Of a DNA stretch of 64,000 nt, positions 1 to 64,000 are shown piece after piece. The stretch comes from Nodosilinea nodulosa PCC 7104 (GTDB lineage Bacteria; Cyanobacteriota; Cyanobacteriia; Phormidesmidales; Phormidesmidaceae). The notes beneath the pieces are model-generated. The model searched no databases. It saw nothing but the letters and a program-made list of their open reading frames with translations, and was not told the origin of the DNA. The position numbers and the translations under genes are program-made. Each line of letters starts with the position of its first letter. Within the stretch, counting starts at the first letter, position 1. The DNA is taken from assembly GCF_000309385.1 (NCBI RefSeq), contig NZ_JH976537.1, forward strand, positions 3,156,540 to 3,220,539, read 5' to 3'.

Positions 1-661
1 GCCTGGTCAGCTATCACCGCTTTGTGGAGTGGATGCCGTCGGCTCTGCTGCCCTTATGCGTGTACCTGAAGCACTGTTTTGGCGCTTGTAGCGGCATCAG
101 CTTTATCGATAGCAGCAGCCTCAAGGTGTGCCACAACCGTCGGATTCGACGCCACAAGGTGTTTCGCGGCCTGGCGGCTCGGGGCAAAACCTCAGTTGAC
201 TGGTTCTTTGGCTTCAAGCTCCACCTGGTGGTTAATGACCAAGGGGAGTTGCTCAACATCCAAATCACGCCGGGCAATACCGACGACCGCAAGCCCGCCT
301 GTGACTTGCTTCAAGGCCTCTATGGCAAGGTCTTTGCTGACCGGGGCTATGTCTCCAAAGCACTGGCAGAACGCCTCTTTGAGACCTGTGGCATCGAGTT
401 CTTTGCCAAACCCAGGCGCAACATGACAAACCACTTGATGCGGCTCACCGACAAGTTACTGGCCCGCAAGCGCGCCATTGTCGAAACCGTCATTGACCAG
501 CTCAAGAACATCTCCCAGATTGAGCATTCCAGGCATCGCAGCCCTACCAACTTCATGGTCAATGTCATCTGTGGCTTGATTGCCTACTGCCATCAGCCCA
601 AGAAGCCTTCCCTCAATCTTGACTTCGCTCTTCCTCCATCGGCTTAACCCGAACTCAGGTT
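1..661 (+). mobile_element. IS982-family insertion sequence, 3' part (cut by window edge)
   Basis: This is the right-hand part of an element whose visible sequence matches the complete IS982 copy at 12814-13881 in opposite orientation. It ends with the terminal inverted repeat CCCGAACTCAGGTT at 648-661, directly after the transposase stop codon. The left end and target duplication lie outside the window. The boundary is set by comparison with the complete copy, where the same 14 bases abut a target duplication. Confidence 0.9.
3..647 (+). CDS. IS982-family transposase, N-terminus outside window
   Basis: DDE transposase that cuts and joins the element ends. The reading frame is open from base 3, with no start codon inside the window. 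It encodes the last 214 residues of a 292-residue protein, and the translation agrees with the complete copy at 12828-13706 wherever both can be read. Visible DDE-fold features are the stretch [15 protein letters not shown], with the first acidic residue, and [10 protein letters not shown], with the second. The basic C-terminal segment [15 protein letters not shown] carries the likely catalytic Glu. Identity with the other copy implies recent transposition within this genome. Confidence 0.9.
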
Positions 662-723
662 ACCTACGTCGCGGCCTCAGGGCGATCGCCGCTGGCCTCT
701 GTCCCATTGCCGTCACAATCCGC

Positions 724-806
724 TAGAATAGTGATGCTCAAGCCCCCCGGGTTTGGGTTCCTTTAGCAGAAATGTTTTGGGAGGTGGGTCGAGGCCCACT
801 TTTTTA
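724..806 (+). promoter_or_regulatory. Leader of the rimP-nusA operon with terminator-like hairpin
   Basis: A -10-like TAGAAT lies at 724-729, without a convincing -35 at normal spacing. Further down is a hairpin with arms GTGGG (784-788) and CCCAC (795-799), followed at once by a run of six T (800-805). The structure ends about 23 bases before the rimP ATG. A hairpin plus T-run this close to the first operon gene looks like an attenuator rather than the end of an upstream gene, because the only thing upstream is an insertion sequence. Attenuation is inference. Confidence 0.45.
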
Positions 807-828
807 TTGGCATTCTTTCACGCACCAG

Positions 829-1299
829 ATGGTACATCCCCTTATTCCCCAGGTGCTCGAGCTGGCGGCCCCCGTTGCCCAAGAGCTAGGGCTAGAAGTG
901 GTTGAAGCGGTTTTTCACACCAATCAGGCTCCTCCAGTTCTGCGGATTGACGTGCGCAGTCTCGAAAACGAAGACACTGGCTTAGATGACTGTGAAAAAA
1001 TGAGCCAGGCCCTAGAGGCCGTGCTCGATACCACCGACATCATTCCCGACACCTACGTGCTGGAGGTGTCGAGTCCGGGGGTATCTGCCGCCCTCGAAAC
1101 CGATCGCGACTTTGTAGTGTTTAAAGGGTTCATGGTCGAGGTTGCCTTGACTGAGGCACACAAAGGCAAACGGCAGTGGGTAGGCCAACTCGTCCGCCGT
1201 GACGATGACGCCATCGTGCTCAGCCAAAAAGGAAAATCCATCGCTCTACCCCGCGACCTGGTGATGACCGTAGAGTTGAGCGATCAAAGCCCCGACTAA
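829..1299 (+). CDS. rimP: Ribosome maturation factor RimP
   Basis: RimP is a cytoplasmic factor needed for maturation of the 30S ribosomal subunit. The 156-residue product has the family length and layout. It opens with an alpha/beta domain holding the GLEVVEAVF strand and the PPVLRIDVR strand. The helix DCEKMSQALEAVLD and the signature YVLEVSSPGVSAAL follow, and an SH3-like C-terminal domain ends the protein. The ATG at 829 is preferred to upstream starts because homologues begin with a similar PLIPQVLELA stretch, and an earlier start would lie in the leader hairpin. It is the first gene of the conserved rimP-nusA-rnpM-infB cluster, with nusA 69 bases downstream. Confidence 0.93.
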   Translation: MVHPLIPQVLELAAPVAQELGLEVVEAVFHTNQAPPVLRIDVRSLENEDTGLDDCEKMSQALEAVLDTTDIIPDTYVLEVSSPGVSAALETDRDFVVFKGFMVEVALTEAHKGKRQWVGQLVRRDDDAIVLSQKGKSIALPRDLVMTVELSDQSPD

Positions 1300-1368
1300 G
1301 CGGGCCTGCCGCATTCGCGTTCAGTTCATGAAATTGACACAGTTTTATTGCCCATAGGTGAGTAGGTT

Positions 1369-2883
1369 ATGTCGCTAGTAAGTCTGCCAAATTTGCAGGA
1401 GATGATCGATGTCATTAGCCGCGAGCGCAATCTGCCCAAGCACGCGGTGGAAAATGCCCTGCGAGAAGCCCTGCTAAAGGGATACGAGCGCTACCGCCGC
1501 ACCCGCGAAATCGACACCCATTTCGACGAAGAGTATTTTGACAACTTCGATATCGAGCTAGACGTAGACGACTACGATGACCAGGGCTTTCGGGTGCTGG
1601 CCACCAAAACCATCGTCGATGAAGTCACCAGCCAGGACCACGAAATTGCCCTGGCCGAGGTGCGCGAAGTTGCCCCCGAAGCCCAGGCCGGTGACACCGT
1701 GGTGCTCGACGTCACCCCCGATCAGCGCGACTTTGGCCGCATGGCCGCGATTCAGACCAAACAGGTGCTGGCCCAAAAGCTGCGCGACCAGCAGCGCAAG
1801 CTGGTTCAAGAAGAATTTCAGGACCTGGAGGGCAGCATTCTCTCAGCGCGGGTGCTGCGGTTTGAGCGCCAGTCAGTCATTATGGCTGTGGTCAGTGGCG
1901 TCGGTCAGCCCGAGGTCGAAGCCGAACTGCTCAAGCGCGATCAGCTACCCAACGACAACTATCGGGCCAACGCCACCTTCCGCGTAGCGCTCAAAAAGGT
2001 ATCCGAAGGCTCTCACCGAGGACCGCAGCTGCTAGTGTCGCGGGCCGACGCAGCCCTGGTTGTGGAGCTATTCACCAACGAAGTGCCCGAAATTGAAGAC
2101 GAGATTGTGCGCATCGTGGCCGTAGCCCGTGAGGCTAACCCACCTTCCCGTTCCGTGGGTCCCCGCACTAAAATAGCCGTAGACACCCTAGAGCGCGATG
2201 TGGATCCTGTGGGAGCGTGCATCGGTGCGCGGGGATCTCGTATCCAGGTGGTGGTCAACGAACTGCGGGGCGAGAAGATCGACGTCATCCGCTGGTCTCC
2301 GGACCCTGCCACCTATATTTCCAACGCCCTCAGCCCGGCCCGAGTCGACGAGGTGCGCCTGGTTAACCCCGATGATCGCCAAGCCCACGTGCTGGTACCC
2401 GAGGACCAGCTCAGTCTGGCCATTGGCAAAGAGGGGCAAAATGTGCGTCTGGCGGCTCGCCTGACCGGCTGGAAGATCGATATCAAAGACTCTGGTAAGT
2501 ACGATTACGAAGAGGAAGACCGGAGGATTGCCGATCTCATTGCGGCTAAAGAAGCTGCCGCCGCTGAAGCCGCCGAACTGGCGGCCGAAGAAGCCGAAGC
2601 CGCCGCCTGGAAAGCAGCAGCAGCGGCAGAACGCGAGGCGGCAGCGGCCCGAGCGGCAGGCCTAGAGGTCGACGAGGCTACTGCGGACGACGATATGGAC
2701 GTGGCACCTGCCGCCGCCGAAGGTGACGCTGACTCCCTAGAGCCCGTCGCCACCACCGCTGACCTGGACGATGAAGACCTAGAGGCCTCGGCTTCGCTGG
2801 AAGAGACCCCGGTAGTTGAAGCAGCCTTGGCGACAGCCGAAGAAGATAAGGATGTTTCTACGGAAACGGCGGAGGAAGAATAG
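1369..2883 (+). CDS. nusA: Transcription termination/antitermination factor NusA
   Basis: NusA binds RNA polymerase and nascent RNA to control pausing, termination and antitermination. The 504-residue product shows an N-terminal polymerase-binding domain (about 1-125), an S1 domain (about 135-200) and two KH RNA-binding domains. The KH signatures are IGARGSRIQ near residue 281 and AIGKEGQNVRLAA near 350. After residue about 385 there is an Ala/Glu/Asp-rich, probably disordered tail of some 120 residues. It takes the place of the acidic-repeat domains of Escherichia coli NusA, which are absent here. The ATG at 1369 follows a GAGTAGG ribosome-binding site. It sits between rimP and rnpM on the same strand. 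Confidence 0.96.
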   Translation: MSLVSLPNLQEMIDVISRERNLPKHAVENALREALLKGYERYRRTREIDTHFDEEYFDNFDIELDVDDYDDQGFRVLATKTIVDEVTSQDHEIALAEVREVAPEAQAGDTVVLDVTPDQRDFGRMAAIQTKQVLAQKLRDQQRKLVQEEFQDLEGSILSARVLRFERQSVIMAVVSGVGQPEVEAELLKRDQLPNDNYRANATFRVALKKVSEGSHRGPQLLVSRADAALVVELFTNEVPEIEDEIVRIVAVAREANPPSRSVGPRTKIAVDTLERDVDPVGACIGARGSRIQVVVNELRGEKIDVIRWSPDPATYISNALSPARVDEVRLVNPDDRQAHVLVPEDQLSLAIGKEGQNVRLAARLTGWKIDIKDSGKYDYEEEDRRIADLIAAKEAAAAEAAELAAEEAEAAAWKAAAAAEREAAAARAAGLEVDEATADDDMDVAPAAAEGDADSLEPVATTADLDDEDLEASASLEETPVVEAALATAEEDKDVSTETAEEE

Positions 2884-2904
2884 CTATCTGGAGTAGGTTT
2901 CTGA

Positions 2905-3201
2905 ATGCAACCCAACTATCGACGCTGCGTCAGCTGCCGACGGGTAGGCCCCAAGGCCGAGTTTTGGCGGCTGGTGCGGGTTTACCCAGATCGCACGGTG
3001 CACTTGGGTACAGGTATGGGTCGCTCAGCTTACCTCTGCCCTCGACCCGACTGCCTGAGCGCGGCTCAAAAGAAAAAGCGATTGGGCCGCGCCCTCAAAG
3101 CCAGTGTGCCAGACGAGGTGTATCAGCTTCTATGGCAGTGTTTAGAGGGCACGGTCGTAGAAGTTTCTCCAGCGTCTGCTTCTGTAACCCCTGCTCCCTA
3201 G
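2905..3201 (+). CDS. rnpM: YlxR/RnpM-family RNA-binding protein
   Basis: A small basic protein of 98 residues, family DUF448/YlxR. In Bacillus the homologue (RnpM) binds and modulates RNase P; that role here is inference. The N-terminal signature RRCVSCRRVGPKAEFWRLVR and the GMGRSAYLCPRPDCL segment are characteristic of the family, followed by a basic helix rich in Lys and Arg. The gene starts 21 bases after the nusA stop with a GGAGTAGG ribosome-binding site. In many bacteria an L7Ae-like ribosomal protein gene follows ylxR; here there is none, and infB follows after about 310 bases. Confidence 0.9.
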   Translation: MQPNYRRCVSCRRVGPKAEFWRLVRVYPDRTVHLGTGMGRSAYLCPRPDCLSAAQKKKRLGRALKASVPDEVYQLLWQCLEGTVVEVSPASASVTPAP

Positions 3202-3512
3202 CCTACGAATGGTTCTAAAGAAAAAATTGCTCTCAGGAGGCTTGACCAAAAATTTTTGCAACTGAATTGTTCCTAGAGTCGATCCCTCTGAGATTCTGTT
3301 CATTGGGGGAGCAACTGATTACACTCATAGTATGGGTATCTGTCTGACCCGCTCTTGGCGTCAGTAAACTTGCTTGGGTTCCCATGTCCACCTAGCCGTG
3401 GTTTACAATACCTTGCTAGGGTTAACGTATCCGTCAGAATGGTTTGATGTCGTTTTGTTGGACGAAGCAGGTTGGATTATGTAACAAGCTTGACTAGCGT
3501 AGGGAGTTGTGG
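3202..3512. other. rnpM-infB intergenic region
   Basis: No open reading frame of note is seen on either strand. A TACAAT hexamer at 3404-3409 could be a -10 box for separate infB transcription, but no matching -35 is visible. The AGGGAG at 3501-3506 is the infB ribosome-binding site. Confidence 0.5.
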
Positions 3513-6500
3513 ATGAACGGCAAAGTGAGAATTTACGAGTTGTCGAAGGAATTGAATTTGGATAACAAAGACATCTTGGCGATCGCAAGTCGCCTCGATA
3601 TTGCCGTGAAGAGTCACAGCAGCACCATCGCTGAGTCAGATGCCGATCAAATTCGCTCTGCGGCGCTTCAGTCACGCGCGAGTAGCGGACCCAACCGGCC
3701 CGATCGCCCTCGTCCAGCCGCTCCCGTGAAAAATGGAGCTCGCCCAGAGCGCAAGCAGCAGATCTTAGAAATTCGTCGGCATCGGGTTACCCCCAAATCT
3801 GAAACCGAGGCTGCGGCGCCGACCGCCAGCGCGCCAACTCCGCCAACCCAGGACAGGCCGGTCCGATCCGGTGCCGATAGCCTGTCCAAGCCCCCCAGCC
3901 GACCCGGGGTGTCCGCTCGCGATCCCCAGATCGAAGATCGACCCAGGCCCCCGGCTGCTCCCAGCCGACCTGATGCCCCCTCCCCCGCCGAGGCCAGCAC
4001 CGAAACCGTTGAGCGCCCGGTGGCCCCCGTAAAACCCAAGCCAGAGCTGGTGGGTCCCGTCTCGCGATCGCGGCCTGAAACCGATGAGCGTCCGGCGGAT
4101 GCCCCCGAAGGTGTGCGTCCACCCCGGCCAGTCATTCGCCGCGATCGCAGCAGCAGCCCCGAGCGCCCAACCGAAGGGGCGGCGCGCCCCACTATTCCCA
4201 TTCGCGAAATTGACGCTGGGGAAGATGTCACCCGGCTCAAACCCAAGCCCAAACTGCGTCGCCCCAACACCGATGCAGAAACAGTACGGGCTGAAACCGC
4301 CGCCCGCACTGAGACGACGCCTGCCAACGATTCTTCGATCTCTGTGCTCGGAGTCGGTGGCCTCGATGACTCGCACCCCCGTCGACCCTCGCCCCCCCGT
4401 CACAGGCGCGACGAGCGCGAGGACGAAGACGACGATCAGAAAATGCGGGAAAAAGCCAGCAAGGTTGGTAAGACCAAGCGTCGCGGCCAGGGCGTGCTGG
4501 GTGAAGATGAAGAAGACCTGGATGTCCTAGTCGATGAACTCGACGAAGATGACGATCAAGTCACCGATGCTCAAAACTTGAGCATTTCCCTGGCTCGTCC
4601 GCCCAAGCCTAAGAGCGCGGGTGGGGCCAAGCCCTCGTCGCCTACGGTGAAGAGTCATAAGCCCCAGCATCGCGACAGCAGCGGCGGTGGTCGCTCTCGT
4701 CGCGGTCGCCGTGGCGAGGCCCAGCCCACTCAGGAGCGTCCAGAGTTTATCGTGCTGTCCGAAGGGCTAACGGTGCACGAGCTGGCTGAGCAAATCATGG
4801 TGCCCGAAACCGAGCTAATTAAGTCTCTGTTTTTCAAAGGTATTGCGGCCAACATCAACCAGACCCTCGATATCGAAACAGCCAAAATGGTGGCTGAAGA
4901 ATTCGAGGTCATGGTTGAAACCAGCGAGATCGAATCGGAGGCTAAGAAAGTCACTGAAATGATCGACGAGGCCGATCTTGACAGCCTTCAGCGTCGGCCT
5001 CCGGTGGTTACCATCATGGGCCACGTTGACCATGGTAAAACTACCCTGCTCGACTCCATCCGCAAGACTAAGGTTGCCCAGGGCGAGGCGGGCGGCATTA
5101 CTCAGCACATTGGCGCCTACCATGTCGATGTTGACCACGGCGGTACGTCCCATCAGATCGTCTTCCTAGATACCCCTGGTCACGAGGCTTTCACCGCCAT
5201 GCGGGCGCGGGGCACCCGGGTAACCGACATTGCCATTCTGGTAGTGGCCGCTGACGATGGCGTTCGCCCTCAAACTATTGAGGCCATTAGCCACGCCAAG
5301 GCTGCCGAAGTGCCGCTGATTGTGGCGATCAACAAAGTTGACAAAGAGACGGCCAACCCCGATCGCGTCAAGCAAGAGCTGATGGAGCACGGGCTGGTGC
5401 CAGAAGAGTGGGGCGGCGACACTATTATGGTGCCGGTTAGCGCCCTGACTGGGGATAACCTCGACAGCTTGCTGGAGATGATTGTGCTGGTGGCCGAGGT
5501 TGAAGACCTCCAGGCCAACCCCGATCGGTTTGCTCGCGGTACCGTGATTGAGGCTAACCTCGATAAGGCTCGCGGCCCGGTGGCCACCTTGCTGATTCAA
5601 AACGGTACGCTGCGGGTGGGCGACTCTCTGGTGGCTGGCCCGATCTTGGGCAAGGTCAAGGCCATGCTTGACGATCGCCTCAAGCGGGTGCAGGTGGCTG
5701 GCCCCTCCTTTGCGGTCGAGGTCCTGGGCCTCAACGACGTGCCCGCCGCCGGGGACGAATTCGAGGTCTATCCCGACGAGAAAGCTGCCCGGGCGGTAGC
5801 CGACAAACGCATGCTTGAGCAGCGCCAGTCGCGCCTACAGCAGGCTATGGCCTCTCGCCGCGTCACCCTTAACACCATCTCTGCCCAGGTGCAGGAGGGT
5901 GAGCTGAAGGACTTGAACCTGTTGCTCAAGGCCGATGTGCAGGGGTCAATTGAAGCAATTCTGGCGGCGCTTCAGCAGCTGCCTCAGAACGAGGTGCAGA
6001 TTCGGGTACTGTTGGCCGCTCCTGGTGAGATCAGCGAAACAGATGTCGACCTAGCTGCGGCTAGTGGCGCAGTTATTATCGGCTTCAACACGACGCTGGC
6101 TCCGGGGGCGCGGCAGTCTGCCGATCGCCAGGGCGTCGACGTGCGCGATTATGAAGTGATCTACAATCTGCTCGACGATATCCAAGGCGCCATGGAAGGG
6201 TTGCTCGACCCCGAGATGGTGGAGGAGCCTCTGGGCCAGGTGGAAGTGCGAGCGGTCTTCCCCGTCCGTAAGGGTGCTGTGGCGGGCTGTTACGTGCTCT
6301 CGGGCAAGGTGACTCGCAACTGCAACCTGCGGGTGGTGCGAGGGGGCGAGGTGGTCTACACCGGCAAACTCGATTCCCTCAAGCGGATGAAGGAAGACGC
6401 CAAGGATGTGGCCGCTGGTTTTGAGTGCGGCATCGGCATCGACAACTTCAGCGACTGGAAGGAGGGCGACATCATCGACGCCTACCGTCTGGTCACCAAG

Positions 6501-6524
6501 CGCCGCACCCTGGCGATGGCCTGA
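3513..6524 (+). CDS. infB: Translation initiation factor IF-2
   Basis: IF-2 is the GTPase that brings initiator tRNA to the 30S subunit. The 1003-residue product starts with the IF2-N domain ([13 protein letters not shown]). A very long Pro/Arg/Asp-rich linker (about 55-400) follows. A second IF2-N domain ([19 protein letters not shown]) precedes the GTPase domain. All G motifs are present: G1 GHVDHGKT near 505, G2 [13 protein letters not shown]3 DTPGHEAF, G4 NKVD, G5 SALTGDN. Domains II to IV follow to the C-terminus. The ATG at 3513 has AGGGAG six bases upstream; an in-frame TTG six bases earlier is less likely. The long linker is typical of cyanobacterial IF-2. Confidence 0.97.
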
Positions 6525-6526
6525 TG

Positions 6527-6564
6527 AACGACATTGCCGGGCATTTGTGTCCGGCAATGTCGTT
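6527..6564 (+). terminator. Strong hairpin after infB
   Basis: Perfect 14-bp inverted repeat AACGACATTGCCGG / CCGGCAATGTCGTT around a 10-base loop, starting two bases after the infB stop codon. There is no T-run, so it may act as an RNA 3'-end stabiliser or a weak terminator rather than a classic intrinsic terminator. Confidence 0.6.
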
Positions 6565-6597
6565 AGGCAATCTACGTAGTCAATCACGGAGTAGAAA

Positions 6598-7707
6598 ATG
6601 GCACCCTGGCGCTACGATCCATACCTGTGGGTACACCTGGCTGGTTTAGCTACTGTACCCCTGTGGATCGATCTGTGCCTGTTGGGCCTGGCGGTGGGGA
6701 ATCCTGCCCTGCCGGGGCTAGAGTTGGGTGTTGTCATCGTCCTGGGGGCGCTGCCGGTGCTGACCATGCAGCTCCTGCGGCCTTTCTACATTTTTAGCCT
6801 GCCGGGGATAGCTCTGCGCCCCGCCTGCCTGAGTGACGATCAGCGCCTCCAGCTAAGCCAGTTTCGGCGGTGGCGAGTGCGGTTGGGGGCGCTGTTGGTT
6901 CCCTTGCCCCTGGTGTGGGTACTGATTAAGCTTTACCCCCTGGCGTTTTTGGCGCGCGATGTAACTCCCTTTAGCGGCTGGGGCCGATTGGGCGGCGTTG
7001 CGATCGCCGCTCTGGGCTTCTTTTTGGCCAATTTGTTTTTGCAGGTACCGGTGGCCGTGCTCCAGGTGATGGCCACCCCTGACCGACGTATGGTCGCTGT
7101 TCAGCCTTATCCCGTTGAGGCCATAGCCGCTAACTTTAGCTGGTTGGGGCTGTCGGTAAGCTGGCTTCTGCCCAGCCTGGCGCCCCATAGAGATGTCGGA
7201 GACCAGAATCTAGTCTCGCAGGCAGAGCCATCTCCTGACGCTGACAGTGATGAGCCTTCCTTAGAGCTTCTGGATCCAGAGGCTTTGCACGCAGAATCTT
7301 TAGATCTAGATAAACCTACTCTGGCCCAGGCTAAATCGGTTCTACCCCAGATATCTATTGCTGAGGAAAACCCAGCAGAAGCTGTTTCTGGGGCTGGTTC
7401 TCCCAAAACTGTTTCAATAGAAGCTGCGGAAGCTAAGGCCAGCGATGTCAGCGGGCCAGACTTAGAGCCAAACGAACTCCTAGAAATCCGCGAATCTCAG
7501 GAGCATCCGGCGGAACATCATTTGCTCGAAGACTCTATGGCGGCAAGATCTGCAAAGGCGATACGTTCTGGAGAGATAGATCACTCAGAGGATGGCCGCT
7601 TGGCGATGAATCATTCTGAAGCGCACGGCGCGAAGGGTAATTCGTCCTTCACGGATCCCATTAGTCCTTCTGCGTCAGAGCCTATTGCCGTAGATACATA
7701 CCCCTAG
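6598..7707 (+). CDS. Low-complexity-tail membrane protein (cyanobacterial family)
   Basis: Function unknown. The first roughly 200 residues hold four or five hydrophobic segments, starting at YLWVHLAGLATVPLWIDLCL, with the conserved-looking LLRPFYIFSLPG between segments. The remaining 170 residues are hydrophilic and rich in Glu, Ser, Ala and Asp, probably disordered. This architecture matches what is annotated in cyanobacteria as low-complexity tail membrane protein. It starts 73 bases after infB on the same strand, separated by the infB hairpin, so it may be partly co-transcribed. The ATG at 6598 begins MAPWRYDPYLWVHL, a plausible cytoplasmic N-terminus before the first membrane helix. Confidence 0.75.
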   Translation: MAPWRYDPYLWVHLAGLATVPLWIDLCLLGLAVGNPALPGLELGVVIVLGALPVLTMQLLRPFYIFSLPGIALRPACLSDDQRLQLSQFRRWRVRLGALLVPLPLVWVLIKLYPLAFLARDVTPFSGWGRLGGVAIAALGFFLANLFLQVPVAVLQVMATPDRRMVAVQPYPVEAIAANFSWLGLSVSWLLPSLAPHRDVGDQNLVSQAEPSPDADSDEPSLELLDPEALHAESLDLDKPTLAQAKSVLPQISIAEENPAEAVSGAGSPKTVSIEAAEAKASDVSGPDLEPNELLEIRESQEHPAEHHLLEDSMAARSAKAIRSGEIDHSEDGRLAMNHSEAHGAKGNSSFTDPISPSASEPIAVDTYP

Positions 7708-7919
7708 AGTTTTGGCGGGTATTTTGTATCATCTATAGGTATTTTTCAATTCTTGATACTGTGGTTTGAATCACAATAGCTGTAGAGCGGTTACGCTATC
7801 TTGAGTATGTGGTTGTCTGATCGATCGGGGTTTTTGCTGGCTCGCTGGTCGATTGAGCTATCCCGGACGTTGATATCACCCCATGGGTTGACGTTTACCT
7901 AAATTTTTTAGAGGCAGCT

Positions 7920-8120
7920 ATGGCCGTAATTCGCTCTGCAAACTCCACACCGCTTTCTGACCACGCCCGCATTTGGTATGGCCTCAAAAACGCGATCGCG
8001 GCTAGCTCTGGTTTCAAAAGCTGGAAGGGTGAGCTACCTGCGGCTGAGGCTGAAACGGCTCCTCTCGATCAGCTGGTGCGCCGCTACCTGCGTGAAACCC
8101 TAGAAACCCTGGCCTATTAG
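7920..8120 (+). CDS. Small conserved-looking hypothetical protein (66 aa)
   Basis: A 66-residue soluble protein with no recognised domain. It starts at an ATG with a GAGG ribosome-binding site in an AT-rich leader, and composition and codon use resemble neighbouring genes. Notable stretches are ARIWYGLKNAIAASSGFKSW and LDQLVRRYLRETLETLAY, suggesting a short helical protein. Its stop codon overlaps the stop codon of the convergent epimerase gene by four bases (8117-8120). It is probably real, but function cannot be inferred. Confidence 0.65.
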   Translation: MAVIRSANSTPLSDHARIWYGLKNAIAASSGFKSWKGELPAAEAETAPLDQLVRRYLRETLETLAY

Positions 8121-9121
8121 GTCTCCCTCAGTGCAGGGTTGTAGTACTGGCGATACCAGTCTATGAATCGCTGCATTCCGACTTCGATGGGGGTGCTGGG
8201 GGCAAAGCCCACATCGGCCATCAGATCACTGACATCGGCATAGGTGGCAGGCACATCCCCAGGTTGCATAGGGCACATGACCTTTTTGGCCGGTTTGCCC
8301 AGGGTCGTTTCAATCACCTGGATAAACCGCATCAGCTCTACCGGCTGGTGGTTGCCGATGTTGTAGATTTTATAAGGTGCCTGGCCATCGCTATCCGCCT
8401 GGCTCCGGGGCTGGGGGGGGTGCTCCATGACGCGCACAACCCCTTCGACCACATCGTCAATGTAGGTGAAGTCGCGCTTCATGCGGCCCTGGTTGTAGAC
8501 CTGGATGGGGCGGTCGGCCAAAATTGACTCCACAAACTTGAAGTAGGCCATGTCGGGCCGACCCCAGGGTCCGTACACCGTAAAGAAACGCAGCCCCGTG
8601 GTCGGAATTTGGTACAGACTGCTGTAGGCATGGGCCATCAATTCGTTAGCCTTTTTGGTGGCAGCGTAGAGGGAGACCGGGTGGTCAACGCGGTCATCCA
8701 CCGAGAACGGGACCTTGTGGTTGGCTCCATATACTGAACTCGACGAGGCAAAGACCAGATGCTCAACCCCCATCAGGCGGCAGCCCTCCAGCAAATTTAA
8801 AAAGCCAGAAAGATTGCTGTCCGAGTAAGCGAAAGGATTTTCGAGCGAGTAGCGCACCCCCGCCTGGGCGGCCAGATGGATCACATATTGAAATTGGTGG
8901 CCGCGAAATAGGGCCAGCATGCCGTCGCGATCGAACAGGTCTAGCTGCTCGAAGGTGAAGTTTTTGCTGGGGGTGAGTTGGGCGAGGCGATCGCGCTTTA
9001 GCCCCACGTCGTAGTAGTCGTTGAGGTTGTCAATGCCGTATACCTCTAGACCCTCGTTCAACAGCCGCTGGGCGACAAAATAGCCCACAAACCCCGCCAC
9101 TCCGGTAACTAATACTGCGAT
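8117..9121 (-). CDS. NAD-dependent epimerase/dehydratase (UDP-glucuronate 4-epimerase-like)
   Basis: Extended short-chain dehydrogenase that epimerises or dehydrates nucleotide sugars for surface polysaccharides. The nucleotide-binding motif TGVAGFVGYF, the DNLNDYYDVGLK stretch typical of UDP-glucuronate epimerases, the Ser-rich VFASSSSVYG and the catalytic YAATKK pair are visible, as is the C-terminal substrate-binding part. The start is unusual. The first normal start codon, GTG at 9098-9100, would remove the first beta strand and half the NAD motif. A GGAGG ribosome-binding site sits eight bases before an ATC at 9119-9121, which gives the expected N-terminus IAVLVTGVAG. I therefore extend the gene to the ATC. 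Confidence 0.85.
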   Translation of the reverse strand: MAVLVTGVAGFVGYFVAQRLLNEGLEVYGIDNLNDYYDVGLKRDRLAQLTPSKNFTFEQLDLFDRDGMLALFRGHQFQYVIHLAAQAGVRYSLENPFAYSDSNLSGFLNLLEGCRLMGVEHLVFASSSSVYGANHKVPFSVDDRVDHPVSLYAATKKANELMAHAYSSLYQIPTTGLRFFTVYGPWGRPDMAYFKFVESILADRPIQVYNQGRMKRDFTYIDDVVEGVVRVMEHPPQPRSQADSDGQAPYKIYNIGNHQPVELMRFIQVIETTLGKPAKKVMCPMQPGDVPATYADVSDLMADVGFAPSTPIEVGMQRFIDWYRQYYNPALRET

Positions 9122-9313
9122 GACCTTTTCCTCCGCTGTGGTGACTACCTAACTAAGCCAGCCCCCGTAGTATGCCCTAGACCCCTCAAATCTTAAGTCT
9201 TTTGCCTAATTTCACCGACCGTAGCTCTAGCGAGAAGCCATTGCCGCCATCGGTGCTAGGATCAAGCCAAAGTAACCCAGAAGAATGGCAAGAGAGAAAG
9301 GACGTAGTCGTAC

Positions 9314-11464
9314 ATGCAAGAATTTGAAAAAACAATATCCTTTGGTGGTCGTGATATACACCTGAGGGGAGGGCTGTTGGCTCCCCAGGCCGGGGGCGCA
9401 GTGCTAGTCAGATCTGGGGAAACAGCGGTTTTGGTGACCGCAACCCGCTCTACAGGACGTCAGGGCATTGACTTTTTGCCGCTGCTCGTAGACTACGAAG
9501 AACGTCTCTACGCCGCCGGACGCATCCCCGGCGGATTTTTGCGTCGGGAGGGTCGCCCTCCAGAGCGCGCCACCCTTATTTCTCGACTCATTGACCGCCC
9601 CATGCGGCCTCTGTTTCCCCAGTGGCTGCGCGACGATATTCAAATTGTCGCCACCACCCTGGCCATGGATGAGCAGGTGCCCCCCGATGTCCTGGCGGCA
9701 ACCGGCGCGTCGATCGCGGTGCTGCTGGCCAAAATTCCCTTCTACGGCCCCATGGCGGCGGTGCGCGTGGGTTTGGTCGGCGATGACTTTGTCATTAACC
9801 CCACCTACAAAGAAGTTGAGAACGGCGATTTGGACCTGGTGGTAGCGGGTTCCCCCGACGGGGTCATCATGGTTGAGGCTGGGGCAAATCAGCTGCCTGA
9901 AGCCGACGTGATTGAAGCCATCGACTTTGGCTACGAGGTGGTGCAAGACCTGATCAAGGCCCAGCTGGAGCTGATCAAAGACCTGGGCATTGAGATCGTC
10001 AAAGAGCAAGAGCCGGTTACTGACCCCACCCTGGCCACCTTCATTGAAGAAAAAACCGCCGCCGCGATTAAGGAGGTGCTGAAGCAATTTAGCCTGACCA
10101 AACCCGAGCGCGACGAGAAGCTAGATGCCATCAAAGATGAGCTAGTCACCACCATCGAAGCGCTGGAGGACGACAACCCTATCAAGGTGGCCGTAACCGA
10201 AAATGGCAAAGCCCTCGGCAATACCTACAAGTCCGTCACCAAAAAGCTGATGCGGCAGCAAATTGTCGAGGAGAAGGTGCGGGTCGATGGCCGCCAGCTC
10301 GATCAGGTTCGTCCGATTTCCTGTCAGGTGGGGCTGCTGCCTCCGCGAGTACATGGCACCGGCCTGTTTCAGCGGGGGCTGACCCAGGTAATGTCGGTAA
10401 CCACCCTGGGTACCCCCGGAGATGCCCAGATGATGGACGATCTCCACCCCGACGAAGAAAAACGCTACCTGCACCACTACAACTTTCCGCCCTACTCGGT
10501 GGGTGAGACAAGACCGATGCGATCGCCCGGTCGTCGGGAGATTGGCCACGGTGCCCTGGCCGAGCGCGCGCTGGTGCCCGTGCTGCCCCCCAAGGAAGAG
10601 TTTCCCTACGTGATTCGGGTGGTGTCGGAGGTGCTGTCGTCCAATGGCTCCACTTCCATGGGGTCGGTGTGTGGTTCCACCCTGTCGCTGATGGATGCTG
10701 GGGTGCCGATTACCAAGCCGGTTAGCGGAGCCGCCATGGGCCTGATCAAAGAAGGCGATGAGGTGCGCATTCTCACCGATATTCAGGGTATCGAGGACTT
10801 TTTGGGCGATATGGACTTTAAGGTCGCCGGTACCGATACGGGCATCACCGCTCTGCAGATGGATATGAAAATCACCGGGCTACCTCTCCAGGTCATCGCC
10901 GACGCCATCAACCAGGCCAAGCCCGCCCGCCTGCATATCCTCGAGAAAATGCTGGCCACCATTGACACCCCCAGGGCTGACCTGTCGCCCTACGCGCCCC
11001 GCCTGATCAGCTTCAAGATTGACCCCGAGATGATCGGCATGGTGATTGGCCCCGGCGGCAAGAAGATCAAAGGGATTACCGAGCAAACCGGCGCCAAAGT
11101 CGACATCAACGATGACGGCACCGTGACCGTATCCTCCATTGAGGGCGAAAAGGCTCTCCAGGCCAAGGCCCTGATTGAGGCGATCGTGTTTAAGCCCTCC
11201 GCTGGCGATGTGTTTGTTGGCAAAGTGGTGCGGGTGATTCCCATCGGTGCCTTCGTAGAGTTTATGCCTGGCCAAGACGGCATGATTCACATTTCTCAAC
11301 TGGCGGACTACCGGGTGGCCAAGGTCGAAGACGAAGTCAATGTCGGTGACGAAGTGATCGTCAAGGTGCGTGAAATTGACGGGCGGGGGCGAATTAACCT
11401 GACCCGCCTCAATATTCACCCCGATGAAGCGGCGGCGGCTCGCGAGGCGGCGGCCCTGCGCTAG
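9314..11464 (+). CDS. pnp: Polyribonucleotide nucleotidyltransferase (PNPase)
   Basis: PNPase degrades RNA 3'-5' with phosphate and can add heteropolymeric tails, an important activity in cyanobacteria that lack poly(A) polymerase. The 716-residue product has the full domain set. RNase PH domain 1 is at about 10-215, followed by the all-helical linker (about 240-310). RNase PH domain 2 (about 320-540) carries [18 protein letters not shown] with the catalytic Asp residues. A KH domain ([13 protein letters not shown], near 578) and a C-terminal S1 domain ([16 protein letters not shown], near 637) follow. The first-domain fingerprint [20 protein letters not shown] is intact. It is transcribed divergently from the epimerase gene, with 192 bases between. 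Confidence 0.97.
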
Positions 11465-11471
11465 GGCGGTG

Positions 11472-11571
11472 GAGAAGTGAGGAAGGTGAGGGGATGAAGA
11501 GGTAAGGAAGGTGAGGCGATCGCAAATTTTCCCCCTCATCTTCTCCACCTCCCTCACCTTCCCCATTCCCC
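11472..11571. repeat. G/A-rich then C/T-rich low-complexity tract, imperfect inverted repeat
   Basis: Purine-rich sequence of the form GTGAGGAAGGTGAGGGGATG is followed, after GCGATCGC, by a pyrimidine-rich stretch (CCACCTCCCTCACCTTCCCC) that is roughly its complement. Together they could fold into a long imperfect hairpin after pnp. Similar tracts recur at 31930-31975, 55962-56040, 56745-56815 and 62866-62935. Confidence 0.6.
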
Positions 11572-11574
11572 CAG

Positions 11575-11628
11575 AACCCCCGGATCAACGTTGCACGCTG
11601 CAACATTTGATTCGGGGGTTCTTTTCTT
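11575..11628 (+). terminator. Rho-independent terminator-like hairpin between pnp and tpiA
   Basis: Outer arms AACCCCCGGATCAA / TTGATTCGGGGGTT (11575-11588 and 11607-11620, one mismatch) enclose a perfect inner stem GTTGCA-CGC-TGCAAC. The tail CTTTTCTT follows. It would end transcription from pnp. Confidence 0.75.
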
Positions 11629-11673
11629 AGTACGATGCAAGTCTGTATACCTAGCCTCTAACCTCAAAACATC

Positions 11674-12399
11674 GTGCGAAAAATTGTTATTGCTGGCAAC
11701 TGGAAAATGTACAAGACCCAGGGTGAGACCCTGGATTTTTTGCGTCATTTCCTGGGGCAGTTGACCGACACCCCCGACGGGCGCGAAATAATTTTGTGTG
11801 CGCCGTTTACAGCCCTCGGTGCCCTGTCTAAGAGCCTGCACGGAGCCAGAATTAAAGTAGGTGCCCAAAACATCCACTGGATGCCCGAGGGAGCGTTTAC
11901 CGGGGAAATCTCGGGGGATATGCTGCGGGAACTGGGGGTGCGCTACGTCATTGTGGGCCACAGCGAGCGTCGCCAGTATTTTGCCGATACTGACGAAACG
12001 GTCAACCTGCGTCTGCAGGCGGCCCAGGCCTGCGGGCTGACCCCGATTCTGTGCGTGGGTGAAACCAAGAGCCAGCGCGATGCCGGAGAAACTGAGTCGG
12101 TAATTGCCAACCAGATTGAAAAAGGCCTGGTCGATGTAGACCAGAACAACTTGATTATTGCCTATGAGCCGATCTGGGCAATTGGTACCGGCGACACCTG
12201 TGAAGCTGCCGATGCCAACCAGGTGATTGGCGGCATTCGCAAGCTGCTCAAAAATCCAGACGTCACCATTCAGTACGGTGGCTCGGTCAAACCCAGCAAC
12301 GTCGATGAACTCATGGCCCAGCCTGAGATTGACGGCGCCCTGGTGGGGGGGGCCAGCCTAGAGCCAGATAGCTTTGCCCGTATTGTTAACTTTCAGTGA
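11674..12399 (+). CDS. tpiA: Triosephosphate isomerase
   Basis: Interconverts dihydroxyacetone phosphate and glyceraldehyde 3-phosphate in glycolysis and the Calvin cycle. The 241-residue TIM barrel has the substrate-binding Asn and Lys (AGNWKMYK), the electrophilic His (IVGHSERR), the catalytic Glu ([11 protein letters not shown]) and the phosphate-binding loops (YGGSVKPSN and GALVGGASL). The start is GTG at 11674, since the N-terminus [11 protein letters not shown] matches the family; no clear ribosome-binding site precedes it. The stop lies two bases before the ATG of the split ROK-family gene, so the two probably formed an operon before the IS982 insertion. Confidence 0.97.
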
Positions 12400-12827
12400 C
12401 TATGAATGTACTGGTTGTCGATGTTGGCGGTAGCAATGTCAAGATTCTGGCTACGGGCCAAACCGAAGTTCGTAAGTTTGCCTCCGGCCCGGCGATGACA
12501 CCGGAGGATATGGTGGCTGGGGTCAAGGCTTTGGCCCAGGATTGGACCTACGAAGCAGTGGCGATTGGCTATCCAGGGGTGGTTCACAAGGGGGTGGTAG
12601 CCCGAGAACCCCACAACCTGGCCCCCGGCTGGACTGGGTTTGATTTTGAAGCTGCCTTTGATCATCCAGTGCGCATGATCAACGATGCGGCCATGCAGGC
12701 ACTGGGCAGCTACGAGGGTGGCACAATGCTTTTTTTGGGGCTGGGCACCGGGCTGGGGTCAGCTATGGTGGTGGAAGGGGTAGTGGTACCCCTGGAGCTG
12801 GCTCACCTACCCTAACCTGAGTTCGGG

Positions 12828-13706
12828 TTAAGCCGATGGAGGAAGAGCGAAGTCAAGATTGAGGGAAGGCTTCTTGGGCTGATGGCAGTAGGCAATCAAG
12901 CCACAGATGACATTGACCATGAAGTTGGTAGGGCTGCGATGCCTGGAATGCTCAATCTGGGAGATGTTCTTGAGCTGGTCAATGACGGTTTCGACAATGG
13001 CGCGCTTGCGGGCCAGTAACTTGTCGGTGAGCCGCATCAAGTGGTTTGTCATGTTGCGCCTGGGTTTGGCAAAGAACTCGATGCCACAGGTCTCAAAGAG
13101 GCGTTCTGCCAGTGCTTTGGAGACATAGCCCCGGTCAGCAAAGACCTTGCCATAGAGGCCTTGAAGCAAGTCACAGGCGGGCTTGCGGTCGTCGGTATTG
13201 CCCGGCGTGATTTGGATGTTGAGCAACTCCCCTTGGTCATTAACCACCAGGTGGAGCTTGAAGCCAAAGAACCAGTCAACTGAGGTTTTGCCCCGAGCCG
13301 CCAGGCCGCGAAACACCTTGTGGCGTCGAATCCGACGGTTGTGGCACACCTTGAGGCTGCTGCTATCGATAAAGCTGATGCCGCTACAAGCGCCAAAACA
13401 GTGCTTCAGGTACACGCATAAGGGCAGCAGAGCCGACGGCATCCACTCCACAAAGCGGTGATAGCTGACCAGGCCAGGAAAGGCCTCTCGCCAGTGCACG
13501 CAGACATGCTTGTTGTAGAACGCCTTGAAGTTGCGATAGTGCTGCTGGTGGAAGCACACCAAGATTGTCATCACCTCGCTTAAGCTCAGCGATCGCTGGC
13601 GCTGACGGTGTTGAACGCCTTCACCCAGCAGCATCTGGTGCCATTTCGGCTCGAACTGACAGCAGAAATCATCAATGTGGCAAAACAGCTCTTCTAGACT
13701 ATCCAT
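12828..13706 (-). CDS. IS982-family transposase
   Basis: Full-length 292-residue DDE transposase ([18 protein letters not shown] at the N-terminus). It has an N-terminal helical part with [20 protein letters not shown], then the catalytic core with FIDSSSL and [10 protein letters not shown] as the two Asp-bearing strands, and a basic C-terminus ([15 protein letters not shown]) with the likely catalytic Glu. No frameshift or stop is present, so it is probably active. It agrees with the partial copy at the window's left end wherever both can be compared. Confidence 0.95.
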
Positions 13707-13731
13707 AGGGGGGCCTGCTGAATCATTTACG

Positions 13732-13841
13732 TGATATAGCCATAGTCACGTTGGTTAGGACATCCAGGAACCCTATGACCGTTCAAACGTTTGAACGGTC
13801 ATAGGAGACATGTCTTAACCAGACTGGCTACAGCTATATCA
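13732..13841. repeat. 110-bp near-palindrome inside the IS982 element
   Basis: The outer arms begin TGATATAGC and end GCTATATCA and are complementary with a few mismatches. The centre, 13772-13805, is a perfect 34-bp palindrome with CCTATGACCG at each end and no loop. It lies between the transposase start and the right inverted repeat. It could be a nested MITE or a regulatory hairpin of the element. Confidence 0.85.
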
Positions 13842-14200
13842 GCTTACAGAGCCCCTCCTTTCCTTATCCCGAACTCAGGTTACCCTACAAAAAGGGCACC
13901 TACGAGGACTATTTGGGCAAGCGCGCCCTCGATCGCCTGGGTAAAAAGCGATGGCGCGGCTATGTAGAAGTCTGTGTGGGTCAGTTTATGGCCGCCCTAG
14001 AGGCCGATGATGTGGTCATCGGCGGTGGTCAGATCAAGGTGCTGAAGACGTTACCCCCAGGCTGCCGCCCCGGCCAAAACAGCAATGCCTTTGTTGGTGG
14101 GTTTCGCCTTTGGGAACCTGGCCGAGAACGCTTTTCTGCCGCATCCCAACTTTAAAGGCAATCAGATCTGAAGATCCGGGGTCGCTCAGGCCATTGTGGT

Positions 14201-14965
14201 CTAGGGGGCTGGCTCATCGGCAGCGCTGTCGGTAGCACTACCTGTCTGGTGCGGGTCACAGCCCTGGGAGGGGTTGACTGGGTTGACGTAGCCCTGGTTA
14301 TAGGTACTGCCATCGGGCATAGTGGCAAACTCAAGGCGCGCCCCGGTAAGGTTGGCGTTGGTCAAGTCGGCTTCGTAGAGGTCGGCGTAGCGCAGGTCTG
14401 CCCCGCGCAGATCGGTGTTTGACAGGTCTGCCTGGCGCAAAATGGCTCCGTACAGGCTGGCCTCTGAGAGATTGGCCTGGTGTAGTTGGGCTGAACACAG
14501 AGCGGCATCGCGGAGTTCAGCCTGGGTCAGGGAGGCGTTGCTGAGGTCGGCTTTGACCAGGCTGGTGTTGAGCATTTGGGCCTGGCTGAGGTCGGCCTGC
14601 ACCAGGATAGTCTCTGAAAGGTCGGCCCCCTGAAGATTGGCCTGATGCAAGTTAGCCTGGCTGAGGTTGGCCTGGTGCAGTACGGCGTTGATCAGCTGGG
14701 TGCCAGTCAGGTTGGTTCCGCTCATGTTGGCCTCTCGAAAGTTTTTGCGGCTGAGGTCCTGGCCGCTGAGGTCGGCAGCGGCTAGATCGCACTGCTGGCA
14801 GCGGCGATCGCTCTCTGGCAGCGCCGATTGGGCTACAGCAGAGGTTTCTGTCGCGGCGCTGGCTGGGGGCTGATAGCGGCTGAGTTGTTCGCGGGCTACC
14901 CGCAAAGCGGCCGGTGTAACGGCCGTCAACAGCACTAGCAAGCTGACTAATATATTCCACCGCAT
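14201..14965 (-). CDS. Pentapeptide-repeat protein with N-terminal membrane anchor/signal
   Basis: 254 residues. The N-terminus (MRWNILVSLLVLLTAVTPAA) is a signal peptide or membrane anchor, followed by a Ser/Ala-rich linker and CQQCD. The body (about 60-225) is a run of A(D/N)LXX pentapeptide repeats such as ANLSQ ANLHQ ANLQG ADLSE, which fold as a right-handed quadrilateral beta helix. The C-terminus, after GSTYNQGYVNPVNPSQGCD, is low complexity. Such proteins are very common in cyanobacteria, and most have unknown roles at membranes or in the periplasm or thylakoid lumen. It lies convergent to the broken glucokinase-like gene. Confidence 0.88.
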   Translation of the reverse strand: MRWNILVSLLVLLTAVTPAALRVAREQLSRYQPPASAATETSAVAQSALPESDRRCQQCDLAAADLSGQDLSRKNFREANMSGTNLTGTQLINAVLHQANLSQANLHQANLQGADLSETILVQADLSQAQMLNTSLVKADLSNASLTQAELRDAALCSAQLHQANLSEASLYGAILRQADLSNTDLRGADLRYADLYEADLTNANLTGARLEFATMPDGSTYNQGYVNPVNPSQGCDPHQTGSATDSAADEPAP

Positions 14966-15259
14966 AGGCTAAGTCCGAAGGGCTGCTTGAGAGAGGTCGC
15001 ACTTCAATACTCAGCGGCGTTGTAGCCCATCAGGATTGTCAGCATCAAGTTGCGGTAGCCGCCAGCTGTTTTTTTGTGAAGGAATTCAACTGCGCCCAGG
15101 CGGCGGAGAGATGACCGTATAAATACGTAGATGGGCACCAGGTTTCATCAAAGTATCACAGAGTGTCTGGGGGGAATTCGCAGATTCTTGCCGGTCTATT
15201 GCGTATTCTGAAGGAGATCTCCCAACAGGTGGCGTGACCACCTCAGTGTGTTCTCTGTT

Positions 15260-16018
15260 ATGGATAATTCACCCTTTCGCCGTATCGTTTTGCCTGCTCT
15301 GCTGGCTTCTAGCGCCGGGTTTGCGGCACTGACTTGGCCGATGGCCTCCGACCACGCTGTACAGGTCTCCGATCGACTGCCCGCGCCCCTCAGTCGCTGG
15401 GTTGACTCGGCCCTAATCACCCATCAGCACAAGGAGTTTTCGATTCGCTACATCGGCTTTGCCATTTTATCGAGTGTAGCCATTGGCATTGGCACGGCTG
15501 AAGCTATGCGATCGCGTCAGGGGCGATCGCAGCGCCGCCAGAGCCTGCTCGATCAAGCTCTGGAATCAGCCCCGGATCGGCCGCTAGTTGACCCTGCGGA
15601 CATCGACCATGCTTCTGCTGAGGCCAGCGGAGCGGTGGCCCAGTCCGCCGCTCAGCCTGCCTCTACCCTAGATTGGTCGAGCCTGCTGCAAACGGCCGCC
15701 AAAACTGAGTCGGGCGAACCGGCCTCAGCGGCGGCGGGGCTGATCTCTACAACCATAGATGCCCATGTTTTGTGCCACATTCAAGGCGTCGACCAGCAGC
15801 GCTGCCTGGCTCTCGCCGTCGAAGGAGAGTATTACCGCTACTACCGCAACCGCCCCAGCCTAGACAAAGCCAGGGGGCTGGTGCAGCAGCTCCAGCGCCA
15901 GGGCAAAAAAGCGATCGCTACCTGGGATGACATTGGCTACGTCGTTTGGGTGCACGAGTCGGAGCCGCCGCGGCAGACTGTGCCCTGGCCAAATCTTTTG
16001 ACTGCCCATCAGGGGTGA
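15260..16018 (+). CDS. Hypothetical membrane-associated protein
   Basis: 252 residues from the ATG at 15260 (an in-frame GTG 12 bases earlier is less likely). Two hydrophobic segments are visible: RIVLPALLASSAGFAALTWP near the N-terminus and IRYIGFAILSSVAIGIGTAE at about 65-85. A basic patch (RSRQGRSQRRQ) and an Ala/Ser-rich linker follow. The C-terminal soluble domain (about 165-245) contains HVLCHIQGVDQQRCLALAVE and YYRYYRNRPSLDKARGLV. I do not recognise the family. The C-terminal part looks conserved rather than random, and codon use matches neighbouring genes. It is followed by a pentapeptide-repeat gene 35 bases downstream on the same strand. Confidence 0.7.
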   Translation: MDNSPFRRIVLPALLASSAGFAALTWPMASDHAVQVSDRLPAPLSRWVDSALITHQHKEFSIRYIGFAILSSVAIGIGTAEAMRSRQGRSQRRQSLLDQALESAPDRPLVDPADIDHASAEASGAVAQSAAQPASTLDWSSLLQTAAKTESGEPASAAAGLISTTIDAHVLCHIQGVDQQRCLALAVEGEYYRYYRNRPSLDKARGLVQQLQRQGKKAIATWDDIGYVVWVHESEPPRQTVPWPNLLTAHQG

Positions 16019-16053
16019 AAGCCCGGTAGGCAAAAATCAGTCAGTCGCTAACT

Positions 16054-17103
16054 ATGTTCGTAGGCAATGTTGAGCAGTACACAAGCATGAATCTCAAAAC
16101 GCTAGAGAATCTTTGGACGGCCTTTGTGGAGGGGGAGCGAGATTTTACCGGCATCAACCTGGCTGGGGCCGACCTCAACCACTGGAGCCTGGCCAGGGTC
16201 GACTTTTGGGGCGCTGACTTCAGTCGGGCAAACCTCACCCAGGCCAATTTTCGCCGCGCCAATCTAAAGCAGGCGCAGTTTAGCCATGCCAACCTGGCTG
16301 GAGCTGACCTGCGCTGGGCCGACCTGCGGGAGGCCGTGCTGACGGGGGCAGAGCTTGAGGCCGCTCGCTTAGAAGGCGCACTGTACAACGCTCAAACCCA
16401 GTTTCCCGTCGGGTTTAACCCCGATCAGGCCAGCATGTGGAGCCTGGAGCCAGGGGCAACGCTGGCCACTAAAGATCTGCGGGAGCGCGACCTTGGCGGT
16501 AGTGATTTGACCGCCGCCGATTTCAGTGGCGCTCTGCTGGTCAATTGCCAGCTGTTTGGAACAGTGCTGAAAAGAGTCAATCTGCTCAGCGCTCTGATGG
16601 GAGATAGCGACCTGCGCTACGCTGACCTGCGGCAGGCCACGCTCATGCTGGCCGACCTGCGCGGTGCCGATCTGCGCCATGCCGATCTAGCCCAGGCCAA
16701 CCTGATTGGTGCTAACCTGCGGGGATGCCAGCTGGCCAACACCAACCTAGACGGAGCGCTCTACTCCGACAGCACCCAGTTTCCCCGTGGGTTTCAGCCA
16801 CCCAAAACCCTGCACCATCTGGCCCCGGGGGCATCCCTGTGGGGAGCAGACCTCAGTGGGGCGCGGCTGACCGGGGTAGACCTCAGGGGGGCGAACCTGG
16901 CCGGGGCGAACCTGATGCATGCTGACCTATGGGGCGCCTGCCTGGCGAACGCTGATCTGTCTGGGGCCAACCTGCTGGGCACCAACCTGCTGGGTACCGA
17001 CTTGTCGGGGGCTAACCTCAGCCAGACCAACCTGATGCAGGCCATTATCGATTTGCCAGGGGAGAAGCCCGCGATCGCTGCTTTCAACAGTCAAACGGCT
17101 TGA
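16054..17103 (+). CDS. Pentapeptide-repeat protein
   Basis: 349 residues, or 338 if translation starts at the second ATG at 16087 (MNLKTLENLWTAFVEGERDF). Nearly the whole protein is pentapeptide repeats in three blocks, each separated by a similar spacer (ALYNAQTQFPVGFNPDQA and ALYSDSTQFPRGFQPPKT). This indicates internal duplication of a repeat-plus-spacer unit. No signal peptide or membrane segment is seen, so it is probably cytoplasmic. Function unknown. Stop-to-stop distance to the convergent ruvB is 35 bases. Confidence 0.9.
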   Translation: MFVGNVEQYTSMNLKTLENLWTAFVEGERDFTGINLAGADLNHWSLARVDFWGADFSRANLTQANFRRANLKQAQFSHANLAGADLRWADLREAVLTGAELEAARLEGALYNAQTQFPVGFNPDQASMWSLEPGATLATKDLRERDLGGSDLTAADFSGALLVNCQLFGTVLKRVNLLSALMGDSDLRYADLRQATLMLADLRGADLRHADLAQANLIGANLRGCQLANTNLDGALYSDSTQFPRGFQPPKTLHHLAPGASLWGADLSGARLTGVDLRGANLAGANLMHADLWGACLANADLSGANLLGTNLLGTDLSGANLSQTNLMQAIIDLPGEKPAIAAFNSQTA

Positions 17104-17138
17104 AGATTTCCCGCCGCTATTTTGGGGTCATGGCAGGG

Positions 17139-18323
17139 TCATAGCAGCGTCATCTGGCTGTCGCTGCCGGGGAGGGTTTCGTCGTAGCCCAGGTGACGGC
17201 GGGCGGCGGCGGTAACCACCCGGCCCCTGGGGGTGCGCTGTAGGTAGCCAATTTGCAGCAGGTAAGGCTCGTAGACCTCCTCAATGGTTTGGGGGTCTTC
17301 ACCGGTAGAGGCGGCCATGGTGTCGAGGCCAACGGGGCCACCGCCAAAGTTTTCAATCATCACCGAGAGCAGGCGGCGATCGGTCCAGTCGAGACCACAG
17401 GGGTCGACGTTAAATAATTCCAGGGCCTCAGCCGCCAGGGTCGTGGTGATGGGGCCAGCGGCCTTGACCTCCACGTAGTCGCGCACCCGCCGCAGCAGGC
17501 GATTGGCAATGCGGGGTGTGCCCCGCGCCCGGCGGGCAATTTCTTCGGCTCCGGCGGGCTCGATGGGGGTGCGCAGCACCTCGGCGGTGCGCAGCACAAT
17601 GGGCGTTAGTTCATCAATGTCGTAAAACCGCAGCCGCTGAATCAGGCCAAAGCGATCGCGCAGCGGCGAGCTCAGCGCTCCTACTCGGGTCGTCGCCCCC
17701 ACCAGGGTAAACGGGCACAGCGGAATGCTGCGGGTGCGGGCCGACTGCCCCTTGCCAATGGTGATGTCAAGGCGAGAGTCTTCCATGGCCGGGTAAAGAA
17801 TTTCTTCGGTTACCCGGGGCAGTCGGTGAATCTCATCGATGAAGAGTACGTCGCCGGGTTTGAGATTGACCAACAGCCCGGCAATGTCGCGGGGCCGCTC
17901 CAGGGCTGGAGCCGTGGTGATTTTGCAGGTCACCCCCATTTCCTGGGCCAGAATCAGCGCCATGGTGGTTTTGCCTAACCCCGGCGGCCCGTAGAGCAGC
18001 AGGTGGTCGAGCGGCTCCTGGCGCGACTGGGCCGCTTTGATGGCAATGCCCAGCACCTCTTTCAGCGATGCCTGGCCAATATAGTCTTGCAGGCGCTGGG
18101 GCCGCAGGCTGTCTTCTGGGGCAGTAGTTTCTGCCAGCGTATCCGGTACCTCGCCCTGCACATCTTCCGGCTGGAGGGTTCCACCTTTGACCAGTGAGAG
18201 TAGCGGCTGCACTACCGCAGCTTCGGCGCTTGGTGCTGATTCGGCCGCTGGCGCTGACGGTTTGGGCTTGGCCCGCTGGGGCTTGGCCGAGTCGTCTGAA
18301 GTGTGGGAAGAAACAATCGCCAT
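17139..18323 (-). CDS. ruvB: Holliday junction branch migration helicase RuvB
   Basis: RuvB is the AAA+ motor that drives branch migration of Holliday junctions with RuvA. The product is 394 residues from the ATG at 18323, longer than the usual roughly 330. The extra length is an Ala/Pro/Ser-rich N-terminal extension (about 1-70), common in cyanobacterial RuvB. The core begins at [12 protein letters not shown]. Walker A is [12 protein letters not shown], Walker [10 protein letters not shown], sensor 1 LVGATTRVG, and the sensor 2 region [20 protein letters not shown] is followed by the winged-helix domain. ruvA and ruvC are not in this window, as is usual in cyanobacteria where these genes are dispersed. 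Confidence 0.96.
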
Positions 18324-18390
18324 AGGGGAGCCCAAGGGTCAGCCCCCCTATGATACTGTGGTGCATTTGCACTATCAAGCTACTGACTCA

Positions 18391-18600
18391 CTACAGCAGG
18401 ATGAGCAGTATCAGGAGAACGCTAGCAAAGCCCATCAGAACTGATCCCAGGCCAGACTCTTGATGGTCTGAGTCTGGACTCAGGTCTTTTTCAAAATCAC
18501 ATTTGAGGCAGTGGTAAACCGTGGGCTTGTATTCTACGATGCTGTGAACACCGCATTCGGGGCACTGCACGCTAGGCGAAGTGAGGGTAGATACAGACAT
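18391..18600 (-). CDS. Small zinc-ribbon protein with C-terminal membrane helix
   Basis: 69 residues from the ATG at 18600. Two CXXC motifs, CPEC and CLKC, are separated by about 16 residues (HSIVEYKPTVYH) and should bind zinc. The C-terminus ends in a hydrophobic segment (LGSVLMGFASVLLILLILL) that would anchor it in a membrane. The 33 residues available upstream of this ATG are less likely to be translated because the zinc ribbon would then be preceded by an unrelated hydrophobic stretch. Function unknown. Confidence 0.7.
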   Translation of the reverse strand: MSVSTLTSPSVQCPECGVHSIVEYKPTVYHCLKCDFEKDLSPDSDHQESGLGSVLMGFASVLLILLILL

Positions 18601-18900
18601 GGCTACACACCTGATGAGTAAACGGACTATCACAAAGAACCTTTAGCGTGGCCAACGGTTGGCTTGACTTGCCGGGCCAACGGTTCGCTTCGCTTAACAT
18701 CAGGGAACACAGCTATCAGCATCGGGCATGGGTCTGATTTGCACGAGGGGGAAAACTTCTGAAAAATTCTGTTTTGAATTCAGGAGTTACTGATCGCAAA
18801 ATCTCTACCTACATTGGCGACGTTAAGGCCTAACGACCAAATCTTTTGCAGAGCTAAGCTAAGATAGCTGCGATCGCGCCCTCACTGGCTGCTACCCCCT

Positions 18901-20391
18901 ATGACCCAGGGCATTCAACTCTTTTTCTCCTACTCTCACCGAGACGAGGCCCTGCGAGATGAACTGGCCAAGCACCTTAGCCTGCTCGAACGTCAGGGGG
19001 TGTTGAGCAGCTGGCACGATCGCCAAATCACTCCGGGTAGCGAATGGGCCGGACAAATCGACCACTACCTGGAGCAGGCCCAGATTATTCTGCTGCTGGT
19101 CAGTGCCGACTTTTTGGCCTCTAACTACTGCTACGACATTGAGCTAAATCGAGCGATGAAGCGCCACGCCGATGGAGACGCAGTGGTGATTCCAGTGCTG
19201 CTGCGATCGGTCGATTGGCAGGGGGCCAGCTTTAGGCGGCTTCAAGCTTTGCCTAAAAACGCTAAGCCTGTCACCACCTGGGCTAATCAGGACGAAGCCT
19301 TTACCGACATAGCCAAGGGCATTCGTAAGGTAGTCGAAGGGTTGCGAATGACCGTCGCTGAAGCGCAAGCGGAAGGCGACTCCGCAACGCCAGGGTCCAA
19401 TACTGGGCTGACCCAGGAACCCAATCTTCAGCCCTCATCAGCCCCCGCAGACCTGGAAATTCCCGAGGGTCAGGTGCCCCTCTCCTCACCTTTTTATGTG
19501 GAGCGACCTCCCATTGAGGCCGACTGCTACCGCGCTATTCTGCAACCCAGTGCGCTGATTCGCATTAAAGCGCCGCGCCAGATGGGTAAATCGTCGCTGA
19601 TGGCCCGTATTCTCAACCACGCCAGCCAGCATGGCGATCGCACCGTCAGCATTTCGTTTCAGGAGGCCGACGGCGACATTTTTGCCGAATTGACCAGCTT
19701 TTTGCAGTGGTTTTGCGCCACCATTGCCGATGCCCTGGGCCTGCCCGATCAGCTCGACCAGCACTGGGATGGCCCTTTGGGCAGCAAGCAAAAGTGCGGC
19801 AACTACTTCTACCGCTACATTTTGCCGGCGTTGAGCGGCCCCCTGGCCCTGGGTCTAGACGAAGTGGACCTGGTGTTTCAGTATCCCAAAATTGCCGAAG
19901 ATTTCTTTGCACTGCTGCGGGCCTGGCACGAAAAGCGCAACGACCCGCTCTGGCAGCGCCTGCGGCTGATCATCACCCACTCCAAAGAGGTGTATGTGCC
20001 GCTCAAAATTAATCAGTCGCCCTTTAACGTTGGCCTGGCCAAGGACTTGCCCGAGTTTACCGCCGCTCAGGTAAGCGAACTGGCCGCCCGCCACGGGCTC
20101 AGCCTGGAGGAGGATGTTGTGCCGCTGATGGAAATGCTGGGCGGTCATCCCTACCTGATTCGCGTTGCCCTCTATCACCTGGCCACCGGGCGTTTTACCC
20201 TGCCCGAGCTTCTGGCCATTGCCCCCACCGAAGAAGGCCCCTACGCCGAGCACCTGCGGCGACACCTGCAAAACCTCGAAGAAAGCCCCGACCTGCTTGC
20301 CGCTATGCAAGTGGTGCTGCAAAGTAAGGAACCCACCCGAGTGGGGAGCAAAGAAGCCTTTCGCCTCCAGAGTAAGCTGTTAAGCATCTAA
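18901..20391 (+). CDS. TIR domain + AAA-like (STAND-type) ATPase, 3' end cut by IS630
   Basis: 496 residues as it stands. An N-terminal TIR domain (about 4-150) begins IQLFFSYSHRDEALRDELAK. It has the likely catalytic Glu81 in SNYCYDIELN, which fits NAD-cleaving TIRs. After a linker comes a cyanobacterial AAA-like ATPase domain (about 192-490) with Walker A APRQMGKSSL (224-233), Walker B LALGLDEVDLVF and the sensor-like LRLIITHSKEVY. The natural C-terminus is replaced by KLLSI and a stop inside the IS630 element inserted at 20373. Removing the IS restores about 27 more residues ending FREQLG. The ATPase is intact except for that tail, so some activity may remain. TIR-ATPase proteins often act in stress or antiphage signalling; that role here is inference. 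Confidence 0.85.
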   Translation: MTQGIQLFFSYSHRDEALRDELAKHLSLLERQGVLSSWHDRQITPGSEWAGQIDHYLEQAQIILLLVSADFLASNYCYDIELNRAMKRHADGDAVVIPVLLRSVDWQGASFRRLQALPKNAKPVTTWANQDEAFTDIAKGIRKVVEGLRMTVAEAQAEGDSATPGSNTGLTQEPNLQPSSAPADLEIPEGQVPLSSPFYVERPPIEADCYRAILQPSALIRIKAPRQMGKSSLMARILNHASQHGDRTVSISFQEADGDIFAELTSFLQWFCATIADALGLPDQLDQHWDGPLGSKQKCGNYFYRYILPALSGPLALGLDEVDLVFQYPKIAEDFFALLRAWHEKRNDPLWQRLRLIITHSKEVYVPLKINQSPFNVGLAKDLPEFTAAQVSELAARHGLSLEEDVVPLMEMLGGHPYLIRVALYHLATGRFTLPELLAIAPTEEGPYAEHLRRHLQNLEESPDLLAAMQVVLQSKEPTRVGSKEAFRLQSKLLSI

Positions 20392-21553
20392 ACTACATAT
20401 TAGGGAGTGTATTTTGGTGAGTTATACATGCCAATCAAGAATTACCTAACGGCCGAAGAGAAACAGGAATTGCAGAAGCAGCTTAAATTTCATGAGCATC
20501 CCGACGTTCGTGAGCGTATTCTAATTCTGCTATTGCGAAATGATGGCAGAAAACAGCAAGAGATTGCAGACTTTCTAGGTTGCTCCTTAAGGAAAGTAGC
20601 CTATTGGTGTGCCCACGGAAATCCAAGTGACTTAGCCAGTTTAACCGATGAACGAATGCATGGGAATTATCATAAGGCCACCGATCAATATGTCAACTTA
20701 TTATTGGATGTCATTGAGAAATAGCCTCAAGAATTGGGGTACGAATTTGGTCGATGGACGGCGGCTCGGCTCGCCACATATTTAGAACAAGAAACCGGGA
20801 TTCAGCTAAGTGGGAGTCAAGTGAGGAGGATTCTCAAGTCAAAAAAGTACGTTTACCTCTGGGCCAAATATAGCTTAGAGGAGAAGCAAGATCCAGAGAA
20901 GCGAAAACTCTTCAAGGCAAAACTGGAGGAGTATTTAAGAATTACTAAAGAATCCCCAGAGAAGCTCCAGGTCTGGTTTTGGGATGAATGTGGCTTTAGT
21001 TTGAGAGTGACACGTCGAAAGGATTGGGTCAAGAAAGGGACGCGCAAGAAGGTTTCTGGAATTCGACGGAAAGGACGTATCAATGTGATGGGAGGAATCC
21101 GCTATTCGGACAAGAAGCGGTTGGTGGACTTTCTCCCCAAAGGAACCGGTGAAAATTTTTATAAGGTTCTCAAGAACTTTTACGAGGAGGTTATTTATGA
21201 CTGGGCTGGCGAGGATAGGAGCGTGAGCGAATTTGAGAAAGACGGGCCTAAGGTTGTGATTATTTTAGACAATGCGAGTATTCACAAAAAGGAGGAATTT
21301 ACAGAGAAGATAAAGTTAGAGATGCCAAATTTAGTTTTGGAGTTTTTACCTGAGTATAGCCCGGACTACAATCTGGTCGAATTGGTTTGGCATTCAGCAA
21401 AAGAGTTCATCTCAAATCGTTTATTTAAGTCTATTGAAGATCTCGAGGCTCTTATCAATAAGCTTCTCAATGAAGGAGAACTGGCCATAAATTGGCATCG
21501 GAAGGTGAAAAACAAGGGAAGTGCTATTGATGCAATTTAGATGCGCAACAGCT
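20375..21553 (+). mobile_element. IS630-family insertion sequence, complete ends
   Basis: 1179-bp element with terminal inverted repeats. The left end reads AGCTGTT-aa-GCATCTAAA, and the right end read on the other strand gives AGCTGTT-gc-GCATCTAAA. It is flanked by TA at 20373-20374 and 21554-21555, the TA target duplication typical of the family. It is clearly more AT-rich than its surroundings and lacks HIP1 sites, which indicates a foreign origin. Confidence 0.95.
20428..21540 (+). pseudogene. IS630-family transposase with in-frame amber stop
   Basis: One continuous frame of about 370 codons, broken only by TAG at 20722-20724. The 98-residue N-part (MPIKNYLTAEEKQELQKQ) holds the helix-turn-helix QQEIADFLGCSLRKVAYW. 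The C-part (GYEFGRWTAARLATYLEQ onward) holds the DDE triad: VWFWDECGFSL, VVIILDNASIHK and the EYSPDYNLVELVW stretch with the catalytic Glu. The C-part could start at TTG 20734, but would then lack the N-terminal DNA-binding half. A single base change explains the stop. The element may be dead unless the stop is read through or complemented in trans. Confidence 0.88.
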
Positions 21554-21555
21554 TA

Positions 21556-21638
21556 TGGGGGTGGTCAAGTTTCGCCAAAATCGGGTGGAGCCCCTATGCG
21601 ATCTCTACCGTATCGCCTTTCGGGAGCAGCTAGGATAA
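21556..21638 (+). pseudogene. Detached 3' end of the TIR-AAA gene
   Basis: After the IS630 right end the frame continues as GVVKFRQNRVEPLCDLYR and IAFREQLG, ending in TAA at 21636-21638. AAA-like ATPases of this cyanobacterial family typically end with such a GL(V)KF...CELYR..F segment. Joining base 20374 to base 21556 gives a single open frame of 518 codons. No start codon of its own. Confidence 0.85.
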
Positions 21639-21684
21639 CGACAATTGAGTGCTGCGCTATCCTAAATTGGCTCTTCGCACTGAT

Positions 21685-21966
21685 TTATTCGTATATGCTG
21701 CCTCTGACATTAATGTCATAGATCAGCAAAATCTCCAGTTCCTCGCCAACGAGAGTAAAAATAACGCGAATTTGCCCAACTCTGAGGCGAAAGTACCCGT
21801 CCCACTGGCCTTTGAGCTTTTTAATATCCAGCTCGTTGAAGGGAATTACACCCTCAACCTCTAGCATAGACAGGAGTTGGAGAATCTTTTCCCGAATACG
21901 CTCAGCAGTTTTGGCATCCAGCTTCTTGAGGTATTTGACGGCCCGTTTACTGAATCGAACCTCCAT
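21685..21966 (-). CDS. Type II toxin, RelE/ParE family
   Basis: 93-residue basic protein (MEVRFSKRAVKYLKKLDAKT). The RelE/ParE fold is suggested by the helical N-terminus and the strand pattern GQWDGYFRLRVGQIRVIFTL. That stretch carries the conserved Arg residues of mRNA-cleaving members, and the C-terminal strand is ILLIYDINVRG. It would cut mRNA on ribosomes or poison gyrase when not neutralised. The start overlaps the upstream antitoxin gene by 20 bases, so the two are translationally coupled. It lies between the IS630-damaged TIR gene and the IS5 element. Confidence 0.88.
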   Translation of the reverse strand: MEVRFSKRAVKYLKKLDAKTAERIREKILQLLSMLEVEGVIPFNELDIKKLKGQWDGYFRLRVGQIRVIFTLVGEELEILLIYDINVRGSIYE

Positions 21967-22177
21967 GTTTTACCCAGCCTGTTAGATCGATTAACTCGTC
22001 TTCCCCATAGGCTTCGGGGCTGCCGAGGGCGGTGTCTATGTCAGTCTGCTCGTCATCGCTAATGTAGGGCATGAGAAGTTTGCAGAGCTGCAAGCGCTCT
22101 TCTCGCAAAACCTCTCGCAGACTCTCTTTAATCAGTACTTTCAGTGTCTGAAGGTCAACAATACTCGTAGATTCCAT
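21947..22177 (-). CDS. Antitoxin of the RelE/ParE pair
   Basis: 76 residues from the ATG at 22177 (a TTG 18 bases upstream is possible). It is helical and acidic, with a likely dimerisation helix LKVLIKESLREVLREERLQL and an acidic, probably disordered C-terminus (DDEQTDIDTALGSPEAYGED) that would wrap the toxin. The DNA-binding family could not be assigned. The call rests mainly on its position: immediately upstream of, and overlapping, a RelE-type toxin gene. Confidence 0.78.
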   Translation of the reverse strand: MESTSIVDLQTLKVLIKESLREVLREERLQLCKLLMPYISDDEQTDIDTALGSPEAYGEDELIDLTGWVKHGGSIQ

Positions 22178-22292
22178 GGGGGTTTCTCTAGGCAATGAAT
22201 GTCTCGTGGGAGCACGAGGGGTATTGGCCTTGGGCTTAGTTCGTGCTGGTTAGGGTTGAGAGTAGCCAAACTCACAATAACATCGGTACTAG

Positions 22293-23235
22293 GGCGTGTT
22301 TTAAAACTAAGCCCACATCATGATGGAGGCTAGAGTTAGCATGGCCAGGTAGTTTTCAGCCTTTTTCTCATAGCGAGTTGCGATGCGGCGGTACTGCTTC
22401 AAGTGATTGAAACACCGCTCAACTTGATTGCGCTGGCGGTATAGCGCCTTGTCAAAGGTACCGCGTCGCCGTTCATTGCGTTTGCGAGGAATGGTCACCC
22501 GAATTCCCCGCCGTCGCAAATAGCGACGAATGGAGCCACTGCTGTAAGCTTTATCCCCACTGACCCGCTTGGGACGTAAGCGCGGTCGTCCCCCGTGAGG
22601 GCGTTTCACCGCGCCTTGCTCCATCAATGGTTCAAACACGACCGCCTCATGACGCTCACCGACGGTCAGCAGAAAGGTCATCGGTAAGCCGTTTCCCTCG
22701 CAGCGCAGATGTAGTTTGGTGCTAAAGCCCCCTTGGGACCGTCCTAAGGCCTCTCGGATTTGCACCTGTTGAACCGCAGAGAGGTCCGAATCGGGCTCTA
22801 GGTTCCCCTTTTTGCCCCAGCGGCATGCTGGTGGGCACGGATGACACTGCCATCGACAAAATGAATATCCCAATTGAGCTTGCCCTCGGCATCGGCCTTC
22901 GCTTGGAGGCCTGTGAGCACCTGTTGCCATAGGCCAATCTTGCGCCAGTGATAAAACCGCCCGGCAACGGTTGACCAAGCCCCATAGCGCTCCGGCAAGT
23001 CTCGCCATGGCGCACCCGTGCGCAAAATCCACAGGATGCCATTGATGATCAGGCGATGGTCTTTGGCTGGGCAGCCCGTGGGAGGTTTTTGCGGTGGCAG
23101 CAGGGGTTCAATCTGGTTCCATTGGTTTTCGCTCATTTCACCCCGACGAGGGGCGGGTTGAGGTGGAAGAATCATCGCAGTTCAAGAGTTTATTCGTACT
23201 GCTACCATTCTGCCAAAGAGTTTTAAAACACGCCC
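22293..23235 (-). mobile_element. IS5-family (IS427-like) insertion sequence, complete
   Basis: 943-bp element with perfect 16-bp inverted repeats GGCGTGTTTTAAAACT at both ends, flanked by CTAG on each side (22289-22292 and 23236-23239), which fits a 4-bp target duplication of this IS group. It separates the toxin-antitoxin pair from the AAA-TPR gene. Confidence 0.94.
22307..23175 (-). CDS. IS5-family transposase, two frames (probable -1 frameshift)
   Basis: The N-terminal part (frame ending at 22798) contains MSENQWNQIEPLLPPQKPP and the first catalytic Asp in IHFVDGSVIRAH. It ends AAGAKRGT-stop. The C-terminal part is one base back and contains LSGDKAYSSG-type core residues (VSGDKAYSSGSIRRYL), the basic RKRNERRRGTFDK and the final Glu region QVERCFNHLKQYRRIATRYE. 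The two frames overlap around GCAAAAAGGGG near 22813, a plausible slippery A-run for -1 frameshifting, which several IS5 subgroups use. The fused product would be about 275 residues. The likely start is the ATG at 23136. Confidence 0.88.
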
Positions 23236-23300
23236 TAGCCTAGCCACGAAAAACCGCTTAAGATTCGGGGAAATGCCCCTAGCCAAGATTTTCCAGCACC

Positions 23301-25025
23301 ATGACTGCACCCTATCAAGTCGGGGGCGGGCTGCCCTTAGATTCCCCAATCTATGTAGAACGCCAGGCCGATCAGGAATTTTATGACGCCCTCCGGCGCG
23401 GCGACTACTGCTACGTGCTTAACTCGCGCCAGATGGGCAAAACCAGCCTGCGCGCCCGCACCATGGCCCGGTTGCAGGCCGAAGGGGTGGCCTGCGCCGC
23501 CATTGACCTAGCCGAGATTGGCACCGAGCAGCTGACTCCGGTGGAGTGGTACGCCGGGCTGGTTGATTTGCTGGCCGAAAACTTTAACCTGCTGCCCGAG
23601 TTTGACCTCGGTACCTGGTGGGAGGCCCAGCACCCCCTCTCGCCCCTGCAACGGTTTGGCAAGTTTTTGCGAGAGGTACTGCTGGCGCGGGTCACTCAGC
23701 CCATCGTGATCTTTATCGACGAAATCGACAGTGTGCTGAGTCTGGGGTTTAGCCACGACGACTTTTTTGCCCTGGTGCGCGAGTGCTACAACCGCCGTGC
23801 CGATCAGCCCGACTACCGCCGCCTCACCTTTGCCCTGTTGGGGGTGGCGACCCCGGCGGATCTAATTCAAGACAATGAGCGAACCCCGTTTAACATTGGC
23901 CACTCCATTCAGCTGACGGGCTTTACGTCCACTGAGGCCCAATCCCTGGCCGATGGACTGGCCCCAGTTGTGACCGACCCCCAGGCTGTGCTGCACGAAA
24001 TTTTGCGGTGGACGGGGGGCCAGCCTTTTCTCACCCAAAAACTCTGTAACCAGGTGCTTGAGACGCCCCCTTTACCAGCGGCTGATATCCCCAGCTATGT
24101 GAGAGAGCTGGTAGACACTCACCTGATCACCAACTGGGAAGCCCAGGATGACCCTGAACACCTGCGCACGATTCAGAACCGCATTTTGGGCAAAGAGCAG
24201 CGGGCCAATCGGCTGCTGGGGCTTTATCGCGAGATTTTGCAGCAGGGTAGCATCGCCTACGATGGCAGTCCGTCACAAGTGGAACTGCGGCTGTCGGGGC
24301 TAGTAGTCGAGCGGCAGAACCAGCTAGAGGTCTACAACCCGATTTATCGCCAGGTGTTTGATGAGGGCTGGGTGGCCCAGGCCTTTGCCAGGGTGCGGCC
24401 CTACGCAGTGGCAATTGCCGCTTGGGAAGCCTCTGACCCCAAAGACGACAGCTATCTGTTGCAAGGGGCTGATCTGGCCGCTGCCCAAGAATGGGCCGAA
24501 AATCGCACCCTAGGCCGCGCTGACTACCAATTTTTGGTCGAAAGCCAGGGCTTTGGCTTACGCCAGGAGCTTGAGCAGGCCAGGCAAGAATTAGCTACGG
24601 TAAACCAGGCGCTGACCGCCTCGGAGCAAAGCCTGGCCCGAAATCAGCGACGAACGAGCTGGCTGGCTGGCGCGGGGGCGACGGTGCTGGCCCTCTCGCT
24701 GATGGGGGCAGGGCTGGCTACGGCCAGGGCTGGACGGGCTGTAACTCAGGCCGGGAATGCTGACAGAGCGACCCAGCAAGCCAAGGTGGATCGACGGATG
24801 TCGGTTCTCCAGCAGGTTGAGGTCAGTCTGGGTTTAGCAGGGTTGCGATTTGACAAGGGTGCCTTAGAAACTCAGCAAAAGACCTTAAATGCTCAAAACA
24901 GTGATTTAGAAGAGGCGAATCGACAAGCTAGCCAGCAGGTAGAAACCGCCGAAGCCGCCAGTCGCGATGCCTTGGCCCGGTTTGACCAGGTCAATGGACA
25001 ACTGGTTAACGTACAGAGCGCCTGA
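23301..25025 (+). CDS. AAA-like (STAND-type) ATPase, 5' part of an AAA-TPR gene with in-frame TGA
   Basis: 574 residues. The cyanobacterial AAA-like ATPase domain (about 10-350) starts LPLDSPIYVERQADQEFY. It has Walker A NSRQMGKTSL (41-50), Walker B PIVIFIDEIDSVL, and the WTGGQPFLTQKLC motif. A membrane-spanning segment follows at about 455-475 (WLAGAGATVLALSLMGAG), then a coiled coil. The frame stops at TGA 25023-25025 but continues open, without a stop, through 55 further coiled-coil codons into the TPR array. The gene was therefore once a single frame of 1359 codons to 27380. The ATPase is a paralogue of the one in the TIR gene at 18901. Confidence 0.85.
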   Translation: MTAPYQVGGGLPLDSPIYVERQADQEFYDALRRGDYCYVLNSRQMGKTSLRARTMARLQAEGVACAAIDLAEIGTEQLTPVEWYAGLVDLLAENFNLLPEFDLGTWWEAQHPLSPLQRFGKFLREVLLARVTQPIVIFIDEIDSVLSLGFSHDDFFALVRECYNRRADQPDYRRLTFALLGVATPADLIQDNERTPFNIGHSIQLTGFTSTEAQSLADGLAPVVTDPQAVLHEILRWTGGQPFLTQKLCNQVLETPPLPAADIPSYVRELVDTHLITNWEAQDDPEHLRTIQNRILGKEQRANRLLGLYREILQQGSIAYDGSPSQVELRLSGLVVERQNQLEVYNPIYRQVFDEGWVAQAFARVRPYAVAIAAWEASDPKDDSYLLQGADLAAAQEWAENRTLGRADYQFLVESQGFGLRQELEQARQELATVNQALTASEQSLARNQRRTSWLAGAGATVLALSLMGAGLATARAGRAVTQAGNADRATQQAKVDRRMSVLQQVEVSLGLAGLRFDKGALETQQKTLNAQNSDLEEANRQASQQVETAEAASRDALARFDQVNGQLVNVQSA

Positions 25026-25190
25026 ACCTCAAAAACCACTGAATTAGATACCAAAGACCAGAAGCTGAGGGATTTAAGCGGCAAGGTAGCCAGTCTAACC
25101 ACGCAGCAAAGCACTTTAACAACCGAAATTGGGGATCTGAAGCAGGCCCAGGATCAAATTACCCAGGCCTTACAGCAAACCATTGGCACC

Positions 25191-27380
25191 TTGGGCATTC
25201 AGCGGGTGCGGAATGTGTACTATGTGCTGGGGGGCTTTGACAACGCCCTTGAGTATTTAAACGGTGGTCTAGAGCAGGCCAAAGCCATTCAAGACCGCCG
25301 GGGCGAGGGCTATGCCAACGGCAACCTGGGCACCATGTACGCCACCCTGGGCCAGTACCCCCAGGCTATAGAACGCCACACAGCACACCTCAAAATTGCC
25401 CAGGAGGTGCAAGACCGCCAGGGCGAAATGCAGGCCACTGGCAACCTGGGCAAGGTCTACTACGACCAGGGCGAATATACAAAAGCCCTGCCCCAGCTCG
25501 AAACCTACCTGGCCCTGGCCCAAACCGCTCAAGACAAGCTGGAAGAAAGTCAGGCCCTGGCCTACCTGGGCCGCACTTACCTGGCTACGGGGAAACCCGA
25601 CCAGGCCCTAGGCTACGAGGAGCAAAGCCTGCAACTGGCCAAGGCGATACAAGACAAGCTGGGCGAAAGCGAGATTTGGAGCTACACAGGCGATGTGTAC
25701 TTTGCCCAGGCCAACTACCAACGAGCGCTAGAGTGCTACGACCAGCACCTCAAAATTGCTGAGGCGATACAAGACAAGCTGGGCATTGAAGCCGCTAAGC
25801 GCAACAAAGCCAGGGTGTATCGGGTGATTGGCCCGCTGGATAGTGCCATTGAGGAATATACAGCCAGCCAAACCCTTGCCACCGAGATTGATGATCGCCA
25901 GGGGCAGGCTGCTGCCCTCAGTGGCCTGGGGGAAATTTACTTTGTTACCTACGGCCACGAGCAAGCCCTGGCAACCTACAACCAGGCGCTAGCCCTGGCT
26001 CAGCAGACCGGGGACCGCACCGGGGAAGCCCAGATTTTGAACCGGATTGGGCAGGTCTACGATAACCAAAGCCAGTACAAAGAGGCCCTGACCTACTATC
26101 AACAATCGCAAGCGATTTATCAGCAAGTAGGCGATCGCGCCGGGGAAGGCGCCACCCTCAACAACATTGGCGCAGTCTACAAAAACCAGGGCAACTATGG
26201 CGAGGCGCTGCGCTACTACGACCAATCCCTGGCGATTCGTCGCGAGGTGGGCGATCGTGCCGGGGAAGGCTCCACCCTCAACAACATTGGCTCAGTCTAC
26301 TGGAATCAGGGAAGCTATAAGGATGCGCTGCGCTACTACGACCAATCCCTGGCGATTTTTCAAGAGGTGGGCGATCGCGCTGGGGAAGGTGCCACCCTCA
26401 ACAACATTGGCAGGGTCTACAAAAACCAGGGCAACTATGGCGAGGCGCTGCGCTACTACGACCAATCCCTGGCGATTCGTCGCGAGGTGGGCGATCGCGC
26501 CGGGGAAGGCACCACCCTCAACAACATTGGCGCGGTCTACCGCAACCAGGGCAACTATGGCGAGGCGCTGCGCTACTACGACCAATCCCTGGCGATTCGT
26601 CGCGAGGTGGGCGATCGCGCCGGGGAAGGCACCACCCTCAACAACATTGGCGCGGTCTACAGCAACCAGGGCAACTATGGCGAGGCGCTGCCGTACTACG
26701 AGCAATCCCTGGCGATAACTCGCGAGGTGGGCGATCGCGCCGGGGAAGGCACCACCCTTGGCAACATTGGCGCGGTCTACAGCAACCAGGGCAACTATGG
26801 CGAGGCGCTGCCGTACTACGAGCAATCTCTAGCGATTCTTCGCGAGGTAGGCGATCGCGCCGGGGAAGGCACCACCCTCGGCAACATTGGCGCAGCTTAC
26901 AATGCCCAGGGACAGTATGAGAACGCCTTGGAGTACTACAAGCAATATTTGGCGATTAGTCGGGAGGTGGGCGATCGCGCTGGGGAAGGGAGCTCTCTCA
27001 ATGAGCTTGGGACGGTCTACGACAACCAGGGCAACTATGTCGAAGCGCTGCGCTACTACGAGCAATCCCTGGCGATTAGTCGCGAGGTGGGCGATCGCGC
27101 CGGGGAAGGTGCCACCCTCAACAACATCGGTGTCGCCTATGCCAAGCGAGGGTTGGAGAGCGAGTCGTTAGATGATCTGTTACAGGCAGTTCCTTACTTG
27201 CAGCAAGGTTTTTTGATAGCCGTAGAAGTTGGCAATCCTGTGCTGGCTGAGCAAAGGCAATCTAGTTTGCAGAATCTTCTGGGCTTTATCAAAGAAAGAG
27301 CCGGTGCTGACGAATACCAGCGCCAGTGCCAGCAAATCGCCGCCGCCACGGGGATAGCAGTAGCCGAGTGGTGCCCCTAG
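25191..27380 (+). CDS. Tetratricopeptide-repeat protein, 3' part of the AAA-TPR gene
   Basis: 729 residues if it starts at TTG 25191. The frame is open back to 25026 and in phase with the upstream ATPase part, so this is the C-terminal half of one original protein. It consists of about 16 TPR units of 40 residues, of the kinesin-light-chain-like type (YYDQSLAIRREVGDRAGEG, NNIGAVYRNQGNYGEALR). The array ends in a capping segment with QRQCQQIAAATGIAVAEWCP. TPR arrays bind protein partners; in STAND proteins they form the sensor. No convincing ribosome-binding site precedes 25191, so independent translation is doubtful. I regard the pair as a nonsense-mutated gene. Confidence 0.82.
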   Translation: MGIQRVRNVYYVLGGFDNALEYLNGGLEQAKAIQDRRGEGYANGNLGTMYATLGQYPQAIERHTAHLKIAQEVQDRQGEMQATGNLGKVYYDQGEYTKALPQLETYLALAQTAQDKLEESQALAYLGRTYLATGKPDQALGYEEQSLQLAKAIQDKLGESEIWSYTGDVYFAQANYQRALECYDQHLKIAEAIQDKLGIEAAKRNKARVYRVIGPLDSAIEEYTASQTLATEIDDRQGQAAALSGLGEIYFVTYGHEQALATYNQALALAQQTGDRTGEAQILNRIGQVYDNQSQYKEALTYYQQSQAIYQQVGDRAGEGATLNNIGAVYKNQGNYGEALRYYDQSLAIRREVGDRAGEGSTLNNIGSVYWNQGSYKDALRYYDQSLAIFQEVGDRAGEGATLNNIGRVYKNQGNYGEALRYYDQSLAIRREVGDRAGEGTTLNNIGAVYRNQGNYGEALRYYDQSLAIRREVGDRAGEGTTLNNIGAVYSNQGNYGEALPYYEQSLAITREVGDRAGEGTTLGNIGAVYSNQGNYGEALPYYEQSLAILREVGDRAGEGTTLGNIGAAYNAQGQYENALEYYKQYLAISREVGDRAGEGSSLNELGTVYDNQGNYVEALRYYEQSLAISREVGDRAGEGATLNNIGVAYAKRGLESESLDDLLQAVPYLQQGFLIAVEVGNPVLAEQRQSSLQNLLGFIKERAGADEYQRQCQQIAAATGIAVAEWCP
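26100..27150 (+). repeat. Tandem 120-bp DNA repeats coding for TPR units
   Basis: About 8.7 copies of a 120-bp unit (40 codons). Each carries GGCGATCGCGCCGGGGAAGG or a close variant and the coding block for NNIGAVYxNQGNYGEAL. Copies from about 26400 to 26900 differ by only a few bases, so the array is recent or kept uniform by recombination. Confidence 0.92.
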
Positions 27381-27390
27381 AAACTGGTAC

Positions 27391-27458
27391 AGAAGCCGGG
27401 TTTCTTCTGCGTTATACCCCAAGATTCGTGGAGATAGCCGCAAACAAACCCGGTTTCT
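27391..27458. repeat. Inverted repeat with AAACCCGG arms
   Basis: AGAAGCCGGGTTT and AAACCCGGTTTCT (12 of 13 complementary) flank a 42-base spacer, between the TPR gene and the convergent Uma2 gene. Short repeats of this AGAAACCGGGTTTCT kind are common between genes in cyanobacteria. It may also act as a bidirectional terminator. Confidence 0.65.
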
Positions 27459-27485
27459 AGACGGGCGGCGCGGATGCACCTATCC

Positions 27486-28115
27486 CTACCCCAATCGCTG
27501 CCTCAGGTCGCGAATGGCGGCGCTGGTGTTGCGGCCATAGGCCACCTCCAAACTGCGGGCCACCACCGCCTGGAGGTCAAGATCGGGAAAGTAGCGGCTG
27601 CGCGCCCCCGGTTGGTAGGCCCCATTCTGGAGCTGATAAATCGTCAATACGTCCTGCTTAAAAAACCAGCATTCCGGCACCCGGTAGGGCAGGTAATCGT
27701 TCACGTCAGAATAGCTGGTGACGTCAATTTCCAATACCAAATCGGGCGGTGGGTCCAGGCTCCAGTCAATGCGCCGCTTACCTGAAACCGCTTCCCAGTG
27801 GTCGATGTAAAAACAGTAGTCTGGCTCAATGCCGCTCTCTTCCGGTAAATCCATGGTTACGGGCGTAAAGGCGTCGTACTCCTGCCCACCGTGGTCTAAC
27901 AACACCTTAATAATGTCGGCAATTAGACTGGCATCTCGGCCATGTTGAGGCATGGGCGACATCAGCAGCACCTCTCCAGGGCGATACTTAATGCGAGGAA
28001 TAGCCCCATCCCCCCGCTGCTGACTCAGGGCTTGATACTCTTCCCAGGTAGCGGGCAGCCGCACCACCGCCCCAGCCGGAAGCTGAATTTTATCGCGGGA
28101 GACTAAGGCTAGCAT
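27486..28115 (-). CDS. Uma2-family endonuclease (DUF820)
   Basis: 209 residues, PD-(D/E)XK nuclease fold. The family features are ATWEEYQALSQ, KYRPGEVLLMSPMP, IEPDYCFYID and DLVLEIDVTSYS, with the metal-binding Asp and Glu of the active site, and then YRVPECWFFKQD. Uma2 genes occur in dozens of copies in many cyanobacteria, often near mobile DNA; their role is not known. The ATG at 28115 starts MLALVSRDKIQLPAG. It is convergent with the TPR gene. Confidence 0.88.
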   Translation of the reverse strand: MLALVSRDKIQLPAGAVVRLPATWEEYQALSQQRGDGAIPRIKYRPGEVLLMSPMPQHGRDASLIADIIKVLLDHGGQEYDAFTPVTMDLPEESGIEPDYCFYIDHWEAVSGKRRIDWSLDPPPDLVLEIDVTSYSDVNDYLPYRVPECWFFKQDVLTIYQLQNGAYQPGARSRYFPDLDLQAVVARSLEVAYGRNTSAAIRDLRQRLG

Positions 28116-28196
28116 GCCAAAACCTGCAACGGCAGTCAGGTTTATTGTAGACCGCCGTCGCAGGTGTAGCGCTGTAGCCAGTAGTTGCTGGGGCGG

Positions 28197-29762
28197 CTAA
28201 CGACGGCGCAGCCACATTATTACGGCCAAACCCAGGCCGATGACGGGCAGCACCAGCAGGGCAAAGACCCCCAGGCCAATTTGCTGCTGCACCGTCAGGG
28301 TGATGCGGCGGTTAGTGACTTCGCGGGGGCGAATAGACAGGGTGGCATCGGTCTGTTGCCCCAGCCAGCTAACGGAGTTCAGAAATACGTCGCCATTGAG
28401 CTGCTGCTCGAACAATCCATCGGTGGCGAAGGTGGCGTTGCCAATGACAACCAGGCGTGCCTCCGGCGGCGGTTCGTCTGCGGCGGCGGTGGCCCCTTTG
28501 ACCGGACGGCTGAGGGCGACCCCGAGGGTGTAGGGGCCGGAGGGGGGAGCATTTTCGTCATACTGAAGCTTGCCGTCGGTAGAGATGGCTTCGGCTCGGC
28601 TCTGGGGGTTGCTTTGTAAAATAGGGGTCGCCGTTACCCCCGGCACCTCTTCCACGTTGATGGGGCGTACCAGCGGAAAGAACGATCGCCCGCCGTTGAA
28701 GTCGCGGGTAATGGGGTGGTCGCCATAGTCGGTCACCAGGGGCGCGGCGGGGCCAAGGCCGACCAACTGGCCGCTGCCGGAGGTATCGAGCACGATGCGA
28801 TCGTCCAGGGTGACGCCCCAGGGATCGAGCAGGGTGCCCAGGCCCGGACTGGTGCGGGGATCGATCAGCAGCATCAGGCTGCCGCCGCCGTCTAAGTAGG
28901 TTTGCAGCGCCTTCACCTCAGGCTCAAAGAACTCGGCGGCGGGGCCAGCGACGACCACAACGCTGGCGTCGTCGGGGACCTTGCTGGTTTTGGAAAGGTC
29001 CAGGGGCTTAACGACGTCGCTTTTCTCTTCGAGCGCGGCGGCAGCCTGCGAAAACCCGGTGTCGCTGCCGTCGATGGCAAACTCCTTATGGCCCTGGGTG
29101 AAATAGACGGTGAGGGCGCGATTGTTCTCAACCTGATCCAGGGCGTTGGTGAGGGTGCGTTCGGACAGGCGCTCCGTGGGGCTGACATTTTGCAAAAAGC
29201 GACGGGTGTCGCCGCTTTCTATGAACACCATGCCCGTTTGAGTCGCGCCAAACTCTTGGGCTTGGCGGGGGTCGTTGTAGGGGTTGACGTAGTCGAAGGT
29301 AAACTTCGGCCCTCGCTGGCGATAGCTTTCGAGCAGCTGGCGATCTTGAGGGTTGGGGACTGGGTCAAAAATGACCACGCGGGCGGGGGTGTTGAGGGAC
29401 TTCACTACCTCCTGGGACTGAGGCGCCAGGGTAAATAGCTGATTTTCGGTGAGGTCAACGCGGCTGGCGTAGCGCACGGCCAGAAAATTCACCAGGCCCA
29501 AAATCACCAGCACCGCCAGGGTAGAGACCAGGGCGTTGGCACCTGCTTCGGTAGAGCGCTGTGCCCAGAATCGCCCCTGACCCTGATTGCCCAACACCAG
29601 CCCCAGCAGCAGCAGGCCAATGCCGGCGAGCAGCAGGCCAGCGGGTAGCAACGTCCACCCAGCGATAATGCCGACCATCAGGCCAGCGGTAACCAGGGCT
29701 AGTCCCGGTAGGGCCAGGTATTTCAAATATTTTTGGTAGGCTGCAAACGACTTCATGGCCAT
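28197..29762 (-). CDS. Gldg-family ABC system auxiliary protein
   Basis: 521 residues (519 if the second ATG at 29756 is used). Two hydrophobic segments lie at the N-terminus (LPGLALVTAGLMVGIIAGW and LLPAGLLLAGIGLLLLGLVL) and another at about 85-105 (LVSTLAVLVILGLVNFLAVR). A long extracytoplasmic domain follows, with VDLTENQLFTLAPQSQEVV, the hallmark of GldG-like proteins, and a DUF4350-like central part (LQTYLDGGGSLMLLIDP). A C-terminal membrane helix ends WLRRR. It is the last gene of an ABC cluster with a permease 43 bases upstream and an ATPase. In Bacteroidetes GldAFG acts in gliding; in cyanobacteria the substrate is unknown. Confidence 0.88.
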   Translation of the reverse strand: MAMKSFAAYQKYLKYLALPGLALVTAGLMVGIIAGWTLLPAGLLLAGIGLLLLGLVLGNQGQGRFWAQRSTEAGANALVSTLAVLVILGLVNFLAVRYASRVDLTENQLFTLAPQSQEVVKSLNTPARVVIFDPVPNPQDRQLLESYRQRGPKFTFDYVNPYNDPRQAQEFGATQTGMVFIESGDTRRFLQNVSPTERLSERTLTNALDQVENNRALTVYFTQGHKEFAIDGSDTGFSQAAAALEEKSDVVKPLDLSKTSKVPDDASVVVVAGPAAEFFEPEVKALQTYLDGGGSLMLLIDPRTSPGLGTLLDPWGVTLDDRIVLDTSGSGQLVGLGPAAPLVTDYGDHPITRDFNGGRSFFPLVRPINVEEVPGVTATPILQSNPQSRAEAISTDGKLQYDENAPPSGPYTLGVALSRPVKGATAAADEPPPEARLVVIGNATFATDGLFEQQLNGDVFLNSVSWLGQQTDATLSIRPREVTNRRITLTVQQQIGLGVFALLVLPVIGLGLAVIMWLRRR

Positions 29763-29805
29763 AACCCGTTACGACTAACCTATTCGTTAACTTGACTGCG
29801 AGGCT

Positions 29806-30618
29806 CTAGGACCGCTGGAATCGGAGGGTTTCGATGGACTGAGCCGTGAGGTATAGACCCAATCCAATGAACGAGAGAAACAGCACCAGGCCGCCGGTGT
29901 CAAAGATGCCTTCGGTGAAGTCGGTAAAGTGCTTGAGCAGGGAAAGGTGGGCGATCGCGCTGCCCAGCACCCCCGGCAGCCCCTGGGCGACAGCATCCAC
30001 CAGCCACAGCAGCAAAATTAGCGCAAAGGTCATAATCGCTGCCAGCACCGTGCTCTCGGTCAGCGACGAAATGAACATGCCCAGGGCCAGTACGCTGGCG
30101 GCCATCAGCACCAGACCCAGGTGCGACAGCAAAAATACCCCTGACCCGGTGGGCGGCGTTGCGGCCCCCAGCGCGATCGCCTGGCACACCATCAGCGGCA
30201 GCACCATGGCGATGTAAAAACTCACCACCGCCAGCAGCTTACCCAGCGCCACCGCCCAGTTGGTCACCGGGGAGGTGGCCAGCAGCTCCAGGGTGCCCTG
30301 CTTGCGCTCGTCGGCGTAGAGGCCCATCGACAGCATGGGCAGCACAAACATCGACAGTGACCCCAGCAGGCCCACGTAGGCCTTGTTGAACTCGTAGGCC
30401 ACATCAAAGGGCGGCGGCGTGGGTAAGCCCATCTGCACCGATTGGTCGGCCATCGCCGCCTGGGCCAAAATGCCCTGGGGGCCGAGCAGAATGGCTACCA
30501 GAAAGAAGCCCCCCAGCAGCCAGAACACGGCAGCAATGATGTAGGGTAGCGGCGACGCGAAGTAGCTCTGTAGCTCCCGCTGGTAGATGGCAAGGATGTT
30601 TTTGAGAATGATGACCAT
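29806..30618 (-). CDS. ABC-2 type transporter permease (GldF-like)
   Basis: 270 residues with six predicted membrane segments, for example YIIAAVFWLLGGFFLVAILL and MFVLPMLSMGLYA. The family motif MRLFADERKQGTLELLATSP is recognisable here as MGLYADERKQGTLELLATSPV. It would form the membrane channel with the ATPase encoded at 30728-31750 and the Gldg protein encoded downstream. The ATG at 30618 gives MVIILKNILAIYQRELQSYF, the usual cytoplasmic N-terminus of ABC-2 permeases. A 109-base gap with a low-complexity tract and an inverted repeat separates it from the ATPase gene. Confidence 0.92.
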   Translation of the reverse strand: MVIILKNILAIYQRELQSYFASPLPYIIAAVFWLLGGFFLVAILLGPQGILAQAAMADQSVQMGLPTPPPFDVAYEFNKAYVGLLGSLSMFVLPMLSMGLYADERKQGTLELLATSPVTNWAVALGKLLAVVSFYIAMVLPLMVCQAIALGAATPPTGSGVFLLSHLGLVLMAASVLALGMFISSLTESTVLAAIMTFALILLLWLVDAVAQGLPGVLGSAIAHLSLLKHFTDFTEGIFDTGGLVLFLSFIGLGLYLTAQSIETLRFQRS

Positions 30619-30664
30619 AGGGTGGATGGGTGAGGACGGAGATGGGTAGGGGGTGGGGAATTTT

Positions 30665-30712
30665 GGATTTTAGATTTTGGGCAGGATGTCTTCACTGAGA
30701 AATCTAAAATCC
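30665..30712. repeat. Inverted repeat between ABC ATPase and permease genes
   Basis: Perfect 13-bp arms GGATTTTAGATTT (30665-30677) and AAATCTAAAATCC (30700-30712) with a 22-base loop, preceded by a G/A-rich tract. Related words (CCAAAATC, ATCTAAAATTCC) recur near 59218 and 62895. Confidence 0.8.
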
Positions 30713-30727
30713 TCAGTCCAAAATGGC

Positions 30728-31750
30728 CTAGGCTTCTTGTTCCTCGATGCTCTCCTCAACGATTTCCTCAGAGAGCGAGGGTTCCAGGGCCACGGCTTCT
30801 CCCGAGCTGGGTTCGGTGGTGGTGAGATTGAGGAAGACATCCTCTAGGGTGGCCTGCTGGCGGCGCAGTTCGTGGAGTTCGAGGCCAGCGTTGACGAGGG
30901 CAGCGGCGATCGCGCCTCCCAGGGCGCGATCGGCTTCGGCACTCACCCGCAGACGGTGGTGGTAGTCGGGCAGGTGGTCTGGCCCCAGTAGCGTCACCTG
31001 GCGTACGGGAGTTAGGTCAGTGAGCAGGCGCTGGGCTATATCCACATCGCCTTTGATTTCTACCTCGTAGGCGGCTTCGCCCGAGAGGCGGGTGGTGAGG
31101 TTGTCGGGGGTATCGGTGGCGACGACCTGGCCGCGGTTGATGATGGTGACGCGATCGCAGGTCATGCTCACCTCCGGCAAAATGTGGGTGGAGAGAATGA
31201 TCGTATGGCTCCCGGCCAGACCTTTGATCAGCTGCCGCACCTCGTTGATCTGGCGCGGATCTAGCCCTACTGTCGGCTCATCGAGAATGATCACTGGCGG
31301 GTCGTGGATGATCGCCTGGGCAATGCCGACCCGCTGGCGGTAGCCCTTGGAAAGCTTGCGAATTAACACCTTGCGCTTGTCGAGCAGGCCGCAGTGGTCC
31401 ATGGCAATTTCGGCTCGCTTCTGGCGCAGATCTGAGGAGACGCCCTTGATTTTGGCTACGAAGATCAAAAACCCCTGCACCGTCATGTCGGGATACAGCG
31501 GCGGCGACTCGGGCAGGTAGCCAATCCGCTGGCGCACGGCCATGGAGTCGGTGTGGACGTCGTACCCCGCCACGCGGGCGGTGCCTTCGGAGGCGGGCAG
31601 GTATCCGGCCAAAATTCGCATGGTGGTGGTTTTACCCGCCCCATTCGGCCCCAAAAAGCCCAGAATCTCCCCAGGCTGCGCCCCGAAGGTGATGTCTTGA
31701 ATGGCCGTGGTAGACCCGTAGGTCTTACTCAGGTGCTCAACTTCAATCAT
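30728..31750 (-). CDS. ABC transporter ATP-binding protein (GldA-like)
   Basis: 340 residues. The nucleotide-binding domain (1-230) has Walker A GPNGAGKTTT, the Q-loop GYLPESPPLYPDM, the signature LSKGYRQRVGIAQAI (a variant of LSGGQ, usual in this subfamily), Walker B VIILDEPTVGLDP and the switch His (ILSTHI). A C-terminal domain of about 100 residues ends in an acidic tail (EEIVEESIEEQEA). It energises the permease and Gldg protein encoded next on the same strand. Start ATG at 31750 (MIEVEHLSKTYGSTTAI). Confidence 0.94.
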   Translation of the reverse strand: MIEVEHLSKTYGSTTAIQDITFGAQPGEILGFLGPNGAGKTTTMRILAGYLPASEGTARVAGYDVHTDSMAVRQRIGYLPESPPLYPDMTVQGFLIFVAKIKGVSSDLRQKRAEIAMDHCGLLDKRKVLIRKLSKGYRQRVGIAQAIIHDPPVIILDEPTVGLDPRQINEVRQLIKGLAGSHTIILSTHILPEVSMTCDRVTIINRGQVVATDTPDNLTTRLSGEAAYEVEIKGDVDIAQRLLTDLTPVRQVTLLGPDHLPDYHHRLRVSAEADRALGGAIAAALVNAGLELHELRRQQATLEDVFLNLTTTEPSSGEAVALEPSLSEEIVEESIEEQEA

Positions 31751-32047
31751 GGGTGTAGAACCGCCAGCAAACCAGTGGATATTGTACTGCTGATTACAGT
31801 AGCGATTATTTCTCCCATTGCGTTTAAGTCGCTAAATCTGATTCGCGGTTTACCCACCATCATTAGATGAGTAAGGATAGAGACATCAGGGTGATTTCTA
31901 GAAAATTTCTTTCCCCAATAGTGGGACTAACCTATCTACTCTCCCACCCATCCACCCCCTTACCCACCCACTCTTCACCGTGACGAACAAGACTTCCAGT
32001 TCCTCAGCATCGTCGCCCAGCCTCAGCTCTGGAGTAACCGACTCACC

Positions 32048-32335
32048 GTGGCAGCCCTCCTGGCTGCACTGGCTAATTTCGGCGTTGAGTGGAACCGTCG
32101 AAATCGAGAAGGAAACCGCGAGGCTGAAGCAAGAGAACGCGAAGCTCGCCGAGAGAGAGAAGAAGCTCGAAGAGATCAACAGGCGACTCTTAGAGATAGA
32201 CAAGAAGTACGCTACCGCAAAGCCAAAATCCGATATCAACTAGACCCTAGCGAGGCGAACCAACAAGAGCTGGAATTGGTGTTGGCAGTGCTTGAAGAGT
32301 ATGAGCAGACCCTGGACGAAACTCTCAGTTCCTAA
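32048..32335 (+). CDS. Hypothetical coiled-coil protein, probably 5'-truncated
   Basis: 95 residues from GTG at 32048. It is highly charged and helical (REAEAREREARREREEARRD), ending LDPSEANQQELELVLAVLEE. The same frame is open and looks coding further upstream (EQDFQFLSIVAQPQLWSNRL from about 31983) but has no start codon there and runs into a C-rich low-complexity tract. The original 5' end therefore seems lost. Another frame over the same DNA (31980-32243) also reads as a coiled coil (ETARLKQENAKLAEREKKLE), so the frame choice is not certain. The end overlaps the convergent D27-like gene by 11 bases. Confidence 0.5.
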   Translation: MAALLAALANFGVEWNRRNREGNREAEAREREARREREEARRDQQATLRDRQEVRYRKAKIRYQLDPSEANQQELELVLAVLEEYEQTLDETLSS

Positions 32336-33005
32336 CTTTAGGGCAGGGCTGGGGATCTCGTGTGGCTAAAGAACAGTGATCAATTAGGCAAGGTTGGTTG
32401 TAGGCATCCTCGGTCTCCAAGGGCGGCGGCGGCTGGCCGAAGACCATCTCGCAGCTGAAGTCTTCAAAATTCGGCACCATGGTCAGGGGAATGCCAAAGT
32501 CTTCGGTAAAAAAGCGCTGGGTGGGCAGCTTGCACATGTTGACGCACATGCCGACGCAGCGACTCTCGTCCAAGTAGCGGCACTTTTTGATGTGGACGCC
32601 GCTGCGCTGCTGGCGCAGTCGTCCCTGCTCGTCGGTGAATTCTACGGCTTTGACTTCGCAGGGGCCAACCAGCCACTCAAACAGCAGGGTGGCGAACCAG
32701 GCGTTGAGCTCACACACGAGTTGGGTCGGTGAAAACAACTGGCGAATCAGCCAAAGCACCTGGGACGGCACTAGGGACTTGAGCACCACCGCCACCAGGG
32801 CCTGCTGCTGCTGGGCATTGCGCCCCTGCATAATTTGCGTCGATAAATCGACAAAGCCGTCGTAGCCGCTGCGGGCGGTGTCTTTGCCAAGGGCCTTGGC
32901 CATTTTGCGGCTAAAGAGCCAGATGAACAGGCGATCGCCCACACCATCTCGATAAACCGCTTTTGCTGAGTTGGGGCCAAGGCCCTTGGCCTGGGGCGAT
33001 GCCAT
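32325..33005 (-). CDS. DUF4033 protein, D27-like carotenoid isomerase homologue
   Basis: 226 residues. Plant D27 proteins are iron-containing beta-carotene isomerases that start strigolactone synthesis; cyanobacterial relatives have no settled role. The family signature is clear in the C-terminal half: KCRYLDESRCVGMCVNMCKL with its Cys cluster, TEDFGIPLTMVPNFEDFSC and MVFGQPPPP. The N-terminal part (VYRDGVGDRLFIWLFSRKMA) also fits. It is soluble, with no signal peptide seen. The start is the ATG at 33005. It lies 72 bases from the ABC exporter gene on the same strand, so the two could be co-transcribed. Confidence 0.87.
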   Translation of the reverse strand: MASPQAKGLGPNSAKAVYRDGVGDRLFIWLFSRKMAKALGKDTARSGYDGFVDLSTQIMQGRNAQQQQALVAVVLKSLVPSQVLWLIRQLFSPTQLVCELNAWFATLLFEWLVGPCEVKAVEFTDEQGRLRQQRSGVHIKKCRYLDESRCVGMCVNMCKLPTQRFFTEDFGIPLTMVPNFEDFSCEMVFGQPPPPLETEDAYNQPCLIDHCSLATRDPQPCPKVRN

Positions 33006-33077
33006 GGTAAACCAGGAATAATTACTTACTCCAGGTTAATACCTGAGCGGGCGAGGTAACAGAAGGGGGTGAAATCT

Positions 33078-34847
33078 CTACCCCTCGAGACTGCCCGCAA
33101 ACTGCTGGGCGTAGAACTGGGCGTAGCGGCTCTGGTTGGCCAAGAGCTCGCTGTGGGTGCCCGCTTCGATAATGTGGCCCTTTTCCATCACCAGAATGCG
33201 ATCGGCATCGCGAACGGTGGCCAGACGGTGGGCAATGATGAATACGGTGCGATCGCTCATCAACCGCTCCAGCGCCTCCTGCACCAGCGCCTCGGACTCG
33301 GCATCCAGGGCTGAGGTGGCCTCGTCGAGAATCAGAATGCGGGGGTTGAGCAGCACGGCGCGGGCGATCGCCACCCGCTGCCGCTGGCCTCCCGACAGGT
33401 TGACGCCCCGCTCCCCCATCCAGGTGTAGTAGCCCTGGGAAAACTGGCTGATAAAGTCGTGGGCGTTGGCGATGCGGGCCGCCGCCTCGACCGCTTCAAT
33501 ATCAAAGTCTTTTTGGCCAAAGGCGATGTTTTGGGCGATCGTGCCGGAAAACAGCGTGGTTTCCTGGGGCACAATGCCAATCTGCCGCCGCAGGCTGCGC
33601 AGGGTCACGGTGGCCACATCCACATCGTCAATGAAAATCTGCCCCGCCTGGGGGTCGTAAAAACGGGGCAGCAGGTTGACTAGGGTTGACTTGCCAGCCC
33701 CCGAAGACCCGACCAGGGCAATTTTTTCGCCGGGCAAAGCCAGCAGATCTAGGTTGCTCAGCACGGGCTCGTCGGCTTCGTAGCCAAAGGTCACGTTGCG
33801 GTACTCGACCCGCCCGGTCACCTTGGGCAGCTCCGTGGCGTTGGGCAGTTCACGCACCGCAGGCTCAATGTCTAGCAGCTCAATCACCCGATCGACCGAA
33901 GCCTCACCCTGCTTAAACTCGCCATAGTTAATGATGACGTGGTTGACGGGGTCAATCAGCATCAGGGCCGCCACCACGTAGCTGCCAAAGGAGGCTCCGG
34001 TGAGGTTGCCCTCGGCAATCTGCCAGGTGCCCACCAGCAAAATCAGCATCACCACCACGGCGTAGGTAAAGCCCACCACCGGGTACTGCACGGCCTGGAG
34101 CCAGGCGGCTTTGTACTTGGCCTGGCGGTTTTTCTCGGCCTCCAGGGTAAAGCGCTCGACTTCGTACTCTTCGGCCGCGAAGGCCCGCACCAGGCGAATG
34201 CCGCTAAAGACTTCGGTGACCAGCGACGACAGATCAGACACCAGGTTTTGGCTGCGCCGCGAAAATTTCAGCATTTGCTCCCCAAACCACCCCGCCAGCA
34301 CCGCCAAAATGGGCACCAGCACCAGGGCTGTGAGGGTGAGCTGCCAGTTGAGGTAGACCATATAGCCCAGCACCACCACGAGCTGGAGCACCGAGGGCAG
34401 AAAGTCGTGGAACAGCTTTTGTACCACCTCGCCAATGCGATCGATATCTTCGGTGAGCCGGTAGGAGAGATCGCCGGTTTGACTGCGCTCAAAGTAGCTC
34501 AGGCTGAGCCGATGGATGTGGGTGTAGACATCCCGACGCAGGTTAAAGCCTACCTCCAGGGCGGCTTTGGCCATCAGCGAATCCTGAATGTACTGGCCAA
34601 TTTTTTGGATGGCAAACCCGGCCATGGTGATGGCGATAAATCGGCCTACCACCGGCACGTTTCCCGCCGCCAGCTGGGCCAAAATATTGCCCGAGAGCCA
34701 GGCCAAAATGGGCCAGTAGGAGACAAAGATGACGGTGCCAACTAGCGCCCGTAGGATGGTGTGCCACTCACGCCGCACGTAGGGAGCAAGCGTCCAGTAG
34801 TTAGAGCCTTGGGAGGGGCGCTTTGGGGTCAAGGGAAACCTTTGCAA
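33078..34847 (-). CDS. ABC transporter, fused permease and ATPase (MsbA/multidrug type)
   Basis: 589-residue half-transporter that would work as a homodimer exporting lipids or hydrophobic compounds. The membrane domain (about 25-325) has six hydrophobic segments. The ATPase domain (about 350-585) has Walker A VGSSGAGKST, the Q-loop IGIVPQETTLFSG, the signature NLSGGQRQRVAIARAV, Walker B ILILDEATSALD and the switch His (FIIAHRLATV). The first available start is TTG at 34847, giving MQRFPLTPKRPSQGSNYWTL; no ATG lies close by in this frame. It is divergent from rdgB with about 150 bases between. Confidence 0.93.
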   Translation of the reverse strand: MQRFPLTPKRPSQGSNYWTLAPYVRREWHTILRALVGTVIFVSYWPILAWLSGNILAQLAAGNVPVVGRFIAITMAGFAIQKIGQYIQDSLMAKAALEVGFNLRRDVYTHIHRLSLSYFERSQTGDLSYRLTEDIDRIGEVVQKLFHDFLPSVLQLVVVLGYMVYLNWQLTLTALVLVPILAVLAGWFGEQMLKFSRRSQNLVSDLSSLVTEVFSGIRLVRAFAAEEYEVERFTLEAEKNRQAKYKAAWLQAVQYPVVGFTYAVVVMLILLVGTWQIAEGNLTGASFGSYVVAALMLIDPVNHVIINYGEFKQGEASVDRVIELLDIEPAVRELPNATELPKVTGRVEYRNVTFGYEADEPVLSNLDLLALPGEKIALVGSSGAGKSTLVNLLPRFYDPQAGQIFIDDVDVATVTLRSLRRQIGIVPQETTLFSGTIAQNIAFGQKDFDIEAVEAAARIANAHDFISQFSQGYYTWMGERGVNLSGGQRQRVAIARAVLLNPRILILDEATSALDAESEALVQEALERLMSDRTVFIIAHRLATVRDADRILVMEKGHIIEAGTHSELLANQSRYAQFYAQQFAGSLEG

Positions 34848-34999
34848 TGGCGATCACTGTTCAACCACGCTACCAGGTTTAGGCTCGATCTGCATTTGGC
34901 CTCTGTGCCATTTTGCGCCTAGCTTTTGCGTCCCTATTTCGTTCCCACGGCCAGGCACTACAATCAACCCGTAGCCTCCCGCGCAGGAATGTATTGCCC

Positions 35000-35578
35000 A
35001 TGCCCACGGTCATTGTTGCCACTGGAAACCCCGGTAAGCTCAAGGAGATGCAGGTGTATCTGGACGATCTGGGCTGGCAGCTTCAGCTCAAGCCCGAGGA
35101 TTTAGATATTGACGAAACTGGCGCCACATTTTTGGAGAATGCTCGCCTGAAGGCGGCAGGGGTGGCTAAAGCCCTGGGGCAGTGGGCGATCGCAGACGAC
35201 TCCGGCCTTGCCGTCAACGCCCTGGGCGGTGCCCCTGGCATCTATTCGGCCCGCTACGCTGACAGCGATCGGGCTAGAATCGATCGCCTGCTCGGGGAAC
35301 TGGCGGGATGCAGCGATCGCAGCGCCCAGTTTGTCTGCGCCCTGGCTTTGGCCAATCCCCAGGGTGACATTGTTGTCGAAACCGAAGGCCTTTGCCCTGG
35401 CGAGATCTTGCCTGAGCCCCGCGGCTCAGGCGGCTTTGGCTACGACCCAATTTTCTATGTCCCCGACCTGGGCAAAAGCTTTGCCGAAATGCTGCCCCAA
35501 CAAAAAGAGGCAGTCAGCCACCGCGGCGTTGCCTTTGGTCAGCTGATGCCCCATCTCAAAGCATTGACTTTAGGTTGA
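35000..35578 (+). CDS. rdgB: Non-canonical purine NTP pyrophosphatase (RdgB/HAM1)
   Basis: Hydrolyses dITP, dXTP and similar damaged nucleotides to keep them out of DNA. The 192-residue product from the ATG at 35000 has the family N-terminus VIVATGNPGKLKEM, the ETGATFLENARLKA and DDSGLAVNALGGAPGIYSAR catalytic segments, and the FGYDPIFYVP and AEMLPQQKEAVSHRG motifs. Upstream in-frame codons from 34913 do not resemble the family and are rejected. It is convergent with psbY. Confidence 0.96.
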   Translation: MPTVIVATGNPGKLKEMQVYLDDLGWQLQLKPEDLDIDETGATFLENARLKAAGVAKALGQWAIADDSGLAVNALGGAPGIYSARYADSDRARIDRLLGELAGCSDRSAQFVCALALANPQGDIVVETEGLCPGEILPEPRGSGGFGYDPIFYVPDLGKSFAEMLPQQKEAVSHRGVAFGQLMPHLKALTLG

Positions 35579-35624
35579 TCTAAACCTGGCTTGGGGCGTC
35601 TTAGAGCTGCGTTCTAAAACGACA

Positions 35625-35654
35625 GGGAGCCATGGTGCCGTCGCCACCGCTCCC
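35625..35654. terminator. Hairpin between rdgB and psbY
   Basis: Arms GGGAGC (35625-35630) and GCTCCC (35649-35654), with an inner GGTG/CACC pairing, in the 92-base space between two convergent genes. No T-run; it may serve as a bidirectional transcript end. Confidence 0.5.
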
Positions 35655-35670
35655 TACCGCCAGCCCAGAC

Positions 35671-35790
35671 CTAAGCCTCTCGGTTGAGGAAGTCTTGCAG
35701 CTGCCCCAGGGCGGCCTTACCAATGTTAAACACAGCCCAGCTTGCGGCTACAGCAATCGGCAGTAAAACAACAACGACTCGCCAATCCAT
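35671..35790 (-). CDS. psbY: Photosystem II protein Y
   Basis: 39-residue single-helix membrane protein of photosystem II, located near cytochrome b559. The N-terminus [19 protein letters not shown] and the following [16 protein letters not shown] match cyanobacterial PsbY closely, with the usual length. The ATG at 35788-35790 is preceded, nine bases away, by a strong AGGAGG ribosome-binding site (35800-35805 on the other strand), and the stop is TAG at 35671-35673. It is too short for ordinary gene-length cutoffs. It is convergent with rdgB and divergent from psaA, with about 900 bases between. Confidence 0.93.
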
Positions 35791-36686
35791 CGGGCATGCC
35801 CTCCTAAATGAGTTTTACTTAAACACTTGTCACAATTTTCTCATAATGTACACCACATAGCGCGATCGCAGGCACGGAGATTTGACGACCTGCCCCAGAT
35901 CACTTTAGCCGCGAGGCCTGAATGACGCCCCTACCCCTGACCATGCGGCGGCTTAACCCGCCCAAGGGGCGATCGCCATTGGGCGGCCATTCGCTGCCAG
36001 CTAGATTCAGACTCTCAACCGCAGCGCCCTTCGCGGCCTGTAGCGCAGGGGGGTGTGGACGGGGCGCGATCGCTAGGGGATCCGAGCTGAGGCTGTAACC
36101 AGTCATCGCAGCAGCTCAGCCCCGATGGACTGAACCTTTCAAAGCACAAAAGGCCTCTCCCTATAATTCTCTGGCTGCTAATTTTTTACTTGATTATCCA
36201 GCTCTAGCTGCCCAACTTACGGAATATCAATACTTTTCAAAGTTGTATCAGTCAACCAGCCCCTGAGTCCTTAAAATTCTCTGAAACGAGAAATATAAAG
36301 TCAATCATTGGCCCCAGACTTTCGTTTTTCAGAAACCCCTAATTTAATTTTTCTAGAGTTATTAACTTGTGAAAACTTCGCTTACCAAGGGTGGTAGTGA
36401 TTCTGTAGTTTGTTACTTAACCTGTCTTGGCTCTAGGGATATCAGGCCTTCTGAGGTGATCCTCAGGCTGGTCTAAACAATCTCTGGGCTTGGCTGTTAA
36501 ATGCTGAAACCCTTGACCCCCAAGCTTTTTCTTGGCCTACCGAGCAAAAAGTGGCAGGTTCTTGGAGCAGCTTGTACTGCCCAAACAGCTTATTTAAGCT
36601 TTCTATAGACTCAGGTTATATCCGTCTATCGAGTAGGAAGCGCCTTTATCCGCTCTGTATTTTCGAGTAGAAGAGAGGAGAGTCCC
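35791..36686. other. psbY-psaA divergent regulatory region
   Basis: About 900 bases with no credible gene. The psbY side is GC-rich with several HIP1-like GCGATCGC words; the 450 bases nearer psaA are AT-rich, as expected for promoters and a long 5' leader. A small perfect hairpin CTGAGG-TGAT-CCTCAG lies near 36450. GAGAGGAGAG, just before 36687, is the psaA ribosome-binding site. Cyanobacterial psaAB is usually light-controlled by the RpaB factor; I could not identify a convincing HLR1 site by eye. Confidence 0.6.
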
Positions 36687-38981
36687 ATGACCATAAGTCC
36701 CCCTGAACCGGGACAAAAAGTCAGGGTCGTGGTTGATAAAGACCCAGTGCCCGTCTCATTTGAGCGATGGGGCAAGCCGGGTCACTTCGACCGCACGTTG
36801 GCCAAAGGGCCCAAAACCACCACCTGGATTTGGAACCTGCACGCCGACGCCCACGACTTTGACAGTCACACCAGTGACCTGGAAGATATTTCGCGGAAGA
36901 TCTTCAGTGCTCACTTTGGCCATTTAGCCGTCATTTTCATCTGGCTAAGCGGCATGTACTTCCACGGTGCCAAGTTCTCCAACTACGAAGCTTGGCTCAC
37001 CAATCCCACCGGCATCAAGCCCAGTGCCCAGGTGGTTTGGCCTATTTTTGGCCAAGAGATTCTCAATGCCGACGTGGGCGGCGGCTTCCACGGCATCCAG
37101 ATCACCTCTGGCCTGTTCCAGATGTGGCGGGCCAACGGCATTACCAATGGCTTCCAGCTGTACTGCACCGCGATCGGCGCTCTGGTGATGGCGGGGCTGA
37201 TGCTGTTCGCCGGGTGGTTCCACTACCACAAGGCCGCTCCCAAGCTGGAGTGGTTCCAAAATGTGGAATCGATGATGAACCACCACCTGGCTGGGCTGCT
37301 GGGTCTGGGCTGCTTGGGCTACGCCGGTCAGCAGATCCATGTCTCCCTGCCGGTGAATGCCTGTCTGGATGCCATTGACGCCGGCAAGCCTTTGACCATT
37401 GGCGGTCGGCTGATCGACTCGGTGGCGGCCATACCTCTGCCCCACGAATGGATCCTAGACAAAAGTCTGATGGCGGATCTGTATCCTGGTTTTGCCGAGG
37501 GGCTAAGGCCGTTCTTTACCCTCAACTGGGGAGTCTATGCCGACTTCCTGACCTTCAAGGGTGGCCTGAACCCTCAGACCGGTGGGCTGTGGCTGTCGGA
37601 TACGGCTCACCACCACCTGGCGCTGGCGGTGCTATTTATTGTGGCGGGTCACTTCTACCGCACCAACTGGGGCATTGGCCACAGCTTTAAAGAGGTGCTG
37701 GAGGCGCATAAGGGACCCTTTACCGGCGAAGGCCACAAGGGCATGTACGAAATTTTCACCACCTCCTGGCACTGCCAGCTGGCGTGGAACCTGGCCTGGA
37801 TGGGGTCACTCTCCATCATCGTGGCCCAGCACATGTACTCGATGCCGCCTTACCCGTACATCGCCACCGACTACCCGACGCAGCTGTCGCTGTTTACCCA
37901 CCACATGTGGATTGGCGGCTTCTTGATCTGCGGGGCGGCGGCCCACGCGGCCATCTTCATGGTGCGCGACTATGAGCCGTCGGTGCATGTCAACAACAAC
38001 CTCGATCGCGTGCTGCGCCACCGCGACGCGATCATCTCGCACCTCAACTGGGTGTGTATTTTCCTGGGCTTCCACAGCTTTGGGCTGTACATCCACAACG
38101 ACACCATGCGGGCGCTGGGCCGACCCCAGGATATGTTCTCGGATACGGCGATTAATCTCCAGCCGGTGTTTGCTCAGTGGATTCAGGGCATCCATGCCGC
38201 TGCCGCTGGCAATACGGCTCCCAATGCCCTGGCCGGGGTCAGCCCGGTGTTTGATGGCGGCCTGGTGGCCGTGGGCGGCAAGGTAGCCATGGCGGCAATT
38301 CCCCTGGGGACAGCCGACTTCATGGTGCACCACATCCACGCCTTCACCATTCACGTGACGGTGCTGATTCTGCTCAAGGGTGTGCTGTTTGCCCGCAGCT
38401 CTCGGCTGGTGCCCGACAAGGGCGAACTGGGCTTCCGGTTCCCCTGCGACGGGCCGGGCCGGGGTGGCACCTGCCAGGTTTCTGGCTGGGATCACGTGTT
38501 CTTGGGCCTGTTCTGGATGTACAACTGCATCTCGATTGTGATTTTCCACTTCAGCTGGAAGATGCAGTCGGATGTGTGGGGTACGGTATCGCCGGATGGG
38601 GCGGTGTCGCACATTACTGGCGGCAACTTTGCGGCCAGTGCGATCACCATCAACGGCTGGCTGCGCGACTTTTTGTGGGCGCAGGCCTCCCAGGTGATTG
38701 GCTCCTACGGGTCGGCGCTGTCGGCCTACGGTCTGATGTTCCTGGGAGCGCACTTTGTCTGGGCCTTCAGCCTGATGTTCTTGTTCAGCGGCCGCGGCTA
38801 CTGGCAGGAGCTGATTGAATCGATTGTTTGGGCGCACAGCAAGCTGAAGCTGGCTCCGGCCATTCAGCCCCGTGCCCTGAGCATTACCCAAGGTCGGGCC
38901 GTGGGTGTGGCCCACTACCTGCTGGGAGGGATTGCCACGACGTGGGCCTTCTTCTTGGCGCGAATCATTGCGGTGGGATGA
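36687..38981 (+). CDS. psaA: Photosystem I core protein PsaA (P700 apoprotein A1)
   Basis: One of the two large subunits that bind P700, the electron-transfer chain and most antenna chlorophyll of photosystem I in the thylakoid membrane. The 764-residue product has the usual 11 membrane helices. The Fx iron-sulphur binding loop [20 protein letters not shown] carries both Cys ligands, and the helices around [15 protein letters not shown] and [20 protein letters not shown] are typical. The protein is complete (start [20 protein letters not shown], end [10 protein letters not shown]), with a good GAGAGGAGAG ribosome-binding site. psaB follows after 122 bases on the same strand, forming the conserved operon. 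Confidence 0.99.
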
Positions 38982-39004
38982 CCCGTTTGGTCATGGGATT
39001 CCCG

Positions 39005-39032
39005 GTGGGGGCACGGCATGCTGTGCCCCCAC
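39005..39032 (+). repeat. Hairpin in the psaA-psaB spacer
   Basis: Perfect 10-bp arms GTGGGGGCAC (39005-39014) and GTGCCCCCAC (39023-39032) around an 8-base loop. It resembles the GGGGCACGGCA...GTGCCCC palindromes that are scattered between genes in many cyanobacteria. No T-run follows, so it is more likely an RNA stabiliser or processing site than a full terminator. Confidence 0.8.
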
Positions 39033-39103
39033 ACCAACCCAAACCACCGATGTTCAGCGAATTGCGTTTTCTGACCATTCGTACAGCAAACCTGTTTTGA
39101 TTC

Positions 39104-41332
39104 ATGGCAACTAAATTCCCAAAATTTAGCCAGGACTTGGCAGCCGATCCGACCACAAGGCGGATTTGGTATGGGATTGCCACGGCCCACGACTTTGAAA
39201 GCCACGATGGCATGACGGAGGAAAATCTTTATCAAAAGGTTTTTGCTTCGCACTTTGGCCACCTGGCAATCATCTTTTTGTGGACGTCGGGCAACCTGTT
39301 CCACGTCGCCTGGCAAGGTAACTTCGAGCAGTGGGTGAAAGACCCGCTGGGCGTGAAACCGATCGCCCACGCGATCTGGGATCCGCAATTTGGCCAACCC
39401 GCTGTGGATGCCTTCACCCAGGGCGGGGCTAGCTATCCGGTTAACATTTCATTTTCAGGGGTGTACCACTGGTGGTACACCATCGGCATGCGCACCAATG
39501 CCGACCTCTACGGCGGTGCGATGTTCCTGCTAATTCTGGCGGCAGTATTTCTGTTCGCCGGTTGGCTGCACCTCCAGCCCAAGTTTCGGCCCAGTTTGGC
39601 CTGGTTTAAGAACGCCGAATCGCGACTGAACCACCACCTGGCTGGGTTGTTTGGCGTTAGCTCGCTGGCCTGGGCCGGGCACCTGATTCACGTGGCGATT
39701 CCCGAAGCGCGGGGGCAGCACGTGGGCTGGGATAACTTCCTGTCGGTGCGGCCTCACCCAGCTGGGCTCAAGCCGTTCTTTACCGGCCAGTGGGGGGTCT
39801 ATGCCCAAAACCCAGATACGCCAAACCATGTGTTTGGCACAGCCCAGGGGTCGGGCGATGCGATTCTCACCTTTTTGGGTGGGTTCCATCCCCAGACCGA
39901 TGCGCTGTGGCTGACGGATATTGCCCACCACCACCTGGCGATCGCGGTGTTGTTCATCGTCGCTGGCCACATGTACCGGACTAACTTCGGTATTGGCCAC
40001 GACATGAAGACCATCATGGATGCCCACCGTCCCCCCGAAGGCACCCCCTTTGGCGGCTGGATTGGGGCCGGCCATAAGGGTATGTATGACACCTACAACA
40101 ACTCGCTGCACTTCCAGCTGGGCTGGCACCTGGCTTGCCTGGGTGTGGTGACGTCGCTGGTGGCGCAGCACATGTACTCGCTGCCGTCCTACGCCTTTAT
40201 CGCCAAGGACTATACGACCCAGGCGGCGCTCTATACCCATCACCAGTACATCGCTGGCTTCTTGATGGTGGGGGCGTTTGCCCACGGGGCGATCTTCCTG
40301 ATTCGCGACTATGACCCCAAGGCGAACGAGAACAACGTGCTTTACCGCATGTTGGAGCATAAGGAAGCGCTGATTTCCCACCTGAGCTGGGTGTCGCTGT
40401 TCCTGGGCTTCCATACCCTGGGGCTGTACGTACATAACGACGTGGTAGTGGCCTTTGGCACCCCCGAAAAGCAAATCCTGGTGGAGCCCGTCTTCGCCCA
40501 GTGGATTCAGGCGGCCCACGGCAAGCTGCTCTACGGTATGGATACCCTGCTATCTAACCCCGACAGCATTGCTACAACGGCCTGGCCCAACCACGGCAAC
40601 GTGTGGCTCGGCGGCTGGCTGGATGCCATCAACAGCAGCAGTAACTCGCTGTTCTTGAATATTGGCCCTGGGGACTTTTTGGTCCACCATGCGATCGCCC
40701 TGGGTCTGCATACCACCACCTTGATTTTGGTCAAGGGTGCGCTGGATGCGCGCGGCTCGAAGCTGATGCCCGACAAAAAAGACTTCGGCTACAGCTTCCC
40801 CTGCGACGGCCCCGGCCGGGGCGGCACCTGCGACATCTCCGCGTGGGATGCCTTCTACCTGGCCATGTTCTGGATGCTCAATACCGTCGGCTGGTTGACG
40901 TTCTACTGGCACTGGAAACATCTGACCCTGTGGTCGGGCAACGTGGCCCAGTTCAACGAAAACTCGACCTACCTGATGGGCTGGTTCCGAGACTACCTGT
41001 GGCTGAACTCGTCGCAGCTGATCAATGGCTACAACCCGTACGGCATGAATAACCTGGCGGTCTGGTCCTGGATGTTCCTGTTTGGACACCTGGTCTGGGC
41101 GACGGGCTTCATGTTCCTAATCTCCTGGCGGGGCTACTGGCAGGAGCTGATCGAGACCCTGGCATGGGCCCACGAGCGCACTCCCCTGGCGAACCTGGTT
41201 CGCTGGAAGGACAAGCCCGTTGCCATGTCAATCGTGCAGGGTCGAGTGGTGGGTCTGGCTCACTTTACGGTGGGTTACATCCTTACCTACGCGGCCTTCC
41301 TGATCGCCTCGACGTCGAGTCGCTTTGGCTAG
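39104..41332 (+). CDS. psaB: Photosystem I core protein PsaB (P700 apoprotein A2)
   Basis: Partner of PsaA in the photosystem I reaction centre. The 742-residue product begins [20 protein letters not shown] and ends [13 protein letters not shown], as in other cyanobacteria. The Fx ligand loop [20 protein letters not shown] and the P700 region helices are intact. The loop at about residues 305-325 ([20 protein letters not shown]) is a few residues longer than in the short type of PsaB, which has PPTGGLLGEGHKGLYD. The stretch after it, [20 protein letters not shown], resembles that of Thermosynechococcus. This area of PsaB is variable among cyanobacteria and can affect bound low-energy chlorophylls. 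Confidence 0.99.
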
Positions 41333-41976
41333 CGAGGCTACATCCCGGAGACAAATCGATCCCCCCAGTTGTTTGTGGTAGGGCGTGCATCAGAAAGCCT
41401 CCTTTCTTAAGGGGGCAGCTCTTGCCTCCCGACAACAACCTACTGCCCCCCTTTCCAAGGGGGGATGGGGGGATCAAAACCAAAACATTCGGTAACTCAT
41501 CCACAACAAGAGTCTTCCTTTAAGCATTTTGAATAATCTGAGGTGTCTGAGCGGCTCTCTACATTCGCCCTCTGCCATCTCGCAACCTTGAGACGGATGG
41601 AGACTCTCCGCTGCTCAAGAGTCCTGGTTCTTCGGGGTAGTTGAGCCAGGACTTTTATTGTCTGTAGATATGGCTATCCTGAGCAGACACAGCCGATCGC
41701 CCAGGATAGCGGTTTAGGGCGGACCGGCCTATCGCTTCCCGTGCCTCGACAGGCTGATGCAGAGCCCCAGCAGCAAAGGCAGCCGCCACAACTCCTACCC
41801 CACCCACCCCGACTGCCCTCGGCAGATCCGGCAGCCTGGGCAAATGTATGGATACGATTCAGAAGTAAGGGCATGTGTATGGCTAGAGGTTTGCTCAGAT
41901 TGGGCGGCCGTAGCGCATTGGTGCCCGGTGGCCCGATTTTTTGTACCTCCCTGAATTTGTAGCGATCGCGCCTGCT
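41333..41976. other. psaB downstream region with repeats and a terminator
   Basis: No credible gene. From 41400 to 41475 there is a GC-skewed imperfect inverted repeat (CTTAAGGGGGCAG ... CTGCCCCCCTTTCCAAGGG, followed by GGATGGGGGGATC), of a kind widely dispersed in cyanobacterial genomes. At 41620-41653 lies a terminator: arms AGTCCTGGTTC and GAGCCAGGACT (one G-T pair), followed by TTTATTG. It may end the psaAB transcript. The 320 bases before the glycosyltransferase ATG show nothing else certain. Confidence 0.65.
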
Positions 41977-42837
41977 ATGGAAGATGTCTCCATTGTTGTC
42001 TTAGTCAAAAACCGCCCGCGCCACCTGCGGAATCTGCTGAAGGGGGTGCAGCAGCTAGAGTCCCCTCCCCTAGAGACGATCGTTGTGCACATGAACGAAG
42101 CGGAGCAGCCCCAGCCCGATTTCTTCACGGGCCGATACGTTTCGGCCCAGGTCAACGATCCGGCGTCACCCCTTCCCCTGGCCCGCGCCCGCAACCTGGG
42201 GGCGTCCCTGGCCCAGGGAAAGGGGCTAATTTTTTTGGATGTGGACTGTATTCCAGCCCGACGGCTGGTACTGGACTATGCGAATGCTTTAGCCAAGGCT
42301 CCTACCGCGATCGCCATGGGTGCGGTCTATTACCTGCCTCAGCCCCTGCCCCCCGACTGGGATGACGCTGCACTGGTGGCGAACGGACGGCCCCACGGTG
42401 CCAGAGCCTACCTTGCGCCCGGTGCGGTGCAGGTTACCCAGGACTACCACCTGTTTTGGTCGCTCAACTTTGCGGTAGCTAAAACCGTGTTTTGCAACCA
42501 AATCGGCGGGTTTGACACAGCCTTTTGCGGCTACGGCGGCGAAGATACCGACTTTGCTATGACCGCTCAGGCCACTGGCGTACCCCTGGCCTGGATTGGC
42601 GGCGGCAGCGCGTTTCACCAATACCACGACCATTATTTTCCGCCCCTGCAGCACTTCCACGACATCCTTCGCAACGCAACGGTGTTTCATCGCAAGTGGG
42701 GCTGGTGGCCGATGGAAAAATGGCTGGGGGCGTTTTCGCAGGCGGGCTACATCCGCTGGTCGACGACGGCTGAGGGAATTGAGGTCGTCGCGGCCCCTAC
42801 GGCTGAGGCGATCGCTGCCGCCCGCCAGGGATGCTAG
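41977..42837 (+). CDS. Glycosyltransferase family 2 protein
   Basis: 286 residues from the ATG at 41977. The GT-A fold is shown by the N-terminal VSIVVLVKNRPRHLRNLLKG, the nucleotide-sugar segment PLPLARARNLGASLAQGKG, the metal-binding LIFLDVDCIP (DxD), and the acceptor part IGGFDTAFCGYGGEDTDFAM with the EDxDF catalytic motif. It has no membrane segment and is probably cytosolic. The 3' end overlaps the convergent glycosyltransferase gene by 41 bases (42797-42837). The sugar donor cannot be read from the sequence. Confidence 0.9.
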   Translation: MEDVSIVVLVKNRPRHLRNLLKGVQQLESPPLETIVVHMNEAEQPQPDFFTGRYVSAQVNDPASPLPLARARNLGASLAQGKGLIFLDVDCIPARRLVLDYANALAKAPTAIAMGAVYYLPQPLPPDWDDAALVANGRPHGARAYLAPGAVQVTQDYHLFWSLNFAVAKTVFCNQIGGFDTAFCGYGGEDTDFAMTAQATGVPLAWIGGGSAFHQYHDHYFPPLQHFHDILRNATVFHRKWGWWPMEKWLGAFSQAGYIRWSTTAEGIEVVAAPTAEAIAAARQGC

Positions 42838-43864
42838 CTGCCTCAGCAAACTGCTGGGCAATTAAGGCGGCGGCGCGTTTGGCCCCCTCAGCGGATAACA
42901 CCGCGCCCCAGGTCTCTACCGCCAGCGATTGGGCCTGGTCGATCGCCCGTCGCCAGTCGCTACTCCGCTCGGGCCAGGTCTCTAGCACCACCGCCAGCCG
43001 CTGGCGGGCCAGCTGATCGGCCTTGGCCCTTTGCTCATCAAAAAAGCGCCACTCCGGCAGGGCAATGAACGGCTTGCGCCAGTGGCCCACCTCCAGAACG
43101 CTGTTGTTGCCGGCGTTGGCCATCACGATCTGAGCCTGCTGGATATAGGGGCTGGGGTTGGGCAGCCGGGGCAGGAGCTGAAAGTTGGCGCCGGTCAGAA
43201 TCGTGTCGAAGCCAATTCCAATCCAGCGGTAGTCGGGGACGAGCTGAGATGCGATCGCCACGGCGGCGGGGGTAATCTGGCTCATACCCTGGCCCCGCAT
43301 GACCAAGATATAGGGTCGATCTGACACGGCGGTGCGCGATGGCGGTGGCGGCATAAAGATACCGCCGCCGTAGTGGGTTTTGGCGCGCATCCAGTCGGGC
43401 ACCCAGTCTTCTTCAAAGGCCTGGGGGTAGCTAGCGATTAAACCTGCCGCCGCCCGATAGCACTGCAAGTGAGCCGGGTCGTCCCGCTGGCCGCTCATCC
43501 GCATGTACCAGTAGGGAATGCCGGCCAGCCGCATGATCATGGCGGTTTCCACACACACGTCGATCACCGCTAGGGCACATCGATAGCGCTGGCACAGGTC
43601 GCAAATGGCCTGCATTCTGGGCAAATAGCGGCGCTCGGTGCCGTAGGGAATGTGCAGTACATCATCGGCCAGCTGCTGGCTGCCGCCGGGGCGCAGGGGG
43701 GGAACGGCGTGAAGGGAGTGCTGGGGACTGAGCTCCTTGAACAAATTGGGCCGCTCCGAAGCCACAACCACGGGCAGCTTCAGGTGCTGAAGGATGGCTT
43801 CGGTTCGGCGCGTGTGGCCCGAGCCATCGGCGTTGACAAAGTAGAACAGGCTGCTGTCGGTCAT
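42797..43864 (-). CDS. MurG-like glycosyltransferase (GT-B fold, GT28-like C-terminus)
   Basis: 355 residues. The N-terminus FYFVNADGSGHTRRTEAILQ resembles the GxGH donor/acceptor loop of MurG-type enzymes. The C-terminal half has QQAQIVMANAGNNSVLEVGH and FIALPEWRFFDEQRAKADQL, matching the donor-binding helix and loop of the family. The sugar and acceptor are unknown; with two other glycosyltransferases alongside, surface glycan or glycolipid synthesis is likely. The start ATG overlaps the end of the upstream GT4 gene by four bases, so the two minus-strand genes are translationally coupled. Confidence 0.82.
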   Translation of the reverse strand: MTDSSLFYFVNADGSGHTRRTEAILQHLKLPVVVASERPNLFKELSPQHSLHAVPPLRPGGSQQLADDVLHIPYGTERRYLPRMQAICDLCQRYRCALAVIDVCVETAMIMRLAGIPYWYMRMSGQRDDPAHLQCYRAAAGLIASYPQAFEEDWVPDWMRAKTHYGGGIFMPPPPSRTAVSDRPYILVMRGQGMSQITPAAVAIASQLVPDYRWIGIGFDTILTGANFQLLPRLPNPSPYIQQAQIVMANAGNNSVLEVGHWRKPFIALPEWRFFDEQRAKADQLARQRLAVVLETWPERSSDWRRAIDQAQSLAVETWGAVLSAEGAKRAAALIAQQFAEAASIPGGRQRSPQP

Positions 43865-44940
43865 GGTGCTGAAGATAGGGCTGAAACGGAGATGCGATCG
43901 CCCACCAGCCGCTGATAGAGGTGGGTATAATTGCGAAGCATGGTGTCAACGGAAAACAACTCCGTAGCCCGGCGGCGGCAGGCTTGGGGGCACAGCTGCT
44001 GCGCCTGGGGAATAGCTTTCGCCAGGCCTTCGACATCGTTCTGCGCTACCAGCACCCCGGTTTCAGGGGTCAAAATTTCGGATAAGGCCCCTCGTCGGAA
44101 CCCGGCCACCGGGGTGCCGCTAGCCAGGGCCTCGGCGGCCACCAGGCCAAAGGGTTCATCCCAGCAGGGGGTGCAGATAAAAACGCTGGCCCGAGCCACC
44201 TCATCCGCGAGGGTGACGGTGTTTAAGCTGCCTAAATAGGCAACATCCTGGCCCAGCCAGGGTTCGATTTGCTCTGCGAAATAGTCTGAGTCGTGAATTG
44301 GCCCGCAAATTTTGAGCTGCACGTTGGCCAGTCTGGCGGCCTGGATCGCCAGGTGAGTTCCTTTTTCTGGCGTAATTCGACCAAACCAGATCGCGTGCCT
44401 TGCTTGCTGGCGCAGGGGCAGCCAAATGGTCGTATCTACGCCGTTGTAAACCAGGGTGACGTTTAACTCTGGAATCTCGCGCTGCCAGGCCCTCACAACA
44501 GTTTTTGAAACGCCAATTACGTGGTGGTTTTGAGCGGCCAGGCTGGCTCTGAACCCCTCCACCAAACTCGGGAAAGGCGGCGTGTGCAAAACCGTTACCA
44601 TCGGCATTGGCAGCGACCCCGCCATTTGTAAGGGAATGTAGTTCAGGCTGTTGTTGTGGATCAGGTCGTAGTCGCTGTGTTGCAGCAGCTGCATCAGCGC
44701 TGTGTATCGCTCTTCTCGATAGTCTGCAATGTTGGCATCAGACTTAAATAACCCAACTTCAGTAGGTCTAAAAAAGGGGACAAACGGCAGTGTTTCATCT
44801 GTGCCAACCGCTGAATACAGCGTGACGTGGTGGCCAGCCCGCTGGAGCTGCCTAGTCAAACTGCTGGTATGAGCCTCTAATCCCCCGGCAAAGGGCTCTT
44901 GGATGGGGTAGTGGGAATGGGAAATAACAGCTATCTTCAC
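43861..44940 (-). CDS. Glycosyltransferase family 4 protein
   Basis: 359 residues, GT-B fold. The N-terminal part MKIAVISHSHYPIQEPFAGG and LEAHTSSLTRQLQRAGHHVT is the acceptor domain. The donor domain contains WFGRITPEKGTHLAIQAARL and the E-x7-E motif in DEPFGLVAAEALASGTPVAG. The start is GTG at 44940. It is the first gene of a two-gene minus-strand operon. A homologue that adds hexoses to glycolipids or exopolysaccharide would fit; the acceptor is unknown. Confidence 0.92.
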   Translation of the reverse strand: MKIAVISHSHYPIQEPFAGGLEAHTSSLTRQLQRAGHHVTLYSAVGTDETLPFVPFFRPTEVGLFKSDANIADYREERYTALMQLLQHSDYDLIHNNSLNYIPLQMAGSLPMPMVTVLHTPPFPSLVEGFRASLAAQNHHVIGVSKTVVRAWQREIPELNVTLVYNGVDTTIWLPLRQQARHAIWFGRITPEKGTHLAIQAARLANVQLKICGPIHDSDYFAEQIEPWLGQDVAYLGSLNTVTLADEVARASVFICTPCWDEPFGLVAAEALASGTPVAGFRRGALSEILTPETGVLVAQNDVEGLAKAIPQAQQLCPQACRRRATELFSVDTMLRNYTHLYQRLVGDRISVSALSSAP

Positions 44941-45374
44941 GCGAAGAATCCTTTCTGGGCGCAGCAGTGACTATTTTTGAGGGGATGATGTCTATAAAAA
45001 AGCAGTGCTTTTAAAGGCACACAACAGCTATGAAATTGAATACAGAATCGGCGATTCTAGCTATAGCTAAATCCTATAGATGCATCATAAAGAAGTTGTT
45101 TTGCTGCAAAACTCTTTCTTTGGAAGTAATTTAATCAGGCCTGCTCGGTGGAATTGACTCAATGAAGCTGAGGCGATGTGCCGCTTTAATCTATTTAGGC
45201 AAAAATCCGCTGTTTGTGAGCATATGGGTTTGAAATGCCATCGGCCCAAAGATACAGAAGGTGTAGGACCTGGTTGTAAAGGCCATTTCTACTGATAGGT
45301 ATATTGGTCTTTTAAATGCGTTAGTAAAGACTATAGAGAGTTCATGTTTAGACCGCATTTAGATCGTACGTATA
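44941..45374. other. Divergent AT-rich intergenic region
   Basis: 434 bases between the divergent GT4 and topoisomerase genes. No gene is seen. It is AT-rich, with a small palindrome AAAAGCA-G-TGCTTTT near 45000; it probably contains promoters for both directions, which I cannot place. Confidence 0.55.
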
Positions 45375-46397
45375 GTGAATCAGGAACCAAAACAGATCGC
45401 CCGTCAGTCGGGGCTCCGCTATGTGACGGACCAGCAGCCCGGCCTGACCCGGAAGAAGTCAGGCCGAGGGTTTAGCTACTTCGACGTGAATGGGGAACTG
45501 ATTCGCGATCGCAGCGAGCGCGATCGCATCCAGAAAATCGTCATTCCCCCCGCCTGGGAAGATGTGTGGATTTGTCCCTTTGAGGATGGCCATCTCCAGG
45601 CCACCGGTCGCGATGCCAAGGGCCGCAAGCAGTACCGCTACCACACCGATTGGCAGCGGATTCGCAACCTGGCCAAGTTCGATCGCATGATTCCCTTTGG
45701 AGAGGCGCTGAGCGATATTCGTCAGCAGACCAACAAACACCTGAAGCTGGAAGGCCTACCGCGCGAAAAAGTGCTCGCCCTAGTCGTTCGCCTGCTGGAA
45801 ACGACGCTGATTCGGGTCGGCAATGTGGCCTACGCCCGCTCTAACCAGTCCTACGGGCTCACCACGTTGCGCACTCGCCATGTCACCATTGAGGGCCATC
45901 AGGTCAACTTTGAGTTTACGGGCAAGAGCGGGGTTGAACACAGCATCGAGCTGGCCGACAGGCGACTCACTAAAATCATCAAACAGTGTTACGAAATACC
46001 GGGCTACACCGTCTTTCAATACTTCGACGACGACGGCAACAAGCAGCAGGTCGATTCTGGAGATGTCAACGACTACCTGCAGCACATCACCGGCGAAGAC
46101 TTTACGGCGAAGGAATTTCGCACCTGGGCGGGGACAACCCTAGCAGCGCAGGAGCTGACCGCCATGGCCCTACGGCAGGCGGAAGCCCCGGACAGCAAGC
46201 AGGTCACCGCAGCGATCAAAGCCGTGGCCAAGCAGCTGGGGAACCGCCCCGCCACCTGCCGTAAATACTACGTCCATCCCAGGGTGCCTGAAATCTATTT
46301 GGCGGGTGAGTTAGTTCCCCTAATGCAGGCCACCTGCGAAACGATTAAACATTTAGACCCCCACGAATGCGCCGTTTTGAAACTGCTGACCTCGTAG
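45375..46397 (+). CDS. DNA topoisomerase IB (poxvirus-like type)
   Basis: Relaxes supercoiled DNA by nicking one strand through a 3'-phosphotyrosine. The 340-residue product has the N-terminal domain (KSGRGFSYFDVNGELIRDRS, IPPAWEDVWICP, GHLQATGRDAKGRKQYRYH). The catalytic domain follows, with KVLALVVRLLETTLIRVGN and YGLTTLRTRHVTI, which carries a catalytic Arg. FRTWAGTTLAA and the active-site Tyr region CRKYYVHPRVPEIYLAGEL are also present. The start is GTG at 45375. Such genes occur in scattered bacteria, and their distribution suggests horizontal spread. The flanks show no mobile element. Confidence 0.92.
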   Translation: MNQEPKQIARQSGLRYVTDQQPGLTRKKSGRGFSYFDVNGELIRDRSERDRIQKIVIPPAWEDVWICPFEDGHLQATGRDAKGRKQYRYHTDWQRIRNLAKFDRMIPFGEALSDIRQQTNKHLKLEGLPREKVLALVVRLLETTLIRVGNVAYARSNQSYGLTTLRTRHVTIEGHQVNFEFTGKSGVEHSIELADRRLTKIIKQCYEIPGYTVFQYFDDDGNKQQVDSGDVNDYLQHITGEDFTAKEFRTWAGTTLAAQELTAMALRQAEAPDSKQVTAAIKAVAKQLGNRPATCRKYYVHPRVPEIYLAGELVPLMQATCETIKHLDPHECAVLKLLTS

Positions 46398-46575
46398 GAT
46401 ATTTTCTAGGCAGAGGGCTTTGCTTCAATCTCTCGACCCAGGCAGCCTTTTAGCCTTTGGGGCAACGGCTATACCACCGCTGACGGCCCAGATCGTTTAC
46501 ATTTGCCATAGCAAAACTGATGATGGGCTCAGGCTGGCTCTGCGCCAGGGCCATTTGCTCTCTTTCTCTACAGCT

Positions 46576-47211
46576 ATGACTTCCCCCAACCGGATTTTGG
46601 TGCTCTTTGCCCACCCTGCCCTCCACAAATCGCGCATTAACCGTCAGCTGGTGAGCGCGATCGCCGATCTAGAGGGGGTCACCATCAACGACCTCTACGA
46701 GGAGTACCCCGACTTTCACATTGACGTCAAGCGCGAGCAGCAGCTGCTAGTCGACCACGATATTGTGGTGTGGCAGCACCCCTTCTACTGGTACAGCAGC
46801 CCCGCCCTGCTCAAAGAGTGGCAAGATCTGGTGCTGGAATACGGCTTTGCCTACGGCCACCAGGGCACCGCCCTGCACGGCAAAAAATGCCTCTCCGCGA
46901 TCTCTACGGGCGGCACTCCCGACGCCTACCGGCGCGAGGGCTACAACTACTACACCATCACCGAGCTGCTGGCCCCCTTTGCCCAGACCGCGCGGCTGTG
47001 CGGCATGGTCTATCTGCCGCCGTTCGTGGTCCACGGCACCCACCAGCTGAGCGATGGCCCAGAAATTGGCGATCGCGCCCAGGACTACCGCACCCTGCTT
47101 CAGGCTCTGCGAGATGACCAGATCAACTGGGCGGCGCTGGCCGACCGGACCCAGATCAATCAAGACTTGAGCCAGATTCTGCTGACCCCCGAGGTGGCCC
47201 CCCATGCATAG
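46576..47211 (+). CDS. NAD(P)H-dependent flavin oxidoreductase, KefF/MdaB family
   Basis: 211 residues from the ATG at 46576; an earlier in-frame region back to 46420 does not look coding. The flavodoxin-like fold shows in RILVLFAHPALHKSRINRQL, YPDFHIDVKREQQLLVDHDI and WQHPFYWYSSPALLKEWQDL. The GTALHGKKCLSAISTGG segment binds flavin. In Escherichia coli KefF is the quinone reductase subunit that activates the KefC potassium efflux system. Here the gene overlaps a KefB/C-like antiporter gene by eight bases, which supports the same partnership. Confident in family; the KefF role is by context. Confidence 0.9.
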   Translation: MTSPNRILVLFAHPALHKSRINRQLVSAIADLEGVTINDLYEEYPDFHIDVKREQQLLVDHDIVVWQHPFYWYSSPALLKEWQDLVLEYGFAYGHQGTALHGKKCLSAISTGGTPDAYRREGYNYYTITELLAPFAQTARLCGMVYLPPFVVHGTHQLSDGPEIGDRAQDYRTLLQALRDDQINWAALADRTQINQDLSQILLTPEVAPHA

Positions 47212-49078
47212 CGACAGCTTTTTCTATCAGGCCTTTATTTATCTGATGGCGGCGGTGCTGTCGGTGCCTGTGGCCAAGCGGCTGGGGCTGGGCTCGGTGC
47301 TGGGCTACCTGATCGCCGGGGTGCTGATCGGCCCCTTTGTGCTGGGGCTGGTGGGCCAGTCGGAAGACATTCTGCACTTCGCCGAATTTGGCGTGGTGAT
47401 GATGCTGTTTTTGATCGGCCTGGAGCTGCGCCCCTCGCTGCTGTGGCAGCTGCGGGGGCCAATTTTGGGGCTGGGGGGGTTGCAGGTGGCGGTGACCACC
47501 GGGGCGATCGCGATCGTATCGGTGCTGGCGGGTCTGCCCTGGACCATGGCCCTGGCCATCGGCATGATTTTGGCCCTGTCTTCGACGGCGATCGTGCTGC
47601 AAACCCTGAACGAAAAGGGCCTGATGAAAACCGAGGCGGGGCAGGCTTCCTTTTCGGTACTGCTGTTTCAAGATATTGCCGTAATTCCCATGCTGGCTCT
47701 GCTGCCGCTGCTGGAGATGGGCCATACTGCTGCGGCGAATAGCGTGGTGCTGGTGGCCACCGCCGAAGCGGGCAGTGGCAGGCCCGGCTGGCAGCAAACC
47801 CTGCTGGTGATGGGGGCGGTGGGGGGCATCATTGTGGCCGGGCGGTTTTTGATGCAGCCGGTGTTTCGCTTCATTGCCGATACCCGCCTGCGGGAGATGT
47901 TTACGGCCACGGCCCTGCTGCTGGTGGTAGGCATTACCCTGATCATGGAGCTGGTGGGGCTGTCGCCCGCCCTGGGCACCTTTGTCGCCGGGGTGGTGCT
48001 GGCCGACAACGAGTATCGCCACGAGCTAGAAACCGACATCGAACCCTTCAAGGGCCTGCTGCTGGGCCTGTTTTTTATCTCCGTGGGGGCCAGCATTGAC
48101 TTCAACGTGCTGGCCCGCCAGCCGCTGCTGATTTTTGGCCTGGTTTTGGGACTCATGCTGATCAAAGGGCTGGTGCTGTTTGGCCTGGGTCGGTTTTTCA
48201 AGCAGTCGCTTAGCCAGAATCTTTTGTTTGCCATGGCCCTGGCCCAGGGGGGCGAGTTTTGCTTTGTGCTGTTTTCCTTTGCCCAGCAGAGCCGGGTGCT
48301 GCCGCCAGACATCACTGCGCCCTTGGTGGTGGTGGTGGCTCTGTCGATGGCGCTCACGCCTCTGGTGATGATGGCCAATGAGCGGCTGGTGCAGCCCCGA
48401 TTTGCGGAGCGGGGCGATGACCGGGAACCCGACACCATCAACGATGGCGAAACTCCGGTGATTATCGCGGGCTTTGGCCGATTTGGCCAGATTGTCGGGC
48501 GGCTGCTGATTGCCAACGGCGTTCGGGCCACGGTGCTCGACCACGATCCGGCCACCATTGACCTGCTGCGCCAGTTTGGCCACAAGGTGTTTTACGGCGA
48601 CTCGTCGCGGATTGAGCTGCTCCACGCGGCGGGGGCCGCCGAGGCCAAACTGTTTGTGATGGCGATCGACGACGCGGAGCGATCGCTGCAAACCATCGAC
48701 CTGGTGCAAAAGCATTTCCCCCACCTGAAGATTTTGGCGAGGGCAATTGACCGCCGCCACGCCTACGATCTGCTGCGCCGCAACGTGGTGGTGGTAGAGC
48801 GAGAAACCTTCGAGTCGGCTCTGAGTATGGGGGCTGAAGCGCTGAAGCTACTGGGCTTTCGCGCCTACCAGGCTCACCGGGCGGCCCGCATTTTTCGCCA
48901 CCACGACATCAAGGCCATGCGCGAGATGGCCGAGATCGACGACATGTCGAAGCTGGTGGCTAGGTCGCAGCAGCTCTCCGCCGACCTGGAGGATGTGCTG
49001 CAATCCGACAGCTTCGATCTGCCCCAAGAGGTCGATCAGGCCTGGGATACCACGGCGCTGCGAAAGCAGGGAGCGTAA
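47204..49078 (+). CDS. Monovalent cation:proton antiporter, KefB/KefC type (CPA2)
   Basis: 624 residues. The membrane part (about 1-385) has some 12 hydrophobic segments with RLGLGSVLGYLIAGVLIGP, LGLVGQSEDILHFAEFGVVM and ALSSTAIVLQTL of the CPA2 family. The cytosolic TrkA-N (RCK) domain (about 418-535) begins VIIAGFGRFGQIVGRLLIAN, with the nucleotide-binding GxGxxG and the VLDHDPATIDLL acidic end. It probably lets potassium out in exchange for protons under electrophile stress or pH change. It is translationally coupled to the KefF-like gene upstream. Start ATG 47204. Confidence 0.94.
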   Translation: MHSDSFFYQAFIYLMAAVLSVPVAKRLGLGSVLGYLIAGVLIGPFVLGLVGQSEDILHFAEFGVVMMLFLIGLELRPSLLWQLRGPILGLGGLQVAVTTGAIAIVSVLAGLPWTMALAIGMILALSSTAIVLQTLNEKGLMKTEAGQASFSVLLFQDIAVIPMLALLPLLEMGHTAAANSVVLVATAEAGSGRPGWQQTLLVMGAVGGIIVAGRFLMQPVFRFIADTRLREMFTATALLLVVGITLIMELVGLSPALGTFVAGVVLADNEYRHELETDIEPFKGLLLGLFFISVGASIDFNVLARQPLLIFGLVLGLMLIKGLVLFGLGRFFKQSLSQNLLFAMALAQGGEFCFVLFSFAQQSRVLPPDITAPLVVVVALSMALTPLVMMANERLVQPRFAERGDDREPDTINDGETPVIIAGFGRFGQIVGRLLIANGVRATVLDHDPATIDLLRQFGHKVFYGDSSRIELLHAAGAAEAKLFVMAIDDAERSLQTIDLVQKHFPHLKILARAIDRRHAYDLLRRNVVVVERETFESALSMGAEALKLLGFRAYQAHRAARIFRHHDIKAMREMAEIDDMSKLVARSQQLSADLEDVLQSDSFDLPQEVDQAWDTTALRKQGA

Positions 49079-49200
49079 TTTATGGGGATGTGGCCCTGAA
49101 TTGAGGCTACGAGAAGTCAAGGCTTTCAGCAATCACAAAATGCTTATTTTAGTGCCATGCATCCATGGGCTTTAAAGTTTGGGTAGACTTCTGCCCAAAG

Positions 49201-49563
49201 TCAGTGGTGGTTGAGGAGTTTGACAATTTTTCCCATCAAGACCTCAGGCTCTATGGGTTTTGTAATGTGAGCCTGAAATCCTGCCTGAAGTGCTTTTTGT
49301 TGATCAAAGTCTCTTGCGTAAGCCGTGAGGGCGATCGCCGGAATCATGCCGCCTTGATGGTGAGGACGCGATCGAATCTGCTGGATCAGCATATAGCCAT
49401 CCATTTCAGGCATGCCCACATCACTCACTAATACATCGGGAATGGATTGGTCAAGAGATTGCAGGGCTTCACAACCAGACGCAACGGCGGTTACTCTCGC
49501 TCCATTTTGCTCTAGCAAAAATGCCTGAAACTCACGGGCATCGGTCTCATCATCCACCAGCAA
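49201..49563 (-). CDS. Response-regulator receiver domain, probably the detached end of the hybrid kinase
   Basis: 120 residues from a TTG at 49563, but this start cuts off the first beta strand. The frame is open upstream and reads PEVPLSNLKILLVDDETDAR, which is how a receiver domain is normally joined to a kinase. The acidic pair DD, the phospho-acceptor in DVLVSDVGMPEMDGY, the Thr (AIALTAYAR) and the Lys (ITKPIEP) are all present. With no real start codon and the kinase ending 15 bases before it in another frame, this is most likely the C-terminal domain of one hybrid histidine kinase separated by a one-base frameshift. Confidence 0.85.
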   Translation of the reverse strand: MLVDDETDAREFQAFLLEQNGARVTAVASGCEALQSLDQSIPDVLVSDVGMPEMDGYMLIQQIRSRPHHQGGMIPAIALTAYARDFDQQKALQAGFQAHITKPIEPEVLMGKIVKLLNHH

Positions 49564-49577
49564 AATTTTCAGATTGC

Positions 49578-52500
49578 TTAAAGGAACCTCTGGGCAAAAC
49601 TGCGGAGAGGTCGCTCTGGCTCATTTAGTTGCTCGTGGAGGTTGACGGGTATCTGCACAGTAAAGATTGCGCCTTGGTTCTCCCCCTTACTCTCTGCCCA
49701 AACGGTACCTCCGTGCATTTCCACAATTTGCTTCACGATCGCTAGCCCTAACCCCAGCCCGCCAAACTTGCGAGTCGTGGTGGCATCTGCCTGGCGAAAA
49801 TACTCAAACACATAGGGTAAAAACGGCAAATCGATGCCTTTTCCAGTATCCGTTACGCGAATTTGAGCCAGGTGATTGAACTGCCGCAGTTCAATTGTTA
49901 CTTGCCCGCCGTTTGGCGTGAACTTAACCGCATTGGTGAGTAAGTTCCAGACTACTTGTTGCAGTCGGGCGGCATCGCCAGTCACCGAAAAGTGCTCAGG
50001 CGTGAGGTTAAGCAAGACTTGAACATTTTTAACCTCTGCTGCCAGTCGCACCGTTTCAACGGCTGCCGTAACTACAAGCGCTAGGCTAACAGGAGCTACC
50101 GTTAAGCTCAACTTGCCCTGCATAATGCGGGAGATGTCCAGGAGATCTTCAATCAGCTGCGTTTGTAGTTTGGCATTGCGCTCGATTATGGTTAGGGCTT
50201 CCCGCTGACGAGCTACATCGAGTTTGCCTTTTTGCAATAGCTGGGTCCAACCAAGAATTGGGTTGAGGGGCGATCTAAGTTCATGGGAAAGGACTGCTAA
50301 AAATTCATCTTTGATCCGGTTTGCCTCCTCAGCCGTTTCCCGTGCGGCCTGTTCACGTTGCAGTAGCTGTTCACGTTCTGCCTCAGCCCGTTTTATGCCA
50401 GTTATGTTGAGAACAGTACCGATGAAGCGGATGGCATTTCCGGCTGGGTTAAAAAATGCTTTCCCCTTCGCCGCAATCCATCGCTCTACCCCATCTTCGA
50501 GGCCGATAGTGCGGTACTCAATATCGTAGTTACCCCCATGCTCGGGATTGAGCGCATGCTGCACCACTTGATCGGTGCGATCGCGGTCTTCTGGATGCAA
50601 CCCTGCCAGGAAGATGTCGTAACTAATGTCTGATTCAGGCGACAGCCCAAACATAGCTTTGCATTGATCGTCCCATTTCAATAGGCCTGTGAGCGGGTTG
50701 AAGTCCCAAGTGCCTAATTTGGCAGATTCTAGTGCCAACCGTAGGCGGCTTTCGCTTTCTTGCAGAGCCGCTTCGGTTTGCTTGCGATCGCTGATATCAA
50801 TAACTGAACCGACGAATCCCTGAAATTGCCCATCGCCTCCAAACCAGGGGCTTGCCGCGTCGATGGCCCAAATGTATTTATTGTCTTTGCCTCGCAAACG
50901 GTACTCTAATCGAAATGCTTGCTGCTGCTCATTGGCCTCTAGAAACCTCCGTTCGGCATCGGCGCGATCGTCAGGATGAGTCTGCTCTAGCCAACCAAAT
51001 CCTAAACCTGTTGCTGGGGTTTGGCCGGTAAAGTCATACCAGCTTTGGCTGAGGTAGGTGCAGTAGCCGTCTGGATTCGTGATCCAAACCATGAAAGGCG
51101 CATGATTGGCCATCCTGCGGAACATCTCTTCGCTGTCTCGCAACAGGTCTTCCGCTTGCTTTTGCTGGGTCATATCTCGCGAAATCGCCACCAGCTGTAC
51201 CACCTGTCCTGCTGAATCTCGAACGGGCGTAATGACGCTATCCCACCATCTTGGGGTGCCTTTGAAGGTGGGACAGCTGCCCTGAAATCGACTGGTGTTG
51301 CCTGCCTTGGCGGCAGCGATCGCGGTTCTCGACGCCTCCTGGGCTTCGCCTGTCCAAAAATTGATCCAACTGGTGTTGAGAACGGGGAGCGGATCGTCAA
51401 TTTCTAATAGGCGACATCCTCCACTACTAATGTAGAGAATTTCACTCTCTAGATTTAAAACTTTGATGCAATCGCTGCTGCTCTCCAGAATGCGCTGCTT
51501 TAGCTCCTCACTTTCTCGCAAAGCAGATTCGGCTTGCTTTAAATCGGTGATGTCAATGGCGGTCCCGTAAATTGTGTGCTCGTCTAGCTGCGGTTTTGCC
51601 TTCCAAAGCAGCCAGCGATAGGAGCCATCTTTGTGCCGATACCGATTTTCAAAGGACAGGGTTTCACTACCCGAGAATAGACTGTCGGTTTCGGAGGTAG
51701 ATGGGTTGATATCATCGGGGTGAACGAAGTCTGTCCAGGGGCGAGAGATCATTTCCTCTACCGTCCAGCCGAGCAATCGTTCGAACGATGGGCTGACCCA
51801 CTGAAAGTAGCCGTCTGCTCCCGTGACCACCTGCAAATCTGAGGTAACGGCAAAAAACCGCTCCCGCTCCCGCTCAACCTGCTGTCGGTTGATCTCAGTC
51901 GCCACTCGGTCGGCGAAGACTGCCAGCAGAGATTCTGCTAAATTCACATGCTCAAGCGGCTTGCTATCCATAACCGCTAACAATCCGAGTACTGCGCCGC
52001 TGGAGTCAAAGAGGGGAATTGCCGCGTAGCTTTCAACGGCGAGGGGCTTGAGCAGGGGGGCATCGGGAAAGTGAGCCTGCACCTGGCGCGGGTAGCAGCA
52101 AACCTGTCGCTGATCAATTACGTCTCCGCAGGGGGTACCTGGCAGGGGATAGGTCAGGTGCTCAACGCGTTGACCGTGGGCATAAATGGCGATCGTGCGC
52201 AGCGTTTTAGGAGCATCGCCCTCAAGTAAGCCAATGTAGGCATAATCTACGTCTAGAGCCTGGGCGAAATGTCGAACCAATGCATCAAAAAAGGCGTCAC
52301 CCGCCACGGTGGCTGTGCCTTGAACAATCGATCGCAGCGCGGCATCGACCTGGGCAACCCGAGTAGCTGCTGATCTCAGCTCCAGCTCATCGACCACCAT
52401 AGCGGCTAAATCAACCAGGGTGGCCTGCTGCTCTGGGGTTAATGGATCGCGAGGCTGACTGTCGAGCAGGCATAACGTGCCTAAATTAAAGCCATCCTGG

Positions 52501-52883
52501 GTGAGCAAAGGCGCACCTGCATAGAACCGCACACCTGGTTCCATCTGCACAAAGGGATTGCAGGCAAAGCGATCGTCGCGGCGGGCATCGGGAATAATCA
52601 GCGGCTTGTTGGTCAGTACGGCAAAACTGCACAGTGTGTCGTTACGCGGCACTTCACTGGCGCCAAAGCCAACGCAAGATTTAAACCAGGCTCTCGATTC
52701 ATCGACCAGCGAAATGAGGGCGGTGGGGATATCAAACAACCGCGCAGCCAGTTGGGTAATGCGATCGAACGCGGCTTCAGAGGGCGTATCGAGGATATTG
52801 TAGCGACGCAGCGCTGCCAATCGTTCGGCTTCGTTTTCGGGGGTAAGGGCCGTGAATTGCTGTTGCGGCAATGCGTCAGACAT
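49578..52883 (-). CDS. GAF/PAS sensor histidine kinase (receiver domain frameshifted off)
   Basis: 1101 residues, no membrane segment, so a cytosolic sensor. Domains in order: GAF (about 28-170), second GAF (about 185-330), four PAS/PAC modules (about 345-840), coiled linker, HisKA with phospho-acceptor His867 in VLSHELRSPLNPILGW, and HATPase (about 960-1085) with NLLTNAVKFTPNGG and GGLGLGLAIVKQIVEMHGG. The second GAF contains two Cys (VCCYPRQ) where chromophore-binding GAFs place one; bilin binding is only a possibility. The last residues, PLRSFAQRFL, come after a TTTT run where the receiver frame would join. The signal and partner are unknown. Confidence 0.9.
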   Translation of the reverse strand: MSDALPQQQFTALTPENEAERLAALRRYNILDTPSEAAFDRITQLAARLFDIPTALISLVDESRAWFKSCVGFGASEVPRNDTLCSFAVLTNKPLIIPDARRDDRFACNPFVQMEPGVRFYAGAPLLTQDGFNLGTLCLLDSQPRDPLTPEQQATLVDLAAMVVDELELRSAATRVAQVDAALRSIVQGTATVAGDAFFDALVRHFAQALDVDYAYIGLLEGDAPKTLRTIAIYAHGQRVEHLTYPLPGTPCGDVIDQRQVCCYPRQVQAHFPDAPLLKPLAVESYAAIPLFDSSGAVLGLLAVMDSKPLEHVNLAESLLAVFADRVATEINRQQVERERERFFAVTSDLQVVTGADGYFQWVSPSFERLLGWTVEEMISRPWTDFVHPDDINPSTSETDSLFSGSETLSFENRYRHKDGSYRWLLWKAKPQLDEHTIYGTAIDITDLKQAESALRESEELKQRILESSSDCIKVLNLESEILYISSGGCRLLEIDDPLPVLNTSWINFWTGEAQEASRTAIAAAKAGNTSRFQGSCPTFKGTPRWWDSVITPVRDSAGQVVQLVAISRDMTQQKQAEDLLRDSEEMFRRMANHAPFMVWITNPDGYCTYLSQSWYDFTGQTPATGLGFGWLEQTHPDDRADAERRFLEANEQQQAFRLEYRLRGKDNKYIWAIDAASPWFGGDGQFQGFVGSVIDISDRKQTEAALQESESRLRLALESAKLGTWDFNPLTGLLKWDDQCKAMFGLSPESDISYDIFLAGLHPEDRDRTDQVVQHALNPEHGGNYDIEYRTIGLEDGVERWIAAKGKAFFNPAGNAIRFIGTVLNITGIKRAEAEREQLLQREQAARETAEEANRIKDEFLAVLSHELRSPLNPILGWTQLLQKGKLDVARQREALTIIERNAKLQTQLIEDLLDISRIMQGKLSLTVAPVSLALVVTAAVETVRLAAEVKNVQVLLNLTPEHFSVTGDAARLQQVVWNLLTNAVKFTPNGGQVTIELRQFNHLAQIRVTDTGKGIDLPFLPYVFEYFRQADATTTRKFGGLGLGLAIVKQIVEMHGGTVWAESKGENQGAIFTVQIPVNLHEQLNEPERPLRSFAQRFL

Positions 52884-53271
52884 ACCTAGCCAGATCGTGG
52901 GTTAAGAGCAAAATTGCAGGGAGCCGTAACCAGGGGTGCGGGTTTAAGCCCGTATGTCTAAATTAGCTTAGCTAATTGGCAATAACCTAGTAGATAGTGT
53001 TCATAGATGTTCGTCAAGGCTGATGCCGTTTTTGTTTGAGCACATCCTCAAAAGGGACTTGCAGCTAAAGGTTGACTCTATGCCGAGAATCTAAGCCATT
53101 GAGTCAACTAGCTATTGAGCGGTGACAAGAACCTGTGCAGCCGCCACCACGGCCTATGCATGGCTGACAAGAGCGATCGCAGCGGTCGATATAGGCTTGT
53201 GAGCGGTAACGAGGGCGATCGTCCTCGATGACGGCATGGCTTGAGGCCGAGATGCTGCGCAGGCTAAGCCC
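52884..53271. other. Intergenic region upstream of the histidine kinase
   Basis: 388 bases without a credible gene. It probably includes the kinase promoter. Two GCGATCG-type words and GAGCGGTGACAAGA / GAGCGGTAACGAGG, an imperfect direct repeat, are the only visible features. Confidence 0.5.
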
Positions 53272-53718
53272 TTAATCGGTCATCAGCTTGGCGTCGCTGA
53301 CGTAGCCCGCCGCGTCGAGCTTAATTACCAGCCATTCGGAGTCAATGCTGATGAACTTGCGCTCTGGCCCCAGCAGGTAGACCAGGTCGTAGTCTGGAAA
53401 GCTCTTTTCCGGCTCGGGCGCACCCAATAGCTCAAGGACGCCAGCCCGAGACCGGCCCAGGAGCAGATACTTCGCCAGCAGCTTATCTACCATGCAGAGA
53501 CGAACATACTGAGGGCCGGAGCTGAGCGCTGGGTCGTTCCACTGGGTGGGGTTGAACTGGGTATAGCCCCGGCAGTGCTGCCACTGCTTGAAGTTTGTTT
53601 GGGCCAGCAGCCCGCCAACCACCACAAACGGAAAGCTGACCACCAGCACGCTCCCAATAATGAGGGCGATCAGCAGGCGGCGGCGGTGTTTGGGTTTTGG
53701 GTTCTGGGCAGGCAGCAT
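53272..53718 (-). CDS. BamE/SmpA-like small membrane-anchored protein
   Basis: 148 residues. A basic N-terminus (PKPKHRRR) and one hydrophobic segment (LLIALIIGSVLVVSFPFVVV) anchor it in a membrane. The soluble C-terminal half (about 80-145) has KYLLLGRSRAGVLELLGAPE, then DLVYLLGPERKFISIDSEWL and VIKLDAAGYVSDAKL. This is the helix, turn and beta-hairpin pattern of the SmpA/OmlA (BamE-like) fold. A real link to outer-membrane protein assembly is unproven; many such proteins have other roles. Confidence 0.7.
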   Translation of the reverse strand: MLPAQNPKPKHRRRLLIALIIGSVLVVSFPFVVVGGLLAQTNFKQWQHCRGYTQFNPTQWNDPALSSGPQYVRLCMVDKLLAKYLLLGRSRAGVLELLGAPEPEKSFPDYDLVYLLGPERKFISIDSEWLVIKLDAAGYVSDAKLMTD

Positions 53719-53815
53719 CGCAAACTGAGGCAGCGGGTCTATCGAAACATACTACCCATGGCCAGCCCAAAATCACCGGGCGGGGGCGCGATCGGAACAG
53801 GGCGATCGCGCCCTT

Positions 53816-53974
53816 CTATATATAGCGCCGCACCATTCGCTCTAGCTGCTGAACCAGCTGCTGAAGTCGCTGGTTTTCGGAGCGCAGGGCTTTGTTCTCG
53901 GCCCGGAGGCGTTGGTTTTCCTGGCGCAGGGTCTGGGGATCTGGGGGTAGCCGTTCTGGCTGTGAAGCGTACAT
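53816..53974 (-). CDS. Small coiled-coil protein (52 aa)
   Basis: 52 residues from the ATG at 53974 (an in-frame start at 54004 is possible). After a short Pro-rich head (SQPERLPPDPQ) it is a single long helix with leucine-zipper-like heptads: LRQENQRLRAENKALRSEN, then LQQLVQQLERMVRRY. The regular heptads over its whole length make a chance frame unlikely. Function unknown; it may form a dimer. Confidence 0.55.
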   Translation of the reverse strand: MYASQPERLPPDPQTLRQENQRLRAENKALRSENQRLQQLVQQLERMVRRYI

Positions 53975-54356
53975 GGTGGGATGTTGTGACGGAGACCAGG
54001 CCACTTCCTGGAGCAGATTCCCCGGCTTTGGCTCCGTGGCTTGGCTATCAATGGCTAAAGAAGCCAGTTTTAGGCCAATCTGAGAGATGATCTATGCCCA
54101 GGGATAGTGGCGCTATAGATCTATTGTGGCTCTTTCAAAAGTCAAGCCAGGAAACTTTAATATTGTGGTCTGCTCGTGTCTTGCGCAGAGGCCAGAAAAC
54201 CCCGGCCAGCCGCAGGCACCTGCACGGTAGGAAAGCCCTTGAACCATGGGTATTGCCCTCCATAAGCTCGGCGGGCTAGTTCAATTATGCAGTTAAATGG
54301 GGGATGGTTCTGGATGCCGCCCTGGCCCAGATGCTGTTCATCTTCTGCGAGGCCCT
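53975..54356. other. Intergenic region upstream of murJ
   Basis: About 380 bases with no credible gene on either strand. GAGG at 54349-54352 is the likely murJ ribosome-binding site. Confidence 0.5.
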
Positions 54357-55961
54357 GTGTCAGACGCGAAACCCTCCCGCTCGCTCGCCAATATTGCGGG
54401 CATTGTGGCTATCGCCACCATCCTCAGTAAGTTTGTCGGGCTGTTTCGTCAGCAGGCGATCGGGGCGGCCTTTGCGGTGGGGCCGGTGGCCGATGCCTAC
54501 AGCTTTGCTTACATCATTCCCGGCTTTTTGCTGATTTTGCTGGGGGGCATCAACGGGCCGTTTCACAGCGCGATCGTCAGCGTGGTGGCCCGGCAGGATC
54601 GCAAAGACACCGCGTCGCTGATCGAGGCGATCAATACCCTGGTGGGGCTGATGCTGCTGGGGGTGTCGGTGCTGCTGTTTGGGCTGGCCGGGCCAATTAT
54701 CGATACCATTGCTCCCGGTCTTGCCCTGGCTGACACAGCGGCGCGGGATATCGCCGTCTTGCAGCTGCGGATTATGTCGCCCATGGCCATGCTGGCGGGG
54801 CTGATTGGCATTGGCTTTGGGGCGCTGAATGCGGACAGCCAGTTTTGGCTGCCGTCGATTAGCCCGATTTTCTCTAGCGGGGCGGTGCTGGTGGGGTTGG
54901 GGCTGCTCTACGGCGCGATCGGCGGCGATATCGCCAGTCCTGAATTCTTTATGGTGGGCGGGGCGGTGCTGGCGGCGAGCACCCTCAGCGGGGCGGTATT
55001 GCAGTGGCTGGCCCAGCTGCCTGCGCTGTGGAAGTCGGGGCTGGGAGGGCTGCGGCTGCGGTTTGACTGGTCGCTTCCCGGCGTTCGGGATGTGTTTCGG
55101 GTGCTGGTGCCCGCCACCCTGTCGTCGGGGATGCTGCAAATTAATTTGTTTACCGACCTGTTTTTTGCCTCGTTTCTTCCGGGGACGGCGGCGGCGCTGA
55201 GCTACGCCAACCTGCTGGTGCAGACGCCGCTGGGGATTATCTCCAACGTGATTTTGGTGCCGTTTTTGCCGATGTTTGCCCGGCTGGCCGCGCCCGAAAA
55301 CTGGCCCGAACTCAAGACCCGCATTCGCCAGAGCCTGCTGTTTACGGCTCTGACTATGCTGCCGTTGGGGGCGCTGTTTGTGGTGCTGGCCCGACCCATT
55401 GTGCGGGTAATCTACGAGCGCGGTGCCTTTGATGCGGCGGCCTCGACCCTGGTGACTTCGCTACTGGTGGTCTACGGCGTTGGCATGTTTGTGTACCTGG
55501 CCCGCGACGTGCTGGTGCGGGTGTTTTACGCCCTGGGCGACGGGCAAACCCCCTTTCGCATTAGCCTGATCAACATTGTGCTGAACGGGGTGCTGGACTT
55601 TTTCTTCATTCGCTGGCTGGGGGCACCGGGTCTGGTGCTGGCCACGGTGGGGGTGAATGTGTTTTCGACCCTGGCGCTGACGGTAATTTTGCACCGGCGG
55701 CTGCGGGGGCTGCCGCTGCGGGAGTGGGGCGGGGCGATCGCCCTCCTGACGCTGCTCAGCGCGATCGCAGGCACCGCAGCCTGGGGCACGCTCCAGGGGC
55801 TCGAAACCTGGCTCGGCACCGAGGGCCTCGGCGCGCTGGCGCTCCAGCTGGTGATTCCGGGCGGGGTGGGGCTGGTGATCTTCATCGTTGGGGCATTCCT
55901 GCTGCCGATTCCAGAGGCGAAGCAGTTGGCAGCGCGGCTTGGGGAGCGGGTGAGGCGGTAG
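54357..55961 (+). CDS. murJ: Lipid II flippase MurJ (MviN)
   Basis: Flips lipid-linked peptidoglycan precursors across the cytoplasmic membrane. The 534-residue product has about 14 hydrophobic segments. It shows the family features ATILSKFVGLFRQQAIGAAF with the conserved Arg, VADAYSFAYIIPGFL, NLFTDLFFASFLPG and RVIYERGAFDAAAS, followed by LARDVLVRVFYALGDGQTPF. The start GTG at 54357 has a GAGG four bases upstream and gives SDAKPSRSLANIAGIVAIAT. The 20 extra residues available upstream look non-coding and are rejected. Confidence 0.94.
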   Translation: MSDAKPSRSLANIAGIVAIATILSKFVGLFRQQAIGAAFAVGPVADAYSFAYIIPGFLLILLGGINGPFHSAIVSVVARQDRKDTASLIEAINTLVGLMLLGVSVLLFGLAGPIIDTIAPGLALADTAARDIAVLQLRIMSPMAMLAGLIGIGFGALNADSQFWLPSISPIFSSGAVLVGLGLLYGAIGGDIASPEFFMVGGAVLAASTLSGAVLQWLAQLPALWKSGLGGLRLRFDWSLPGVRDVFRVLVPATLSSGMLQINLFTDLFFASFLPGTAAALSYANLLVQTPLGIISNVILVPFLPMFARLAAPENWPELKTRIRQSLLFTALTMLPLGALFVVLARPIVRVIYERGAFDAAASTLVTSLLVVYGVGMFVYLARDVLVRVFYALGDGQTPFRISLINIVLNGVLDFFFIRWLGAPGLVLATVGVNVFSTLALTVILHRRLRGLPLREWGGAIALLTLLSAIAGTAAWGTLQGLETWLGTEGLGALALQLVIPGGVGLVIFIVGAFLLPIPEAKQLAARLGERVRR

Positions 55962-56040
55962 GGGTAAGGGGGTGGATGGGTAAGGGGGTGGATGAGGAGA
56001 TGGGGGAGATGGGGGAGGTGGGGACGGTGGAGGGCTGTCG
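55962..56040 (+). repeat. G-rich low-complexity tract
   Basis: Consists of variants of GGGTAAGGGGGTGGATG and GAGATGGGGGAGATGGG in tandem, just after murJ. It is the longest of the G/A/T-rich tracts in the window, and its DNA could form G-quadruplexes. Confidence 0.8.
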
Positions 56041-56078
56041 CATAATGGTAGTGAGCGTGCAGCGGCAGGATGCAGACC

Positions 56079-56744
56079 ATGGCAGACCCGATTACCCTTG
56101 ACGATATTTACGCCCTATTTCAAACCTCTCAGGCTGAGGCCGATCGCCGCTTTGCCGAAGCCGATCGCCTTGCCGCTGAATCCAAGGCCGAGGCCGATCG
56201 CCGTGCGGCTGAATTTGACCGCAAAATGGCTGAATCTAAAGCTGAAGATGATCGCCGCGCTGCCGAAGCAGCCCGATCAATGGCAGAACTCAAACGTCTT
56301 GTCGATAACACTACTCGTGCAGTGGATGGACTCACGACTCGCTGGGGTCAGTTTGTCGAAAACCTAGTGGAGCCTTCAGTGCTGCGGCTGTTTCAAGCGC
56401 GGGGCATTGACGTGCAGGAAGTCAGTCGCCGTATGCGATCGCAACGCCCAGGGGCCGAGATGGAAATCGACATCTTTGCGGTAGATGGAGATGTTGCTGT
56501 CGCCGTTGAGGTCAAATCACGGCTCTCTCTTCAGGATGTTGAGTACTTCTTGGGCTGCCTGGGGCGGTTTAAGCAGTCTTTCCCTCACTACGGGGATTAT
56601 CAAATTTACGGTGCCGTGGCGGGCATTGAAATTGATGAAGGGGTAGACCGCTATGCCTACCAGCGGGGCCTGTTTGTGATTAAACAAACGGGGGATACGG
56701 TGACGATTGCCAATGACAGTAACTTTCAGCCGATGGCCTGGTGA
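56079..56744 (+). CDS. DUF3782-like protein with nuclease-type fold
   Basis: 221 residues from the ATG at 56079 (MADPITLDDIYALFQ). Residues about 15-80 form a charged helical coiled coil made of repeats of the type EADRRFAEADRLAAESKA. The C-terminal domain (about 90-215) carries VENLVEPSVLRLFQARGIDV, MEIDIFAVDGDVAVAVEVKS and DVEYFLGCLGRFKQSFPHY. The D...EVK arrangement is that of the PD-(D/E)XK nuclease superfamily. Such proteins are common and often multicopy in cyanobacteria; function is unknown. Confidence 0.8.
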   Translation: MADPITLDDIYALFQTSQAEADRRFAEADRLAAESKAEADRRAAEFDRKMAESKAEDDRRAAEAARSMAELKRLVDNTTRAVDGLTTRWGQFVENLVEPSVLRLFQARGIDVQEVSRRMRSQRPGAEMEIDIFAVDGDVAVAVEVKSRLSLQDVEYFLGCLGRFKQSFPHYGDYQIYGAVAGIEIDEGVDRYAYQRGLFVIKQTGDTVTIANDSNFQPMAW

Positions 56745-56848
56745 AGGAATGAGGAAGATGGGGCGATGAGGTAGTGGGGAAGAATTATGCCCTCACTCAC
56801 CCACTCACCCTGCGGCTATGCTTGTAGGGCAATCCCTGAAGAAGTCCT

Positions 56849-59182
56849 ATGGTAACGGCGACACCCGTAGATCGAGAGGCGGCGCTGAGCGAGATTCGCG
56901 CCGGGCTGCGGCGGGGGCAGCAGGCCCTGGCCGACTGGGAGGGCGGTCGGCTGGCGGTGTCGGCGGTGCCGGGGTCGGGCAAATCGACGGGCATGGCGGC
57001 GGCGGCGGCGATCGCGATCGCCCGGAACCAGCTGCACCTGAACCGGCAGCTGGTGCTGGTCACCTTTACGCGATCGGCGGCGGCCAACCTCAAGGCTAAG
57101 GTGCGGGGGCACCTGAAAACACTGGGCCTGCCCCAGACCAGCTTTACCGTCTCCACCCTGCACGGGCTGGCCCTCACCATTGCCACCCGCAACCCCGAAC
57201 TCTCGAACCTGAACCTGGAGACCCTGACCCTGGTGTCTCCGGCGCAAAATAACCGCATTCTGCGCACCTGCGTGGAGCAGTGGATAGTCGCTAACCCCGA
57301 TCGCTACTCCCAACTCATTGAAGGGCGACAGTTCGACGGCGAAGAGACCGAGCAGCTGAGGCGGCAGTCGGTGCTGCGAACCGAGGTGCTGCCCAGCCTC
57401 GCCCATACGGTGATTCGCGAGGCCAAAAGCTCGGGGCTGATGCCCGCCGACCTGGTTATGCTGGCGGAAAACGTCAACCACGCCCTGCCCGGCGATGTTG
57501 AAGACTACGATGTGCTGACCATCGCGGCGGGTCTGTACGATCGCTACCAGGCCGTCCTCTCCCAGCGCGGCTGGATCGACTACGACGACATGATTTTGGG
57601 TGCTCTGCGCACCCTGGAAGATGCCGACAGTCGCCGCTTCTGGCAGGGGCGCACCTTCGCGGTGTTTGAAGACGAAGCGCAGGATTCGTCGCCGCTGCAG
57701 ACCCGCCTGCTGACGCTGCTGGCGGCCAACCCCGACGACCCCGAGGGCGAGCCCAACCTGGTGCGGGTGGGCGACCCCAACCAGGCGATCAACTCCACCT
57801 TCACCCCGGCAGACCCGGTATTTTTCAACCAGTTTTGCGATCGCTGCCGCCAGATCGATCGCCTGGTGACGATGGATCAAGCCGGGCGCAGCAGCGGCCT
57901 GATTATGGCCGCCGCCAACCACCTGTTGACCTGGGTGAATCAGGCGCGTGTGGCGGGGCCAGAGACTCCCTTTCGCGACCAGGCGATCGCCCCCGTAGAT
58001 GCAGGTGATCCCCAGCCGGGGGCAAATCCTCAGCCCCTGGGCGCTGGCGTAGAAATTCTCTCGCCGCCCACCACGCTAGACTCGGTGAAGCTGATGGCCC
58101 AGCGGGTGAGCGAGCTCTATGCCGAGAACCCCGAGACCAGCTTTGCGATCCTGGTGCGGGAGGGTCGCCAGGGACAGTTTGTGGGCGGGCTGCTGCGCGA
58201 TCCTGAGCAGGTGGGCGTAGACCTGCCCGCCCTGGGATTGAGGATCTACGATGTGGGTGAACAAGATCGACAGACTAGGGTACCAGAGGACATGCTGGCT
58301 CTGCTGCAATTCATGGAGCGGCCCCACTCCGCCGATCGGCTGAAGGGGGCGTTGCGGGTGCTGGTCGATCGCAAGCGCATTCCCACCCAGGATCTCAACG
58401 CTCTGGCCCAGGCCCCGGAACAGTTTCTCTACCCCGGCCCGCTGGATGCCCCGCCGGACACCGAGGCCGCCCGGACGGCGCGGCGCTACTGCACGGGGCT
58501 GCTGCGATCGCGCCTCGAACTGCCGCCCTACAGTCTGTTCTCCTTCATTGGCCTGACCCTGGGCTACAACCAGAGCGAGCTGGCCACCGCCGACAAACTG
58601 GCCGCTCGCGTCAGCCAGCAAATTCGCACTGAAAACACGCTGGCAGCGGCGATCGATGTGCTCCAGGACATCGTCGGCTCCGAGCGCTTCACCGCCGTCG
58701 AAACCGAAGACACCGACTCCCTCTACACCCGCCCCGGCCAGCTCACCCTGATGACCATGCACAAAGCCAAGGGACTCGATTGGGATGCGGTGTTTCTGCC
58801 GTTCCTCCACGACAGAACAATCCCCGGCATCCTGTGGGTGCCGCCCCAGGGCGAATTTTTGGGCGACCTGACCCTGGCTGAGGTGGCCCGCGCCCAGATT
58901 CGCGCCTACGCCCACGGCCCTAGTGAACCAGGGCAAGGGGGCGAGATCCCCGACATTGTTAGCGCCTGGGAACAGGCCAAGCACCTCAAAGCCGCCGAAG
59001 AGTACCGCCTGCTCTACGTCGCCATGACCCGCGCCAAGCGCCTGCTGTGGATGTCTGCGGCCCAGCAGGCTCCCTTTACCTGGAGCAAACCCGAGACGGT
59101 GCAGGCGGCAAACCCCTGCCCGGTGCTGCCCGTCCTGCGGGAGTGGCTGCGGGGAGGGTCAGATGAGCGGGTATCCAGATGA
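56849..59182 (+). CDS. UvrD/Rep-family ATP-dependent DNA helicase
   Basis: 777 residues, superfamily 1A 3'-5' helicase. Motif I is SAVPGSGKST (about 42-51), Ia VTFTRSAAANLKAKV, II AVFEDEAQDSS, III VRVGDPNQAINSTF, V MTMHKAKGLDWDAVFLPFL and VI EEYRLLYVAMTRAKRLLWM. The length and motif spacing are those of UvrD/PcrA relatives, but the central part is divergent, so I do not assign a symbol. It probably acts in DNA repair or in clearing replication blocks. The ATG at 56849 gives MVTATPVDREAALSEIRAGL. It follows a short C/T-rich and G/A-rich spacer after the DUF3782 gene. Confidence 0.9.
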   Translation: MVTATPVDREAALSEIRAGLRRGQQALADWEGGRLAVSAVPGSGKSTGMAAAAAIAIARNQLHLNRQLVLVTFTRSAAANLKAKVRGHLKTLGLPQTSFTVSTLHGLALTIATRNPELSNLNLETLTLVSPAQNNRILRTCVEQWIVANPDRYSQLIEGRQFDGEETEQLRRQSVLRTEVLPSLAHTVIREAKSSGLMPADLVMLAENVNHALPGDVEDYDVLTIAAGLYDRYQAVLSQRGWIDYDDMILGALRTLEDADSRRFWQGRTFAVFEDEAQDSSPLQTRLLTLLAANPDDPEGEPNLVRVGDPNQAINSTFTPADPVFFNQFCDRCRQIDRLVTMDQAGRSSGLIMAAANHLLTWVNQARVAGPETPFRDQAIAPVDAGDPQPGANPQPLGAGVEILSPPTTLDSVKLMAQRVSELYAENPETSFAILVREGRQGQFVGGLLRDPEQVGVDLPALGLRIYDVGEQDRQTRVPEDMLALLQFMERPHSADRLKGALRVLVDRKRIPTQDLNALAQAPEQFLYPGPLDAPPDTEAARTARRYCTGLLRSRLELPPYSLFSFIGLTLGYNQSELATADKLAARVSQQIRTENTLAAAIDVLQDIVGSERFTAVETEDTDSLYTRPGQLTLMTMHKAKGLDWDAVFLPFLHDRTIPGILWVPPQGEFLGDLTLAEVARAQIRAYAHGPSEPGQGGEIPDIVSAWEQAKHLKAAEEYRLLYVAMTRAKRLLWMSAAQQAPFTWSKPETVQAANPCPVLPVLREWLRGGSDERVSR

Positions 59183-59238
59183 GGGGATGGGGTGGAGGAG
59201 GCCGATCGCCAGCAGCCAAAATCCCCAATCTAAAATTC

Positions 59239-59520
59239 CTAATCGATGCGCTCAATTTGCCAAAGAATTTGGTTCCCTTCTCGCCGCACCCGTGACACCG
59301 ACCAGTTTCGCCAGGCCCAAAATTCTCCTCGGCTGGTGACAGCACTGGCGTTCACATCCATTAAATCGGCCAGTTCTGAACTGGTGATTAAATAGCCCTG
59401 TTTGGCAATTTCGTCGGCAATTTGCAGGGTTTCGAGCACGTTGCGGAGGCTATCAACCCTGACCTCTCGGGGTAAAGAATCAAAGTTTTCGCTAATGGGA
59501 GAAGTTCCAGAGTCTGCCAT
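59239..59520 (-). CDS. Hypothetical protein, possible winged-helix fold
   Basis: 93 residues. Its C-terminal two-thirds has the pattern GYLITSSELADLMDVNASAV (helix-turn-helix-like), then WAWRNWSVSRVRREGNQILW and a final beta strand, which would fit a winged helix binding DNA. I do not recognise the family by name, though it looks like a conserved cyanobacterial protein. Start ATG at 59520. It is convergent with the helicase gene, 56 bases away. Confidence 0.65.
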   Translation of the reverse strand: MADSGTSPISENFDSLPREVRVDSLRNVLETLQIADEIAKQGYLITSSELADLMDVNASAVTSRGEFWAWRNWSVSRVRREGNQILWQIERID

Positions 59521-60024
59521 GATGCATAATGCCCTCCAAAGCTAAAAATCAAGCTAAATTCTACCTTTAGACCCTGCATTTCAGGGCGATTAAGCTCATA
59601 AATTACCTATGTTTTGTATTGGGAATACTTATAGACAGTATTAGGATCCCTGTCAAACCGGGTGAGAGATCGTGCCTCTGCGGCGGGGAAATGGTTGACT
59701 AGCAGGCCTTACGAAGATCGTGCCCATCGCCTCGGGCTGACTTAGTGGAGCGGCGCCAGCGCTGCTGCTCCCCCTAAGGAACCCTAAATCTGTAGGACAT
59801 TCTAAGCGCCATCTATAGGATTCCTGTAGGACTCGATCTGGAGCTAGCGCTCCAGCAGCCCCAGCACTGGGGGGGCCAGAGCATAGGGAGCATGGCCAGG
59901 ATTCCGTCTCCGCATTGACGATCTCTGCTGTTCTAAGCGCATTTATGGGCGCATCAGCCAAGCTATATGTAGCCACTGATTGGCTGGGTTTGCAGTAACC
60001 CTGGGCACATGCATTAAATTACCT
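59521..60024. other. Long intergenic region
   Basis: About 500 bases with no credible gene. A palindrome TGGAGC-TAGC-GCTCCA lies near 59841. The rest shows no repeat or motif I can name. The sequence downstream of 60025 is the structured leader of a small gene. Confidence 0.5.
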
Positions 60025-60107
60025 ACAGGGAGAAAATTTTCGGGGTGCCTATCCCGAGACTGGTTTGCCGGGGCTTGCACCTCGGCCATTGAGCCTTTTC
60101 TCCCTGT
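60025..60107 (+). promoter_or_regulatory. Three-way-junction RNA leader upstream of a 44-aa gene
   Basis: A perfect 12-bp outer stem, ACAGGGAGAAAA (60025-60036) with TTTTCTCCCTGT (60096-60107), encloses two hairpins. These are TCGGG/CCCGA (60040-60044 and 60053-60057) and GCCGGGG/CCTCGGC (60067-60073 and 60080-60086, one G-T pair). This is a compact three-way junction in the 5' leader, ending 25 bases before the ATG. It could be a cis-regulatory RNA or a small RNA; I cannot match it to a known riboswitch class by eye. Confidence 0.55.
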
Positions 60108-60132
60108 TGTTCTGTCTCTCTGAGGTATCTCC

Positions 60133-60267
60133 ATGGCCGACAAAAACACAATCAAGCAGCACATTGCCCTGACCAGCAAGATCAACTTCGACGGCGTTAC
60201 CCCCGCCAAGAGTGAAGACCCCCGCAAAAAGCGGATTATGGAGCACGTGAAAAAAAGCCTCGGCTAG
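60133..60267 (+). CDS. Small Lys-rich protein (44 aa)
   Basis: ATG at 60133, stop TAG at 60265-60267, with a GAGG ribosome-binding site seven bases upstream. The sequence starts MADKNTIKQHIALTSKINFD, continues GVTPAKSEDPRKKRIMEHV and ends KKSLG: soluble, charged, probably two short helices joined by a loop. I do not recognise a family. Good start signals, the structured leader and well-behaved codons make it likely to be a real gene. It is convergent with the M23 peptidase gene, ten bases away. Confidence 0.65.
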   Translation: MADKNTIKQHIALTSKINFDGVTPAKSEDPRKKRIMEHVKKSLG

Positions 60268-60277
60268 GGTTTAACCG

Positions 60278-61489
60278 CTACAGGTAGCCCATGGGGTTGA
60301 CCGGGTTGCCGTTTTGACGCACCTCAAAGTGCAGGTGAGGGCCGGTAGAGAGCCCCGTAGAGCCAACAGCCCCAATTGCTTGACCCTGCTGTACTGCCTG
60401 CCCTTCCTGCACAAATATGCGACTGGTGTGGCCGTAGAGCGTGCTCAGGCCGCCGCCATGATCGATAATGATGGCCTGACCATAGCCCCCGTACCAGCCC
60501 GCAAAGATGACCCGACCGGAGTCGGCGGCGTGAATAGTGCTGCCGTAGCTGGCGGCAAAGTCTACCCCGGCATGGAAGCGGCTATGGCCCAAAATGGGGT
60601 GAACCCGGTTGCCAAAGCCGCTGGAAATGTTGGCGTTGGCGGGGTAGACAAACCGTCCGGTGCCGCGAATGACGCCAGTGCTAGCCGCAACTTTTTGGCG
60701 AATCAGGCTGGCAATTTGCTCCGAGTCGCGGGCGAGCTGATCTTCCGCCGCTTCCAGGGCACCGCGACGGTCTTTAAGGCGCGAAATCAGCTCCTTCTCT
60801 GAGCTGGCTTCGGCTTCGTACTGCTGCTTTTGAGATAAGAACTGCTGACGCAGGAGGGCAACCTGGTTGCGCTTATCTTCGACGGCGGCTTTTTGCTTTT
60901 CAATGGCGTCGGCTTTGGCCTTGAGATCGGCGAGCACCTTGCGATCGCTGGCGTAGACCCGCTTTAGCTGGTACTGGCGATCGAGAAACTCGTTGAAATT
61001 TTGGCTCTGTAGCAGTACGGCCCAGCCCTCGCTGCCCTGCTGCCGCTGCAAAAACTGAAGGCGGGCTACCGTGCCCGTGCGCACCTTTTCATAGTCGTCT
61101 TCGGCTTTTTTGAGCTGAGCCTCAAAGTTCTTTAGCTCTTTTTCGGCCTGGTCGAGGCGAAACTCGGTCTCGGCGATTTGGTTGGCGGTATAGACAATGT
61201 TGTTGTTGAGATTCTCTAGATTCGACTCTGAGGTGGCCTGGCGATTTTGCAGTTCGTTTTGCTGCTGCTGGAGCTGGTTGCGCTGCTGATCGATGGTTTT
61301 TTGCTTGTTTTGCAAATCTTGAATCGATTCGGCCACCAGCTCGGGGGGAGCGGCTTGGGCGCTAGATACAGCCGTTAGCCCCAGCCAGACCGCTATCCCT
61401 AGGGCGAGCACGAGGCTCAGGCCGCGAGCCCATACGGCGACCATGGGCCGCCCAGATGGCGCAGAGGAAAACCGATGAGTTTGCTGCAT
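60278..61489 (-). CDS. EnvC-like murein hydrolase activator, M23 peptidase domain
   Basis: 403 residues from the ATG at 61489. A signal peptide (RGLSLVLALGIAVWLGLTAV, cleavage near AQAA) directs it to the periplasm. A long coiled coil follows (about 50-265, ESIQDLQNKQKTIDQQRNQL onward). The C-terminal LytM/M23 domain (about 285-400) has the metal-site motifs HAGVDFAASYG (HxxxD) and TGPHLHFEVRQNG (HxH), with GYGQAIIIDHGGGLSTLYGH between. All zinc ligands appear present, so the domain may be an active endopeptidase rather than a degenerate activator. EnvC-like proteins trigger amidases during cell division. Confidence 0.93.
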   Translation of the reverse strand: MQQTHRFSSAPSGRPMVAVWARGLSLVLALGIAVWLGLTAVSSAQAAPPELVAESIQDLQNKQKTIDQQRNQLQQQQNELQNRQATSESNLENLNNNIVYTANQIAETEFRLDQAEKELKNFEAQLKKAEDDYEKVRTGTVARLQFLQRQQGSEGWAVLLQSQNFNEFLDRQYQLKRVYASDRKVLADLKAKADAIEKQKAAVEDKRNQVALLRQQFLSQKQQYEAEASSEKELISRLKDRRGALEAAEDQLARDSEQIASLIRQKVAASTGVIRGTGRFVYPANANISSGFGNRVHPILGHSRFHAGVDFAASYGSTIHAADSGRVIFAGWYGGYGQAIIIDHGGGLSTLYGHTSRIFVQEGQAVQQGQAIGAVGSTGLSTGPHLHFEVRQNGNPVNPMGYL

Positions 61490-61525
61490 GAGCACAGGCA
61501 ATACCTGAAATGGGAAGTTTGGAGC

Positions 61526-62170
61526 TTAACCTTTTAAGGTAAGGGCGGCGGCGGGACGGAGGGCTAAGCCGATCGCCACGACCCCAAAGGCAAAAATGGC
61601 GGCACCGGCCAGCCGATTTAACCACTTCAGTCGGTCTGGTGTCAGCCTTTGGCTAAAAACCGTTACACCCCAGCTGAGGCAGATCCACCACAGGGCCGAC
61701 CCCAAAAACACCCCGAAAACGAGGACCAGCGCGGCCCCCCTCGACTGGCTGCTGCCCACCAGGCCCAGCCCCGCAAAAATTGCAATGAAGGAAAGAATAG
61801 TCGCAGGGTTGGTTAACGTCAACAGTAGGGTCGATGCATAGGCCCCCCACAGCCCTCGACTCGAAACCTGGGCGGCTTCGGTGGCCGGATTGGCCCGCAC
61901 GGTTGAAACGCCTAAATAACAGAGGAATAGACCACCGATCAGCTGCATGGCCCTGGCGTGGCTGACCAGCAGATCGGCGATCGCCGTCAGCCCAAACCCG
62001 GCAATGCAGCCATACAGTCCGTCGGCGGTGGCCGCCCCCAGCCCCGTCACCAGCCCCATCAGCTGGCCCTGGGTGAGCGACCGGCGAATGCAGAGCAGAC
62101 CAATCGGGCCGACCGGGGCCGCGATCGCCAGCCCCAGCCCAATTCCTTTCAGCAATGTCAAACCCTCCAT
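61526..62170 (-). CDS. LysE-family amino acid exporter
   Basis: 214 residues with six hydrophobic segments. The family N-terminus is present as GIGLGLAIAAPVGPIGLLCI, followed by RRSLTQGQLMGLVTGLGAA and the TNPATILSFIAIFAGLGLV segment. It is an inner-membrane exporter of amino acids or similar small molecules. It starts 19 bases downstream of an Lrp-type regulator gene on the same strand, the classic arrangement where the regulator senses the amino acid and turns on its exporter. The substrate is unknown. Confidence 0.92.
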   Translation of the reverse strand: MEGLTLLKGIGLGLAIAAPVGPIGLLCIRRSLTQGQLMGLVTGLGAATADGLYGCIAGFGLTAIADLLVSHARAMQLIGGLFLCYLGVSTVRANPATEAAQVSSRGLWGAYASTLLLTLTNPATILSFIAIFAGLGLVGSSQSRGAALVLVFGVFLGSALWWICLSWGVTVFSQRLTPDRLKWLNRLAGAAIFAFGVVAIGLALRPAAALTLKG

Positions 62171-62189
62171 AGCCCCTCCCCAGGACTCT

Positions 62190-62663
62190 CTACAAGGACT
62201 CGCTCAGGTGATCTAGCGATGGCACCTGGGTCTCTTTCACCGTTGAGAGCACAATCAGCGTGCGGGTTTTGACCACCCCCGCGATCGCCTTCAGCCGTTC
62301 GGTGATCAGCGCCTCCAGGGCGCGAGTGTGGCAACAGCGCACCTTGAGCAGGTAGTCGTCGTCGCCCGTAACGTGGTGGCACTCCAAAATTTCGGCACTG
62401 GCCTGCACCGCCGCCAAAAACCCCTCCCGATGGCGGGGCTGGTCGAGCGTTACCGAGATAAACGCCGTCAGATCTAGCCCCAGGGCTTCGGCGCTGAGCC
62501 GGGCGCTGTAACCGTTGATGATGCCGCGTTCTTCCAGTTTTTTGACGCGATCGGCTGCTGCCGGAGCCGACAGCCCCAGCTGTCCCGCCAGCTCAGCCCA
62601 GGTCATGCGCCCCCGCTGGCAGAGCAGCGACAACGTTTTTATATCAAGGTCATCAATCTCCAT
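62190..62663 (-). CDS. Lrp/AsnC-family transcriptional regulator
   Basis: 157 residues. The N-terminal winged helix-turn-helix is at about 5-60 (DDLDIKTLSLLCQRGRMTWA, ELAGQLGLSAPAAADRVKKL, EERGIINGYSARL). The C-terminal RAM domain (about 70-150) binds amino acids and multimerises (FISVTLDQPRHREGFLAAVQ, VTGDDDYLLKVRC). It probably regulates the adjacent LysE gene and itself. ATG at 62663. Confidence 0.94.
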   Translation of the reverse strand: MEIDDLDIKTLSLLCQRGRMTWAELAGQLGLSAPAAADRVKKLEERGIINGYSARLSAEALGLDLTAFISVTLDQPRHREGFLAAVQASAEILECHHVTGDDDYLLKVRCCHTRALEALITERLKAIAGVVKTRTLIVLSTVKETQVPSLDHLSESL

Positions 62664-62990
62664 TGCCTTACTTTAGAATCTAATTTAGATAATTTACCTT
62701 GCAAACTAAACTCTTGAAAAGAACTTGCTAAGGTTTCCTGACCTAGCAGGGCTTTGGCGAGATAAAGTTGGTAGATACTCAGGGACGAGCAGGTTCTCAG
62801 CCCAGCCCCGCTCTCGGTCAGGGCGGCGGATCGCACACCATCTACCACGGCTGACCCATCCCGCGCCTCTAACTCCCCTCACTCACTCCCCAATCCAAAA
62901 TCGCCAATCCAAAATCCCCCTTCCCCTTTCGCTAGAGAAAATATGTCACCTTAGGAATGGCGATTTTCACTGCTCTGTTGGGAGAGGATG
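62664..62990. other. Divergent promoter region with low-complexity tract
   Basis: 327 bases between the divergent Lrp gene and the DUF4079 gene. The TTGCAAACTAAACTC region near 62699 is AT-rich and may hold the lrp operator. From 62866 to 62935 runs a C/T-rich tract with CCAATCCAAAATCGCCAATC repeats. GGAG at 62981-62984 is the ribosome-binding site of the next gene. Confidence 0.55.
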
Positions 62991-63476
62991 ATGGTTTCTA
63001 CGATTCGCGGCTATTTGCAGCCCATTGCCGATTTCTTTGCCGGGTTTGGCACCCCCGAGCCGATTGTCCACTGGGGCCACCCGCTGATGATGGGCATTGT
63101 GGTGTTTGTCATGGGCAGCTTTACCGCCTATCTGGGCTGGAAGGGCCGCATTGGCGACGACGACCCCCAGAAAAAAGCCGAAAACCGCCACAGCCACAAG
63201 CGTCTGGCCCTGTGGATGTTTACCTTTATTAGCCTGGGCTATACCGGCGGCGTGCTGTCGCTGGTCATGCAGGAAAAAGATATCTTTCAAAGCCCCCACT
63301 TTTGGACGGGCAGCCTGGTGATCATCCTGCTGGCCGTTAACGGGGCGATTTCGCTCACCAAGTTTGGCGGCGGCAAAGCCTCGCTGCGCACGGCCCACGC
63401 CTACCTGGGCAGCGTTGCCCTGGCGGTGATGTTTGTCCACGCCTTTTTGGGTCTGCGCCTGGGCCTGTCGATTTAG
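62991..63476 (+). CDS. DUF4079 membrane protein
   Basis: 161 residues from the ATG at 62991 (the ATG directly before it, 62988, is too close to the GGAG). Four hydrophobic segments are visible: PLMMGIVVFVMGSFTAYLGW, LALWMFTFISLGYTGGVLSL, FWTGSLVIILLAVNGAISL and AYLGSVALAVMFVHAFLGLR. Conserved His residues (HWGHP, RHSHKR, TAHAYLG, VHAFLG) recall cytochrome b561-like heme ligands, but heme binding is only a possibility. The family is common in cyanobacteria and plastid-bearing lineages, with unknown function. Confidence 0.88.
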   Translation: MVSTIRGYLQPIADFFAGFGTPEPIVHWGHPLMMGIVVFVMGSFTAYLGWKGRIGDDDPQKKAENRHSHKRLALWMFTFISLGYTGGVLSLVMQEKDIFQSPHFWTGSLVIILLAVNGAISLTKFGGGKASLRTAHAYLGSVALAVMFVHAFLGLRLGLSI

Positions 63477-63593
63477 GGATTCTGCCTGTGGGGGGCGTGA
63501 TGGGGAGAATGCCTGCATCAGCAGCCGCTACCCTTGGTTACGATAAGGCATACGATGTTGCGCCGGAAGTATTGCGCCGGAAGGACTAGGGCT

Positions 63594-64000
63594 ATGACGT
63601 CCACTCCCCTACAGACTCTGCCTACGGACGATCAACGCGTGGTTTACGCTGGCATTAGCTGGCAGCAGTTTAAGCTCATTCAGGCCGGGTTTGCCCAGTC
63701 GCCGGGGGTGCGGCTGGGCTACTACCACAACACCATTGAGATTCTGATGCCAGGGCGCGACCACGAAATGGTTAGTCGGCTGATCGGTTTTTTGATTGGC
63801 CTATTTTGCCTGGAGAATGCGATCGAATTTGAGCCCACTGGCTCTATGACCCAGGAAAAAGAAGGAGAAGTCTCTGCCCAGGCAGATGAATCTTACTGTT
63901 TTGGTGAGTCAAAACCCATTCCTGACCTGTCTATTGAAGTGGTCTTTACCAGTGGCGGTATGGGCAAGCTCCAGCGCTACCAGGCCCTTGGCGTGCCCGA
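63594..64000 (+). CDS. Uma2-family endonuclease, 3' end outside window
   Basis: The first 135 codons of a Uma2 protein, running off the right edge. The start is ATG at 63594 (MTSTPLQTLPTDDQRVVYAG). Family features seen: ISWQQFKLIQAGFAQSPGVR, LGYYHNTIEILMPGRDHEMV, FEPTGSMTQ, and the active-site strand PIPDLSIEVVFTSGGMGKLQ, with RYQALGVPE just before the edge. This is the second Uma2 gene of the window. Immediately upstream, ATTGCGCCGGAAG is present as a short direct repeat (63557-63582). Confidence 0.88.
   Translation, partial: MTSTPLQTLPTDDQRVVYAGISWQQFKLIQAGFAQSPGVRLGYYHNTIEILMPGRDHEMVSRLIGFLIGLFCLENAIEFEPTGSMTQEKEGEVSAQADESYCFGESKPIPDLSIEVVFTSGGMGKLQRYQALGVP

Follow-up and report, generated by a model that had tools for sequence, protein, structure and literature searches.

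Results

A conserved small gene with a structured leader

Within the window (the whole stretch of 64,000 nucleotides of Nodosilinea nodulosa PCC 7104 DNA that was analysed), a structured leader precedes a gene for a protein of 44 amino acids (Table 1). The product, MADKNTIKQHIALTSKINFDGVTPAKSEDPRKKRIMEHVKKSLG, contains 10 lysine plus arginine and 5 aspartate plus glutamate residues; it was first described as a small Lys-rich protein. The gene is real. Its conservation, which the initial annotation had proposed as a check, is evident in 46 of 63 family genomes at E <= 1e-8; relatives are present in 28 of 57 near genomes and, at E <= 0.01, in 111 of the 388 genomes of the class, many of these matches being weak and partial. 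Synonymous changes account for 11 of the 18 codons that differ from L005 and for 12 of the 20 that differ from L029, and are fewer in comparisons with more distant loci (10 of 25 for L021, for example). The two motif copies in the protein centre on I-x-x-H. A predicted model of low overall confidence (mean pLDDT 70.2, pTM 0.28) places helices at residues 4-14 and 30-43.

Table 1. Features of the leader and small gene in the window.
Feature	Position	Strand	Basis
Putative promoter: TTGCAG 59990-59995, 19-nt gap, TAAATT 60015-60020	59990-60020	+	inferred from sequence reading only
Three-way-junction leader RNA	60025-60107	+	fold, covariance model, pair counts
P1 5' strand, pairs with 60096-60107	60025-60036	+	fold; 96.7% of cells paired (15 leaders, 8 modelled pairs)
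P2 hairpin, 60038-60046 with 60051-60059	60038-60059	+	fold; pair columns 19-34 in 15 leaders
P3 hairpin with bulge, 60062-60073 with 60080-60086 and 60091-60095	60062-60095	+	fold
P1 3' strand	60096-60107	+	fold
GAGG ribosome-binding site	60122-60125	+	7 nt 5' of ATG 60133
Gene for the 44-aa protein (K/R-x-x-I-x-x-H motif present twice)	60133-60267	+	ORF, relatives, codon changes, predicted model

Neither the window protein nor its relatives matched Pfam or NCBIfam above the curated cut-offs, a PDB search returned no relative of the small protein, and tblastn searches with a relative's protein (L104) against plasmids and with the window protein against phages yielded nothing. Three-motif relatives with a proline-rich spacer, 91-113 aa long by ORF lists, are found in other cyanobacterial clades (L103 295-618; L104 293-568; L122 1498-1839 and L115 1492-1779, both on the minus strand), and no family name was obtained for them. 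At L073 (198-422, minus strand) a relative of the small protein has an N-terminal extension and measures 74 aa from a TTG start. In the window, a convergent ORF (60278-61501, minus strand), whose product we take to be an M23-type peptidase, lies 10 nt downstream of the 44-aa gene. The minus strand of 59850-60300 holds three terminator-like sites (60040-60057, 60188-60209 and 60261-60277; 0.4 expected), the last of them just beyond the end of the convergent ORF.

Folding of 60025-60110 gives -43.5 kcal/mol, against a mean of -27.13 for 200 sequences with shuffled dinucleotides (z = -5.21), none of which folded as well, which confirms the initial reading of an 83-base leader in which a perfect 12-bp stem encloses two hairpins. 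All 12 pairs of P1 are free of mismatches. P3 is the weakest helix of the junction, with 87.6% of cells paired in 15 leaders, and the P2 pair at columns 19-34 is GC in 10 of these, UA in 4 and CG in 1. The ribosome-binding site, called good at the outset, holds up as well: GAGG or AAGG precedes the start codon at 17 of 21 loci of the genus. TAAATT is kept at the promoter position in 16 of the 21 and would set the first transcribed base at about 60025, hence P1 at the 5' end of the RNA. A consensus promoter scan restricted to spacings of 16-18 nt reported no promoter at the window leader, and a terminator scan reported no terminator-like site there on the plus strand. A GTAACCCTGGGCAC-like sequence is conserved between the putative -35 and -10 boxes (59995-60008 in the window, and in genus relatives); judged by eye it is imperfectly NtcA-like (GTA-N8-CAC) and is a possible candidate for a repressor site.

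Conservation of the junction within the genus

The window's genus is of the Nodosilinea type, and the labels of relatives include Nodosilinea, Leptolyngbya and Phormidium. A covariance model built from 11 relatives, with the window excluded, matched the window at 60023-60106 (57.6 bits, E 7.8e-13). In the covariance search that had been suggested for cyanobacteria, carried out over 60 family genomes with filters that miss weak matches, the window scored E 3.4e-11, and the 12 strong matches (E <= 3.4e-11) all fell in its genus, one per genome, each directly 5' of the 44-aa gene. Three weak matches (E 0.038-0.092) comprised one at the gene in G023 and two elsewhere (G019, G159). Among the 21 genus loci with the gene (the window and L002-L021), 13 match the model at E <= 0.0013 and L016 at E 0.026; no credible junction match was found at the leaders of seven (L002, L006, L017-L021), and with the weak junctions of L003 and L016 the structure is absent or weak at 9 of 21. 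Folded as single sequences, 9 of 13 relatives have the junction as their best fold, the exceptions being L002, L003, L008 and L016.

Compensatory changes in the stems, proposed at the outset as a criterion, were looked for in two alignments. The first, A16, holds 15 leaders (L016, E 0.026, is excluded) and is fitted to the structure, so its counts are biased towards the structure: 91.8% of its pair cells are standard, against 89.1% in shuffles (none of 500 as high) and 29-62% when partners are slid. Doubly changed cells number 13 against 6.2 in shuffles (0/500), and the covariation score is 0.251 against 0.213 (1/500). Two counts do not exceed chance: doubly changed pairs (5 versus 4.0, reached by 168 of 500 shuffles) and further pair types (23 versus 24.6, reached by 457 of 500). 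The sequence-aligned A14, which excludes the window, L003 and L016, gives 93.3% paired cells and 8 doubly changed cells against 3.3 (0/500). Since standard pairs, doubly changed cells and covariation score exceed the shuffles and the measures of pair number do not, covariation backs the junction fold moderately. The unpaired stretches, loops and junctions alike, vary among the 15 leaders. GGGAGAA near the start, within P1, is retained in two genus leaders (L017 and L019) that lack the junction, and the conservation of P1 may therefore have a cause other than the fold.

The window leader is thus a conserved structured 5' leader of the 44-aa gene. The glutamine riboswitch and the Downstream-peptide motif are structured leaders before small cyanobacterial protein genes, and the window leader differs from them in having no Rfam match at the gathering level. 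A search at that level, both classes included, gave no match at the window or at 19 relatives' loci, and relaxed limits added two chance-level matches to unrelated families; on the strength of these zero gathering-level matches the leader is a genus-specific structured leader outside all Rfam classes; in the initial annotation, too, it had been matched to no familiar class. The initial annotation had also likened the pairing of a structured leader with a small gene to cyanobacterial RNAs that control short proteins. A structured leader and a conserved gene are indeed present, but the seven genus loci without the junction, the two where it is weak and the quite different leaders of the sister genera speak against a fixed class of RNA plus small gene. 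Of the homologues, those at the strong matches in the genus share the leader, and those of the sister genera do not.

Leaders of the sister genera carry a segment antisense to psbA

What precedes the gene outside the genus? We compared the leaders of the same small-protein gene in a further 25 family genomes. The segment GTGATGATTG is found in 16 of the 25, spread over eight genera, and 9 are without it; Oscillatoria sp. CS-180 (L051) and Halomicronema sp. CCY15110 (L054) are among the strains with the segment; L022 has a variant of the segment and L026 a degenerate version. In an alignment of 14 of the 16 segment-bearing leaders (L085 and L096 excluded), TAGTGATGATTG is invariant at a mean column identity of 49%. 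L027 has a promoter-like TTGAGA-N17-TATATT (1 site versus 0.4 expected), and in its fold 13 bases of the segment are left unpaired between a 5' hairpin and a second hairpin that runs into TTTTT. A terminator scan of L027 did not report this second hairpin, probably owing to the loop limit of the scan, and T-tails are poor in some sister leaders (L086, L095). Eight of the 16 segment-bearing leaders were folded, some with bases past the hairpin included, and in these the segment lies between the 5' hairpin and the second, terminator-like one. The best folds of L027 and L084 leave it open, and that of L086 does so for the most part; for L025 and L089 the centroid structure has it open whereas the best fold does not, and in L023, L090 and L100 some of its bases are paired.

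Searched for in all 388 class genomes, the pattern CRTAGTGATGATTGCC is present in 16, and its reversed control matched no genome. Its 25 places are 10 leaders of the small-protein gene, 12 psbA start regions, where it lies on the antisense strand, and 3 others; nine genomes carry it in both leader and psbA. A D1 match falls on 11 of these psbA places, and the twelfth, in G387, was identified from its first codons. At the target site the psbA mRNA reads ...TGGCAATCATCACTATG. Judged from the sequences, the segment of the sister leaders is the antisense of a single psbA copy around its start codon, an arrangement that suggests a trans-acting role in these genera. As for the 3 other places, those in G129 and G200 (L130, L131) resemble coding sequence, and the one in G031 (L140 507-522) has psbA start-region sequence followed by ATGAAATTCTAG, which is not psbA, and is a remnant or an assembly error.

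In 11 of the 13 leader-psbA pairs examined, none of 300 shuffles gave as good a duplex; 6 of 300 did so for L098 and 17 of 300 for L026. The match distinguishes between copies of the gene: perfect runs with the target copy reach 16-19 nt in 7 of 10 genomes (G033, G336, G026, G227, G032, G208, G114) and are shorter in G196 (11 nt), G265 (10 nt) and G028 (6 nt), versus only 4-6 nt with 18 other psbA copies fetched from the same genomes, which are not their full set. The target copy encodes a Gln130 D1 in 8 of 9 aligned cases; G159, with one psbA match in its assembly, has Glu130. Gln130 presumably marks the low-light form of D1. No copy with the site was found among those fetched from G029, G030 and G351. 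In G196, whose leader has the segment, GTGATGATTG also occurs twice near a psbA copy (L244 7-16 and 2798-2807, minus strand).

The psbA match is absent from the window's genus

The Gln130 psbA of the window's genus (P0002) reads TTGGCACTTTTACCATG. Against its start region, 233 of 300 shuffles of the window leader pair as well or better, and for the other 12 leader-psbA pairs of the genus, a set that includes three rows without the junction (L006, L018, L021), 23 to 298 of 300 shuffles are as good. The longest perfect run of the window leader is 6 nt with the Gln130 copy and 5-7 nt with the other four. Across the window's 696 ATG/GTG starts of frames of 150 codons or more, nested ones counted, it is 5-12 nt. 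Copies of the antisense segment elsewhere were sought in 26 Nodosilinea genomes with a pattern that fits only psbA variants with GGCAC: all 10 exact matches were psbA itself, and 3 places had 3 mismatches versus 2 for the reversed control. In G000 no other antisense copy of the segment was found. Pairing of the P2 loop with psbA ATTGGCA in Nodosilinea was considered and rejected on the duplex test against shuffles.

Discussion

Based on these observations, we propose that the locus consists of a gene for a small two-helix protein and a regulatory 5' leader, which would be an anti-psbA RNA in the sister genera and would have been rebuilt in the window's genus as a structured, probably cis-acting leader; we give this reading a probability of roughly 0.58. 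Conservation of the gene, conservation of the fold, the antisense match and its copy specificity are the observations on which it stands. In the sister genera, transcription would begin at the leader's own promoter (TTGAGA/TATATT) and would stop early, at the second hairpin, to give a small RNA of about 100 nt; read-through past this hairpin would yield the small protein. In the cell, the segment of the small RNA would pair with the Gln130 psbA mRNA from 13 nt ahead of the start codon through the codon itself, which would keep ribosomes from starting and block translation of this copy. We favour by a slight measure the full form of the proposal, as the sequences suggest it: a trans-encoded small RNA of the relatives would pair around the start codon of the psbA mRNA for the Gln130, low-light type of D1 and silence that copy selectively, leaving other D1 copies untouched, and would thereby act as an RNA switch between D1 forms, joined in one transcript to a two-helix protein. 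The leader of the window's genus, presumably descended from such an RNA, would no longer pair with psbA and would persist as a structured leader in rebuilt form.

What might the leader do where it no longer matches psbA? In the window's genus the junction would begin at about the first transcribed base, and the leader most likely acts in cis, protecting the mRNA and setting its translation. It may instead be a trans-acting small RNA like its sister counterparts, with a different mRNA target. The position and gene shared with the sister leaders, the resemblance of those leaders to small RNAs and a fold that is stable alone speak for this reading, but the plus strand of the leader is without a terminator-like site, the unpaired stretches vary among the 15 leaders, and the longest match to the start of Gln130 psbA, 6 nt, lies within the 5-12 nt given by the 696 start positions of the window; we consider it doubtful.

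For the sister RNA, the main alternative concerns the sign of its effect. It might pair with psbA and protect it, for instance from RNase E, thereby raising D1 synthesis. According to PMC6202907 and PMC10989914, the cis-encoded RNAs PsbA2R and PsbA3R have a positive effect and are reported to shield RNase E sites. Here, however, the paired stretch covers the psbA start codon, so that ribosomes are expected to be hindered, and the overlap of PsbA2R with its mRNA is described as confined to the first 19 nt (PMC10989914); a protective effect thus seems unlikely, and we retain translational block as the predicted outcome.

The window fold could also be a functionless by-product of sequence shared among close relatives. 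It is restricted to the genus, absent or weak at 9 of 21 loci, and its covariation exceeds the shuffles only modestly. Against this, a model built without the window still finds it at E 7.8e-13, paired cells fall from 91.8% to 29-62% when partners are slid, and one P2 pair occurs as GC, UA or CG; we therefore hold this explanation to be improbable. A shared DNA element, such as a protein-binding site, might account for the sister match in place of RNA pairing, as both copies are short and nearly invariant, but the match spans the psbA start codon, sits downstream of the putative leader promoter and is in antisense orientation at 12 of 12 psbA places, which makes such an element quite improbable. 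A ligand-binding riboswitch controlling the small gene, suggested by the likeness of a three-way junction 5' of a small cyanobacterial gene to the glutamine riboswitch, is the least likely of these explanations, given the lack of an Rfam match, the variable loops and junctions, the seven genus loci that have the gene without the junction and the lack of a strong match before other genes in 60 genomes (two weak ones lie elsewhere, in G019 and G159).

The proposed sister RNA has partial precedents. PsrR1 is described as a trans-acting cyanobacterial small RNA of high light that blocks translation of photosystem I and phycobilisome mRNAs (PMC13421787); it base-pairs with photosynthesis mRNAs (PMC13421787), as the sister leader is predicted to do, and differs in its targets; the sister leader has its match in psbA and is followed by a protein gene. 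PsbA2R and PsbA3R of Synechocystis share with the sister leader that they are antisense to psbA 5' regions (PMC6202907, PMC10989914), but they are cis-encoded opposite their own psbA and positive, whereas the sister RNA is encoded at a separate locus and its predicted effect is negative. In PMC3960264, psbA1 is named among computer-predicted small-RNA targets in Synechocystis, and PMC8136909 describes a regulator of OCP, an sRNA derived from a transcript's 3' end. The literature covered, which left subscription papers and preprints outside its scope, held no trans-encoded small RNA shown to act on psbA. By description only, the window protein may be likened to PirA (Ssr0692), a positively charged protein of 51 aa whose 5' UTR is reported to be under NsiR4 control (PMC8092223, PMC9196836), both being small and positively charged, and the window leader is putatively regulatory as well. 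The promoter sequence of asr1328, the Anabaena PirA gene, as given in PMC3898017, had no match in sets of 36 and 388 genomes. In family f32, which we guessed to be Nostocaceae, a clear relative of the small protein (E <= 1.3e-8) is encoded by just 9 of 60 genomes, which argues mildly against identity with PirA.

What would such an RNA mean for the control of photosystem II? The sister leaders are best described as putative trans-acting small RNAs, a known kind that appears here in a new variant. D1 turns over more rapidly than the other photosystem proteins, and in many cyanobacteria one D1 form is exchanged for another as light changes. In the sources consulted, psbA control has been described as transcriptional and as exerted by cis-encoded antisense RNAs. 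If the proposed mechanism is true, an RNA from another locus that distinguishes one psbA copy by its start region would add a layer to psbA control, and the window would represent a case in which a leader RNA has been replaced while the gene behind it was kept.
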